Positions 1 through 64,000 of a DNA stretch of 64,000 bases are shown here, one piece after another. The stretch is from Hypomesus transpacificus (taxonomy: Eukaryota; Chordata; Actinopteri; Osmeriformes; Osmeridae): contig NC_061063.1 in the NCBI RefSeq assembly GCF_021917145.1, positions 6,639,944 to 6,703,943 of the forward strand, written 5' to 3'. A program made the translations under genes and the position numbers. The notes beneath the pieces were generated by a model. The model was not told the DNA's origin and searched no databases. It saw only the letters and a list, made by a program, of their open reading frames with translations. The number at the start of each line of letters is the position of its first letter. The stretch's first letter is position 1.

Positions 1-349
1 CGATGACCTCGTACAGGCGCACCACGTTGGGGTGCTGTACCAGCTTCATACAGCGCACTTCCTGGAACAGGTGTGCCCTGGCAACGGGGTCCAGCTTGGT
101 CTTATCAATCACCTTCACAGCCACCTGTGACGGCCACACAAGACACAGCACCAACAAAAAATTTTGAAGATTACATTATTATCGTTGTTGTCTTCATCAA
201 CGTGGTGGAGAAATGATGAACAGTACCTTTTCCCCCGTGAAGACATGGCGTGCCAGCTTGACCACGGCAAAGTGTCCACGCCCCAGCGTCTTGTCCAGGT
301 CATACAGGCCGGCAATCTTGCCATCGTGACCTCGTTTGAACCCCGCCAT
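1..349 (-). CDS. snrk: SNF-related serine/threonine kinase (SNRK), N-terminal part only
   Basis: Partial gene on the minus strand, cut by the left window edge. Two coding exons are visible: 227-349 (ATG at 347-349, 41 codons) and the next exon, which ends at 124 and runs off the edge. Together they encode about the first 82 residues. The first exon starts [20 protein letters not shown] and carries the glycine-rich ATP loop (GRGHFAVV). The second carries the VAVK lysine strand and the helix-C region ([20 protein letters not shown]). This is the start of a CAMK/AMPK-related kinase domain and matches SNRK as I remember it. The splice acceptor CAG lies immediately upstream of GCACC-ATG, so the start exon has almost no leader of its own. 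SNRK is a metabolic and vascular kinase activated by LKB1 (family knowledge). Fish may have two copies; I cannot tell whether this is snrka or snrkb. Confidence 0.9.
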
Positions 350-2403
350 GGTGCCTGGGGAGTAAGAGGACAATACTGCTGTGCCCTGATCTGAGGTCAG
401 CCGTCCATCATCCTGGTCACTGGTCCAGGACGGGAACAGAGGCGAAATTCAGTTTGTCCTAGATCACTTCCTGTGGACACCTTCTAACCAGGGGCAGGTT
501 GGTGGACAAGATGTTAAGACCCCTGGAGGTAAATGCACTCAGATATACTTCTCAGATCCTGCAGGAAAAGATGGAAAGAAAGACAAACAGAGATAATAGT
601 ATTTAATCAGATATCAAGGAATTATCATCATATAGGCGTGCAGCAGAGCAGGTTACTTATTCATGTGTCCACACACCTTACACACACACACACCTCATTG
701 TGAATTGCCAACTATGCATGACATTCCAGTACCACTGAGCCAAGCACGCACAGTCTGTGCTTCAGAACATTCCTGACAGGTGATTCTCACAAAGGTGTGT
801 CATTTTCTCTAGGATCATCATAGTTACGCTGATTGTATCCAACATGACTTCTACAAAACAATGACACAACTATTTTACTTTTTAATTATTAGGAACAAGA
901 CATCATGTTTCTAGGACAAATATCAACAAATGTGTTTCTCTCGGTCTCTGGTTTCTTTCTTTCTTTCTTTCTTTCTTTACTCTTTCTCTTACAGTAGGTG
1001 TGGGCAATCCATTTTGGTTTCATTCATTCTCTCTTGTAAACAAACTTTTTACCTTCTTGACAAGACCCGCCGTGGGCGCATCAGACCAACCACAGCACTT
1101 ACCCCCCTCCACCTCCCTGCCCAACACACCCAGCAAACAACACAGAGCTGAAGGATCAAAGCAGACCACACACTGAGCTGTCGTAGTCCAACCAGGCCAC
1201 ATCAGAGCCCAGACCAGGCTAACAGGATTATGTTGTTCAGGGTGGAGGGTTGAGTGATCTGATAAGCCCCGTACTGACAATCACCTTCAGAAATCCCACC
1301 AGCTGGCAACAACTGTACTTGTGTGTGTGTACGTGAGTGTACGTGTGTGGGCCTGTGTGATTGTGAGCTCTAAGCTCTGCAGATAAATGAGATGGAGAGA
1401 GTCAGCCACAGACTGCATGCAGCCAACTGGGCCACAAACCAGACCAGAGAATGTACCCGGAGTGGACACAGCTAAAATGGGTGCAAATTCAAATCAGACG
1501 TATACACAGACATGTTGTGTAACTGTACCATTTGCAAGTAGTCTATTGATTTTCTTGTTAATGGACAGTGTACATGGTTCACTGTAAAGGCTGGGTCAAG
1601 GTCTAATACCCGTAGACATTTCATTCATCAATCTTCACAACAGGAATTTGACAGCATGACAGCACTGAGGAGGCCCAAAGCTGTCAATCAAAATGACTGT
1701 CACATGAATCCCAGAAATGCAAACTCCTTTCAGAAATGAATACGTATAATTATTCAGTATTATTATTGTTTTTCCATTATTATTATTATTTGTAATATTG
1801 TTATTATTAGTAGTAGTATCTCTACTTTATATATTTGTATTATTATATAAACATTTGGGCCTAGTGCCTGAGAATGACCAACAACGATATTCAAATGATG
1901 ACTGAAAAGGCTGCATCAAAAAAACATAGCCTACTCCTGCTTTATGGAGACCTTTCTGTGTTGTCCGTGTCAATATACCCAGGACTGCATCCAAGTTCTC
2001 ACTGATTCAAAATATGATGGGATACATGCTGACGAAGCCAGTAAGCAACGCTCTATTACTGCATAAAGCAAAGGAGCGACCACAATGGAAACAGCTAAAA
2101 TTCAATCTGCCTGCGCATATATAATCAAACATGCATTGGTCACTATTTGGCTTAGACCTCGAAGCATACAGTGAAACAAGACATGGCACAAACATGGACA
2201 AAGCTCTAAGAAACCGTGTACATGTGCTGTGAAGCGCTGCACATACCTGCCTGGTCAATAGTCGCTCAGGTGAAAGCTCCTGTTCTACAGCGTCTAATGT
2301 TGGCTATACGTCCTTTCGGTTATTTACGGCTGTTAAAGGACCATTTGCTTATTTTACAATCATAAATATCAAGCTGACAAGATTAGTCGGTAATGGAACT
2401 TAC
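350..2403 (-). other. First intron of snrk, no gene seen
   Basis: This stretch lies between the inferred 5' untranslated exon of snrk (2404 and up) and its start-codon exon. It is AT-rich, contains a TTTC microsatellite near 950 and a short TG-rich patch near 1320-1350, and shows no open frame that looks like protein. A further untranslated exon could be hidden here. Confidence 0.5.
949..976. repeat. TTTC microsatellite
   Basis: About six tandem TTTC units, probably inside the snrk first intron. Confidence 0.9.
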
Positions 2404-2526
2404 CACTGCAGCAAATAACAGCACCTCACGAAAAAAAATGTCCAACATCAGTGAATCTGCCAACTCTATCAAGCGCTTGAAGCCACACTGCGCATACTTG
2501 CTCGGTCCCATTCATCTCTGACGTCA
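2404..2526 (-). promoter_or_regulatory. snrk: snrk 5' untranslated exon and CRE-containing promoter
   Basis: On the minus strand a consensus splice donor (GTAAGT) sits at 2398-2403, so an untranslated exon should end at 2404. A palindromic cAMP-response element TGACGTCA lies at 2519-2526, just upstream of where that exon would begin. I infer the snrk promoter here; the exact start site is not visible in the sequence. Confidence 0.5.
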
Positions 2527-3836
2527 GAAGTACGCACACCACAAAGCATGTTTATTTCTGTATCAAAAAAAAAAATGTTTATTCATATCTTACTGCTACA
2601 TGAGTCAACCGCCAGCTTTTTTATAATCTCAATAGCGCGAATACATAAAAAAAAATATGATCTTACATTTACTTCATGGTCTTGGCCAGCCCCACAACAA
2701 TGTGATTGTGTGATTTAACTGTTTGCATTACTGTGTGGGGGAGATGTGTCATGTCAGCTAGGTGTCATATCAGCTGGAGATCAATGAGAAAGACAGCGAC
2801 ATGCCATCCTCAACCATGATTCCACCTAATTATCCATGATAGTAGAATACATTTCGACAGAAAACGCATGGATGGATCTCTCATCTTTGTTCCCCCTTCT
2901 CACGTTGACACAACCAATTTATGTGTAGTTTAGATTTTCTCATGTAACTAATTAAGTAATGTTTGTATCCGACATCCACATAAATTCATAGCGATTACAA
3001 CTCTGTAGTTACCCATTATCCGTTCTCATCACTGAACCAAGGCAAGGGCAATGTTCAGTTACGTAATATAAGCACTTTATAGTGTGGAACCTGTTTGTCA
3101 AGGGAGGCCCATACAATGAAGTACTGAACAGTTAGGGTGAACCTAAACCAAAGACATGTGCTTTACATAAGTAGTTCAGTGCAACTTCTCCAGTATTCAA
3201 TGTCAAACATTATCATATGTACAACTTAAGTCTTTGTGCTTTAATAAAAAGATAAAATTACATACTTCCATGAATACCCTTGACATTTTGATTGCAGTTG
3301 TAAAACCTCATACTTTCTGGTAGTCTTTATTTACACTGTCATTTCCAATCTGAACAATTGACATCCAAGGTGTCATAGCACGAATATTAACCTTTTGCTG
3401 CCTTCTAGTGTTTTGGGGGGAGAATGACAGGTACTACTGATCCTAATCCATCTGCCAAATGCTTGCTACTTGATATTCAATTTCAATTACAACTGAAGGA
3501 CAATTTACCTTAAAACGTCAGTTTGTAACATCCTGCATGCAGACTTTGAATTGGCATGACGAATGTAGTGTAGGGGTATAACCCTGAGAATATCTCATTT
3601 TGCTAGAGATGTCCACAGATCCCAGATCGTTATAGTTTTTCCAATACTGAGCCAATAAAGAACAAATTCTCTATTTTCAACACATTTACTTCTTTTTTTT
3701 TTATCCACACTGGTACTTGGTCACATGAGCCATCCACCATTGCATGGGCAGTGTACCATAAGCATACAAGCTTTCCAAAACAAGACTGGTGATGTAAACA
3801 GACTTGGAGACACAGGAGAACAATTGAACAAGATTG
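2527..3836. other. Intergenic between snrk and rpl14
   Basis: AT-rich noncoding sequence with several poly-A runs. No coding frame, RNA gene or named repeat recognised. Confidence 0.5.
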
Positions 3837-3842
3837 TTTATT
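3837..3842 (-). other. rpl14: rpl14 poly(A) signal
   Basis: AATAAA on the minus strand, 11 bases past the rpl14 stop codon, giving a very short 3' UTR as is usual for ribosomal protein genes. Confidence 0.8.
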
Positions 3843-3852
3843 TGGGGACAGA

Positions 3853-5766
3853 TTATGCCTTCTTTGTGGCCTCCTTCTGCAGCTTCTTCACCTCGTGCTT
3901 GATGATCTTGTTCCTCTGAGGACAGGAGACAAAGGTAAAAGTCAGGAAAACAGCAGAAGCAAAAAGATATGCTTCCAGAAAAAAGGTTTTAAAGGTAGAG
4001 AAGACCAACACATTAGTTCATTGTCTTGTATAGGTCCTTTGATCTGGACCTGCTTAAGTACACAAATCAGATTGGTTTTACTCACCATCTTCTTGGCCTT
4101 CATCACCTTGTAACGGTCAAAGTCAGTCATTTGGGACCTCTGCAAAGAGAAAGAACAGAAGACGAAATAAGCGACCACACCAACTGGATTCTAAATTATT
4201 TCAATTTAAAACATATCAAACAAATGATAAAAAAAATATCAAGGACTACATTTTATAATGTCATGACAGAACTGTGTGGGGAGCTCCAATTCCATACTTT
4301 AAATGTGGTTTTACCCTCATGTTCAAACATGTGGGCACGCTTGTCCCCCCAATAACAAATCTCTTGAAAAAAATCTAGGTCACAATAACATTTACAGACA
4401 ATAATACAGAAGTACATCAGGATCTTGGCATCACCTTTTGTCTGGCCTCGATCTTCTTGGCCCAGCTGCTTTCTGCCCACTTCTTGTTTACCTCGGCCTT
4501 TTCCCAGGCGCGCTTCACAAACTTCATGCGGGCGCTGTGAATAAAAAACACCTCAGGGGGTTAAATACTGGAGTGAGCATGACCATGTCTGAGTTCAACT
4601 GTGCCAACTGTCAAATGGAAAGAGTCAAGGGAGTTGAGGCACAGGGTTAGATAGGGAGGGGGGCATCATTTACCTGTGTGGTACTTTGATCACGTAGTCA
4701 GTAAGCTGCATGCACTTGAAGGGCATAGACTGCCTCTTCACCCCTGTGCATGGTCCATCCACCAAGGCCTGAGAGAACCAAAGTAGAGCATTCAGCACAT
4801 TGGACATATTGCCATTTGGTTTTACCATTAGATATCAGGTGCAGTTGTAGCACAGGATGAAAATTATATAGGGTACTCACCCTGTTTTGGTCAATGACAT
4901 CGACAATGGCTACTAGCTTGCCCTCGTGGGGTCCAAAGGACACAAAGGCGACCCTGCCAATCTCAACGTAGCGTTTGAAGACCTGAAGGGAAGACATGAG
5001 ATATGTACTGAGGTTGATACTATTAACATTGTCAGGTCCCTACAGACGTTGGAATTGGACAAGCATTGTACACAATAACTATATCCAAATTACCTACGGC
5101 CCCCGCCCCCAAAAAATATTTCACAAGTTGGTAACCAATAATCAGCTAACATCACTACCTGAGTTTGAGTCAACTTGCTTTGGCTTGTCTCTCTGTGGGT
5201 AACGTAGGCTGCTTGCCATTGTCTACCTAATACGTATATTTGAGTAGTCGAGCTGTGTATTGTGCATACATACAACATCATTGATCAAGGGGCACACTGA
5301 TTTTTTAAGCAACTTAAAACTGACGCTTATGGCAGTAGCATGTGTGACAGAACCATGAAGCTAGCTAGTTAACTTAAACACGGCTTCTGTCTGAAAAGTA
5401 GCACCACCACACTGCAATTAAGTCAGCAAGCTAAAAACCAACGCCTCCGAAGCAGACCATATTGTATCCTCACAGATTTGCTAATTCAGCTCTTCATTTT
5501 GAACATGCTTGTTAGACCTTAGTACAGAGATACCACTCGGTTGGGCGGCCCGTGGAGGACCACGTTGTAGCTTTACAGGCAGTGGGCACGACATTTCGAA
5601 AATATATAAACATAGGATACTGTTGTAATCAACTTACAAAACGTAACATAAACTAACGTATCGATATATAATGTATGAAAATACATCAGTAGTCGATCGT
5701 TTTGAATAAAAGTCACCTATGTATTCATATTTCTAAATTCCAGAAGCTTCATGGCGAACTCACCAT
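3853..5766 (-). CDS. rpl14: 60S ribosomal protein L14 (eL14)
   Basis: Six coding exons on the minus strand: 5764-5766, 4881-4982, 4674-4768, 4435-4534, 4086-4139 and 3853-3915, joining in frame to 138 residues plus stop. The first coding exon holds only the ATG, directly followed by a GTGAGT donor, an arrangement I recall from other L14 genes. The protein begins [20 protein letters not shown], containing the KOW-like RNA-binding fold, and continues with the eL14-typical [11 protein letters not shown] and [15 protein letters not shown] segments. It ends in a short basic tail ([11 protein letters not shown]); the long alanine-rich C-terminal extension of the mammalian protein is absent. eL14 is a structural protein of the large ribosomal subunit. 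A pyrimidine-rich start is seen upstream (separate entry). The gene is head to head with abcf1 about 600 bp away. Confidence 0.97.
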
Positions 5767-6391
5767 GATGGCAGTCAGCGATCAGAAAGGCCGTAGCATT
5801 TCCGTTCGTGGCACATACTCTTTCCGCTCTGTATGTGCACATGCGCGTGTGATGTTACATTGGTTTGGAACATAAGTTCACATCATACCAAAGTAAACTG
5901 AGTACATTTAGTCAACATTTTAAATTGACATTTCAAACAGCTGATATAGCTACCGGCATTCGTATGATAAACATTTAATTAAAACCCTTGCAATACAAAT
6001 CAACATAACATAACATTTACAAACAACAGAAATAGAACACGGTCGTTTCCTTCATAAATCTCTCCCCTTTGACTGACTACTCAATTAATGTGAGTGTGTA
6101 TGTTAAGGGATCGTTACACAAATGTATTTATGTATTTTATTTTTGATTGGGTGCAATAGCTGTTGCAAATCTAACGATGGCGCTGTGAAAAAGATGGACA
6201 GTCAGTTGTCAGCCGGCTGAACTGCTGCAGCAGCCAGCATCATCATAGTGGGACACTTCAGGCCGCATGAGTGTGTCTGACAATACATCCTTGATACTGA
6301 CTTGACAGTAATCAGTGTTGAAGCTGTAGTTATTTTACAAATAAAAACCAAACCTTTGGTTTGTTTATAATCGTAGAAATATATAGTCGAA
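5767..6391. promoter_or_regulatory. Divergent promoter region of rpl14 and abcf1
   Basis: About 625 bases separate the two start codons, which point away from each other. On the rpl14 side the minus strand reads CCTTTCTGATC (5781-5790), a plausible 5'-TOP oligopyrimidine start about 15-25 bases before the ATG, as expected for translationally controlled ribosomal protein mRNAs. No TATA box is obvious on the abcf1 side. Shared regulation is an inference from spacing. Confidence 0.6.
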
Positions 6392-9300
6392 ATGCCGAAG
6401 AAATCGAAAGAAGAGGCAGAATGGGAAGGAGACGAGGTGGCACCAGCGGCAGGTAATGCAGCATACCCCTACTAGCCAGCTGCTAGTCCTATTAGCAACG
6501 ATGCTAAGCTACAATTGTGCCTGCTGGCTAACTGCATACTGTGTCAGGAATGTATTTGCTACAGTTAACGTTGGTCACTTGTTTCACTGTTGCCACATAC
6601 TTTAATCTCAGTTAATTGAGCATGCCCCACTTATGTAGGAACAACTTAACAGTTTACTTTGACTAATAAAGTTATCTGGCCATCTGAAAGTGACGGATGC
6701 TAGATATTAGCTATCAGTAACAGTTAGCTGTATCGAATGATGTAATGCCAATGTAATAGAGCACTACATCGTTTTAAACTACTAACTCAATCAATGCACA
6801 TGGTGCGTATATAAACTACCATTGCAATATTGTTTTGCGTCTAGATGACAACTGCCAAAAATTCTTGTCGTCAGTGTTAATCTTTGTCTAAGAATTGTCT
6901 GTCATCGTAGCTAACCAGTGTCAGTGTGTTGACTGGTCCAGACTAGGTAGTCTTGCTCGCAAGCTAGCTAAATGTTTTGTTCAGCTTGCTGGAACGGATT
7001 GCTGTGTTGTCAAAATGCCCCTTGTTGCGCCCGCTCGAGTCATGTGGTTTCTGTCTTTGTCATTTCAATATGTTGAGAAAGACAGTTTGTTTTGTCTGCA
7101 ATGTATTACATAAACAAATGAATTTACCTATCACTTCTTAGCAGAAAAATCGGTAAAGAAAGGAAAAAAAGACAAGAAGGGGAAAAAGAGTGTAAGTTTA
7201 TGTTTAAGCTAAATTTCTTTTCCATTAATTATCTATGAATAAATGATGTTTCAGCATTAAATCCTAATGTATGAAGGTAGTCATGCTCAGGTACATATCA
7301 TCCACTTTCACAGTTCTTTGAGGAGCTTGCTACAGACAACACAGCTGAGAAAGAGGAGGAAACTGCCATGAAGGAGGCACAGGGAAAGCAGGTATCTGTA
7401 CTCTGAGTGACACTATGAGGCGACCTATGATGTATAGTGACTGTTACTTTGTATCATTCGCATCAATGTGGCCTTTAGATGTAAAGTTGCAACTTGATTT
7501 TGAATTAAGGAATGTTTTCAAACTTGATGTAGGCCTACCTGTTAAATTGTTTCTTTCTTTAAGCCCCAGAAAAAAAAGAAAGACCGGCGGAAAGGAAGAG
7601 GTGGAGACGGAGATGAGGATGATGAGGAGATCATGGAGCGACTTAAAAAGCTGTCCGTGCAGCCCAGTGATGATGAAGAGGAGGAAGAAGAAGACCAAAG
7701 TAGGTTGATGCGTGTCTACTGGTCAGAGAAACACATCAGCTGTGTGTATCCTTTAAGAGAATAGAAGGGAGCGTTTGCTACACACTACTTAGTTCATTTA
7801 TATGGATGTAAATGAAATGGAATGTACTGGGTTTGGTTTCTCATCAAGTTTTATTCCCACAGTTGTGGCCCCCATGAAAGGAGGCAAGAAAAATAAGGCA
7901 AGTGTTTCATACAAATGTATGCTTTGATCTATAAATATAATTAACATTGGCTAGATATACTTTGTTTCTCCAAGGTTGCTGTGGTTAAGTATGGTGGTTC
8001 TCTTTCAGGGTGGGAACATCTTTGCTGCTCTTAGTCAGAGTCACAGTGATGAGGATGGTGATGCAGGAGGGGATGATGAAGATGATGCACCAGTGAAAAA
8101 GGTGTGTAGTTAACTCTCCATCTCTATACTTGTATCCAGAAAGAAACACTTAACTATTTTACTCACACAGTTTTTCTAAAATAGATGTTTTGTTAGTTTC
8201 TCTCTGTGTCTACTGTTTGAGATAAATTGGAGATTGTTAAATGTTTAGTGCTAAGAATGATACTGTTAGTGATGCAATAGGATGTAAGCCCTTGAATGAT
8301 ACTAACCTCATTTCAAAGTCTTGTGTCGTGTGTTTGTGCCTCACAATCTAATCTAATCCATCGTCTTCTACTTCTCCACTCCTGTCTTCAATCTGGCATC
8401 TGGCCAATTCTTCAAATCCTCTCTGTCTGACCAATAACCATTTCACTACTATATACACTCCATATCAGTTAGTTCTCTGTGTTTTTCATCCTGGAATTTC
8501 ATCTGTCCCTGTGTATGTGTCTGTATATGTTGGAGTTTAGACAATTACATTCTTCACTTTCAGAAAGTCACAAGGCAAGTTTTCATGAAAACAAATTGGT
8601 ATTTGTGTCTGGTCATCTTTAATACAGGAGGTTGAGAAGGTGCTTAAGGGCAAGAAAAAAGATAAACCTAAACCCAAGAAGGTCAAGGTGGGTGCCGGAA
8701 TGTGTTACTGCTTTTATTATCTTGACCTCTACCATCACTGCAGCACTCTAAATCACCCCCCTCCCTCCACCTGTCTGCTTTCACTCATTCTTTCTTGCTA
8801 AAAGGTGTCTAATCACGAAGGGAAGGGAAATTACAAAAACACTTTTTATATTCTTTCTTTGCCGCCTTTTTAACATGTCACACTGACCAACCCTCTGACT
8901 TTTCTCCATGTTGAAATGTACAGCTCATCTGCTTGCTGCTGTAACCCCACCTCATGCTACGAGCCTGCGTTCTGTCCTTCCAAAATTGTGTTTCTCACAT
9001 GTACTTATTTCCTGAAACGGGAGCAGCCTCCGTCTGATGACGAGGAAGAGGCTGAAAAGAAAGACGAGCATGAGAAGACGGCTTTGAAGAACAAGAAGAC
9101 GGAAGCCAAGGCACCAGCGAAGGTGAGACAGGTGACTCTGACGGTTTCTCTCTGGACTGATGAGGACCAGTGATAAAAATAAAGACTCACCTCTGTGTCT
9201 CTGCAGGCACCTGAGGAAGATGAGAAGGAGGATAAGCCCCAGCCAAAGAAAGGCAAGAAAGAACAGCCAAAGGTAATTTAAGATGGATCAAACTTTATTG

Positions 9301-12300
9301 AGGTAATTGGTGACAAAAAAAAAGTGGAAAAGGTTTTCTTGGAGAGTGTGTTCTGGAATACTTTGTGGTCTTGCAGGGTGTGTGCTGCACTCATCAGGCT
9401 TTGACTTAATGGTGTCATACTGTTATTTTAATTGTACATTGCCAATCTAGAAAGGTAAACCCAATCGTCCACCACCCAGTGACGATGATGATGAAGATGA
9501 GGAGGAGAACAGCGACGGAGAGGACACAATGATGGTAACTATAGGGGAGGGTATAGCTCAGTGGTTAGAGCACTTGACTGCAAATAAAGGAGGTGTCAGG
9601 TTAAAATCGGTTATAAACATCGCTTTAGATACAATTGTCTGCTAAATTAACACAGTTTTGTACATATTCTTATTTGAATTCTGGTTTTCTGTACTAACTA
9701 TGGAATATCAGCATCACAAAGGTTTGATGGTTCAATCCCTCAGTCAATTTCTTCATTTCTCCCTCAACTACCAGTGTGCTGAGGATGTCATTGCAGAGCA
9801 GGCTAAGGGAAAGGATGACGATGACCCCTTCGCAAACCTCAGCAAAAAGGAGAAAAAGAAGAAGAAGAAAATGGTAATCTGTCAGACTAAACCCACCATG
9901 CGAATGACAGTAGAAAAAAAAGAGAGAAATGACCTCTGACCTTGCTCGTGTGTTTGACTGCAGATGGAGTACGAGAGGCAGGTGGCGAGCGTGCGCGCTC
10001 AGAACGCCATCGAGGGGGACTTCTCTGTGTCCCAGGCTGAGATGTCGTCCAGGCAGGCCATGCTGGAGAACGCCTCAGACATTAAGGTGAGGACTCCTAA
10101 GTCCTGCTTCCTTTTCATTCCTGACGAAAGTACATATATGTCTTGGCTGTGTAATTCCATGCACTTGTTTTCCCTTAGCTGGAGAGGTTTAGCATATCCG
10201 CCCATGGAAAGGAGCTCTTTGTCAACGCCGACCTGTTGATTGTTGCGGGGCGTCGATATGGTTTGGTTGGGCCAAACGGGTAAGCAGTCATTCTTTATAG
10301 GTTTGTTTATTCCTTTTAAAAATTGAAGCGTCAATAGGATACGGCGAACACTAATGTTGTTATTTACTTCCTTTTTCAGCAAAGGGAAGACCACCTTGCT
10401 GAAACATATCGCTAACAGAGCCCTCAGTATTCCTCCCAACATTGACGTGCTGCTGTGTGAACAAGGTAAACAACCTGCCCCCTTAAAAAGGCATATTTAT
10501 GCCCCTCACTCACTCCCACGCTCACCCTCTTGTCTGTGTGCGCTGTGTATCCACAGAGGTGATCGCTGACGACACTCCGGCCGTGCAGGCGGTGCTGAAG
10601 GCCGACACCAAGCGCCTGAAGCTGTTGGAGGAGGAGAAGCAGCTGCAGGCCCTGCTAGATAAGGGGGAGGACAGCGTGGGGGAGAGGCTGGAGAAGGTGA
10701 GGGGAACCCCACTCCGACAGGGGATGTAAAGTAGAGCTTTGGTGGGCAGCATACGACTCATGGTAATATTAAAATGGTGGATGCGCTTCACAGTGCTTTA
10801 CCTCTGCCGTAAGAGGTTCTTGTCTGACTTTGGGAGTAGCACAGATAAAGCTGCAACTGCGTGGTTTGGATCTCCTAGGTGTACGAGGAGTTGAGGATTA
10901 TTGGTGCTGCTGCAGCAGAGGCCAAAGCCCGTCGAATTCTGGCTGGACTGTCTTTCACCACTGAGATGCAGAACAGAGCCACAAAGAAATTCTCCGGAGG
11001 CTGGAGAATGAGAGTCTCTCTAGCCAGGTAACAACAGCATCACCTGTTTGCTATCCAAGCATCGATTTACATCGTATCTGGGGACTCACTTTGTTTTAGG
11101 TACCAAGTGCTATCTACAACTGAGTAACAAGTAGCTATGCTTTAGGGAAATTTACACAACCTACCAAGTTTGTCTTGTTTTATTGTGCCTGTCCTTTTCC
11201 CAGGGCTTTGTTCATGGAGCCAACCCTGTTGATGCTGGACGAGCCCACCAACCACCTGGATCTGAACGCCGTCATCTGGCTTAACAAGTACGAAGCAATC
11301 AGGCTTTTAACTAGCGATCCGTAGGAAAATAACGAATACAATCAACACAATGCTTTTTTTGGTCCTCTACAGTTACCTTCAAGGCTGGAAGAAGACGCTT
11401 CTCATTGTCTCTCACGACCAGAGTTTCCTTGATGAGGTGTGTACGGACATTGTTCACCTGGACTACCAGAAACTCTTCTACTACAGGGGAAACTATTGTA
11501 AGTAAACAGCCAAGGATATTGGATCAGAGAAACTGTGCCGAGATCTGAGGTAAATAGAGAGGAATTGGTAAGTAGAGCATTAAAAGCCTTGCCTTGCCTG
11601 TCTCCCCCAGTGACCTTCAAGAAGATGTATGTGCAGAAGCAGAAGGAGCTCCAGAAGCAGTACGACAAGCAGGAGAAAAAGCTCAAGGACCTGAAGGCTG
11701 GTGGCAAGTCGACCAAACAGGCTGTGAGTGGAACTTGCTCCTCAGCTGACTATCCCAACCCTCTCATCGGGTTCCTTTATCCCCGCTCACTCATTCTTTC
11801 TATCTCTTTCCTTCCCAGGAGAAGCAGACCAAGGAGGCCCTCACAAGAAAGCAGCAGAAGGGCAAGAAGAAGGGAGGGTTGGAGGAGGAGAGCCAGGAGA
11901 CCCAGGATCTACTGAAGAGGCCCAAAGAGTACACTGTCAAGTTCACCTTCCCCAACCCGCCCCCTCTCTCACCACCCATACTGGGGCTGCACAGTGAGTC
12001 ACCCTGTTCCTCCTGTTCGTCTGTTCCCTCCAATCTTATGGGCCACACATTGCCCATCTGTGCCACTTGCAGACCAGGTTGTCACATTCCTTAACCATGT
12101 GTCTTCTAACTCAGCTGTGGACTTCGGCTATGACGGTCAAAAGCCTCTTTTCAAGAACGTGGACTTTGGTATTGACATGGAGTCTAGGAGTAAGTAGAGC
12201 TTTTCAAATCCTTGAAACGGGAAAAAGGATTCACTTTTGCTCCATATTTCTTCAGTGTCTGATGCACATGGCTTCCTTGTTTAGTTTGCATAGTTGGCCC

Positions 12301-13459
12301 CAATGGTGTTGGGAAGAGTACCCTGCTCCTTCTCCTCACTGGCAGATTAGAACCGGTGAGTGTACATTGTAGGAAAATACACAGAATCTCTGCTCATTAG
12401 TGGTATTGTGATTCTAATAAGCCTTGTTTTGCCTTTCCAGACCAAGGGAGAAATGAGGAAGAATCATCGTCTGGTGAGTCATCTTTCCTATGCATTTTTG
12501 CACTCTTGAAAGATGTGAGATGTTTGTCTGTGGCCACTCAAATCTGTGGTGTCTGTCTTTGTGTCTCTTTCCAGAAAGTGGGCTTCTTCAACCAGCAGTA
12601 TGCCGACCAGCTAAACATGGACGAGGCAGCGACCGAGTATCTGCAGAGGAACTTCAACCTGCCCTACCAAGACAGCAGGAAGTGCCTGGGACGCTTTGGC
12701 CTGGAGAGCCATGCCCACACCATCCAGATCTCCAAACTGTCAGGTAGCAGCACGACTAAAACCTTTCGTTGGTCCACTGTTTGTCAAAGTAGCATAGCTC
12801 AAGGCTGCTGTTGGAGAGGACACCGTGGGTGATCTATGTCAAAATAAATGACTTCCTTTTCCTCTTCAGGAGGTCAGAAGGCCAGAGTGGTGTTTGCTGA
12901 GCTCTCCTGCCGGCAGCCTGATGTGCTGATCCTGGTCAGTAGTGCTCTCTCTGTATTCAGTCTGTGTGTTGTCCCAAGAACCACACCAAATGACTTACTT
13001 TGTTGATTTGCCCCACCAGGATGAGCCTACCAACAACCTGGACATTGAGTCGATCGACGCCTTATCTGAAGCTATCAATGAGTACAAAGGAGGTAAGTAG
13101 CTACAATAATATAACAATGTACCCTTGCAGTGACAATGAATACACGCATTCATTTGAATGTGAAGCAAATAGAGGACATGGCATTCTTTAAGTTACAAGT
13201 TTTGTGCTTGATCATCAGTATTCAGCAATCTTTATCTGACTGGTTGTGTCATATAATGATTATATATTGATCTTCACCTCCTCCAGCCGTGATCATTGTG
13301 AGCCACGACGCCAGGCTGATCACAGAGACCCAGTGTCAGATGTGGGTAGTGGAGGACAAGGCCGTCAACCAGATCGACGGGGACTTTGAGGACTACAAGC
13401 GGGAGGTGTTGGAGGCCCTTGGAGAGACCCTGATCAACAAAGTCAAAGAAAACCCCTAG
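6392..13459 (+). CDS. abcf1: ATP-binding cassette subfamily F member 1 (ABC50)
   Basis: 27 coding exons joined in frame to 870 residues: 6392-6452, 7142-7191, 7314-7391, 7564-7699, 7863-7897, 8009-8101, 8628-8687, 9027-9122, 9207-9272, 9451-9534, 9775-9873, 9964-10086, 10179-10279, 10380-10465, 10557-10696, 10879-11027, 11204-11287, 11373-11497, 11611-11723, 11819-11993, 12115-12189, 12285-12355, 12441-12473, 12575-12743, 12870-12934, 13020-13092, 13287-13459. Residues 1 to about 325 are a low-complexity Lys/Asp/Glu-rich region that binds eIF2 in mammals. Two ABC domains follow. The first has Walker A GPNGKGKTT near 360, signature FSGGW near 475 and Walker [10 protein letters not shown] near 500. 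The second has GPNGVGKST near 680, LSGGQ near 766 and LDEPTNNLD near 790. There are no membrane segments, as expected for ABCF proteins, which act on ribosomes in translation initiation. Odd points: the 7898 donor is GC, and NAGNAG acceptors occur at 7142 and 9024. Human is about 845 residues. Confidence 0.97.
9545..9650 (+). mobile_element. Decayed tRNA-derived SINE (tRNA-Cys-like head)
   Basis: In abcf1 intron 10 the sequence GGTATAGCTCAGTGGTTAGA is an excellent tRNA A box, followed by GACTGCA (Cys-type anticodon region) and a damaged B box (GGTTAAAATC). The acceptor arms do not pair, so it is not a working tRNA. It runs straight into TCGCTTTAGAT...TGTCTGCTAAAT, a decayed version of the tail shared by the other SINE/LINE copies in this window. 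That join identifies it as an old short SINE rather than a tRNA pseudogene alone. Confidence 0.65.
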
Positions 13460-13749
13460 TCACAGACACCCCTTTGAGGAATGACCACAGAAGGAACCAC
13501 ACTATAAAAAGAAAACAAATGCTGTCCAATCAGCAGGACCATGTCATCTTCTCAGTGCTGATGTGCTGTGGTGTCCTCTCCACATACTGAATGAAGACCT
13601 ACACGCCATCTGGACAGGTTGGGATGTGTCAAACGGCACACATGGACAATGGGACAGATTGAAGCGGCAGGATGCTAGTGTTTTCATTACCCGTATTACA
13701 TGTCAAGAGGAAATGACAATACATTAACACTGGCCCTATAAATGTAGAC

Positions 13750-13867
13750 AATAAAGCTCTAATTGACATAACAATTGTCTGGGCTAATTGATATATGTTA
13801 CCTGTAACACGCAACGCAAGCAAAGACAAAATAAAAGATTTTTGCATCTTATATGTTATAATTTATT
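13750..13867. other. Converging poly(A) signals of abcf1 and mrps18b
   Basis: Plus-strand AATAAA at 13750-13755 and 13830-13835 serves abcf1. Minus-strand AATAAA at 13862-13867 (TTTATT on plus) serves mrps18b. Cleavage 10-30 bases past each signal would make the two 3' ends touch or overlap. Confidence 0.7.
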
Positions 13868-14018
13868 GTGTAATTTAGATATACAGAAGCATTGTCTCAT
13901 TGTGTCAATTCTGTGAACTTAGAGGGTGGATTTGTTACTTCAGATACCAGGGTTGACATATCTACATTTCAGCAATAACTGAAGTTGTTTCACTGATCCA
14001 CAAATGGTATCCTGTCAT

Positions 14019-15652
14019 CTATTTGAGATAAGCCTTGTAGAGTCTCTTGATTTTAGACAGTTCTTTTTCATCTGGTTCGATTCTGTGGTACCACTTGTAC
14101 CAGGCTTCACCTTTGGCCAAGGCTGAAGGAGTGGAGGTGCATCCCACTGCATCATGGGAGTTGGAGTAATCCTCTCCTGTGAAGTCAACGTAAGGAACCT
14201 GGAAGGGTATCAACCCTAGAAGACAAACCATATTCAAGTTTCAAGAGGACTGATTGAGTGTCACGACAAGCACTGACAGGTTGCCCTTCAAGGACATGCA
14301 TGCAAGGAAGACAAATGGATGCTGAAATAGATTCAACTTTGAATAGATTTAGAAACAGCTCACCATGGTCTTGTGCTGTGTTGATTGCTATTTGTAGCTG
14401 CTTCTGCTGTTTCATGCACACACCTTAGACAGGGAAAATACAATTGTTTACAAGATATCGGTTTTACAGTTAACATTACACAGGAATGTTTTAATATTTT
14501 GTATCTATTTTACTTATATACTTCCTCAGGTAGCTTTATTACCTGTTCGTGTAGGGTCATACACTATACCAGTGTAGGGACTAATAAACTGTTGCAACAA
14601 CTTTACATTCTGCAGGGAGATATTAACAAATGTCAGCCTGTTTGAAGTGAAGTCAAGTAATTACGCAGTAGTCTACATTTAATGACCACAATGTAACGCT
14701 CCATGGTAGCAAATTAATTAAAAGAATGGAGGTAAATGTCAACTGTCTGGAACATATTGTGTTATGAGTGGAGCCTTATTGGACCTGGTAATGGATGATG
14801 ACGTTGGGATCTCGACAGATTGGGCAGGCATTGCCACATATCTTGCTTCCTCTCTGAAAACAACAAAAAAGCTTTGTGTTGACAAGTGCCATACAAACAA
14901 GAAGTCTTTCTATGATGAATCACATTGGTCTACATCCAATTAGTTTCGTGCTTACAATGCAAGTCTTGCGTGTTTTCTGGGGGGGAATTCCTCCTTTGTG
15001 GTTTCTCCTGTAGTCTGCCCATACGGGACTGCTTCCATAGCGTTCAATGTACTCTGAAAGAAAACAGACTATCAATGGGGACAACCTAGAGCAATGACAC
15101 ATATGTACACCTCAACACCATCAATACTCATACCTTCACTCTCAAGGTAATCCCAGGGTCTGTCCTTGAAGCGGACTTGAGTTTCAGATACATTTAAAGC
15201 ATCGTTATCACCTTCTAGAGATGGTTTAGTGCCCATATAATGGCCTGGCTGCAAAAATGGAGACACTGCCTGAAACCATATCCTGACAGGAAACTTCTGG
15301 AAAATAAGGAAAGCACAGATGAACCACCGGCACAGTTACAACCCTAATCCTTGGACTTGCTGGTAACAATAAACCTACAAACCATCTGCTGCAACGTATG
15401 ATTGCCCAGAGTTAGGCTTGGCTAAAGTGGCTTCAGCTCAAATCTATTTAGCATACACTCTAGCTAACTTGGTCATTATGTACTAACAGCACATCACTTG
15501 CAAAGAAATTTAATGATAAGCAGAGGTTGGTTTTTCCAATAAGTTGCGCTTTGCATACAATCACTAAATACCTTAGAATGCGGACTTTTCAATATAAACA
15601 AGGGAGAAACACGACTAAAAATCCTTCCAATGCCTCGTACGGATGCTGCCAT
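14019..15652 (-). CDS. mrps18b: Mitochondrial ribosomal protein S18B (mS40)
   Basis: Seven exons on the minus strand: 15572-15652, 15134-15296, 14956-15053, 14785-14853, 14543-14609, 14364-14423 and 14019-14215, giving 244 residues. The N-terminus ([20 protein letters not shown]) is basic and free of acidic residues, fitting a mitochondrial import signal. The family core follows: [37 protein letters not shown], then the zinc-binding type CPICRD segment, [14 protein letters not shown] and [14 protein letters not shown]. It is one of the three S18 paralogues of the mitochondrial small subunit. Placement between abcf1 and ppp1r10 matches the human MHC class I framework order and supports the call. 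The donor after exon 4 is CAG-GTCCAA, a poor match to consensus, but the homologous reading HYQ-NVKLL requires it. The start codon sits in a YY1/TISU-like context (AAAATGGCAGC). The C-terminal tail is shorter than in human (258 residues). Confidence 0.93.
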
Positions 15653-16382
15653 TTTGTTTTTCCTGATGTAAATTGAAGGGTCAAAGGTAGAAGTTGGGGG
15701 GGGGGGGGAGTATTTGCTTTTTATTACTAGAATATTATTACGTAGTTAAAAAATTTCATTTTATATTTTTGTTAATGTTTTAAGAACAGTAGGCCTACAT
15801 ACGTTTTAAAGTCGTGATTTTAAGGCTGGTATTAAGGAGGAGTTGAACAAATCTCAATAGTTCGAGACCTTTCCTTCAATGATGTCTTCACAAATTTAAC
15901 GAAACTTTACTCATGTTTATAAACAGGAAATAAATACCCGCTAGTTTGGTTAAATCTAGCAAAATTATATGATAGTACGCTACTAAAGGCGAGGAGACAA
16001 GATAAGGAAACACATCTACACTATTGGAATTTGGCCGTGTTTCGATGCTCAGCGGCCATTTTGTAAAATAAATGCGTAGTCATTTATATCAAAAATACAG
16101 ATTATGAACTTTTACAACCCCATTATTGTATCGTCTGAAAGGACAAATCGTTGAACTGTTATAGCATGCGTGACTAAAATCGAACTTGGTCAAAGGACTA
16201 CACCAATAACGTTCACCAAGCCAATTCTCTGTCCTTGAGTTAACAATGAAGGTCATTCCACAAAAGCGCGTGACAGAAAACGCCATTTTGTCACCATAAG
16301 TACGACGCGTTTGACGTCAAAAACGTCAGGAGTATATAAATAAATCCCACCCCCTTTCTGTCATTCCTGGATTTGTTCTGAG
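15646..16382. promoter_or_regulatory. Divergent mrps18b / ppp1r10 promoter with CRE, TATA and YY1-like sites
   Basis: The ppp1r10 side has a perfect CRE (TGACGTCA, 16312-16319), a second half site ACGTCA at 16323 and a TATA-like TATATAAATA at 16333. A splice donor GTGAGTAA follows at 16383, suggesting a short untranslated first exon ending at 16382. Three GCCATTTTG motifs (YY1-like) lie at about 15648, 16053 and 16282, the first overlapping the mrps18b initiator codon on the other strand. Function is inferred from motifs only. Confidence 0.6.
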
Positions 16383-19300
16383 GTGAGTAACGTCGTAAAG
16401 AAGACGTGGCAATTTTAAACAAAAATACTACGCAATAATACATATTTTCATGCTGTACATTTTGACACATCAGCAAAAATTAAGGTTTGACCGACGACGG
16501 AAAAAAAACGATTTGGGGATTTATTTTAAATGGCTTTCGTTGTCTCTTTCAGGTCTGACTTTGTCTCGAAGATTGGGCGTCGAGGACTTTGAACAACCTA
16601 ACTCAAAAATCATTTTTTTCTTCAAGTAATGGACATTTGATTACTATTTTTGCCTCCAGTTTGTTGAAGAAGGAAAAGATAGCTTTTAACTTCCACTACC
16701 CCGCCCATAAAAGCAGTTTTTCAGCCATTAAGTTTGTTATAAAACCATGACGGTTAACGTTATAAAACTGATGAAATAAGGAATAGATGTTGCTGTAAAG
16801 CACAATATAATAAGTACCCGAGACGCTGAGGAGAGGTATTTATAGTAAGTGTTTATTTTCAAACGAATTTGATCCGAAATTCATGAAATCAAGCTTAAAG
16901 AAAGGAATCTGGCTAGCCTCCGTAACGAGGCTTAGCAGCATATAGCTAGCAACATCAGACGAACGCTACGTCAACGGTAGCTAAGCTAGTTTATGAGCTC
17001 ACACAGGAAAGTCTACGGAGCCAAAACGGTCCGTTTCTTTGTGTGTGAGACTTATTTTACGGAAATATATTAACGATGAAATTTTCAGTCAGCTGAGTCG
17101 TAAATTAACCATAAGCAATCTATTCATAAAGATTGCCGTAGGCACAGCCAGGGATATTTTTTATTTGGATTTTTGCCTGCTAAATTGATGCATCTAGGGG
17201 AGCTCCTTGGAACAAACACCCAACGCAATCTATACATAAAGATTGCTTAGTTTGAGGATGTCGGATTTATGTTGTACAGGAAAATGGGTCCTTTTGTAAA
17301 TTAGTCATAATTTGAAATTCTGTGCTTTGATACCGACCTACCTCTTATTGTTGTCGATATTGTTAGCTAGCACTTTGTCCATGTGCCCGATATTTGTACA
17401 TGGCAATCTGAGGATAAAGATTGCAGGATTGAAATGCTCAGGGGAAATATTCTTCCTAGGGCCAGAACACGTTTGGCTGGAATTGCATTGCAACAACATG
17501 GTGGACTGGTTGTCGTTTTGTCCAAAGAGAACACTAGGGACTATTATGGCTTCATCGTGCTTCGGAAAGACGGTTGGGAGTGAAACCCAGGATGTTTATC
17601 CAACAACTGCTTTGCAGTTTAGTCCATTTACTTCCGTTTGTTTCTAGTGTTAGTTTCGGCTGGAGATTTTGGTATATGTGTCCTCATGAAGTGCCTTAAC
17701 TAGTTACTCTGGTGTCAGAGCCATTGTTCTTTTGCTATCCGTGGCTACAACGAAGTGGTTAACAAAAGAGGGCAGGGCTTCGATATTTTCGGTGGATCAC
17801 GGGGTTCTCCCCCTCTAATACACACTCCCCTCGAGCTCATTGAAGCAGCGTAACAGCGAATATGGCAGATGTCCTTTTACCGTATGTTTTACAAAGAATG
17901 TTGAAATCTTGCGCAACTAATATTGGTTTTGGCCATATGCCAGGCGATTTAAACACGGGAGTAGTAAGACAACCATTGACTTATTTACTTTTATGTTTAA
18001 CTTATTTACATATTAAATTAGTTTAATCAAGAACAATGTAAGTTCACTAAACCGTCAAAGATAATTTAGGATGGTGATACACTACAAAAATAAGCAAACG
18101 TGTACTTTAAATAACAATGCTTTTTAATTTAAAACCCATCTCACTAACAGAATTAAAAATAATAATAATAACCCTAGAGAGATGTTTCTTTGTATAGATA
18201 AAAACTGGGTGGGATACTTAACCCTACCTTTCCATTGACATGTAAAAATATGAACACTCACTATGACATTCCGTTCCATGAACTTGCAATTAGGATCATG
18301 TCTAACAATTCTGTATTGGTTTTGTCTACTTGTGTAACAGTGGCATTTGCAGGAGTTGTGTGTTGTTATCCCGTGTTGTGGAGTTCTGAGACTATATAAA
18401 ACTTCTACTACAACAGTTTAACGGGTAAGACCAAACTGATTTCTCACATGATACTTCAATTTATACATACAGATCCATTACATGGGGAGAATAATTCCAA
18501 GCTCCTGGTAATGTATTCAGAGCTTGTGTTGCCATAACAAGCAATTAAAAATAGTCTAAAATGAACATCTAGGGATTGAATAATAAATGCATGCAGTCCT
18601 CACCCCACCCAGTGTCAGATAGGCCCATAGATGGAGGGGAGAGGTTTGCTGACAGGATGAACACAAATTCCAAACAGGCAGATTGATGTTGTAATGGACC
18701 CATGTTCTAATAGTTGCCCAACCATGCATATTAAATAGTTTTGAAGTGATCTCAAAATACTTTCTTAATTTACTGCAGGCTGATATATTGGTTTACAATT
18801 TTCCAGCAGTATTTTATTTCTTTGCATTGAATATGTGCTACAGCACATCGGCTAGTATATTATTTTGTGGTTATCATTTGTGGTATTTTTTTTTCACCGA
18901 AATGAAACTCAACGACTAGTGAAGGCATCCATTTCAGTACATTTACTGCCTACCAAAATGAATAAAATACTGTAGTGTCTTAAGAAGAATAATTATTTGA
19001 TCAATTTTGTTATCTAATATTTATACATAAACGTTTATTGTATTCAACTGCTTAACCCTAACCAAGGTGATGACATGGTTGTAAATCTGTATATTTTGTT
19101 AGATAACATTGGATTACAATTACCAATAGAGCTTGTAATACCATATTTTACCATGTGATGGCACCATATGCCCAAATCTGCTTTTTACTGTAGACATGTT
19201 TCTTAATCCCAATGTAGTGTCTTTGTGAGACGTAACATTTTAGGGTAATATAATTTGCAACGTGTAGCTATTATATGTATATTTACCAACATTTTAATAT

Positions 19301-20459
19301 AATTTGTCACCTATGTTTGTGTATCTGAGAAAATGCTACAGACATGTTTACCAAATTTAACTTTGTGTCTTAAATATCCAACATGGAATCTTACCTTTTT
19401 GGGGGCAGTTAATCATTATTCTTGAGTTAAGAAAGCTTTTGATTGGCCAGTCAATGTTTATAAAATGTTTTAAGGGAAGGTTTTGGAAATGAATTACATT
19501 ATACACAATGGGAAGAAACGATCAATTTATTTCATCTTCACAAGATCTTCCCCATAGAGTGGGCAGTTTCTCAGTTCTCCAAATCTTATTACTAAGCCTT
19601 TGTCATCCTTTTTTCCAGATTTGTTTACGAAGACAAAGAACCACTAATGTTTTTCTTTTGTTTATTAATTTGTAATAGTAAAAAAAAAAAATGAATAAAG
19701 CATAGTGATTTGAATAGTCGACATGAACATATACTGTGCTAGTTCAGTGTTGTCATTGTATGCCATTACCTGCTAAACTGACTCATTTCACATCTACTTC
19801 CTCAATGGTCAAACTTATAACAACAGGAGATTTGTTTGTCCTTCTAACAGTTTTAGTGCAGAACACAGGACTCTGAAAGGAAATTAACTGGACACCGTGT
19901 GTATAGTCTCTGTTTAATACTATATTCCATGGAGAAGAACTGGCAACGCCCTGTCCCGCCCCTCTGTTGTAGTAAAAAAAAAAAACTGTCCAAAAATGTA
20001 TGCAAATGATTGAGTTGTGCGTTAAAACAAGTGAGGCATGAGAAGTTGCCGATTGTGGAGGTTCCCAGTGGAACCTGTGGCTGGTGTCTGGTGTTGTGTG
20101 ACCAGGACTTGATGCAGACCTCTTTGGTCCTTGCAGTGCTGTTCTGAAGCCTCGGGTTGTCAAATATTCAAGTGACTAGGATATTGGATTTCAGTTGGAT
20201 ACCGGAATAGGAAATGTTTCTAGTGTGGTTTGCAGTGCGCACGTTGACCCTGTTCTAGACCGTTCCAGATGAGATCTGGACTGTGTTTGTTCCATGGAGC
20301 TCTCCCTATAGGAAGTTAGACTGACAGGCCCATTAGCATGTTTGTTGAACAAATATTAAGTTTTGCATTTCTAACCTTCCAGATGAACGATAAATCATGT
20401 CCAGGAAATATCCTGCTTGTTTGTATTAAATGTGCTTGTTGGGTGTGTTTGTTTCAGAG
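16383..20459 (+). other. ppp1r10: 5' untranslated and intronic region of ppp1r10
   Basis: About 4 kb separates the likely promoter from the start-codon exon. An acceptor (CTCTTTCAG) before 16553 and a donor (GTAAGT at 16845) may bound a second untranslated exon, 16553-16844. The acceptor just before the ATG is at 20457. The rest is AT-rich intron, apart from three hairpin motifs at 17115-17424 (separate entry). No convincing protein-coding exon is present. Confidence 0.5.
17115..17424 (+). repeat. Three copies of a 22-base hairpin motif upstream of the ppp1r10 start codon
   Basis: Copies at 17115-17136, 17225-17246 and 17403-17424 all read GCAATCT, four variable bases (ATTC, ATAC, GAGG), then ATAAAGATTGC. 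The outer seven bases are perfectly self-complementary, so each can form a 7-bp stem with an 8-base loop ending in ATAA. All are in the same orientation, spaced 110 and 178 bases start to start, with unrelated sequence between. It could be an RNA hairpin or a palindromic DNA-binding site; no known element is recognised. Confidence 0.85.
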
Positions 20460-23400
20460 ATGGCAGTGGGCCCGGTGGACCCCAGAGAGATCCTGAAGGG
20501 CGTGGAGGCGCTTCTGGGGAAGGATGGAGAGCTGCGCAGCCTGGAAGGAGTCCCCAAAGTGTTCAGGTGAGGAGCTGAACATCACTGGAGCCCAGTAACT
20601 GGATCAACTGTTGATAGGTGGTGAAATGGCTGGTTCATTATTGTAATGTCTCACCCATGTTTAACTTGGGACCAAACCTGACAGAATGTTTCACCCGGGA
20701 ATACATTTTAAATTAAACGTTGTTTTGTTTCCCCCCCGTAACAAAATAACTATGTTGAGAATATCATCTTGACAAATATTTCCTGTTTTGTTCCCTTGTT
20801 TGTCCCTTCAGTCTGATGAAAGCCTCACACAAGATGGTCAGCAGGTGTATGTACCTGAACATCTTACTGCAGACCAAATCCCACGACGTGCTCAACAGGT
20901 GAGCTGAACCACTTCTCTTTTGTCAAGTACATTTGATTTATCCCACTAGGGGAAATGTGTTTGTAGACAGGTATTAAAACTACATAAATACTACATAAAC
21001 GGCCTACCTGACACCACACAGAGACAACTACACAAAACAATACAGTACAGTACAAGGATCACTTCATGTTGAAACCCAGAAATAAGTTCCGTCAATGAAT
21101 ACTTGTGCCATTCATTTATGCGAATTTAGCCTCCCAATAGCAAAAACAAACAAAAGACCCCCCAAGTATTTTTGTTCTGTGGGTGGAAACTCTATAGAGA
21201 GAAGAGCAAGAGCTAAACGGGGGGGAAGGGAAGGGGGAGTTTGGAACTATCTGGAACTATCAAGCTCGTCATTCACATTTCCACGAATATCGGTTTCATG
21301 GTTTGTCGCCGGGACAGTTTGTAATGTCTCGTTCTTCCTTGTGTTCAGGTTTATCCGTGTCGGGGGCTACAAGCTGCTCAACGCATGGCTCACCTACGCC
21401 AAGAGCACCACCAACACTCCTCTGCTGCAGCTCATCCTGCTCACCCTGCAGAAGCTGCCCCTCAAGGTGGACCACCTCAAACAGGTAGAGCACAGCCCCA
21501 GCCCCACACACGCTCTCTGCATACAGGCTGGACCTCTTTAGGAGCTAACATCATTCAGTGAACTCTAGTCCTGTTGGATGATGGTTGTGTGGTAGTCCTA
21601 ACTCTCCTGTCTAACCGTCTGGTCTAACCCTCTGGTCTAACCCTCTTGTCTAACCTTCTGGTCTAACTCTCTGGTCTAACCCTCTGGTCTGTTCTATTTT
21701 ACCAGAACAACACAGCTAAGCTGGTGAAGCAACTGAGCAAATCTGGAGAGACAGAGGGTGAGTTTGATGAACTATCACATGCCTGTGGTTATAAAAAAAT
21801 ACTCATTAGCCACAATTACAGGGCGGACCCATTTTTTATGACTTTCATTTGGCGCACGGCCATTTCCTGGTGTTGGTGGTGTGTTTCTAACCATGTCTCT
21901 TCCCCCTCAGAGCTGAGGAAGCTGGCTGCCGTGCTGGTGGAAGGCTGGATGGCCATCATCCGCTCGCAGAGCGTGTCCGCCAGTGGGGTTTCTCCCGCAG
22001 GTACGCCCCCCCCAACCCCTACACACACATTCTGTACACTCTTAACTTACACTTTCCCTGCGTCTATCTTTCCATAACCCCCCCGCCATCTTGACGTTCC
22101 CTCCCCAGATAAGAAACGAAAGAAGGAGGAGGGGAAGGTGCTGACGCGGGACCCAAAGATCGAAGCAGCAAAGGTGGCAGAGGAGGAGAAGAAGAAGGAG
22201 AAGCCCAAGGCTCACGCTCCGAGCCACGCCAAGATCCGCTCCATAGGTAGGTCCTCCTCCACGCTCTCTTTCACAACCGTAACACCTCAATATTTGTATA
22301 CAGGTGTTTTAAACACCTGCTTTCGTGTGTATATTAATTTTTTTTTCTCACAGGACTTGAGATGGACACCCCCACTCCTGTTCCCATCAAGAAGCCCCCC
22401 GTGCCCCTCCAGCTGGGGGACAAGTACAACATCAAGCCCGCTCTTCTCAAGAGACCCAGGTAATGCGATTTTGCGTATTCTTTGCACTTCAGCGCCCCCT
22501 CCTGGCCGCGACACAGTACTGCGTTTCTAGTGGACTTCACTTGTATCCTTCTGACAGGTGTCTTTTTCTCTCCCTCACAGCTCTGGTCCAGGGGATGCCC
22601 CCCCGGTAGAGAAGAAATACAAACCACTCAACATGTCCACCAACTCCACCAAAGAGATCAAAGTCAAGATCATCCCTGCACAACGTGAGTCCCAGTGCCC
22701 CCTAGTGTTTCCCTGTCAGTAGCACTGCTGCATTATTCCTGGTAGCTTCGAAGCTGACCCTCGATGTCCACCTCCACAGCTATCGAGTGCACAGGGTTCC
22801 TGGACGCGCTCAACTCCGCGCCAGTGGTCGGCCACAAGATCAAGAAGAAGAAGCTCAATGCCAAGGCGGTCTCTCCAACGTCCAACAAGGTGAGACCCCC
22901 TGTCGCCTTTGAGACGCCCTGTCATACTCGGAGCCTTTTGTAACATGGACATGTTCAGTTAGACACTGTCTCGTCTCTGTCTCTGTAGCCGAGTCCGTTT
23001 GACGGCAAAGCGTCTTCCTACCCGTCGTCCCAGGGCCGTCCCTCGTCCCCGGACGCCCCTGCCTCCACCTCGCCCCCCAACGAGCCCCAGGAGCTGGAGC
23101 AGCCCGGCACCCCTGTGCCTGCCGACGACCCCGAGGCCGCCGAGAACGGTAAGGAACAGGCTCAAGGACCTCCCCCCCCACCCCCCCTTTGGCCACTTCA
23201 TTTGTGCTCCTACTCCCCCCCCCTTGTATCTCTGCTAAAAGTCTCTCTCCCTCCCTCTCTCTCGGTCTCTCTCTCTCAGGTGACAAGCCCAACGCCCTGG
23301 CAGAGCCCCGGGGCGAGGAGGAGACTCTGACCAAGAAAGGCAAGAAGAAGAAGAGCGTCCGCTGGGCGGAGGAGGAGCAGCTGAAGGAGTACTTCTACTT

Positions 23401-25609
23401 TGACCTGGACGAGACGGAGAGAGGTCAGGGGATGAGTACGCAGTGCATTTGACCATGTTTCTCGTCCAGTAACGGCCACCTCTGAGACGTCTTGAATGTG
23501 ACGTGGCTGCGGCTCATCTAAACATCCCCGTGTCTCCCCTTCTAGTCAACGTCAACAAGGTCAAGGACTTTGGCGAGGCGGCCAAGCGCGAGCTGATGAT
23601 GGACCGCCACACGTTTGAGATGTCCCGCCGGCTCTCCCACGACACCATGGAGGAGAGGGTCCCCTGGACGCCCCCCCGGCCCCTCACCCTCACGGGCTCC
23701 CTGGCCGCCTCGGGGGCCAACAGCAAGGAGAAGCTCACCCAGAGAGATCGGGAGATGGGCATCCTGCAGGAGATCTTCCTCACCAAAGAGAGGTACGTAC
23801 GGGCCTCTCGCCCTGACAGAGGCACATCAAGGCCATTTCCATTCATGGGTTCCTTTGTTTTGGGGGACCTCAGACGGGTTCTGGAATGTGGGCGTGTTCT
23901 GGAATGTGGGCGTGTTCAAGTGGCATCTTCTTATGCCTGGTGTTTGTGTGTCCCCCCCCCCCCCCCCCCCCCCCCCCCCTTGCAGTGTGCCTGACTGCCC
24001 ACATGAGCCGGACCCAGAGGCCTATGAGCCCATGCCTCCACGCCTCATTCCTCTCGACGAGGTAGGTGTCTCCCACACACACACACACACACCCTGCCTT
24101 CACGGTGCACACCTCTCTAACCCCCATCCCGCTCCCCTCTCAGGACTCTACCATGATGGATGACAGCTACCCAGAGCCCATGGACACCACTCCCCAGCCA
24201 GGCCCCGCCGGGGTCCCCATCGAGGGCTCCAAGCTGCCCCCTGTCCTGGCCAACCTCATCAAGTTGGGCACCAGCGGACCCAGCCCCCAGGCAGTGGGCA
24301 CGCCCGGCGGCCCCGTGGTGCCGCCCTCCGTCAACGTCCAGGAGCTCCTGTCCTCCATCATGGTGAGTGGGGAGGGCAGACTGTGTCCAGGCGCTGCGCC
24401 GGGCTCCCTGGGAGCTTCCCCCGACCCTGACGGCTCTTTCTCCCTTCCTCCCCCCCCCCCAGGGCGCCCAGGGCACACAGTCCACCGAGGACCTGATCAA
24501 GCAGCCCGACTTCTCTGACAAGATCAAGCAGCTGCTGGGCTCTCTGCAGCAGACCCAGAACCAGACCCCCCCCATCGGACCCCCCCCCGGAGGTAGCTAC
24601 AGCACCACCTTATACTGAACACACCCCTCCACCCCTCACACAACACCCCTCCACCCCCCACACAACACCCCTCCACCCCCCACACAACACCCCTCCACCC
24701 CCCACACAACACCCCTCCACCCCCCACACAACACCCCTCCACCCCCCACACAACACCCCTCCACCCCCACACAACACCCCTCCACCCCCCACACAACACC
24801 CCTCCACCCCCCACACAACACCCCTCCACCCCCCACACAACACCCCTCCACCCCCCACACAACACCCCTCCACCCCCACACAACACCCTACATGAGATAC
24901 TGGTCGCTCCACCTTTTTGGATTTACCAGCTAACACTGTGTGTGTTCTGTCTCCACAGTGAACCAGGGCTTGCTCGGACACGGCCCAGGCATGAACAACA
25001 TGAACATGGGCAACATGAACATGGGCATGCAGATGCCCATGAACGGAGGCTACCCTCCCAACAAGCCCCCAGGCGCCCCCCCGCACTTTAACCACCCCCC
25101 GCCCCCGCACAACCACGGGCCCCCCTTCAATGCCGGGGGCGGCCCCCGCATGATGGGCCCCCCGCCGGGCCAGGGGCGAGGCGGAGACAACGGCAACTAC
25201 TGGGGAGACGACTCCATGAGGGGCGGGCCCCACCGGGGGGGCGGCGGGGGGGGGCACTTCCACCGTGGCCGAGGCAGGGGAGGGGAGCAGGGGTTTAGAG
25301 GTCGCGGACGAGGGGGTCCTAGAGGAGGCCTCAACAACATGGGAGGTAAGTCACCCCGTGGCTCCAATCACCAGAGCAGTTGACAGATAGCGGTGGAGTT
25401 CCTGGTTCTAACACGCTAACTCTCTGTTCTCCTCCTCAGACATGTCCAAGAGACCTGTGTGTCGCCATTTCATGATGAAGGGTAACTGCCGCTACGAGAG
25501 CAACTGTGCTTTCTACCACCCTGGAGTGAACGGACCCCCGCTGCCCCCCAATCACCCGGCCAACAGTCAGCACAGCCAGCACCCCCCCCACCCTCAACAT
25601 GGACACTAG
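20460..25609 (+). CDS. ppp1r10: Protein phosphatase 1 regulatory subunit 10 (PNUTS)
   Basis: 17 coding exons joined in frame to 820 residues: 20460-20566, 20812-20898, 21349-21484, 21706-21757, 21911-22000, 22109-22246, 22354-22459, 22581-22684, 22780-22889, 22989-23148, 23280-23423, 23546-23792, 23986-24061, 24144-24362, 24463-24592, 24959-25345, 25440-25609. Order: an N-terminal TFIIS-type helical bundle (about 70-150, [14 protein letters not shown]), basic linkers, the PP1-docking RVxF-type motif KSVRWAEE near 388 followed by [11 protein letters not shown], a conserved EAAKRE and RRLSHD block, an RGG/Gly/Pro-rich region (about 680-760), and one CCCH zinc finger ([20 protein letters not shown]) near the C-terminus. 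PNUTS tethers nuclear PP1, with TOX4 and WDR82, to RNA polymerase II and chromatin. The ATG follows the acceptor by two bases (CAG-AG-ATG). The human protein is about 940 residues; the difference lies mainly in the shorter glycine/histidine repeat region. Neighbours mrps18b and abcf1 agree with the human order. Confidence 0.97.
21609..21686. repeat. 13-bp tandem repeat in ppp1r10 intron 3
   Basis: Six imperfect copies of GTCTAACCCTCTG lie just upstream of the exon beginning at 21706, extending its pyrimidine-rich tract. Confidence 0.9.
23952..23979 (+). repeat. Poly-C tract forming a splice-site pyrimidine tract
   Basis: A run of 28 C followed by TTGCAG and the ppp1r10 exon at 23986. The homopolymer is the pyrimidine tract of this acceptor. 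Confidence 0.95.
24620..24889. repeat. 22-bp C-rich minisatellite in a ppp1r10 intron
   Basis: About 12 copies of a 22-base unit built from ACACAACACCCCT and CCACCCCCC, with only one- or two-base variation. It lies between the exons ending at 24592 and starting at 24959. The minus strand is strongly G-rich with GGGGG runs in each unit. Confidence 0.95.
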
Positions 25610-27590
25610 ATGTGACAACTCCCCGCACACACACTCTTCTCCACTAGGTGGCCGGCATCCGGTACCGGCAACCAGAACCAGGGCTTCCTGAGAGACTTGC
25701 CCAGCTTTGTCCTGCAGCAATCAAAGACTGAAACTAAAGAGCTTTTACAGGATGCTACCACTATGGTTGTCCTAGGGCTGTGGTGGGACTTGTCATGATG
25801 ACACAAGACTGGGGAAACACAAACTGAAGAGGGTGCAAGTACGCCTGGTTTTGGACTCAAGTTCTTCCTTCAGAACACACTGAGCTGGAAGCGTCACATG
25901 CCAGTCACATCTGAAGAACAGAGCCTGCATTAGCTGATAACTAAGCGCCCCCCCCCCCCCCCCCATCAGGGCACAGTACACACAAACACACCCTCTTTCT
26001 CCCTCTCGATCTCCCCCTCTTGCTTTCTTTCTACCCCCCTCTCTGGGAACACGTAGGGGAAGGATAGCTGTGAGATGAATATGATCCAGGATTATAGGTG
26101 TACAGATATTTTATTGCGATCATTTTTAACACCACAGTTGTTCCCAGAGTAATGACCACTATTTATGGAGGGGGGGTTTGCACGCCTCTCACTGTATCTG
26201 GCCCGCGTCTCGCCCCGCTGCAGCGCTCCAGGCCAGCTATGCTTATGGGATCTAATACTGACTCCTCCATGGTTTCACTTGGTTTAGTCCAATCACCAAT
26301 GGGCATAAACCCCCTTAACTGTCCCCACCATGAACCTGTAAAAGATGAGCAGCTCACCGTGAGATCTCACAGTGAGAGTCAGCTCACCAGGACATGAGCC
26401 CTGGACAGCCAGGGCCAGATGAACTCCCAGGTGGAAAATCTTGCACTGTTTCCAATTGTGGTCCTGTTTCTCATATGAAAAGCTTCTAGAAGCCAGTTGA
26501 TATATATCACATCTTATAGTAAGGTGGCTTCCGTTGAAATGAATGTCGTATTCACCAAATATTTCCTAGGCAGTGATGTATGAACGTGTGATTTAGTGAG
26601 CCAGCTCTCCCTCTCCCAGGGCAACTTGGATCACGGGGTCAGCTGCTCTGCTCATTCAGATGCACAGGGCGACCGTAGAGATATATATCTTTTTTTTTTC
26701 TCTCTCCATCAAACTTAGGAAGCACTTTGAAAAATGGCATTAGCATTAGTGCTAGTAAATTAGAGCCAATCCCATGCCTAACCTGCCCACTAATGACTGA
26801 TCTAGCCTTTAGTCTTCATTGGCTTTCCCATGGGACATATTCTGTAAGAAAGGCCTAAGGCCTTGAATGTTTCCCTAAGATAATCGATCATACCATAGTC
26901 TTTAATTTATGTAATTGACCAACCCAGACGAATGGCTTCTGGAATATGTATATATGTTTTATTTGACCGACCTGAGGGCCTTTGTGGAAGTGCTAGTTTG
27001 CCTTGCAGTGACTGGTAAGGCATATATCAGACTGTCAGTTGTCATTGTGCCGGAGACGGCCTGACCGCAGACTTCCTGGTTTCTCCAAGCCCCGGTGTCG
27101 TGAGGGCCTCCTGATCCTCCCGTAGGACTTAGCAACAGGATTACATGTGACAATCATGAAGGTTAAAAGTCCTCGATTCCCATCGGCATCCACTTGCTTC
27201 TTAGCTCTGCTCCGTCACCTGCTCTGCTGGACCTGCGTGCATGGGCATCCGAGGGCATGGGCTCACCGAGGGCATCGGGTCATCGAGGGCGTCTTCATTG
27301 TTACACGAAGCTCAATTGAAATCAATTATTCTCTGGGTCAACAATTTCAAGTGTTTTCTGTGAAAACAGTGGCCTTCATGTCTCTTGTGGGACTGTAATA
27401 GTGTCGTCTCCTTTTTATTTTCAGTTTCTTCTGTTTTTATTTTTATACAAATGTTGATTTCGGGCGAAGTCCAGTTTTTTGTTTTGAGATGTTTGTATTG
27501 ATGTGGTTGTGTAAATACGTACACACACATTCATACACATACAGTATAAGTATTTTGTACATGAAGTAATAAATGTTATAAAATTAGTTA
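25610..27590 (+). other. ppp1r10: 3' UTR of ppp1r10
   Basis: No coding frame follows the stop at 25607-25609. The first good poly(A) signal (AATAAA) is at 27568-27573, followed by T/GT-rich sequence, so a UTR of nearly 2 kb is likely. It contains a poly-C run (about 25951-25964). Confidence 0.65.
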
Positions 27591-29562
27591 TTTGTGTCTT
27601 TTAGTGTCTTATTGTTTTTTTTTTTGTCAGGTTTCTCTTTCAATATTAAAATAGTAAGATAAATAAATGGAGATTATCGGTAAGGTATCGATGAAAATTG
27701 AAAGCTATTAATAATATTGAGACCTATGAAATAAAAATTGCCAGTTGAGCAAGCTGTCGTTAAACTTTACCTGTTAGGGATGTCCTCATTCAGTAAAGGA
27801 TTGTTCAGTTTGACATATACCATTTATGACCTCAGCAGAGTAAGTAATATCTCTCTAATGGGTTTAAACAGGGCTATATACTCCCATAATACAGCCATTC
27901 AAACTATCCTTGTCCAAACTCAGCTGCATCCTGTTCAGCCAATCAGGATAAAGGACAGCCCAGCCAATGGCAGAAGGCCTGGTGTAGCCGGTGAGATCCG
28001 TGTTCTCAGGGCTGGGCTGAACCCAGATGGTCGACGCAATGTGTGATCAGGAGTGGCTTTCCACCCTGCCCAACCGTTCAAATATTGACCAGGTGCTATG
28101 ACACACATCAGAAACCCCGCCAGAGAAAGAGAGAGAGTGAAAGGATGTGTGGTGGCCCAGAGCTTAGGGCCACCTCAGCATTCTGCTGGTCCACCATCCA
28201 TCCACACGTTTCATACCAAGCCTGCTGCCTCAGTGTGGACGTCAATTTGTCAAGTCTTTGGTGGATCTTAGTGGTCATCAAAGCACTTTGAGCTGCAATT
28301 CTTGTAAGAAATGTGCTATATAAATAAAGTCTTATTATTATTATTATTATATTATCATTGGAAGACTGCACAAGGATAGTTCTGTGTCAGGGCCCTCACT
28401 CATTAACCACCTTTAGTGGGTTCCTTTGTGAATGGTTGGGCAGTTTGTTCAGTAGAGACAGGGGGAGGACCTTATGCTAAATCATTACAATTACTGTGGC
28501 AAACAGCCAACCCATGCAACAGACAGTTACTGTATGATAAGTGTCAATAAGGAACTTTTTCCTAAATTGTTCCTACCTAAAGTTCCTGTCTGATAAAAAG
28601 TTTTCTTCTGGCTCCGTGCTGTGCTCTACAGATATATTAGTAATTAAATTGCTTAAAAGAGGATCAAGATAAATCAAGAATGTTTATTAAATTAGATTTA
28701 TACAAAACATTTGGAAAAAAATCTAATAGGAATTGAGCAGATCTGTGTGTGAGACAGCCATATACAGGGAATGGTGATTCTTGCTCTAGATAAGTTGTTA
28801 GAGAGGCCCTGGTAGAGTCCAGAACAAAGCTTTCATTGATCTCAGGCTGGTCACATTATCCCCTGCTCAGATGAACTGGTGCGCGAGGAGGAGGTGGAAG
28901 GCAGGTGGAGGTGTCTTGGCAGTAGGCTATTGTGTATGCTTTTATTTAGTGCATATTTTACCATTTACAACCTTGTCATAGTGACCCTGTGATGTGGTTT
29001 AATCGCCTACTCAACCCAGCAGAATGCTATAGATGTAATTAATATGCAAGCAGTACAACATAGCCAACACAGTCCCATGATTTGCATGACATCATGTGCA
29101 AGTCTTATTAAATATAGCAGTATACATCAAATATGTAATCACAAAACGAAGCATCCAGATCTCCTAATCTCCATTAAATCCCTGTACCTTACATAAGGAC
29201 ATTCATGAAGACTATCTCACGGATCTGACTTGAACCAATCAAAAGTAGACCAGTCATCCCAGTGTCAAATCAGATTCCTGAACTATATGCTGACTTGTCC
29301 TTGGACCTGAGCCAAAAATTCTCATTTGATAGATGTCCAGAGGTGTTTTGTCTCTGCAAAACCTGTTCGTTTGACAACCACACTGTCATTTCATGGTGGA
29401 ATATGAAATACGTCAACAAGATGAATTACTTGCTTTAAAGAATCGCTGTCAAAGAAAACAATAGCAGCATTCCAAGATTCCGAATGTGGAGTTGTAGAAC
29501 TGGCCTTTAGGAACATTCCAGCAGGGGAGTGAGAGGGGGTGTGTCCACCAGGTGAGCAGGTG
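27591..29562. other. Intergenic between ppp1r10 and agr2
   Basis: No gene recognised. Holds a LINE-type 3' tail (separate entry) and two CCAAT-like boxes (about 27935-27970). Confidence 0.5.
28225..28351 (+). mobile_element. LINE/SINE 3' tail
   Basis: The segment ending GTGCTATATAAATAAAGTC followed by a TTA repeat is the typical 3' end of a teleost non-LTR element. Only the tail is recognisable; the 5' limit is uncertain. Confidence 0.55.
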
Positions 29563-29652
29563 TATAAATGCATTTGAGGTGAGAGCGGAGTGACACAGCA
29601 GGTCCCACAGCAGCAGCAGACGGAGCCCACACAAAGGTACCAGTGATACCAG
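29563..29652 (+). promoter_or_regulatory. agr2: agr2 TATA box and untranslated first exon
   Basis: TATAAAT at 29563-29569 is followed about 25-30 bases later by a likely start site. A donor (AG-GTAAGA) closes an untranslated exon at 29652. The acceptor at 29893 opens the start-codon exon 15 bases before the ATG. Confidence 0.65.
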
Positions 29653-29908
29653 GTAAGAGATCTGGCCTGTCGTCAAAGACTTCCTTTTTTCTCTCCATCA
29701 GCAGTCTTTCTTCACTCTCTGATATCTCCTGATCTTGTCCTTCATTCAGAAGGCAGCTGTAATCGCTCCAGGTCCTCTTCAGTGCTGCTCACAAATGCTT
29801 ATAATCATGTGAAATCCTACATAGGACACAATCCTTCATTCATCCATTCCGAGATTGTTACGTGACAACCCTGCGGTGCTTGTGTGCTTCCAGAGAGAGC
29901 TAGCAAGT

Positions 29909-31717
29909 ATGATCAAAGGACTGTTGTCAGTACTGTTGGTCCTCGTGGCCGTCTCCTCTGCTCTGGGAAAGCCGGAGAAGAACATCGCCAGGAGAGGAAA
30001 GAGGATCCCCCAGACTCTGTCCAGAGGTACAACACTTCTCTCCTCCATTCTTCTCATTACAAATGCTAAACTTCTCAGGGCAGCACAAAATGATTAGCCT
30101 GGCTGAGGAGTGGACTAGACGGACGAGGTATTTAGAGGGGTTTCTTGTGGTCTGCAAACCTGGTGTTGTTTTAACATTTGAGAATGTAAAGATATGAAGT
30201 TCACTTCCACGTTGTGTGGTGTTTCTGCAGGATGGGGTGACCAGCTGATCTGGGCTCAGACATATGAGGAAGGCCTCTACTGGGCCAGGATGCAGTAAGT
30301 CAGAAAAAAGGGAGTCAGATGGCTGAGCGGTTAGGGAATCGGGCTAGTAATCAGAAGGTCACTGGTTCGATTCCCAGCCATGCCAAATGACGTTGTGTCC
30401 TTGGGCAAGGCACTTCACCTTACTTGCCTCAGGGGGAATGTCCCTGTACTTACTGTAAGTCGCTCTGGATAAGAGCGTCTGGTAAATGTAAATGTTAGTC
30501 AGTTCATACTTAACACTTGTAAATACGTTTATTATTAACATCTAGAAATGTTAATAAGTTATATTTGTTAGATAAGGAAACTAAATGTAAAATAAAAACG
30601 GACTGACCTTTTGTCTCTATAGGAACAAGCCTCTCATGGTCATCTTTCATCTAGAGGACTGCCCCCACAGTCTTGGTAAGGCTCCACATCCAGCCAATAG
30701 GCTGTCTCTCTACCGTTGGGGAACATTTTCCAATTTGTTACAAAAAATTGGAGGTTTTCTGTTTCTCTTCAGTCGTCATATCCTGAATACTGAAGTTCTG
30801 TTGATCTTGTTGATTATTCAAACAGTTTGGGAGCGTCATCCAACTTGTTGGAAAGCAAACACACATTTGTTTGCTCAGTTTGTTGTGCGTTGTACATCCT
30901 GGCGCTAGGATTGGGGGGAGGGGTGGGGGGGTGAGGGGGGCGTGAGGGGGGACGGGTGGGAAGGGGGGCCTGTAGTTGAATGGTTCCATCAATGAATGCT
31001 TGGTCTCTGGTGTAAATGTGACATTACTTTCATGTGTCAGCTATGAAGAAATCCTTCACCGAGGACAAGGACATCCAAAAAGTAGCTGATGAGGACCTCA
31101 TCGTCCTCAATCTTGTGGTACGTTTACCTTCAGGAGCAACAAACTAAAAAGTTAAATGGTGGACATGACTCAAATGTTTTATCCGAAAGCTATTCATGAG
31201 CTCTTCGTCTTCCATTAAACCCACTGATCAAGCACCTTGTTCTCCCTGGTTCCAGTATGAAACCACCGACAAGCATCTCTCCCCAGATGGGCAGTACGTC
31301 CCCAGAATCATCTTTGTCGGTGAGTCTGATCTCGAATGCCTCAGGTCTTCCATCTATCATGCAAAATACTTGGAACTTTTGCCATTTGAATCATGCTGTT
31401 CTCTCTTTTTGATCTTGTTCCAGATCCTTCCATGACAGTGAGAGCTGACATCACGGGACGTTACTCCAACCGCATGTATGCCTACGAGCCCTCTGACATC
31501 AAACTCTGTGAGTACCTTAATGCAGGTTGACTGAACAGACAATACTGTCTGACACTGATAAAGCATGTACATGCAAACACCTAATTCAGACTCATCTGTC
31601 TAGATACAGGAGTGAATAAAATGCTCTTTTGCACCAAATAAAGTTGATTTGCTTTCTCTGTCTATAGTGCTGGCCAACATGGAGAAGGCCAAGAAGCTTC
31701 TGAAGACTGAGCTGTAA
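29909..31717 (+). CDS. agr2: Anterior gradient 2, ER-resident protein disulfide isomerase family
   Basis: Seven coding exons: 29909-30026, 30231-30294, 30623-30675, 31041-31117, 31256-31319, 31424-31507, 31668-31717, encoding 169 residues. A signal peptide is clear ([20 protein letters not shown]). A basic linker follows, then the family core [20 protein letters not shown], a thioredoxin-like fold with a single-cysteine active site CPHS near residues 74-77, [20 protein letters not shown] and [15 protein letters not shown]. The last four residues, KTEL, are the AGR-type ER retention signal. AGR2 assists mucin folding in secretory epithelia and controls proliferation and regeneration in fish and amphibians. 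The neighbour order agr2-tspan13-bzw2-ankmy2-sostdc1 matches human 7p21 and excludes most alternatives; TXNDC12 would carry two active-site cysteines. A SINE lies in the second coding intron. Poly(A) signal AATAAA is at 31941-31946. Confidence 0.96.
30310..30494 (+). mobile_element. tRNA-Leu-like SINE in an agr2 intron
   Basis: The head is a nearly complete tRNA-like sequence with A box TGGCTGAGCGGTTAGG and B box GGTTCGATTCC. A body with TTGGGCAAGGCACTTCACC follows, then the tail GTCGCTCTGGATAAGAGCGT, CTGGTAAATG and short ATGTAA repeats. This is the layout of V-SINE-type teleost SINEs. Both promoter boxes look intact, so it is relatively young. No clear target-site duplication was found. Confidence 0.85.
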
Positions 31718-32495
31718 GCTCGGTGACAAGACTGGCAGCTGATGATGAAAATATCTCTTGTTCTACAGCTGAAGAGTTAACATCCTGCTGTCATCAGAAT
31801 CATACCAAGCACTGGAGTGAATGAATCTCTACTTTACTGGGAAAAAAAACAACACAATTCTTCTCTTGTACTCTGTTACTTCTCGTTTCCTACCTGTATT
31901 GTCTTTGTAATGTATTACCGTACATTTGACATGTCTTTTTAATAAATTTTGTGCTGTTCAATGCCCCAAACAATGCCCCAATCTCATAGTTTTTTGTAAA
32001 AAAAAAAAACGTTCTCAAGGATTGTGTGTGAAGCGAAGAAAAAACCCCACACACGATTGCTGAATCGACCTCCGGCTCACATCCTGGATGGGCGGGACCA
32101 CAGGAGCTGAAAGACCTTTTCCTGAGTCACAGGGTTGCTATGGTTACAGAACCCCAACCATTGTTCTGTAACGAGTTCCGTGTGCACAGCAGCCGTGGCA
32201 GATGCTGGTTGGTCAGGGGTTGAGAGGGGGACACATTTGTGTTGGGCAAGATTGTGTGCCAATGTTACTCATGAATGCAAATAAAATCATTCTTTTTGTC
32301 AGTTAATTTTCAGTTCACAAAAGCTCCGGAGATTTCTCCATATGATTCCAGGATTTATACATTGCAATGTAGATAAGTAAAGGAATGTGTAGAGCCCTCA
32401 ACTTTAAGAAAGGGTCAAATGTCACACAATTCAGGAATACAATGGCTGTTTTAAAAATAATTAAAAAGGACAGAAGAGAAATTGACATTGTTGCT

Positions 32496-33339
32496 TTTAT
32501 TGTGATTTACAGTACAAAGGCTCAGGTAAATAGTTCACAGAACTGTCCGTGCAGTGGCTGTGGCACACACCAGCAGAGAATTCATGCAAGAGGCCAAACA
32601 CACAGCACACAGTCAAAATGATGCCCTTACGGTTGAAACACCAGTGAGCAAATCGAAAGACGCGCACACACGCACACCTGACACTAGATAAACTATCACC
32701 AGGGTTTCAACAATCAGAAAGTTTGATATCATTGTTTTTCACTCTTCAGTGGTCCTCAATTACCCCCACATGTTCTAGTCCATAGTTCCACTGTACAACA
32801 GTAGCTTGAGGCTTTGGATTATTGCATTGACAGAAACACTGACATTTTTTTTGCAGATTTCAAATTAAGAATATTTGAATACAAATGTTATACAGGAAAC
32901 TAAAAACATTATGCAAATCTAGGCAGTAAGGTTCAATACCAGCAAGCAAAACAAAATGCATAAATAGTAGTAGAGAATATACAGCATACGATTACTGACA
33001 AACAGTCTGCAGTTGAGTATCAAATCAAATATACACATACTTCAACTCATCGGTCCACATGCCAACGAAACCACATCGGTTCTTCATCATACGACATTAG
33101 CCATATTGATTGAAAACGTAGATTCCTTAAGGGAATATGTCCTTAGAGTGTTTACACACACACACACACACCCTTCATATAGCAGAGGAATAGTCTCTCA
33201 CTCCTTAAAAACAAGTTGAATGCTTAAAAAACGGACCACGTCCGTCCCAACGGCCTTTTGATTTACAAACGTATCCTCTAAAACATCCAGAAGGTAGGAG
33301 GTGACAGTGCAAAGGGACAATACAAGAGGTTGCTCGCGG
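32496..33339 (-). other. tspan13: 3' UTR of tspan13
   Basis: Noncoding sequence beyond the tspan13 stop, with a minus-strand AATAAA at 32496-32501. The roughly 500 bases between this and the agr2 poly(A) site show nothing recognisable. Confidence 0.55.
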
Positions 33340-33437
33340 TTACAGGAAAGCACTGGGGTTTGCGCGTGGGTCTTTCTGGTTCCTGTACCTGTACGTCTGC
33401 CACACCCCCAGGATCTGGAATGCAGAGAAAGAGAAAA

Positions 33438-33516
<79 letters not shown>

Positions 33517-36500
33517 CTTTCTTCCACGGGACAGGGGCAAAGAGAGAGCAAGAAATAGAGAAATGGCGATATTAAAAGAGCAAAGATAAGAACAAGCCTG
33601 AGAGAGATCACCTCAGTGAAGCTGAAAAAGAGGCCTATCCCTCCCACGAAGCGGAGCACCTCCCCAGCATGCTTCTGGATCTTATCACCGCAGGGTGTGC
33701 AGGAGTGGTTAGGGAAACACGCCTGCAGGGGGCAACACACACAACCACACAAACACACAACCACACAAACACACACAACCACACACAACCACACGCACAC
33801 ACAACCACACACACACTCAAGATCACAGAATGACTAAACCGAACAAGATTGACCATCTATGGAGAAGACTGAGACGCAAAGAGGAGATTCTTACCGCATC
33901 ACAGGTCATGTTGACCTCCACATGTCGGAAACCGCAGCAGTTAAGATTCTTCTCCACATCTCCCTGCGTGGCTTGAGAATTGTTCCATCCCACTTCCAGC
34001 AGATGCTCCTGCAAAACAATGCACACCACACACCATCAAACACACTACTACCCCTGTATGACGATAGAACCAGACCCATTTTATTCTAACATTCCCTCAC
34101 CCCAATGCTGAATGCAAACAAAGTCCTGCCTGAATAAGTCAGTGATTTTGACTCAATGGCAGAGAGCTTCTAAATATACTTTCTCATGCTGGGGGTTTAG
34201 TAAACAGACCAGACTGCGGCAGACCCTCCTAAGAGACAAGTTAAAAGCCTCTCTGGTCTGCCACAGGCTCTTTAGAGTGGCCACAAACAACCCACATTTC
34301 ATTAGCGACACCTAGTAAGCTACAACAGGAAGTGAAAGCTGGGAGGAAAGCTGTTTCTTCAGTATAATAACTTGTCAGTTTGATTTAAGTTTTTACACAC
34401 AAAGTAGTGTATCACACCTATAGTCGTATGCAAAAGTTTGGGCACCCCTGATAATCTCCATTACTTTCATCTATAAATTGTTGGGTGTTTGGATCAGGAA
34501 CTTCTTTGTCATATATATATAATACCTAATGGACACTGTGATATTTTAGCAGTGAAATAAGGTTTATTTGATAAACAGAAAATATGCCATATGCATCATA
34601 AGAGAATTAGACAGGTGCATACATTTGGGCACCCCAACAGAAAAATCACATTAATATTTACTAGAGCTTTCTTTTTCAAAAATAACAGCCTCTAGAAGGT
34701 TCTTATATGCCTCTTATGAGCCTCTGATGACTGTCTGGATTCTGGATGAAGGTATTTTGGACCATTCTCCCTTACAATACATCTCCAGTTCAGTAAGGTT
34801 TGATGGGTGCCTAGTGTGGACAGCCCATTTCAAGTCATCCCATAGATTTTCAATTATATTCAAGTCTGGGGACTGAGATGGCCATTCCAGAACATTGTAG
34901 TTGTTCATCTGCATAAATGCCTTAGTGGATTTGGAGCAATGTTTCGTTTTGTTGTCCTGCTGGAACACCCAACTCCGCCATAACTTCAGCTTTGTTACAG
35001 ATTCTTGGAACATTATTGTCAACTGTGTTATTTTGCCTCCATACGTAACGCCTCTTGTTGTGACCAAATAGCTCTATCTTTGTCTCATCAGTTTGGCAAA
35101 CCTCAAACAAGCCGGTTTGAGGCGTGGGTGCAGAAAAGGCTACTACTCTCCCATACAGCTGTTCTCTATGCAATGTGCGCTGAATGGTCGAGCAATGCAC
35201 AGTGACACCATCTGCAGCAAGATGACCTTGCAGGTCTTTGGAGGTGGTCTGAGGGTTGTCCTTGACCATTCTGACCATTCTTCGCCTTTGCCTCTTTGTT
35301 ATTTTTCTTGGCCTGCCACTTCTGGCCTTAACAAGAACTGTGCCTGTTATCTTCCATTTCTTAATGATTCCTCACAGTGGAAAGTGATAACTGAAACCTC
35401 CTGGATAACCTTTTGTAGCTTTCCTCTAAACCATACTGCTGAACAATCATTGTTTTAAGATCATTCAATAGCTGGTTTGATGCCCCCATTTTGCCACTGT
35501 TCAGAGGAGAATCAAAGAGAAGCACAACTTGCAATTGGCTACCTTAAATACCTTTTCTAATGCTAGGATGCACCTTTCAATGGAATTGAAGGCTTAACGA
35601 GTTAAAAGGACTAATTATGTGTTGCAGTTAATCAGCATTTAGTAGGTAGAGGTATTCAAATCAACAAAATGATTAGGGTGCCCAAACTTTTTCACATTTG
35701 ATTTAATTTCACACAACTAAATACTGCTACACTAAAAATGTTTGTCTGGAAAACACCCCAGCACTCAGTGTTATCTAGAAAATGAATATTACACCACTGT
35801 GATCTTTTTTTGGTGAAGACAGAGTCAATTATCATGCAGCCTCAGAGGGACGCCTAAACTTTTGCATACGACTGTAGTTTTTAGCAGGGATGTAGTGTAG
35901 CAATATTAGCTTTTGATGTCCTGTGAGGATGCTGTTGGTTCCTACCTGCTGGTCTTTGTTGATAGCCAGACAGGCACTGGAGACGGAGATTTGCACGATG
36001 AAAACCATGAACAGTATGATCATGTACTGGGCTCCCCTGTAAAGGAATAACAAACCAAGGGGCACATCGAGTACATCCTCAATGAAAAAAAGCTACTTTT
36101 GAGGCCAGCTCTTTGTACATGGGCTTTTCCCAAATAGAAATATACCAGGGCTGACCTTCTAAATGGATAATGTGGAATATTCCAGACTGAACGGATAAGG
36201 GTTAATTATGTCTGTGTTGTATTGTGTCAGGGTCCTTGGGAACATAACGATCAGCAGTATCTGCTAAGCCTGAATACAGAGTGAAACAGGATGCTCGGCT
36301 CCCAGATCTTGTTGCTTATATGCATGCATGAATGGACAAGCAACGTGGATTTTCCAAAACATTCAGTTAAGAGTGCAGCCAGGAAAACAATCACTATTCA
36401 CACTCATTTCACTTTAATTTTTTTGAAAGGCAAAGGTAATTCATTATAGTTCCTGAAGGAATTGTTTGGCCAACCATCCATCCATTCCTTCTTTATGATC

Positions 36501-38180
36501 AACCAACAACTAAAAATCATCATACAACCAGCCAAGTATGACTAACTGTGTAACATGGACCTGTATGAGGATCTAGAGCAGTGTGAGGTTTTACCATGCA
36601 GCGGGTTCAGAGCCCACTGACGGTCACACACACAGGCTTGGGGAAGGATACTTCAAAATAAATAAATAAATCACCTTTATTTAACCAGGCAGAATCATTT
36701 AAGAACAAATTCTTATTTCCAAAGATGGCCTGGCAAAAAGCAAAATCTTTTTGAGGGAGAGGGGAAGGGGGCTATGGAATAAAAGTCTGGTTCAAAGGAT
36801 ACGAAGAAAAGGAGGACCTGGTGGTGCTTCATGGCTCCGATGAGCCCGGCCAGGGCCACGAAGAAAAGGAAGACCCCCACTCCGATGATTCCCCCCACCA
36901 CCTGGAAACTAGACACCAGGCCAAACCACTTCCCCCACGCTGCGATGCCAATCATCAGAAGACTCACCATCTGAGAGAGAGAGGTATGGGTGAAGAAGAA
37001 TTTGGTGAGAGGCCCCTGGACTAGCTATCCATTGGCAGCCACACAGATCAAGCCTATAACAAGATGCCGGAATTCTGCCCTTCTCCTCCCTCTATGAGTA
37101 AGTGAGAATTGTCACATGACATAAAAACATGGATAGCCCATCCTTGGTTTTGAGAATCACATTACTGGCAGCTTGAAAACTTTTACCCAATGTTGTTTTT
37201 GCAGACATAAATATAGTATTAAATCAGTCATTTCTAAGTACTATATAATGTCCTCTATTTATGTTTTAGGAGAAAATTTGCTGTTAAAGCATATTATTCT
37301 TTTACTACCTCTCCATTATGCCAAAAGGCTGTTCTTCCAAAGCAACAACGGTGTGACTTTAAGCGGACGTTGACCACACACTATCAGATAAGCGATATGG
37401 CGCGCAATAAAATAAAAACGTGAAGCAATGGGTTTAACCGGCTTCTATGTAGCACATATGCCCCAGGTTTTAATAAGGTAAACTTATTAAAACCATTAAA
37501 ACAAACAAAAGTCATAAAACATGGTCACTGGAATACAACTTATGACCCCTCTTTTAAGTGTTCGAGAATTCTCATTTGCCAGCTTCTATCTAGGTCACCT
37601 TTTCGTCATCAAGGCTGTTCAGAGAGGCATTTTGGTAGTGCATTTTGGTAGTGGGCACGTCCAGGGCGTGAACAAAAGCGCAATATTGTTTTGGGGTTGG
37701 CAGAGACAAAGCTTCACAATTTGTTGAATCATTTTGCATTTAGTAAGTAACCCACTTGATGACACATATCAGGAGTGGAAGCCATTAACAATGACAGGAT
37801 GTGCCAGTGATACATTTGAGAAAGAAGGGAAAAGGAAACGTCAAGGGAAGACAGAAAAAACAGAAATCAGTAATATTTTTACGAGCTGAGGTTGCAATTG
37901 TGTATCCTTGTAGCCTACACGCAGACCTAATTCCAGACAATGCATCACCCTGAATAATTGATAAAAGCTGAGCTGTGCCGACCCGGTGAATTGTTTACAA
38001 TGTGCAACAATGTTTTCAAACCAAACATTAAAAAAATAACAGGGAAGAAACATAAAGCTTACGCCCAAAAGCAGTTAGGATGATCCATATGGTAGCCTAC
38101 ATTCTGACCACACTCACCACATAGAGGATGTTGAGCGCGCAGAGAGAATGTTTGGAGCAGGTGAAACCGGCGCAGCCCAT
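33340..38180 (-). CDS. tspan13: Tetraspanin 13
   Basis: Six exons on the minus strand: 38118-38180, 36803-36970, 35946-36026, 33895-34008, 33612-33722 and 33340-33414, encoding 203 residues. Four membrane segments are visible: residues about 11-33 ([20 protein letters not shown]), 45-67 ([20 protein letters not shown]), 74-100 ([20 protein letters not shown]) and 165-185 ([20 protein letters not shown]). The large outer loop has the tetraspanin CCG motif (LNCCGF), potential N-glycosylation sites (NNS, NMT, NHS) and paired cysteines (CTPC). The C-terminus [16 protein letters not shown] matches human TSPAN13 almost exactly. It is a plasma-membrane scaffold reported to modulate CaV2.2 channels. 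A Tc1-like element sits in intron 3 and a long GA repeat in intron 5. The exon 3 acceptor has a competing upstream AG that would break the frame. Confidence 0.97.
33443..33512. repeat. GA dinucleotide microsatellite
   Basis: About 35 uninterrupted GA units in tspan13 intron 5 (TC on the transcript strand, close to the exon 6 acceptor). Confidence 0.97.
33735..33825. repeat. CA-rich imperfect repeat
   Basis: Interrupted ACACAACCAC units in tspan13 intron 4, immediately beyond exon 5. Confidence 0.85.
34421..35874 (-). mobile_element. Tc1-like DNA transposon in tspan13 intron 3
   Basis: About 1454 bp flanked by TA on both sides (34419-34420 and 35875-35876), the Tc1/mariner target duplication. 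The ends are inverted: AGTCGTATGCAAAAGTTT near the left end and its complement AAACTTTTGCATACGACT at the right, with only two mismatches in the outer 24 bases. Inner copies of TTGGGCACCC near 34626 and its complement near 35672 give an IR/DR arrangement. It carries a broken transposase on the minus strand, so it is not autonomous. The near-identical ends suggest a fairly recent insertion. Confidence 0.92.
34714..35489 (-). pseudogene. Degenerate Tc1-like transposase
   Basis: The frame opens at an ATG at 35487-35489 with an N-terminal helix-turn-helix-like segment, meets a stop after about 40 codons and continues in shifted frames. Recognisable pieces are a second helix-turn-helix ([14 protein letters not shown]), the DDE-region segment [14 protein letters not shown] and a C-terminal [19 protein letters not shown] block typical of Tc1 transposases. 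It has at least one stop and frameshifts, so no full-length protein is made. Confidence 0.88.
36653..36740. mobile_element. Short interspersed repeat fragment
   Basis: TTTATTTAACCAGGCAGAAT, then CATTTAAGAACAAATTCTTA and a GGCCTGGC end, resembles a dispersed repeat I know best from salmonid genomes. An AAATAAATAAAT run precedes it. It lies in tspan13 intron 2. Family assignment is from memory. Confidence 0.5.
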
Positions 38181-39101
38181 TTTGGCGTATTGTGATGACT
38201 CGAAAATATGACAGTAAGATCAAAAATCTCCTTATAACGATCACTTATATAACATCGATTCACCCTGAAGTCATAAATAAGGATTTCCCACTATAAAGGC
38301 TGATCATCTAATTGCATGTCTAACTGGGAGGGCGCTGGCAAACATATGACTAACAGGGGAGGGCTCTCCGAAGATGCTAGTCCTCTGATTGGCGAAAGCA
38401 GAATGTATGTCATTTGTATGCAAATCATTGCGGGAGACGCTGGCAGTTGGGTGGATGAGAGCTGAACGTCGTCCGCTTAAATGACGTCAGAAATTCATCG
38501 TTCCATCAGTCGTCGGATGGCCTAAACTTAGTACTTATCATATAAAATAGTCTATTCTCTAGTCTAAGTACAGTCACTCATTGTATAACCGTGTGACAAT
38601 TCGATTCAAGTTTCGTATGCTTAATCGTCCAGTGTGAGTTACTCCTCTCTGTATTCAACTTGAAACTGATGTCAGCATGAATACCAAAAGGCCTCACTGA
38701 CGTGCATGCATTTGTTACTGTAACATATTGAAACTAAAGCACTGGCTCCACTGGACGTAACCGACCACGTCCACAGGTGAAACTGTTTTCAATTTCCCAC
38801 AGTCGTTAATGTATTACCTGATGCGGGAATTGGGGAGTTGAACCTTTGAATATAAACGGCATGACTCAAGGCCATTAAAAGCTGTTTCCATGACCATGTG
38901 CATAGGTCACAGGAGCAGCCCAGCATACCTCTTATTGTTGCAGACATGTTCAAGGTGAAGTAACTTAATGATTGGTTGGAAGTATGCTACTTCCTTTTCA
39001 GGTAATTTTCTGGTTGAGTTACTTAACTACAAAAACGTGTGTGAAGTTGTTTTGTATTGTGGTTTCAAATCAGACAAAGCAAAATAATACATACAAAACA
39101 C
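38181..39101. other. Intergenic: tspan13 upstream region
   Basis: Contains the presumed tspan13 promoter; GACGTCA near 38483 is a CRE-like element. No further gene seen before the bzw2 3' end. Confidence 0.45.
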
Positions 39102-39455
39102 TTTATTCATAAAAAGATCAAAGCATTGCCATGTTCCATATATGCGAGTTTCATAAATCAAGTTTCAAAATCTACAGCATATTATGAGGTCCTTATCGCT
39201 ATACCTGAACAACATTGTTAAAGGGAGTTTTTCTTACACCAGAGTGTGTGACCTTGTGGAAAGTTTGACATGTCTTCTTTTGCTGAGGTGTCAAGTGGTA
39301 TATGCCCTGGTGACTTGCTTGGCTACCTAGGGCCTGTGGTCTGGGCCCAAGAGGACTGGCGTGGCTGGACGCTAAATGCAAAGTGGGGACTACAGGGGCC
39401 GGGACACAGGACACTGGCCACAGGATGTAGAGAGCGACTCCTGTCTGTCCAGTGG
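39102..39455 (-). other. bzw2: bzw2 3' UTR and poly(A) signal
   Basis: A minus-strand AATAAA at 39102-39107 gives a 3' UTR of about 350 bases beyond the bzw2 stop. Confidence 0.7.
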
Positions 39456-39739
39456 TTAATCTTCCTCTCCCTCAGACTCAGACTCTGTGGGGGGAAACAA
39501 TTACATCAAGACTCATTAGCGGCCTCTAGTGGTCAAAATAACAGTTTTCGCGTCTCCTGTTTGTGCTCGTGTTGGACAGTTGTACGTCTGACAGCTGCGG
39601 TCGTTCATTTACCTTCTTCAGCATTCTGCAGCCACTCGACAAACTTCTTCATCTGTTCCAGAAAGACACTCTTCCCTTTGGTAGAGTGTCCATCTTTGTA
39701 CCACCTCATGATGGCCTCCTCGCTCAGTACGTCAGCTGT

Positions 39740-39778
<39 letters not shown>

Positions 39779-42700
39779 TCCCGGAGAGGCAGACAGAGCA
39801 TCACATACCCACTCCAAGTCACAGTAGGGAGGGGAAACAAAAAACGAAGAAAGAGGCAATTATCACACCAGGATGTGATTATTTGGGGAAACCCACCTTT
39901 ATAGAAAAGCATCACAATCTTGCAGAAGGACTTCATGAAGTGGATGTTGTCGTAGCAGTATTCCTGGATCTTCAGCAGCAGGACCAGCTCTGACTGGCCC
40001 TGGGTGCTGAACACAGCCAGCAGAGGGGCATAGTACTACAGAGAGAGAGGGAGAGAGAAGGGGTGAGAGAGGTAGAGGGAGAGAGAGTGGAGGAGAGAGA
40101 GAGGGAGAGAGTGTGAGAGAGAGGACACAGTCATGGGTTATTTAAAAAATCACTATTAAGGACAGTAATACAGTAGACCAGCATTGCCACAGCACTGCAA
40201 TATGTTTGCCAGTTGCTGGAGACACCTAATTTGTGGTCCAGTACAGTTAGGATAGTTGTGGAGGTGGTGTAGCTGTACCTTGAGGTGTTTGAGAGCCTGC
40301 TCGGTGACCAGCTCCTCCTTCTTGTTCCACTCCATAGCGTTCATGAGGCACGTCCACAACAGACCAATCACAGCCTGCTCCTGAAGCTCATTCTTCTTCA
40401 TCTCCTCCTTTACATATACCACCATCTACCACAAGATGGAGAAGACACACAAGATAAAGTGTACACATACAGTACATACACACACTTTTTTTGTTGCAAA
40501 TACCAGAAAAATGTACTGATGTACTGAAACGAAGTGTTTTTTACAGGTAAACTGTTGTACATCTTCAGCCATCTAGAGGAGCTAGATAGCGTCTGTTTCA
40601 CACATACAGTACATAACGCTAATCAAGGGTGCATCACAACCACCCTCCCTGCTGAGAAAGATGTGCTATCTCCACCCTCCCTGCTGAGAGAGACGTGCTA
40701 TTTCCACCCTCCTGCTGAGAGAGACGTGCTATTTCCACCCTCCCTGCTGAGAGAGACGTGCTATTTCCACCCTCCCTGCTGAGAGAGACGTGCTATTTCC
40801 ACCCTCCCTGCTGAGAGAGATGTGCTATCTCCACCCTCCCTGCTGAGAGAGACGTGCTATTTCCACCCTCCCTGCTGAGAGAGACGTGCTATTTCCACCC
40901 TCCCTGCTGAGAGAGACGTGCTATCTCCACCCTCCCTGCTGAGAGAGACGTGCTATTTCCACCCTCCCTGCTGAGAGAGACGTGCTACCTCTCGGATGGG
41001 GCACTCCTGAGACAGGCGCTCTTGCAGCTCTTTCTGAAGCTCCTTGCGGGTTCCCAGGCTTTGCTGCACACGCAGGAAGTCTGATAACTCCTTCAGCCCC
41101 GCTTCGTTGAAGTACACAGAGAAATGCTCCACGTTCTGTTTGTTGACAGGAAACAACTCCTGGAATGATCAGATTGATAATCCACAAACATAACTAGGAG
41201 GAGGTAATTTATAGACAAATGGAAACATTTACAAAATATCGACATTCTAAGTAAATAATGAAATCTGATGTAGTTTTTAAGCTGCAGCTCTGGTATAAAA
41301 ATGACTATGTGGACTTAAGAGGCAATGAGCACGACAACAGACTAACCCTCCCGTATCCTCATCATAATCATAGTGCATGTATGACAACACCTGAAGTCTG
41401 CACCTGACAAGTGAAAACCGTCTCCATGGAGACAGTCTCTCGACACTAACACTCAGGGTGTTCCGGAGAGAATAAAATAACATGTTATGCTTCCTCAATC
41501 CTCACCAGCAGTCTTTTATCGAGGCTGGCCTTTCTCAGGGCAGAAGTAACTGAATTGGCATCTTTCTCGGCTATCCACGCCTTAAACATCTTTACTGCAA
41601 AGGATGCAGAGATGCCTGCAAAGTACAGATCAAATGAGTGTTATATAGCTTATTGCATGTACAACAACACATTTATACACACAAAACTCCACGACCACAC
41701 ACATGCACCTCTTCACACACAAACATTCCCCGTCCACACAGAGAAACAATCACACACCACACACACACACGTACACACCTTCCTTGACAACATTGTCACT
41801 GAAGAGGCTGGTGAGGATAGGGGGGGGCAGTGTTCCGTTAGCCAGGAGGATGCCGGTCAGCATGGCCAGCTTGGTCTGCTCAGACTCACTGAAGGCTTTC
41901 AGGAAGAGCAACAGCTGCAACAGGAAGTGACAAGAGACAGGATGATGAGGTCCCCTGGCAACAACTGATGAGGTGAGAAAGATGACATCATGGCATTTTA
42001 CCTTTTTGATCTCCTCTTCAAAGCCCTTCTCTAGGTATTTGTATCTCCTGATGAGCTTATTAAAAACCTAAGAGGGAGAGAGAGAGAGACAGAGAGAGAG
42101 AGAATAATGGTAAATCCTGGAGGATGTGGACAGGGTGAATTATATGTACCCCCCCCCCCCCCCTTGTATTGGTATAATCCATGGCCTTAAAGTCTAAGTG
42201 CCAATATGGAGCACGTCATGTGTATAAATGGGGGGGGAGGGGTTGCTGAAACATACCTGAGCATAGCGTTTGAGGGCAGAATGATTTTCTTCGATAGTGA
42301 ACACACAGTGTGCCGTCACCTTGGTCTTGTCACCCTCATCGATGCGCGTCCCTCCGGGAGCTGAGTCAGGGAAAGCAGGGTCAAAGGTCAAAGACTTCAA
42401 TTCTGTTGAACCTTTGATTCCACAGCTCAGAATATCCCACTATACTAGATATCCACAAGTCACAACAATGGGCAGGGCCTCAAACTGATATTGAATACAT
42501 GCATTCAGACACAACAATGATAAAACCATGCTCTACTATCTCATCTAATTATGCCAACAACACCCTTTTGAAACTATTTTTGGTCGATTCTAAATGATGG
42601 TTAACTGGGTTGCACTGGCTAGGATCCCTGTGTAACCACAATAGACTAAGGGCTTAGTGGGGATGTTTCTGCCCTTGGCCCAATCACTGCTTGATGTACG

Positions 42701-45700
42701 GTAATCAGTCTTTAATGAGATTACACAACTTTACTGCAATGCCTAACAGCCCCATCCAATTCTGTTGGGAAACTCCCTGACTAATGTCTGATCCCAATAA
42801 CTTAAATGACTCCCCTCTCCTCTCCCCTCCTCCTTGATCTCCCCTCCCCTCTTCTCTCTTCTGGCTATATATACATTAATACAGCATTGATCTGGTTGTT
42901 GTGTCCTGCGACTTTTCATGCTGCCAATGACATTTAATCTCTTCCTGTAGATTAATGACAACAGGAGAATATACAAACCTGCTGCCTGCCTGCCTGCCTG
43001 CCAGGGAGAATACCTCTCCATTGTTGACCTGTTGTCCTGTCAGTTTTGGACAGGCTTATAGTCCTGTTAAAAGGACTTGAATTTAAACATAATACCCTGT
43101 GTGATGTTATTGTGTTATAATCAGATCACATCTGATGCGCAAACTCCATTGTCTTAATCAATCTACGCACTCATTGTCAGAGTAACAGGATTCAAGAGGC
43201 TGGGTTCTTTTGTGTCCACAGCTTGTAGTACTGTGCCCCTTATACAGAGCGGGAGTAAACCTTTTAGCTCTAATTGGTTTGACAGAGAGTGCTTCATTCT
43301 AGATTCAGACCTGGAAGTACAATAAACTAATTTGAGACAGATTAAAGGGACAGGATGGAAATGAGTGTGTGTATTGTGGGTTCATGTGTGTTAATGTCCT
43401 CTAGGTGTGTTCGGTGCATGCAAGCGTGAGTGTGTGTGTGATGTGTGGTCCTGTGTGAGCGTGTGTGCATATGTATTTCTGGGTTTATGTGTGTTAATGT
43501 AATTGCCCATGTGTATGTGTGTGTGTGTTGGGCAGTGACAGCATGTGTGGATCAAGGTATATAAACAAAAAAAGAGTGGAAAGCCAGACTGATTAAGAAC
43601 ATCTAGCAGCTTAGGCCTACAGGTCATTGAAGTTCAAAAGCTTACAGCGTACCGACACACTGAGCTTAGCTACAAACATAATACCTTGTGCAATGCCTCA
43701 AACTCCACTACGTTTCCCACAATTACTGTTCTGTACTGCCCTTGTACCCTGATGTTATAATATATTTGATTATTAAAGCCCAGCGCCTTCTCCAATGTTC
43801 AGGCATGTACATGGGAAATACAATAAAATGTGGAAAACTTAAAGAGTCAAATGAATTGTCAAAGTTTGGAAAACGTTGTTCTGGTGACCTTCAAGGAGCC
43901 ACACAGATTTCTGAGCCTTACACGGACAGAAGCAGACACTCTCCAAGAGAGAGTGTCTGTAATGGGTGATGAGGAGAGGATCTCTTTGATCATGGGGCAT
44001 TACTGTGTTAATCTGACAAAGCCAGCAGTGATCACTTTGTCCTTGCCTGGGCGAGCGAGCACAGCCCTGCACCCAGCTGGTCACTCGTCCACTGTTGCCG
44101 ACGGCACACGCTCCTCTCTTTGTCGCCTAGCTACATGGATCCTGGGGGCTTGCTGTTTAATTGTAACTTGTCTAACTACATGCTCTTATTGTTCTTCCCT
44201 TTGGGACTTACTTGGTTTCACAATGTATGCTTCATGTTTGGCTACCCGCAATGTTTGGGGCTATCTCGTTGTTATGATTAGTGACCTATGGACTTTTGTA
44301 AAACTCTGTCTTGGAAGTCGCTTTTGATAAAAGCGTCTGCTAAATGCATAAATGTAATGTACTGTAATGTGGGGTAGGGTTTTATAATGTGATGTTATGC
44401 TAATCTAACACCCTTTAAATGTGTCTAATAACCATCTTGGGGGAATACCACATGACAACAATATTGGTTTGAATCTATTCATGATCGCAACAGATTACAT
44501 TTCCCTCTGTGAAAGGTTTCCTAATGCATCCCAGACACCCAGAACACACTCACCGAGCATGCTCCCTGTGATGAGGATGTCAAAGAGGGTGTCGGCATAG
44601 CGACGGTAATCGAGTCGTGAGCCCGTGACATCAAGGAACTTGGCCAAAGCGTCTAGGTCCCCTCCTGCTTCGTTGAGGCCCAGAACGATCGTGTCTCGGA
44701 AAACTGTGGGCTCAAACTTCTCCTTTTCATCTGGGAGGGAAGACAGAGGGAGAGGGTTAGGGCGGGGATGTCTACTAACATCTGCTGTTCATAGGTGTTG
44801 TCATTCGTAACACAGTTGAGTTGAGTGAGGTCAACTGTAAGCCAGTGTGTGGATGATGTCTATTCTCAGTGTGTGGATGATGTCTATCCTCAGTGTGTGG
44901 TTGATGTCTATCCTCAGTGTGTGGATGATGTCTATTCTCAGTGTGTGGATGATGTCTATCCTCAGTGTGTGGATGATGTCTATCCTCAGTGTGTGGATGA
45001 TGTCTATTCTCAGGGTGTGGATGATGTCTATTCTCAGTGTGTGGATGATGTCTATCCTCAGTGTGTGGATGATGTCTATCCTCAGTGTGTGGATGATGTC
45101 TATTCTCAGGGTGTGGATGATGTCTATTCTCAGTGTGTGGATGATGTCTATTCTCAGGGTGTTTGCCAGCAGGGATTAAAGCTAAGAATTAGTTCTTAGA
45201 ATGCGTGTGTTCTGAATGTGTATTTTTCTAATCTGTATTTTTAAAATTGTATATTGTTTTTATTATGTGCTATTGTAGAAAGGCCCATCCAGGGACGGGA
45301 GTTGAAAATTAGCTTTTGCTATAATCTCTATGTGCATCACATCAGCTGCAAACTTTGCTCTGTAGCTATGTTTAACTGCATTGTCCCTGTCAAATAAACT
45401 AATAAATAAAGTAGCTGATCACACAGACACACAGAGCCAGGTATGGGACGTGTAACTTCTGACCTGAGAAGACCTAACTCCTGGGCAGGGATTGATTTGG
45501 GGCTGCCCTGCTTAATCCTGTCTGTGTCTTCACAAACATCTAAATATCATAACTTAGAGGTGGCCACACTGGGAGTGGGGCAGTTTGGACATGCTACAAA
45601 TATGTCAATAACTTGAGCCAGTCAGCAACCTAGGCAGCCAACCAACCAACCAGTTGGTCAACAAACCATCCTCCCAGCCAGATAACCAACTAGCCAGCCC

Positions 45701-46348
45701 CAAAAAACAACCTTCCAACTAGTCGGGCAAGCTGGCCAGTAAACCAGCCTGCAAGCAGGGTTTTATGTAGAGGTTTTGTGTAAGAGCCAGAGAATGCCAA
45801 CAACAACCTGTTAACACTGCAGGCAGGCCTTGCAACTCAGTCAAGTTTAGGGAAGGGCTTCAAAGTGTTTACTGTATGGGAGTGAGAATATGTGTAGAGT
45901 GTGAGGACAGTATGTGCTTGTTGGCTGTTGGAGTATTGAGTCGACAGACCAGCTAATATTGAGAATACCAACACCGGAGGTTGAGAGGGACCTTGACTGC
46001 CGAAACATTCAACACATTTTGTCTGGAGCAAAAAATATCTTGAGGTTTGGTCACTAATAAACTGTCATCAAACAAATCTTCTGCTGTTTATTTACACCTT
46101 GTATTACAATTATACGAGTATACAAGAGTATATTTCTAAACTTGTTCATAGTAACAAGACTTTGCAAAGAACATTCAGTACCTTTGCAACATTGCATTGC
46201 AACACAACAAAACATTTGTTTCCTTGCCAACGTGTCTGGTAAAGAGCGAGCATGCGGCCACGAACAGCTGTCTGAGGTACTTACCCCTTTTCCTGGTCTT
46301 AAACCTCTGGCCTGTAAGCACTGGCTTCTGCTGCTTACCGGTATTCAT
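39456..46348 (-). CDS. bzw2: Basic leucine zipper and W2 domain-containing protein 2 (5MP1)
   Basis: Eleven coding exons on the minus strand: 46285-46348, 44554-44730, 42257-42360, 42002-42067, 41779-41914, 41506-41615, 40989-41159, 40279-40425, 39897-40035, 39613-39735 and 39456-39484, encoding 421 residues. The N-terminus ([25 protein letters not shown]) and central HEAT-like helices match BZW proteins. The C-terminal W2 domain (about 245-415; [18 protein letters not shown], then [20 protein letters not shown] and [13 protein letters not shown]) is the eIF5-type fold that binds eIF2 and eIF3, followed by an acidic tail ([10 protein letters not shown]). BZW/5MP proteins mimic eIF5 and tighten start-codon selection. 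The neighbourhood (tspan13, ankmy2) picks BZW2 over BZW1. The ATG exon begins at an acceptor 7 bases upstream of the ATG (exon to 46355), so a separate untranslated exon is needed; a good donor exists at 49571-49575. Three introns carry large tandem repeats. Confidence 0.97.
39740..39775 (-). repeat. Poly-G run (poly-C pyrimidine tract of bzw2 exon 10)
   Basis: 36 consecutive G on the plus strand. In the bzw2 transcript this is C36 followed by ACAG and exon 10. Confidence 0.95.
40036..40123. repeat. GA-rich low-complexity tract
   Basis: Imperfect GAGAGAGG units directly next to bzw2 exon 9, on the transcript strand a CT-rich pyrimidine tract leading to its acceptor. Confidence 0.85.
40640..40988. 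repeat. 32-bp minisatellite abutting the bzw2 exon 7 donor
   Basis: Nearly eleven copies of a 32-base unit beginning CCACCCTCCCTGCTGAGAGA and ending GACGTGCTATTT. Units differ by single substitutions; one lacks a C. The last copy is cut at GACGTGCTAC, whose minus strand is the 5' splice site GTAGCACGTC of exon 7. Confidence 0.97.
43425..43530. repeat. TG-rich imperfect repeats
   Basis: Several GTGTGTGT blocks in bzw2 intron 2, with interruptions. Confidence 0.7.
44154..44372 (+). mobile_element. Non-LTR element 3' end, copy A
   Basis: About 220 bases starting TGTTTAATTGTAACTTGT and ending GTCGCTTTTGATAAAAGCGT, CTGCTAAATGCATAAATGTA and ATGTA repeats. The same sequence recurs at 47973-48191, so it is dispersed. 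It looks like the 5'-truncated 3' end of a LINE or SINE that donates the tail seen on the window's tRNA-derived SINEs. Confidence 0.8.
44846..45166. repeat. 24-bp minisatellite in bzw2 intron 1
   Basis: Thirteen to fourteen copies of TGTGTGGATGATGTCTATTC plus TCAG, with a few point variants (TATCC/TATTC, GTGT/GGGT). The unit length is a multiple of three, so long meaningless open frames run through it. Confidence 0.97.
45250..45416 (+). mobile_element. LINE 3' tail remnant
   Basis: GGGAGTTGAAAATTAGCTTT, TGCTATAATC and later CATTGTCCCTGTCAAATAAA with an AATAAATAAA end form the classic 3' tail of a teleost LINE. It lies right beside the 24-bp minisatellite. The 5' limit is uncertain. Confidence 0.55.
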
Positions 46349-47972
46349 AAAAGTCCTGAATAGGAAAACACAACACTTCTTAGCACTAAACACTTTTTTA
46401 TCATCTAACACACACATGGACAAACACACACAAGGTCCAAACAGTAACCCCTTTTGTGTTTTATATAAAGATATGATTTAATTAGTAACCTTTCTGTTAA
46501 GTACATGATATGTACAAATGATTTGATACATTTGAAAAGTGGTCAAGCAAAGCTTATATGGTTCTATGATAACATATCTTATCACCCTAGGTTTCACACT
46601 TCCTCAGACTAACCACTGAGGGACACCCTGTAAGCCTCAATGTTCAAGGTCTCCGCCCTTTGCTTACCAGCTGTGAGTTCCTCTTAACACAGTGTCGGCC
46701 TGAGTGTAACTGTTGAAGAGTTGTCCTGCTTGCCAACCTTGTGCTCTGTGCTAAATATAGGGAGCTCATCCCCACAGTGCAAACTTCAGACTCTCTCCAA
46801 GCCCCCCTTACACCCATCCCCAAACACACACACATACATGCCCCCTTTCACTCTCTTTCTTTCTGTCTCTCTTGCTTTCTCTGGGCTAGGACATCTCTTG
46901 CCATGGTACATGCACAAACACACACACACACACAAGAAAAACAATGCACATGCAGTGCACACTTCTTTCCAACAGCTGGTCCAAATCAGAATACTCAATG
47001 AGAGGGCAGCCATTTCTGTAGCGGGCAGACTCTTACTTTGGAGAGCCTCAGGCAACCGGTCGGGGAAGGATTACAGCACGTTCTAATCTACGACAACTGA
47101 ATGGATTCTGTAGTCAACAGATTCCAAGGAAAGCTGTCTGGTTCACCGCGGTCACTTTGGCTTGACAGATTCTGTTATAGAGATGCTAGAACTTAAAAAC
47201 AGTGGTTCCTGCAATAGCTTTATGTATAGGGCTAGCTCTGGATCACCTAATGTACAGGACACACTGTTAAACACTTATAGTAGGTACAAATCTCCATTTT
47301 TTCTCTCTCTTTTGAAGCGTGTGGGTGGTTTAGTGTTCTCCACTCACACATATAAGCACCATTAAAGGCTCCCACTGACTGACACAGCAGTTTGACAATG
47401 TTACAGCTGCAGTCATTGAAAAATGAATACATGATCTGAATTTGCACTATGACAACTTGGAAAATAAACTAAATGTATTTCACAGAATTTAAATGAGTGT
47501 TTGAAAGCCGTGTTTCCATGATGTATCACCTGTCCTTGTACACCACAACACAGCGTTAGGTGTGTGTGTTACTTTTGTTCTATCTATCAGCTGATGTTCA
47601 CTGTGTTCTGAGGAGAGGCCCTGAAGGAGCACCAAGGGACCCACTCAGAGCCATTTCTTCACCCCAAGGAGAGCAGAGGTAGCTGGGCTAAGCACCAGCG
47701 TGCCTACTCTTGGGACCCCCTGGATGAATTTCACAGTGGTGTGTGTTTGTGTTTGTATGTGTGTGTACGTTTGTGTTTGTGTACATGTTTGTGGTTGCGT
47801 GTATAATTATGTGTTTGTGTTTGAGTGAACAAGAGAGAGGGATGTAGAAGAAGAGGAAAAGATAGATGAGTTCATGTCAGTTTAAATGTGTGATTTGGGC
47901 AGAAATAGTACAGCTGTTCAGAGATTGGGTTTCATGTTGTTTAATTGTACTTGCACTTTTTGAGTTTCATAT

Positions 47973-48191
47973 TGTTTAATTGTAACTTGTTTAACTGCAT
48001 GCTCCTATATGATTTTTCCCTTTGGCACTTATTTGTTTTTTCACAATGTATACTTCATGTTTCGGCTGCTTGCAATGTTTGGGACTACCTCGTTGTTATG
48101 ATCAGTGACCTATGACCTATGACCTTTTGTAAAGCTCTCTCTTGGAAGTCGCTTTGGATAAAAGCGTCTGCTAAATGCATAAATGTAATGC
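47973..48191 (+). mobile_element. Non-LTR element 3' end, copy B
   Basis: Same element as 44154-44372, roughly 85-90 percent similar by eye, same orientation, in the first (untranslated) intron of bzw2. It contains a small local duplication (GACCTAT twice). Confidence 0.8.
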
Positions 48192-49124
48192 AGAGATTCT
48201 ATCTCACAGACATTACTGTGTTACCTGAGAGGGGAGTATATGAGGAACAGCTCTTTGTTCATCTCAACACCTCTCTACCACACACTTCTGCATATTTGAC
48301 ATGTTTCTTCTCCATTTTGAGATTTTATTTCATGGGCAGTTGAATTTTGAATATGCCATGGCCATGCCAAATAAATAGTTTGTCACCACAGTCCCCAGTC
48401 TATAACACAGTGTGCGGACATAGGTCATGTGCATTATCAAAAAGACTTGTCATGCCCCAGCCCTCCAACCCCCTCTTCCACCCCCCCCCCCCCCCCCACC
48501 CCCCTCCAGGGGTGTGTGGGCTGTACGCCCAGTTGACACCCCATGCCCAAAATAATGTTCTCCTCATTAAATTCCAGGAAGCAAAGCCAACATAGCAGAA
48601 AACATTGACCAGAGTGAGAGACAAGCAAACTATTGGAAAGTATCTGAAGTGGTCTGATAGGCTATCTAGGTGCCCCCTCAAGAGGGTGATGAGAAGGCCT
48701 GGCGAGAGAAGACAGGACGAAGGATTTTCATCCTCACCTCCACACCCTGCTTTTTTATCATGACTGAAGGTTTCCACTTCCGTGAATTAATGCACGATGA
48801 GTCCAACGAAGTTATATACTCGAATAAAAGGACTAGGCCTGTACAAGTTGAGCTCGACTAGATACGTACCAGTTAGGTTGAACAGGCTGCACAAAACTGT
48901 CAGCCACATCGAGCCTTTTAAAGCACTGCATTTGGCCGCCGGCAAGAAAGGTCCACCGGAACACTACAACCGATTAATTATAGGGAGTAGGCTAACGGTA
49001 GCCTGAAGTGCGCCGCTTTTCTATAAACAAAATCGCAGCATTCCAGGAATGCCCTTGAAAGATTTCACCCTGACAACCTTTCAATTCAAGATATGTGATA
49101 ATCTGTACACGTGTATAGATGCTG

Positions 49125-49165
49125 TGCTATATCATTTAGTCATTTAGCAGACGCTCTTATCAATT
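49125..49165 (-). mobile_element. Truncated SINE/LINE tail
   Basis: On the minus strand GATAAGAGCGTCTGCTAAAT then GACTAAATG, the common tail motif, with no recognisable body. Confidence 0.6.
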
Positions 49166-49575
49166 TCCAAAATCCCTTTTCTCAGTGTGTTGAAAAGGAG
49201 GAAAGGTATTCACCCTTCAAATTAATCCTCTTCTGTCCACACTGTGACGAATTAAACAAACATTTCTTCAACTTGTTGTTGAACAATATCGCGCACCTGT
49301 GGCAGTGCTTCTACATCTAAAGATCTTTAATTAGACCGCTAACAAAATAACAAAGATACATATCATGGCCTAAATTGCGGTCTATAAAAACGAATACAAT
49401 CAGCTCTTAATGTTTAGGCTACTTGTGTGAGTATAGGACTAATTGCCACTGAATCATCAACAATAGGCACATTTTTGTATGACAACAAATGTTAAATCTT
49501 GTAAGTTTTTACGACATTGAGATATAGCAATTCTAATGAATGTTAATAGGATAACATAGAAAAATAGTGACTTAC

Positions 49576-50062
49576 CTGACTGTGGGTGACTAGCAAGTTT
49601 AGGTGGTCGAAGAGAGGCAAGGAACTCAGATACACATCAACGTACATCGAGTGGCAGTCTGGTAATATGCAGCCCGGCAAAATCCTATGTACCTAAAATA
49701 GGGGCTTCCTCAAATAGTGATACAGCTACAATTTCAAATATGACCCCGCAAAGTGATAAATATTAGACTGGCAAGTAGTAATTGGTCTTAAACGGAACAT
49801 TCGCAATACATTGAGACAAATACGGGTTTCTTTCCGTTTTCAGTCCGAGATAAATCTAAGGCACCCCTCTTTGCTTCTCTGTGGTGTATTCCAAGGATGG
49901 TTTATCTAACAGTTTAGTGACAGTGTTATAAATTGGTGGAGTCACTTACTCTAGCCCTCAGCCCACACCTGAGTCTTGCAGAGGGTGTAACCTGTCAAGC
50001 ATAACGAGCATCTTCAGCAAGAGATTGTGTACTGTTTGTCACAAGAATATTGCCGTAAAACA
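49576..50062. promoter_or_regulatory. bzw2 untranslated exon and divergent bzw2/ankmy2 promoter
   Basis: A consensus donor on the minus strand (CAG-GTAAGTC) marks the end of a bzw2 5' untranslated exon at 49576. The ankmy2 ATG lies at 50063. The two genes are head to head, with their start sites probably 200-350 bases apart. Confidence 0.6.
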
Positions 50063-53000
50063 ATGGCAGCTCCAAAAAAGGGGGATCTTTCAGCGGCAGA
50101 GAGGGAACTATTACAGGTTATTGCCGCAGGTAAGGAGTATGTTCTTAATATGTTAGATATCGAATTGTTTAAGAAAACAGTTACCTTTCAAACCTTTCAA
50201 TTATGTAGCAACTATAACTTTATCGATCTTTTTCTAAATAAAAAAATTAAGGCATGATAACCGCACCTTGTCTAGTTGCCAATGTGGTGTCGTAAGTCTG
50301 GTCAAAGTTATTTTGAGTCATTGTAGGTTCTCATTCAGTCATGAATAAAAAGGTTTACTGTCATAACGATGTCGAAACAATGATTATGTAGTATCTGTTT
50401 CCAGAACCTAATGGATTGAACGTGGAGTGAGACAATTATGCCTTTTCCCCTTGGGGATGAATATTATATATTCAGTGTGAAAAGATATATATAATTTATA
50501 TATACTGTATCATTGTTTTGTGTTGTCCTCTTTTTCATAAAGGTGATGAACAAGAAGTTGCAAGGCTACTTGGAAGCAATGATGTCCGGGTGAACTGTTT
50601 GGATGAGGTATGGGAGGGTAGACAGTATTATACGAGTCCATAATCTTCACTGAGAAGGCTGTGGTAAGATTGGGTACCTTTGTTATTTGTTAATAAACAA
50701 TAAAACAAAACAAAAATTCCTCAAATTGCAAATAATTTTGGAATTCAACAGAAACTGTGAAGTTTAAATCAGTCAAGTATCTCCAAAATTGTTCACATCT
50801 TCCATTTCAGTTAAACGCAAAGAATTGAGCACTGAGAATTGATTGACATTCATGATATTTGTGACAGTGAGTAGAATTATGTTGCTGCTACTTTAGATGT
50901 CTTTATACAACTGTGATACATTGATGGGGTGGCATAAGCAGCATATGTTAGTCATTGTTATGAAGACATATGGAGAAGACTCTTAAGGGCCGGATGCACT
51001 TCTCCATGGTATTGTGTAATAGCATCATGCCACTAGATGCACCACTCAGAGTCCTTCAGGGGCCTTTGTCTCCAGGAGCAGGGGGTGGGTTTAAAACAGC
51101 AGTTCATAAGTGTTTCTGGTCTGTCAAGATCAGATGTGACAGCAGACTTTGACATCATTAACAACACAGTAACTGTCAGGTGGATTTATATCATAGCAGG
51201 TCTAACATGTTTTTCCTCGTTTTCACACGTTGTTGTTGCTACGGCAGCACTTAATGCATAAATAATTCAGACTGGCACTGTTATCATTTGTGAATGAGAT
51301 TAGTCAGAGACTCAATTTAAAATCTGATTAACAAAAAAACGAACTCTCATTGCACAAAGCTCTTACCACCAAGTGTCTAATCTCTAACCATCCCTCCCTC
51401 TGGTCCCTCTCCTCTCTCTCCTCTCCTCTCCTCCTCCTCCTATCCTCCTCTCCTCCTGTCCTCCCTCTCCTTCCTCCCCTGCTCTCCTCTCAGTATGGTA
51501 TGACTCCTTTAATGCATGCAGCATACAAGGGCAAGGCCGAAATGTGCCGACTGCTACTGCAGCACGGGGCAGATGTCAACTACAACGAGCATGATTATGG
51601 CTACACCGCACTGATGTTCGCAGGCCTTTCAGGTCAGTCAGCGACACCTTTATGTGGAGTTGACTTCTAACAACATAATTATCCATCAAAACAAGACCTA
51701 AAGAGAGAAACTGGGGTCTATGGGCAGGATTTCCCATTTGACGTATACCCCTGTATGTGGTTCTTGTCTCAACAGGAAATACAGATATCACCACCATGAT
51801 CCTGGACGCAGGAGCAGAGACTGACCTGGTCAACTCTGTGGGCCGCACAGCTGCACAGATGGCTGCCTTTGTGGGTGAGAAGTGCACTTTGAGGCCAAGA
51901 TCTGCCCCTACTTGTACCTGCACTTGTGTACTTGTTACCTGTACTTGTTGAAAAACTGCAAATAAACTCAGCACACCTCATTAAGTTAGCACAGCCCATG
52001 ACTCCTGCACATGAGCTAACCTGTCTGAGGGTTCCTTTATCAGTCCACCTCTTCCTCTGCTTCTTCAGGCCAGCATGACTGTGTGACAGTGATCAACAAC
52101 TTCTTCTCGCTGGCGAGGCTGGAGTATTTCACCAGGCCCCAGGGGCTGGAGAGGGAACCCAAACTGCCCCCCAAACTGGCTGGGCCGCTCCACAAGATCA
52201 TCATGACCACCAACCTCAACCCAGTCAAGGTACTGGACTGTTTCGATTCTGATGCCATTGTAACACAGTTGATGGGATACAGTCACTATGAAGTTTTAGG
52301 TAGTTTTAGAGGGAGTTAACGGCTAATCTTTTTTTCATAGACAAACAACAGGTGGAGTAAAATATAGAACAGATTTAGTTGAATCAATGAGTTGTCTATT
52401 ATGCTTTATTTGATTCCAGATCTAATGTGCCTAATGTGATCATGTACATATCAATCACAGCTTCTTAAGTGCTTTAATGTTTGTTTTTATCTGGAAGTTA
52501 TGATTTTCAGTAGAAAGCCTTTTAGGAGATAGAAAAGCTCAGTCACTAGATAGTTTCTATTGCTACTGCATAGGATATCAAATTGTATATTATAACTTTT
52601 TTTTTAAATAGTTCTCTCAGGGACTAATACATTTTTAGGCAGCTTAGTTGGCAATAAATGGTTGGCAGTATGTCAAATCCATCAGATTGGATGTACAGTA
52701 GATATGTTGACTGACAACAGGGGGTACATGGCTACTATATGCTGTTAGTGGAACATGAGTCGGAGAATTCATTTCATAGCTGGGCCTGGACAGCCTTGTG
52801 CCCTTTAGATTCCATAAGACCCACATGATTGATGTTGGCTCAAACACAAGCCACTGGCACCCTGACTTCTTTGGGATCGTCTATATATATCTGACTGACT
52901 GGGAATGTACGCAGGACAAACTGACACTGTACAGTAACATAGCAAGTCCATGAATTAATTTGAATTTATGAATTGTTTGATTAATTTAAGTATATTCTTC

Positions 53001-55205
53001 TTTGTATTTTATTCAGCATGTATACAAAAACAACTTTTCTAATTTCTTTTAAAGCATGCATGGCTGATGGTGTGCTAATCTGTATTTGTGTAGTTGAAGT
53101 TTGTTGGCTGGCGGCCAAAATCACAAAAAGCACAGTTTATGACTGTCACAAAGGCATGGAAACTGTACTTAAACACCCAAGTCATAGTAGCTTGTTTAGC
53201 CGCCGTGACGAGAAACAAAAGCTATCATCTGGTCCTCATGTGTATGTCTGAAGGAGAAAGCAATGCATTTGGAAACATTGGAAAATCACAATTTGTTTCA
53301 CTTAAAATGTTTTGTTTAACTTTGCCCACTTTGAAATGTGAACCATGATGACTACATCTGCTTCCTATCAAAGACACCAAGCCGTACCAGAGCAGAGCAA
53401 AGGATAGGGTGTGATATAAACAGTCTACTGTGAACAAGATCTTAGGATGAGTTTAGCATACTCTCCTCTTTTTAACACTTTCTTTCTGCTTTCTGTCACT
53501 TACTTACTTACTTAGAGATTTGAATGGCATTTGAGAAGTAACTGGATAGCTCTGCTCTACCTTCTGTAAGTTGTTTCTCTTAGTATTTTTTTTCTCCATC
53601 TCTCTCTCTCTCTCTCCACTTTCTTTCTCTCTCCTATCTCTCTCTCTCTCTCTCTCCGCCTTGTCCTCTCTCTCAGATGGTGATGTTAGTGAAAGAGAAC
53701 CCATTGCTGGTGGATGTTGGCGCTCTGGAGAAGTGCTACCGTGTTATGGACCTGCTGTGTGAACAGTGTGTCAAGCAGCAAGACATGAATGAAGTGCTGG
53801 CCATGAAGATGCACTACATCAGCTGCGTTCTGCAGAAATGCCTTGCCTTCCTCCTGGAGCGCGACGACAAGCTGGACGCTCTTGTCAAGAGGTGGGTGGA
53901 GCCCGAGGGGGCGGAGTCTGGCTAAAGATTAGGTGACTGGAAGCATGCACATTGGCATGACTGAAATGATGACTTGTAAACATCTATATATCTCAGATTA
54001 GTGTATGTTTCGATTATTGTTATTCCGTTACCATCCCAGAGAACACCCACCAGTACTTTTAAACCTAATTGCTTTTAGGTTGTTACAGTATCTGGAGAAG
54101 TACTTACCCTCTTATTCCTTCAATGTTTTATGCAAGCTTGTTGAAAGGGAGGGATTGCGATGGCTTCCCACAGTACCAGGAGAAGTTCATTCGGGAGTGC
54201 ATCCGAAAGTTTCCATACTGTGAGGCTACGCTTCTTCAGCAGCTGGTTAGAAGCATCGCCCCTGTGGAGATTGTAAGTAAACTTCCAGACAACAGGTTGA
54301 TGCTGCATGGTTCTGTTCTCTCTGTAGAAACTCTGGCTGTCCACCCTTTACTGCAATTTGTTTGTGTTCTATTTGTTTGTTATGTTAAAGTGGCTACTTT
54401 TTGCCCCATCATCAATCAACGCTTTTTCTGTTTCTAGGGCAACGACCCAACAGCCTTCTCGGTGCTAACCCAAGCTCTGACGGGCAAGATGGCCTTTGTG
54501 GACGCTGACTATTGTGCTACATGTGGGGATAGGGGGGCAGGGAAGCGGTGCTCGCTCTGCAAATCGGTAGGACTAAAGATTAGATCTCTCTCTTTTTCTC
54601 TCTCTCTCTTTCTGACCTTCTCTCTGTGCCTAGATCCCTGTTAGACTCAGACCTCTCCTCCAAGTCAAATATGTTAATCAGGCACAAGTACGTAGACAAA
54701 ACCAACTTTTTCAGCTACTACCTCATCCTAACCTCATCCTACCTGTCTTCCAGCTGATTTACTGCAGCCTGTCGTGTCAGAGGCTCCACTGGTTCACCCA
54801 TAAAAAGATCTGCAGAGCCCTGCAAGCTCAAGAGATGGGCCCTGAGAGAGACACACCCAGGCTGAGAGAACTCAATGGTGACTGCTTCTAATCATCAATG
54901 GTGGACAGCATTGCTCCACTTGACTCGACTATATTCTACTCTACTCTGCTTTTGTCTGCTTTACTCTACTATACTCTACTCTGCTCTACTCTTATGTTCT
55001 GTTCTCTGATTGTGTTCTAGTGGAGGATGAGAACGACCTGGTGAAGGAGACTGCCAACTTCCTCCAGGAGCTGTGTGTGAGAGCAGAGGAGGTCGCGGCC
55101 GCCAGCTGCCCAGCCGAGCTACTAGGATGCCCCTCCACCTCCTCTACCACCCCCCCTCCCTCCTCCTCCTCTGCTGCCCCAGGCCCCACCTACTCCCAGG
55201 ACTGA
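50063..55205 (+). CDS. ankmy2: Ankyrin repeat and MYND domain-containing protein 2
   Basis: Ten coding exons: 50063-50129, 50543-50607, 51494-51632, 51776-51874, 52069-52229, 53677-53891, 54137-54272, 54438-54566, 54754-54877, 55021-55205, encoding 439 residues. Ankyrin repeats cover about residues 45-150 ([55 protein letters not shown]). A helical middle follows ([20 protein letters not shown]). A MYND zinc finger lies at about 319-360 with the CxxC...CxxC...CxxxC...HxxxC pattern ([38 protein letters not shown]). The C-terminus is Ser/Pro-rich and shorter than I recall for human. ANKMY2 works with FKBP38 in the hedgehog pathway and controls ciliary adenylyl cyclases. Position between bzw2 and sostdc1 matches human 7p21. 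Introns 2 and 5 end in long CT-rich tracts. Confidence 0.96.
51397..51493 (+). repeat. CT/CTC low-complexity tract before ankmy2 exon 3
   Basis: Almost pure pyrimidine for about 95 bases, ending in the exon 3 acceptor. A similar CT repeat at 53598-53675 precedes exon 6. Confidence 0.9.
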
Positions 55206-56004
55206 GAGGGAGGAGCCCTGGCACATTCTTAGCCCCTCCCCTCATCCACATGTGACCTCAAGGCCGTTAGGGATCGATCTTTCGGTTTTACCAGCCTATC
55301 GGCTGAGCTATGAGGTCTGTGCTACGGCCCCCCCCCCCCGGAGCCCTCATTGGTTCAGTAGTCTAGAGGGACAGCCGGGTGCCACAAACACCTAGTGTGT
55401 TTGCACCAATGGTGGAGCGGCATGCTTGCAGAAGAGGAAACAAGTCGATTTTTCAGAATTGTGGGTGCTGAGTTGAGATTTCACAGCCATAGAAGTGCCA
55501 TGAAGGAAAGAACGATGGAGTTTAGACTTGGTTTGTATATGATGTATGTAGAGGCACTGAGTGTATCTATTCTGTAGGACATGCTGTTTGTTTATGTCTC
55601 TTGGTCTTACAGTGTATGCCTTACATGGTTATTGTGAAACCACAAATATTTGTGCCATATCCTCTGTGGAAAGTCTTCAAACATTCCTGTGAATCTGCAA
55701 TGTCACTAATGAGTGCTTTATTTGAACCTTTAATATAAAAAGGAAAGAAAACTACATTCATAGCCAAATTGTGTGCTGTTTGTCAAATTAAGTATATTGT
55801 ATGTGTTATATATAGATATTTTTAAGTTGATAATTTGTGTATGTTTTATCTTAATTGTGTTTTATTTAGTTTTCAGAAGGTCAAGCAATCCACCAATGAC
55901 ATTCTAACCTTGTTGGTGCTATATTTCCTTATCGGTTGGAAAACCTCTCTAAATTGCTTGTCTTAAATTGTAAAGTGCGTATTCTTCTTTCTACTGTCAA
56001 TAAA
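55206..56004 (+). other. ankmy2: 3' UTR of ankmy2
   Basis: Noncoding sequence from the stop to a poly(A) signal AATAAA at 55999-56004. A faint tRNA-like stretch is present at 55262-55325 on the minus strand. Confidence 0.7.
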
Positions 56005-56085
56005 GAGTGCTATTCTTAAATGTTGACGTCTTAGCTTTGCATTACCGACATTTCTATTGATTTCAAGATTGTGCCCTATTTTCTC

Positions 56086-56707
56086 TAGCCTGGCTTTGCC
56101 CTCCTACGTACTTCCGCTCAATTTGGATTTAGCTTCTGTACTAGGTCTGGCCATTCGGCAAGTAAGTCAGATTTTTCAGGTTGATTTTCTACCGGCGAAT
56201 CAGCGAACAGAGGGAGTGGCTGAGAACGATGACGTTGATGTCGTGCGCTAGTGTGTGTTGTAGTTCCGTAATGGCGGCGGAGAAAGATGCGAGCGAAGCC
56301 ATTCGATCCGTTGGCAACACTGCCGAAATCCATAAAGTTAAGCCGGAGCAAGAACAAGTTTTGCTGAGTTTTGTTGGTGGCCATGATGTTGTGGCCCTCC
56401 TCCCCACGGGGTTCGGGAACAGTTTGATTTTCCAGCTACGGCAGCTAGCTTTGTTACAGTAGTGGTGAAGGAATTGGCTAAGGCGAACGCTAGCAATTGG
56501 TTATGGCAGATCAGAGTGGCTGGGCAGATCCAATAGTTTTAAACTTCAACAGAGTACCCGCCTACAAGGAAGTCAACGCTTGTCAATGGAGCGAGGCCAG
56601 ACTCTCTGTACAAATGAAATGTACGAGAGTCTGGTTAGGACCAGAGCCATAGAAAAAGAAAAAAAAGAAAAAAATATTTTTCTATGGCTCTGGTTAGGAC
56701 CAGGCTA
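56086..56707 (+). mobile_element. DNA-transposon remnant carrying a helicase-like fragment
   Basis: The block begins TAGCCTGG and ends CCAGGCTA, a perfect 8-bp inverted pair. Near the right end CCAGACTCTCTGTACA pairs almost perfectly with TGTACGAGAGTCTGG (56597-56634), a subterminal hairpin. A second perfect hairpin lies at 56641-56693. Inside is a truncated helicase-like frame (separate entry). GC content and CpG density are higher than in the flanks. The superfamily was not recognised. Confidence 0.55.
56271..56462 (+). pseudogene. Truncated RecQ-like helicase N-terminal fragment
   Basis: 63 codons from ATG (MAAEKDASEAIRSVGNTAE) to TAG. The segment KPEQEQVLLSFVGGHDVVAL followed by LPTGFGNSLIFQL aligns with the Q-motif region and Walker A (motif I) of RecQ-type helicases, which normally read PTGxGKS. 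Here the essential lysine is Asn and the frame stops directly afterwards, with none of the later helicase motifs. I treat it as a dead fragment carried by a transposon. A promoter-exon gene trap is an alternative, but no donor site follows. Confidence 0.55.
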
Positions 56708-58321
56708 TATTTTCTAACACTGCTCTGACACTAGGGGGCAGCAGTTCTCTTTTCAATATTCTTCCACAGATATTTCATGGGTTATGTGTACATTACAGGT
56801 ACAGTACGTCCCAATAGCTTTGCAAGGGATGAGATTATGAAATGGTGATATCAGTCCCTTTCTACACTTGTACAGTACTGCTCCTTTCATAATTCCTTAT
56901 CACTGCCTATTTAAATGACATGTACATTACACTTTAAGTCACACTGGAAACAGTCACCTGGCGGATTAAAATGAAACAGAAAATGGACACAGTGTAGACT
57001 TAATGCCCTGATTGAGCCTTCATGTTGTTTCACCAAATGACTAAATACATTTAAAATATGCACACCATAATGAGTGCCCATTAAGGTGCATTTTCAATGT
57101 CATCCTGATCTGGTTACACACCAGAAGGAACAGGAGACTTCTATGCTCAGTGTTCAGACCTTGTCACAGACGCACAGCGGATCCTTCGGCGATGCTCTGC
57201 TCTTCCATACCGCTCTGTTTCCCGGGAGATTTCATTCTTCATGTATCTAATGTACTCTCTTATCCCATGGGGAGGAACCCTGGACCTTGTTGCCCATAGA
57301 CCAACTAATGAGCATGGCCCCTCGTCATGTGGCCTGTCAATAGACTCATAATTCACCCCCCTCAAACCCCCCCCCCCCCCTCTCCATTATCTCCCTCACT
57401 TCTTGCCCATATGTCAGACTCACTCAAGGCTTCAGGGGGGCATAAAAGGTGGAGCTCAAGTTTCTGTTTTTCTGAGATGTAAAAATTAGCGAACGCTGTG
57501 ACGGCTCATATAACTGATAGTCTTCTTTCAAGCCCCCGAGGTTCACCCCCCCCGCTTTCCTCACCCTGCTTCTGCTCCTCTTCAACATGACTAACACAGC
57601 TTTTTGGGGTAACAAGAGATCATTTTGACAGCAAGGCTTTTTAGGCTTCTTTTTTTTTTTGAAAAAAAAAAAAAAAACTTTCGCGGGAACAATGGTGGCA
57701 TGAGCTGGACAGTTAGAGAGTGGATTTATTTTCACCCGTATCAAAAGGGACACATAGCCTGAGAGAGTCCGGGTAACTTCATTGTCAGAGCCCTGGGAAA
57801 CGGGTGAAAGAGGACACCTAATTCTTATAGGCAAAGTTTCTTCAGGATGAAGAAGGAGACGGCTCTTTGTGTTGCCACTGTGCAATTTACATTTTGAACA
57901 TACATCATATTGGTGAGCTCATACATAGCAGATGGGATTCATACAGCAACACAATTTGTTTCCCATCGGGTTCCATCGTTTGATCCCAAGTTTCTGGCAT
58001 GGTCCACTTCCTTATGGAAGTCTGCCTAGGAGTTATTTAAGGTTTTTTTCTCCATCAGTTCTGTATGTAATGAAACTTGAAATATAATACATTTAGAAAT
58101 AAGTGTATCTCTTGACGTTAGGGTCTGTTACTGACCATTTATCTGATTGCACGAATGTGTGGCTTGGCTATATATTTAAATTGTGAACTGCTCTTTATCA
58201 GATGAGCACACAATATGTAAAGAAAAAAAGGAAAAGACAAATCCTTGTGGGCGTGTTCGTGCGTAATAAGTTCATTCAGAAACCAGCCGCGCTGACGTTG
58301 TTGCCAAAACAAGGGGACAGG
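56708..58321. other. Intergenic between ankmy2 and sostdc1
   Basis: No gene recognised. Contains a poly-C run near 57368 and an A/T homopolymer pair near 57650-57677. Confidence 0.5.
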
Positions 58322-58329
58322 TATATAAG
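58322..58329 (+). promoter_or_regulatory. sostdc1: sostdc1 TATA box
   Basis: TATATAAG lies 144 bases upstream of the sostdc1 ATG, placing a start site near 58350. A TATA promoter fits a tissue-restricted developmental gene. Confidence 0.65.
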
Positions 58330-58465
58330 TGGTTTAACTAAAGCTAAGGTAACATAGTAACGACAAAATACCTATGTGGTGCACATAGTGTTGCCATTTG
58401 TAACTGAACATCAAAAATTCAGAGATCACAAAATCACAAACTTCTGCCGAAGAAAAGGTGCAGCG

Positions 58466-59458
58466 ATGCTTCTTACTTGTCTTTGGTACCACATCTTTGC
58501 TCTGTGTCTCATGATAAGGAACTGTCCAGCTGTTAAAAACGACGCAACGGAAAATGTAAACGCTCAAGTCATCGATCTGGCACCGGATACTCCAAGCAAT
58601 ATATCGATGAATCAAGCGCGTAACGGGGGGAGACAACAGGGTAGCGCTCCGCGCAAAGGTGGGCGCAATCTTGCTATTTCTTTCTTTCTAAATAGTTAGT
58701 TAATCATTAATTTAAAAGAAAAGTTTTTTCGGTGGTTGAAGTCTTTTGGAAAAAGTAGTAGGAAATTGGATTGGACAATGCCGGACAATGTGAATTTGTA
58801 TCTTTTAACGTCAAACTGTCCTCACTGCTATAACAAATCTGCCCTAAAAACAATTACAGTCTATTATGAAAAAAACTGTCCAATTGTCTTTTATAATGCT
58901 GTATAATTGCCCCAACATATATAAATTAAGTAATGCAAGTTGTACATACAGCTTATAGCTGTCATAACCGTATTAACCTTTTGGTCTCCATTTCTACTGG
59001 TTACAGAGCAGGGTGAGATGGGCTGCAGGGAGCTAAGATCCACCAAGTACATCTCTGATGGACAGTGCACCAGCCTCAACCCCGTGAAGGAGCTGGTGTG
59101 CGCTGGGGAGTGCCTGCCTGCCCACCTCCTGCCCAACTGGATTGGCGGAGGGCAACCTGGGAAGTACTGGAGCCGGCGGCAGACCCAGGAGTGGCGCTGC
59201 GTCATCGACCGGACTCGGACACAGCGCATCAGGCTGCAGTGTCAGGACGGCAGCTCACGGACCTACAAGATCACCGTGGTGACCTCTTGCAAGTGCAAGC
59301 GCTACTCCAGGCAACACAACGACTCGGGGCACAAGTCTGAGGCCCAGGCCAAGGAGCAGGCCCCCCAAGTCTCCAGGAGGAGGAAGGACCAGAGGAGGAG
59401 CAGGCTGTCTGAGGACTGGCCTGAAGAGCAGCCCGAGGAGCAGCCCAAAAACAACTGA
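58466..59458 (+). CDS. sostdc1: Sclerostin domain-containing 1 (Wise/ectodin)
   Basis: Two exons, 58466-58658 and 59007-59458, encode 214 residues; the two-exon layout is typical of SOST-family genes. A signal peptide is present (MLLTCLWYHIFALCLMIRNC). The family landmark NDATEN and the NQARNGGR stretch follow, with an N-glycosylation site at NIS. The cystine-knot (CTCK) domain spans about residues 70-170: GCRELRSTKYISDGQCTS, ELVCAGECLPAHLLPNWIGG, WRCVIDRTRTQRIRLQCQDG and TYKITVVTSCKCKRY. The tail is basic, then acidic (EEQPEEQPKNN). It is a secreted antagonist of BMPs and modulator of Wnt through LRP5/6. Location next to ankmy2 matches the human locus and favours SOSTDC1 over SOST. Poly(A) signal AATAAA is at 59998-60003. 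Confidence 0.97.
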
Positions 59459-60003
59459 GGTCAGGGGTGACTAGGTGTGCCACCCTGAGAAAGAAGAAAG
59501 ATCTCCGTTTGGCTACCACCCATTTCCAACTGTGTGGCTGGTAGTATGAGGTCCACCAGACTGTTGTTTTGTTCTGTCTATGATGTCTATGCTAGAAATA
59601 ATGCGTTGATATCAAAGTAAAAAAGGCCAGCTAGACAGAAACTGACCGCTGAGGCTGAATGAATGACTATGAAGGTTATGTACATCTTTCTGTTATTGAC
59701 TTTGTGTGGCCTTTGGATGTGTGTTTGCAATTGCAAAAGTTATATGAGGTGAAATCAGCAGCTTATCAAAATGTTGATCAAATGATGAAATCACAGAAGC
59801 ACAAAAGACATATTTTATATTGTAGTGTGCATGTAAATACAATAATTGTAAGTTTAAGGGGGCTCCATTTTGATCTTTAAAGGAATGCTGTGATGATGTA
59901 ATATATTTTTCTACTGGTATAGTTGAACTTAGAAACAAGTATCTTATAAAACATTTGCTGAGTAAAATGTAATCACTGTCTCAATGTTTTCCAACTGAAT
60001 AAA

Positions 60004-63000
60004 TATTGCATTAGAAATGATTGGTGTGATTCAGGTTATTTTTCTATATTGTAATCCTCACTTTCTCTGTGGATTATGCTGGAGACTGTGATGGGTAGCT
60101 TCACAGCAAACAGGAACTCAATGACAACAGGGGTATTAGTCAGTGATGAAATCTCCCTTTCAACAGTAGAAACCCTATGCTGTTTTATTGTGAAGGGATA
60201 CCCTCACCTTCAGGCTACTGCAGCTATTCCAGCAGCGGCGACATGTTGTGTTGCTTCATTGTATCACATATCCCTTCATTGACCCACAGTGAAAGCTAAG
60301 TATTTAGTAGTTGAAGTGGATCTACTATGAGTAATACAGCACTTCCTCAGACAGATGTGGGAATTGTTAACTTCCTTTTGGAGTTCAAATGTTTGAGCCG
60401 AGGGCTGACAGGTTTTAGAATGTAGGCCAGAGACCTAACTGTACAAACTGGATGAATTTATAAGTGTTGCAGTGGTGTCTAATATCCTGTCTTATATCTA
60501 AATGGGCACCATAGAACAGCATGGCACCATTTTGTTTCTGTACCAGTAAAAAAACAAACTGTTTATGGACAGGCAGGAAATCTTAGAGCAGGTCTTATGT
60601 CACTCTAGCTGCAAGATCTAGTCTAACCTCCCGTCTCTGTAATTATCTCTGACAACAGATTCCCTCCTGAGTAGGCGGGATAGGAGGACCACCTACCTTT
60701 ATTTATGGGCTCAACTAAAATCTCCTCTGAGAGAAAGACTCTCCAAGCATCCCTATCTCATGAGCCAAACTCCAAGTCCAGTTTGCTTTAGTTTGTTGCC
60801 GTTTTGCTGTAAACTCATTGCAGAAGCACGTTTGGAGGGAAGGACCTTTCCAAACACATAATAATAAAAAGAATAAATGCACTTCTTTTTATGTCAGTTA
60901 TTCTTGCTTGTCAGTTATTCTTAAATAATGTCTAGATTATTTACTGTTGCTCCATAAACTGACATGGACAAGTAACGGTTATGAGCTTGTGTTCGTTTTC
61001 TGTGTACTGCAGGGCAAGAAAAAAAAAGGCCTGGCGTCACAGTCTAGCAAACAGTACCACTTTCCAGCCGGGCTTTTTGTGTTTAACTTGTGTGTACATT
61101 TCTTGAGAAATCATCTGCATTAACTTTCAATCACTTAAAACCCCGGCTCCTGATACTGGAGGAACAGTATTTGGGCCCTAAGGCCGCTTGTGTCTCCACA
61201 TCTTTACTTCAGCAATGTGTAATTTGTTACTTAGCCTGTCAACACTCCCGAGCCTGACACTGTAAAACCCCACCTCTTTCTCTGTTGAACCCTGGCTTGT
61301 TTTTAGAGATGAAATCTCATAATTACATGCTTATGGAAGCACTTTTTAAGGCACTGCCTTGTACTGCTTTCTTCTGACAGACTTCACATCCTGCCCTTCC
61401 CCCCTGACATGCAGAGATAGAGGACTGACACTCTCCCATAAACTGGAACCCACTTCTACCTGCACATAGCTTGCACCTGAGAACAGGGTGCTTATGGGTA
61501 AGCGATGGGTTTTAGTGGGATATTGACCTGCTGAACTGGTTGCCTAAGCTGCCTGCCTCCATGTGGTAGCAATTCACAGCGTAATTAACCTCAGTTAATT
61601 TCTTGCCGTAATATTCAGCCAACACCAGGCGGCCTGCCAAACCTCTCAAGGAGCCAATGCGGCTCCAGGTCTTCCCCTTTTGTTGCCATGATACATAAGG
61701 TAGCTGCTCACTATGTCTGACACAAAGGAGAAAATAATATTTTTCCCATAAAATACACTCCATCAGTCTACCTATATATAATGATCAAGGTGTAGCTTAG
61801 GACAGGATTGATCCGTTTAATTCGAAGATCAGATGTTTTGAACCTCTGTTTTGGACTTTACAGCCCTCGGTACAACAGCATGTATGTCTTCATTGGTGTT
61901 CTGAAATCGATAGCCAGTGTGTAATGGAGGCTTCTGTTCCTTAATGCTCACAGGAGAGGGAGTTCAGTCCTTTGGTCTTCCTCAGACACACCTGTTTCTC
62001 ATTCCTCCTGGACGAGGGATGTCCCTCTGTGTTCCTGAGCCCATGAATCTCGCTCTCTCTTCCTCTGAGAACAAAGACGCTCTGTGTTTCACAGACAGCA
62101 CAGAGCTGCCCCTGCGGTCACCGCTTCTAATATATCCAATTATGGAAATGAAACTGTAATTTCACTTCACATGGCTGTTGAGTCAATCAAATGAACAGAG
62201 TAGGCATTAGGCAGTTGAGCTCAGGTTCGAAGTGTAAGGAGAAGCCAGGGCATTAAGTCATTTGAAACCAGGGGATACAAATCTGTGAGTTGAGTGTTTT
62301 TTCGTTTGTCTTTGCCTTTCCTGCATAAGGGAAGACGTGGTTAACAGACATCATGTGGTGAAATGCGATAACAGCAGTGTACTTATTACTGTAACTGGAA
62401 TGTGTTTTAATGTCCTACACGTGCCTCTGCTGCTACCAAGACCCCCTACCCCAAGTCCAGACTTTCTCTCCCTCATCTGTCGGTCTCTCCGGTTTCATCT
62501 CACTGCCTGTCAGTCTGGCATCGTTGCCTCTGGCCTGATCACAGAGACTGATCACTGAAATAAGTACACGTTTAACCCTCTCAGAGTCTTTAGACACTCT
62601 CTCGTCTCTATGCTTACACCGAAGTAGTCATAATATGATTTGTGTGATTATCCTTGTGATTTCCCGTCATCCCATAATCAATTCATTAATCATATTCATG
62701 GCCAAATGGAGCAAGGGTTTTCAAACCAATTAATCCACTCACATGCAGGGCTTATCAGTGACTTCAAAGATGATCAAATGCGATGTATAAACCCCCATTA
62801 TGTGACAAAGTGTTTATCTTCATGATGGAGTTTGTGTTTATGATCCTTACAGATTGACGTCTACACTGTATCTGGCAAGCACTGTCAATCGTGCAGTTGG
62901 AGCTATCATTTATTTGGAGTCCTTCTCCGCTCTGGCACCTGCAGGATCTTTCCCTCATTAGTGAGAAGTGTTGCGTTTGTCACTTCATCCGAAAAAGCCG

Positions 63001-64000
63001 GGCATTTTTCACTTCGTTAATGACATGGCACAGAAACTGGCAGCTCCACTGAGAAAAAGAAATGTTCCGTGCATGATAATATGGTGTTAGTTTGGCCCCA
63101 GTCAATCTGGTGAGTTAATGTGAACTTGTGCGTGGATCCAGAGGCCATACTCGTGCTCAGATCACTGATCTCCTTTCTTCTGGCTGACAGAGAGCTGAGA
63201 GTATCTGTCAGCCAAACCCTTCAGGACATAGAGAGAGAGAGATGGAGATGGAGACCCCAACAATGGCTGGATGATCCTGAGTTTGCATGTCACACTACTA
63301 CTGCTCTAAGCCGACTGACACAGACACAAAGAGATACCTGAGATTCTCTTATGATTGAACAAATAAAGGCCGAACGACCATTCGCGTTCCCATAACCTGA
63401 GGACAGGCTTGCAAGCCACATACTGTGTCTGTATCACAGTCTTCGTTTTCCCGGCAATACTGTTATCAAACTATTATTTGTTTTATTTATATTCGAGAAC
63501 CTATCTTCCCTTCCTCACTGTATGAGAGTATTCCTGTTTGATTGACAGGTCATGTCAATCAAACAGGAATAATGAGCCTTAACCTTGAACAGAAGTTTGC
63601 GGTTGACCAAGGTCAAGACAATCTTGGTGTGTATGCAAACACACATCAACAGGCTACTGCATGTAAAGTGGGCCACCAAAGTTCAAACGGTGTCTATGAG
63701 CATTTCCATTCGGACTTTTTGTGGATGAATTCACATTCAAATTATTTATCAAAATGATTTAGGCATGAACATTAGGTTGGAAGTTTCAGGTGACAGAGGT
63801 CATGGATAGTTAAAACTGACTCAGCTGAGGTGATCAGGAGAAGACTCCATTACAGACATGTATCCATAGAAGTAGGGGTTTACTTTGATTCTAGTGAATC
63901 ACAAACCCCTCCAAGATCTCCTGCTTGGGCCATTTGTATATTGTACAATTATATTATTTTTAAACTTTCTATAAAACAAAACAAAAAGAATCTTGCCATA
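60004..64000. other. Gene-poor region downstream of sostdc1
   Basis: Four kilobases with no convincing exon. No splice-bounded conserved frame was seen on either strand. It may hold distal enhancers of sostdc1. The only strong structure is the palindrome at 63529-63571. Confidence 0.5.
63529..63571. repeat. Perfect 19-bp palindrome with 5-base spacer
   Basis: TATTCCTGTTTGATTGACA (63529-63547), spacer GGTCA, then its exact complement TGTCAATCAAACAGGAATA (63553-63571). Each arm contains TGATTGACA, the core of the PBX-MEIS site TGATTGACAG; the left arm continues into the full decamer. Flanking bases do not pair. Confidence 0.9.

Follow-up and report, generated by a model that had tools for sequence, protein, structure and literature searches.

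Three copies of a 22-base palindrome at the ppp1r10 locus of Hypomesus transpacificus look like a gene-specific control element

INTRODUCTION

METTL16 reads a set of nearly identical hairpins that lie in the 3' UTR of one gene, MAT2A, and share a conserved loop. In a homotypic transcription-factor cluster, sites of fixed sequence recur close to a promoter, separated by unrelated DNA, and spaced short palindromes in unrelated DNA also occur in the subterminal regions of some DNA transposons. PCF11, a termination factor, limits its own expression via a conserved poly(A) site in intron 1, in human cells and in zebrafish (PMC6458999). PNUTS, the product of PPP1R10, binds RNA directly and acts in termination, and PNUTS-PP1 slows RNA polymerase II past poly(A) sites, promoting termination (PMC9718767). 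PNUTS combines a zinc finger with RNA-binding repeats of the RGG type (PMC12278311). A study of C3H fingers, that of PPP1R10 included, names RNA binding as their chief role (PMC12275196), and an RNA Bind-n-Seq accession for PPP1R10, ENCSR297UTH, is listed in PMC11269977.

Here we describe three 22-base sites upstream of the ppp1r10 coding region of Hypomesus transpacificus, within a stretch of 64,000 nucleotides (the window; NC_061063.1, positions 6,639,944 to 6,703,943 of the forward strand). They look like a ppp1r10-specific control element with a putative mechanism. The likeness to MAT2A is one of form, namely, repeated regulatory hairpins in a single gene, whereas loop, sequence, and position (the 3' UTR in MAT2A) differ. 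The likeness to PCF11 is one of setting, both being vertebrate genes for a termination factor that carry a regulatory element in intron 1, in ppp1r10 as a candidate with a putative placement. PCF11 relies on tandem AATAAA poly(A) signals, whereas ppp1r10 has a triplicate hairpin or palindrome, and feedback is demonstrated for PCF11 but only surmised for ppp1r10. The element is compared with the MAT2A hairpins and PCF11 intron 1 by analogy, not as a member of either system. The recurrence of a fixed site beside a likely promoter, in otherwise unrelated DNA, also recalls a homotypic cluster; the sites of such a cluster are expected at other genes, whereas no further locus with the ppp1r10 site was found in this genome. 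A short element in three copies, confined to one gene, would offer a clean handle for mutating ppp1r10 control, and a motif with one genomic address is a useful case of gene-specific versus shared regulatory grammar.

THREE COPIES OF ONE PALINDROME

The pattern GCAATCT-N4-ATAAAGATTGC has three matches in the window, all on the plus strand (Table 1), and 18 of 22 columns are invariant, both arms being identical in every copy. This confirms the coordinates and the degree of identity given in a preliminary description of the locus. A search of the window at up to three mismatches gave five rows, two of them the opposite-strand reading of copies 1 and 2, against an expectation of 0.07 matches and a maximum of one in 100 shuffles. 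Among the 7-bp perfect hairpins of the window, low-complexity A/T arms aside, GCAATCT is the sole arm with three hairpins. A covariance model of the three copies, run unfiltered over 15000-21000, gave 14 rows, comprising the three copies on each strand at E ≤ 0.006 and eight others at E ≥ 1.6, with no fourth copy in that region. No fourth copy was found in the whole window with this model, the best other row being 6959-6989 on the minus strand (E 0.27).

Table 1. Coordinates of the three copies and of promoter and gene features in the window
Feature	Position	Strand	Details
CRE-like pair	16312..16328	+	TGACGTCA at 16312, ACGTCA at 16323
TATA box	16333..16339	+	TATATAA
Putative tiny first exon	16363..16382	+	ends GAG/GTGAGT, donor score 7.6 (simple matrix)
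Putative intron 1 enclosing the three sites	16383..20457	+	acceptor TTTCAG/AG-ATG read by eye
Copy 1	17115..17136	+	GCAATCT-ATTC-ATAA-AGATTGC; 7-bp arms, 8-nt loop
Copy 2	17225..17246	+	GCAATCT-ATAC-ATAA-AGATTGC
Copy 3	17403..17424	+	GCAATCT-GAGG-ATAA-AGATTGC
ppp1r10 start codon	20460..20462	+	sequence read; gene identity by PPP1R10 chain matches, E 2e-37

The variable columns form a single contiguous 4-base block (p = 0.0026) that lies wholly inside the loop (p = 0.0096), both probabilities being conditional on four of the 22 columns varying. The four bases of this block had been described as varying freely. Variation is indeed confined to them, but the sample is three copies: a single base of the four separates copy 1 from copy 2, and copy 3 matches neither of them at any. 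In all three copies ATAA stands toward the same end of the palindrome, which makes the site asymmetric.

How did three copies come to lie within 310 bases of one another? Their similarity stops exactly at the palindrome ends, and the 60-base left and right flanks are no more similar than random pieces of 16401-20400 (6 of 6 comparisons, p 0.45 to 0.97). A tandem duplication carrying its flanks is rejected on this ground, in agreement with the initial view that the intervening DNA is unrelated. A 22-base segment without function might instead have been copied locally by templated insertion, with copies young enough to stay alike. We consider this unlikely. The tight spacing of the copies and their absence from the rest of the genome would suit such an origin, and with three copies any constraint is read from few substitutions; against it stand the sharp boundary at the palindrome ends with flanks that share nothing, the gathering of all differences in one contiguous block, and the palindrome itself, since a perfect 7-bp palindrome would be an improbable random donor.

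UNIQUENESS OF THE MOTIF IN THE GENOME

A genome scan with the pattern had been proposed in the preliminary description as a check for a common transposon. In this genome (437,198,280 bases, 376 contigs), the exact pattern has three matches, all at the ppp1r10 locus, compared to none for the reversed control and about 0.02 (0.023) expected from base composition. At up to two mismatches, at least 18 rows were obtained, 4 of them at the ppp1r10 locus and at least 14 elsewhere, against at least 13 in the reversed control. The arms with spacers of 3 to 13 bases occur at 14 places, each on both strands, and at 4 places in the reversed control; composition predicts about 1.9 per spacing, or ~20 over all spacings from 3 to 13. 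A spacer of 8 is found only in the three ppp1r10 copies, the 11 places elsewhere having spacers of 4, 5, 6, 7, 9, 12, and 13. One near-match with a single mismatch (L004 on C2) has a broken arm pair and was discarded; about one such match is expected by chance, as estimated from the 0.023 above.

Exact uniqueness, near-matches at control level, and the lack of any other spacer of 8 argue strongly against a transposon and also against a widely used transcription-factor site in this genome. No transposon family is visible to which the element belongs, and no general use of the palindrome is seen in this genome; the scan gave no sign of a common transposon. A dispersed repeat is disfavored for the same reasons. 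The sites might be relics of a mobile element, for instance transposase-binding subterminal repeats, since the subterminal palindromes of some DNA transposons have a similar layout, but this appears very improbable given that 437 Mb contain no other exact copy and that the near-matches stay at control level; these counts concern elements that carry the motif.

These counts also bear on the possibility that the sites act as double-stranded DNA. The three copies would then be a homotypic cluster of the inverted repeat GCAATCT-N8-AGATTGC, bound by a dimeric or multi-finger factor, and would enhance or silence ppp1r10 from close to the promoter. We regard this as a serious possibility, though short of probable. 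Further targets are expected of a factor of this kind, but neither the exact site, nor the arms at a spacer of 8, nor near-matches clearly above control level were found elsewhere, and the constant side of ATAA is at odds with a symmetric site. To our knowledge, no transcription-factor motif gives a convincing match to it.

Beyond this genome, viral contigs gave 0 matches to the motif and a plasmid collection gave no match. Prokaryote genomes gave 21 stretches with one match apiece, which are taken as chance. No vertebrate ppp1r10 contamination was found among the collected genome contigs.

At a spacer of 5, the arms occur as GCAATCTCACTCAGATTGC (or in reverse complement) at C9:17861697, C23:14538665, and C26:1716827, and this trio is possibly a small repeat family.

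THE PPP1R10 GENE AND ITS PROMOTER

Judged from its translated exons, the gene downstream of the sites is ppp1r10, the product of which is PNUTS: peptides from these exons match PPP1R10 in four Protein Data Bank sequences (E 2e-37 to 1e-36). Near its 3' end, the ppp1r10 of the window encodes a C3H finger. The copies do lie upstream of the start codon, as first described, but at a distance of 3.0 to 3.3 kb.

The TATA box and the hexamer pair that we take, from general knowledge, to be a CRE suggest that transcription of ppp1r10 starts at about 16363, so that the sites would lie about 0.75 to 1.06 kb downstream. Of the earlier claim that all three lie downstream of the likely TATA/CRE promoter in one orientation, the orientation holds, and the spacing agrees with the start suggested by these two signals. 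AT-rich DNA with a high CpG observed/expected ratio, containing the CRE-like pair and the TATA box, precedes the putative start. The ratio is 0.74 to 1.51 over 15501-17250 at a GC content of merely 0.32 to 0.40; copies 1 and 2 are inside this stretch, and copy 3 is just past it. In endothelial cells in which Na,K-ATPase was inhibited for 1 h, human PPP1R10 rises 1.2- to 1.3-fold beside FOS and EGR1 (PMC7662270), as would fit an early-response promoter.

Are the sites in an intron or in the 5' leader? GAG/GTGAGT at 16382 is the top-scoring donor within 16300-20460, and the acceptor TTTCAG/AG-ATG, two bases before the ATG, scores below 4 in a simple matrix. Alternative acceptors are found at 16553 (score 7.5) and 19619 (score 8.1). 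After the acceptor at 16553 there is no donor above 3 before 18037, and the interval 16363-17500 contains 17 ATGs. The simplest model drawn from these splice signals is a tiny first exon followed by a 4-kb intron, which probably places the three sites in intron 1; with the acceptor at 16553, they could belong to a 5' UTR exon rich in upstream ATGs. Under both models the sites would be transcribed. The single orientation downstream of the putative start suits an element that acts in RNA, although three copies share one orientation with a chance of 1 in 4 anyway. A promoter-proximal position beside the TATA box and CRE-like pair, in or near the low-GC stretch of high CpG ratio, suits DNA sites.

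A minus-strand frame at 14185-14424 gives a weak match to mitochondrial ribosomal protein S18b (E 0.005 to 0.008, over a 26-residue part), with Ribosomal_S18 slightly under the Pfam cut-off, and for a frame at 10327-10569 the match is to ABCF1 (E 2e-11). Over 14185-16363, mrps18b (minus) and ppp1r10 (plus) are seemingly arranged head to head, with abcf1 farther upstream; the three are neighbors in the human MHC region too.

FOLDING OF THE COPIES AS RNA

Taken alone as RNA, the 22-mers fold into hairpins of 7 bp with an 8-nt loop, with minimum free energies of -7.0, -7.0, and -8.0 kcal/mol and z scores against shuffles of -4.9, -5.6, and -4.2 (copies 1, 2, and 3). With 10-nt flanks, the z scores are -3.5, -3.8, and -2.4, and copy 3 is equaled by 6 of 200 shuffles. 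As a whole, the 371-nt region 17080-17450 has unremarkable stability (z -1.5), equaled by 8 of 100 shuffles. In this longer fold, the probability of the copy's own hairpin is 0.89 for copy 2, 0.32 for copy 1, and 0.10 for copy 3, whereas copy 1 pairs with copy 3 at a probability of 0.57. In the minimum-energy structure, copies 1 and 3 pair via their arms and four further bases, around the hairpin of copy 2. The 371-nt fold weakens the case for three separate hairpins and adds pairing between copies, which leaves the balance of RNA against DNA as it was. Since all arms are identical, any 5' arm is able to pair with any later 3' arm, and what the fold predicts for copies 1 and 3 may act as a switch or be a mere by-product.

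The copies offer no covariation to read: both arms are identical across the three, and no pair varies. Arms fixed in sequence and not in pairing alone favor a DNA site, and such identity exceeds what pairing within a hairpin would require of an RNA element. If exchangeable partners were required, however, this would also explain the absence of covariation. With arms that never co-vary, an element in nascent RNA has only a small lead in likelihood over a palindromic site in DNA. Selection for a stem-loop or a palindromic protein site, as initially proposed, remains the best reading, and the invariant arms do not choose between its RNA and DNA forms.

A CANDIDATE ELEMENT IN NASCENT RNA

We tentatively prefer to see the three sites as a triplicate, gene-specific cis-regulatory element of ppp1r10 that acts in the nascent transcript. 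Three exact copies at one locus in 437 Mb with arms at a spacer of 8 nowhere else, one orientation, the folding of the isolated 22-mers, and variation limited to four contiguous loop columns are all consistent with it, as are the RNA binding of PNUTS, its role in termination, its RGG repeats and C3H finger, and the precedent of self-limitation in PCF11 intron 1 (PMC6458999). On the other side, the stems are short, the 371-nt region is unremarkable in stability, and copies 1 and 3 favor each other. A poly(A) mechanism like that of PCF11 is not visible, as the plus strand has no AATAAA in 16339-18582. The copies read CATAAA, CATAAA, and GATAAA; these poly(A)-signal variants are noted but not favored.

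In the element as we picture it, triplication would serve avidity, and the site of action would be intron 1 or the 5' leader. Each copy would fold as a 7-bp hairpin with a NNNNAUAA loop or pair with another copy, and identical arms, pairing within or between copies, would let the element switch partners. An RNA-binding factor would recognize the arms and AUAA, and its binding would alter the yield of full-length ppp1r10 by attenuation, premature termination, or an effect on first-intron splicing.

Which factor might read such an element? Because the site occurs at no other locus, feedback by PNUTS, the gene's own product, is the most economical candidate: a single genomic address suits one-gene feedback better than a shared factor. 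The candidate RNA target for PPP1R10 binding would be AUAAAGAUU or the hairpin. The complete scheme, in which PNUTS-PP1 itself reads a triplicate intronic element found only in ppp1r10 and a termination factor would thereby attenuate its own expression in a self-limiting loop, by means of a dedicated RNA code in place of a poly(A) signal, seems to us quite unlikely. PRR3 has a zinc finger similar to the one in PPP1R10, with AUAA as a possible target. AUAA recognition by analogy with this finger was dropped, however, as CCGGGC is given as a possible PRR3 target, which speaks against it (PMC11026479).

A known RNA family was also considered and rejected: Rfam 15 gave 0 families at the gathering threshold in the window and four sub-threshold matches in 17050-17500 (E 1.7 to 8.2). 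The literature searched, to which most subscription journals do not belong, yielded no description of the element, no preference of PNUTS for its sequence, and no answer on whether PNUTS controls its own gene, in the portions of text available. Those portions give no account of the element in PMC7941889, PMC7662270, PMC7086158, PMC11269977, PMC11026479, PMC7410833, PMC12990809, PMC12275196, PMC9718767, PMC6458999, and PMC12278311. PPP1R10 does not occur in the available part of PMC7941889, nor do PPP1R10 and PRR3 in that of PMC12990809, nor PPP1R10, PRR3, and AUAA in that of PMC7410833. Within this range, the initial statement that no element of this form has been described still stands.

OTHER FEATURES OF THE WINDOW

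No tRNA genes were found in the window. Three minisatellites are present. The one at 24621-24888 (22-bp unit, 12.3 copies, 98% match) lies within ppp1r10, apparently between coding exons as judged by eye. The one at 40640-40987 is clean, with a 32-bp unit repeated 10.9 times. The third, at 44843-45162, is also clean (24 bp, 13.3 times) and spans four stop-to-stop frames of at least 90 amino acids, two per strand, as a unit length divisible by three allows.
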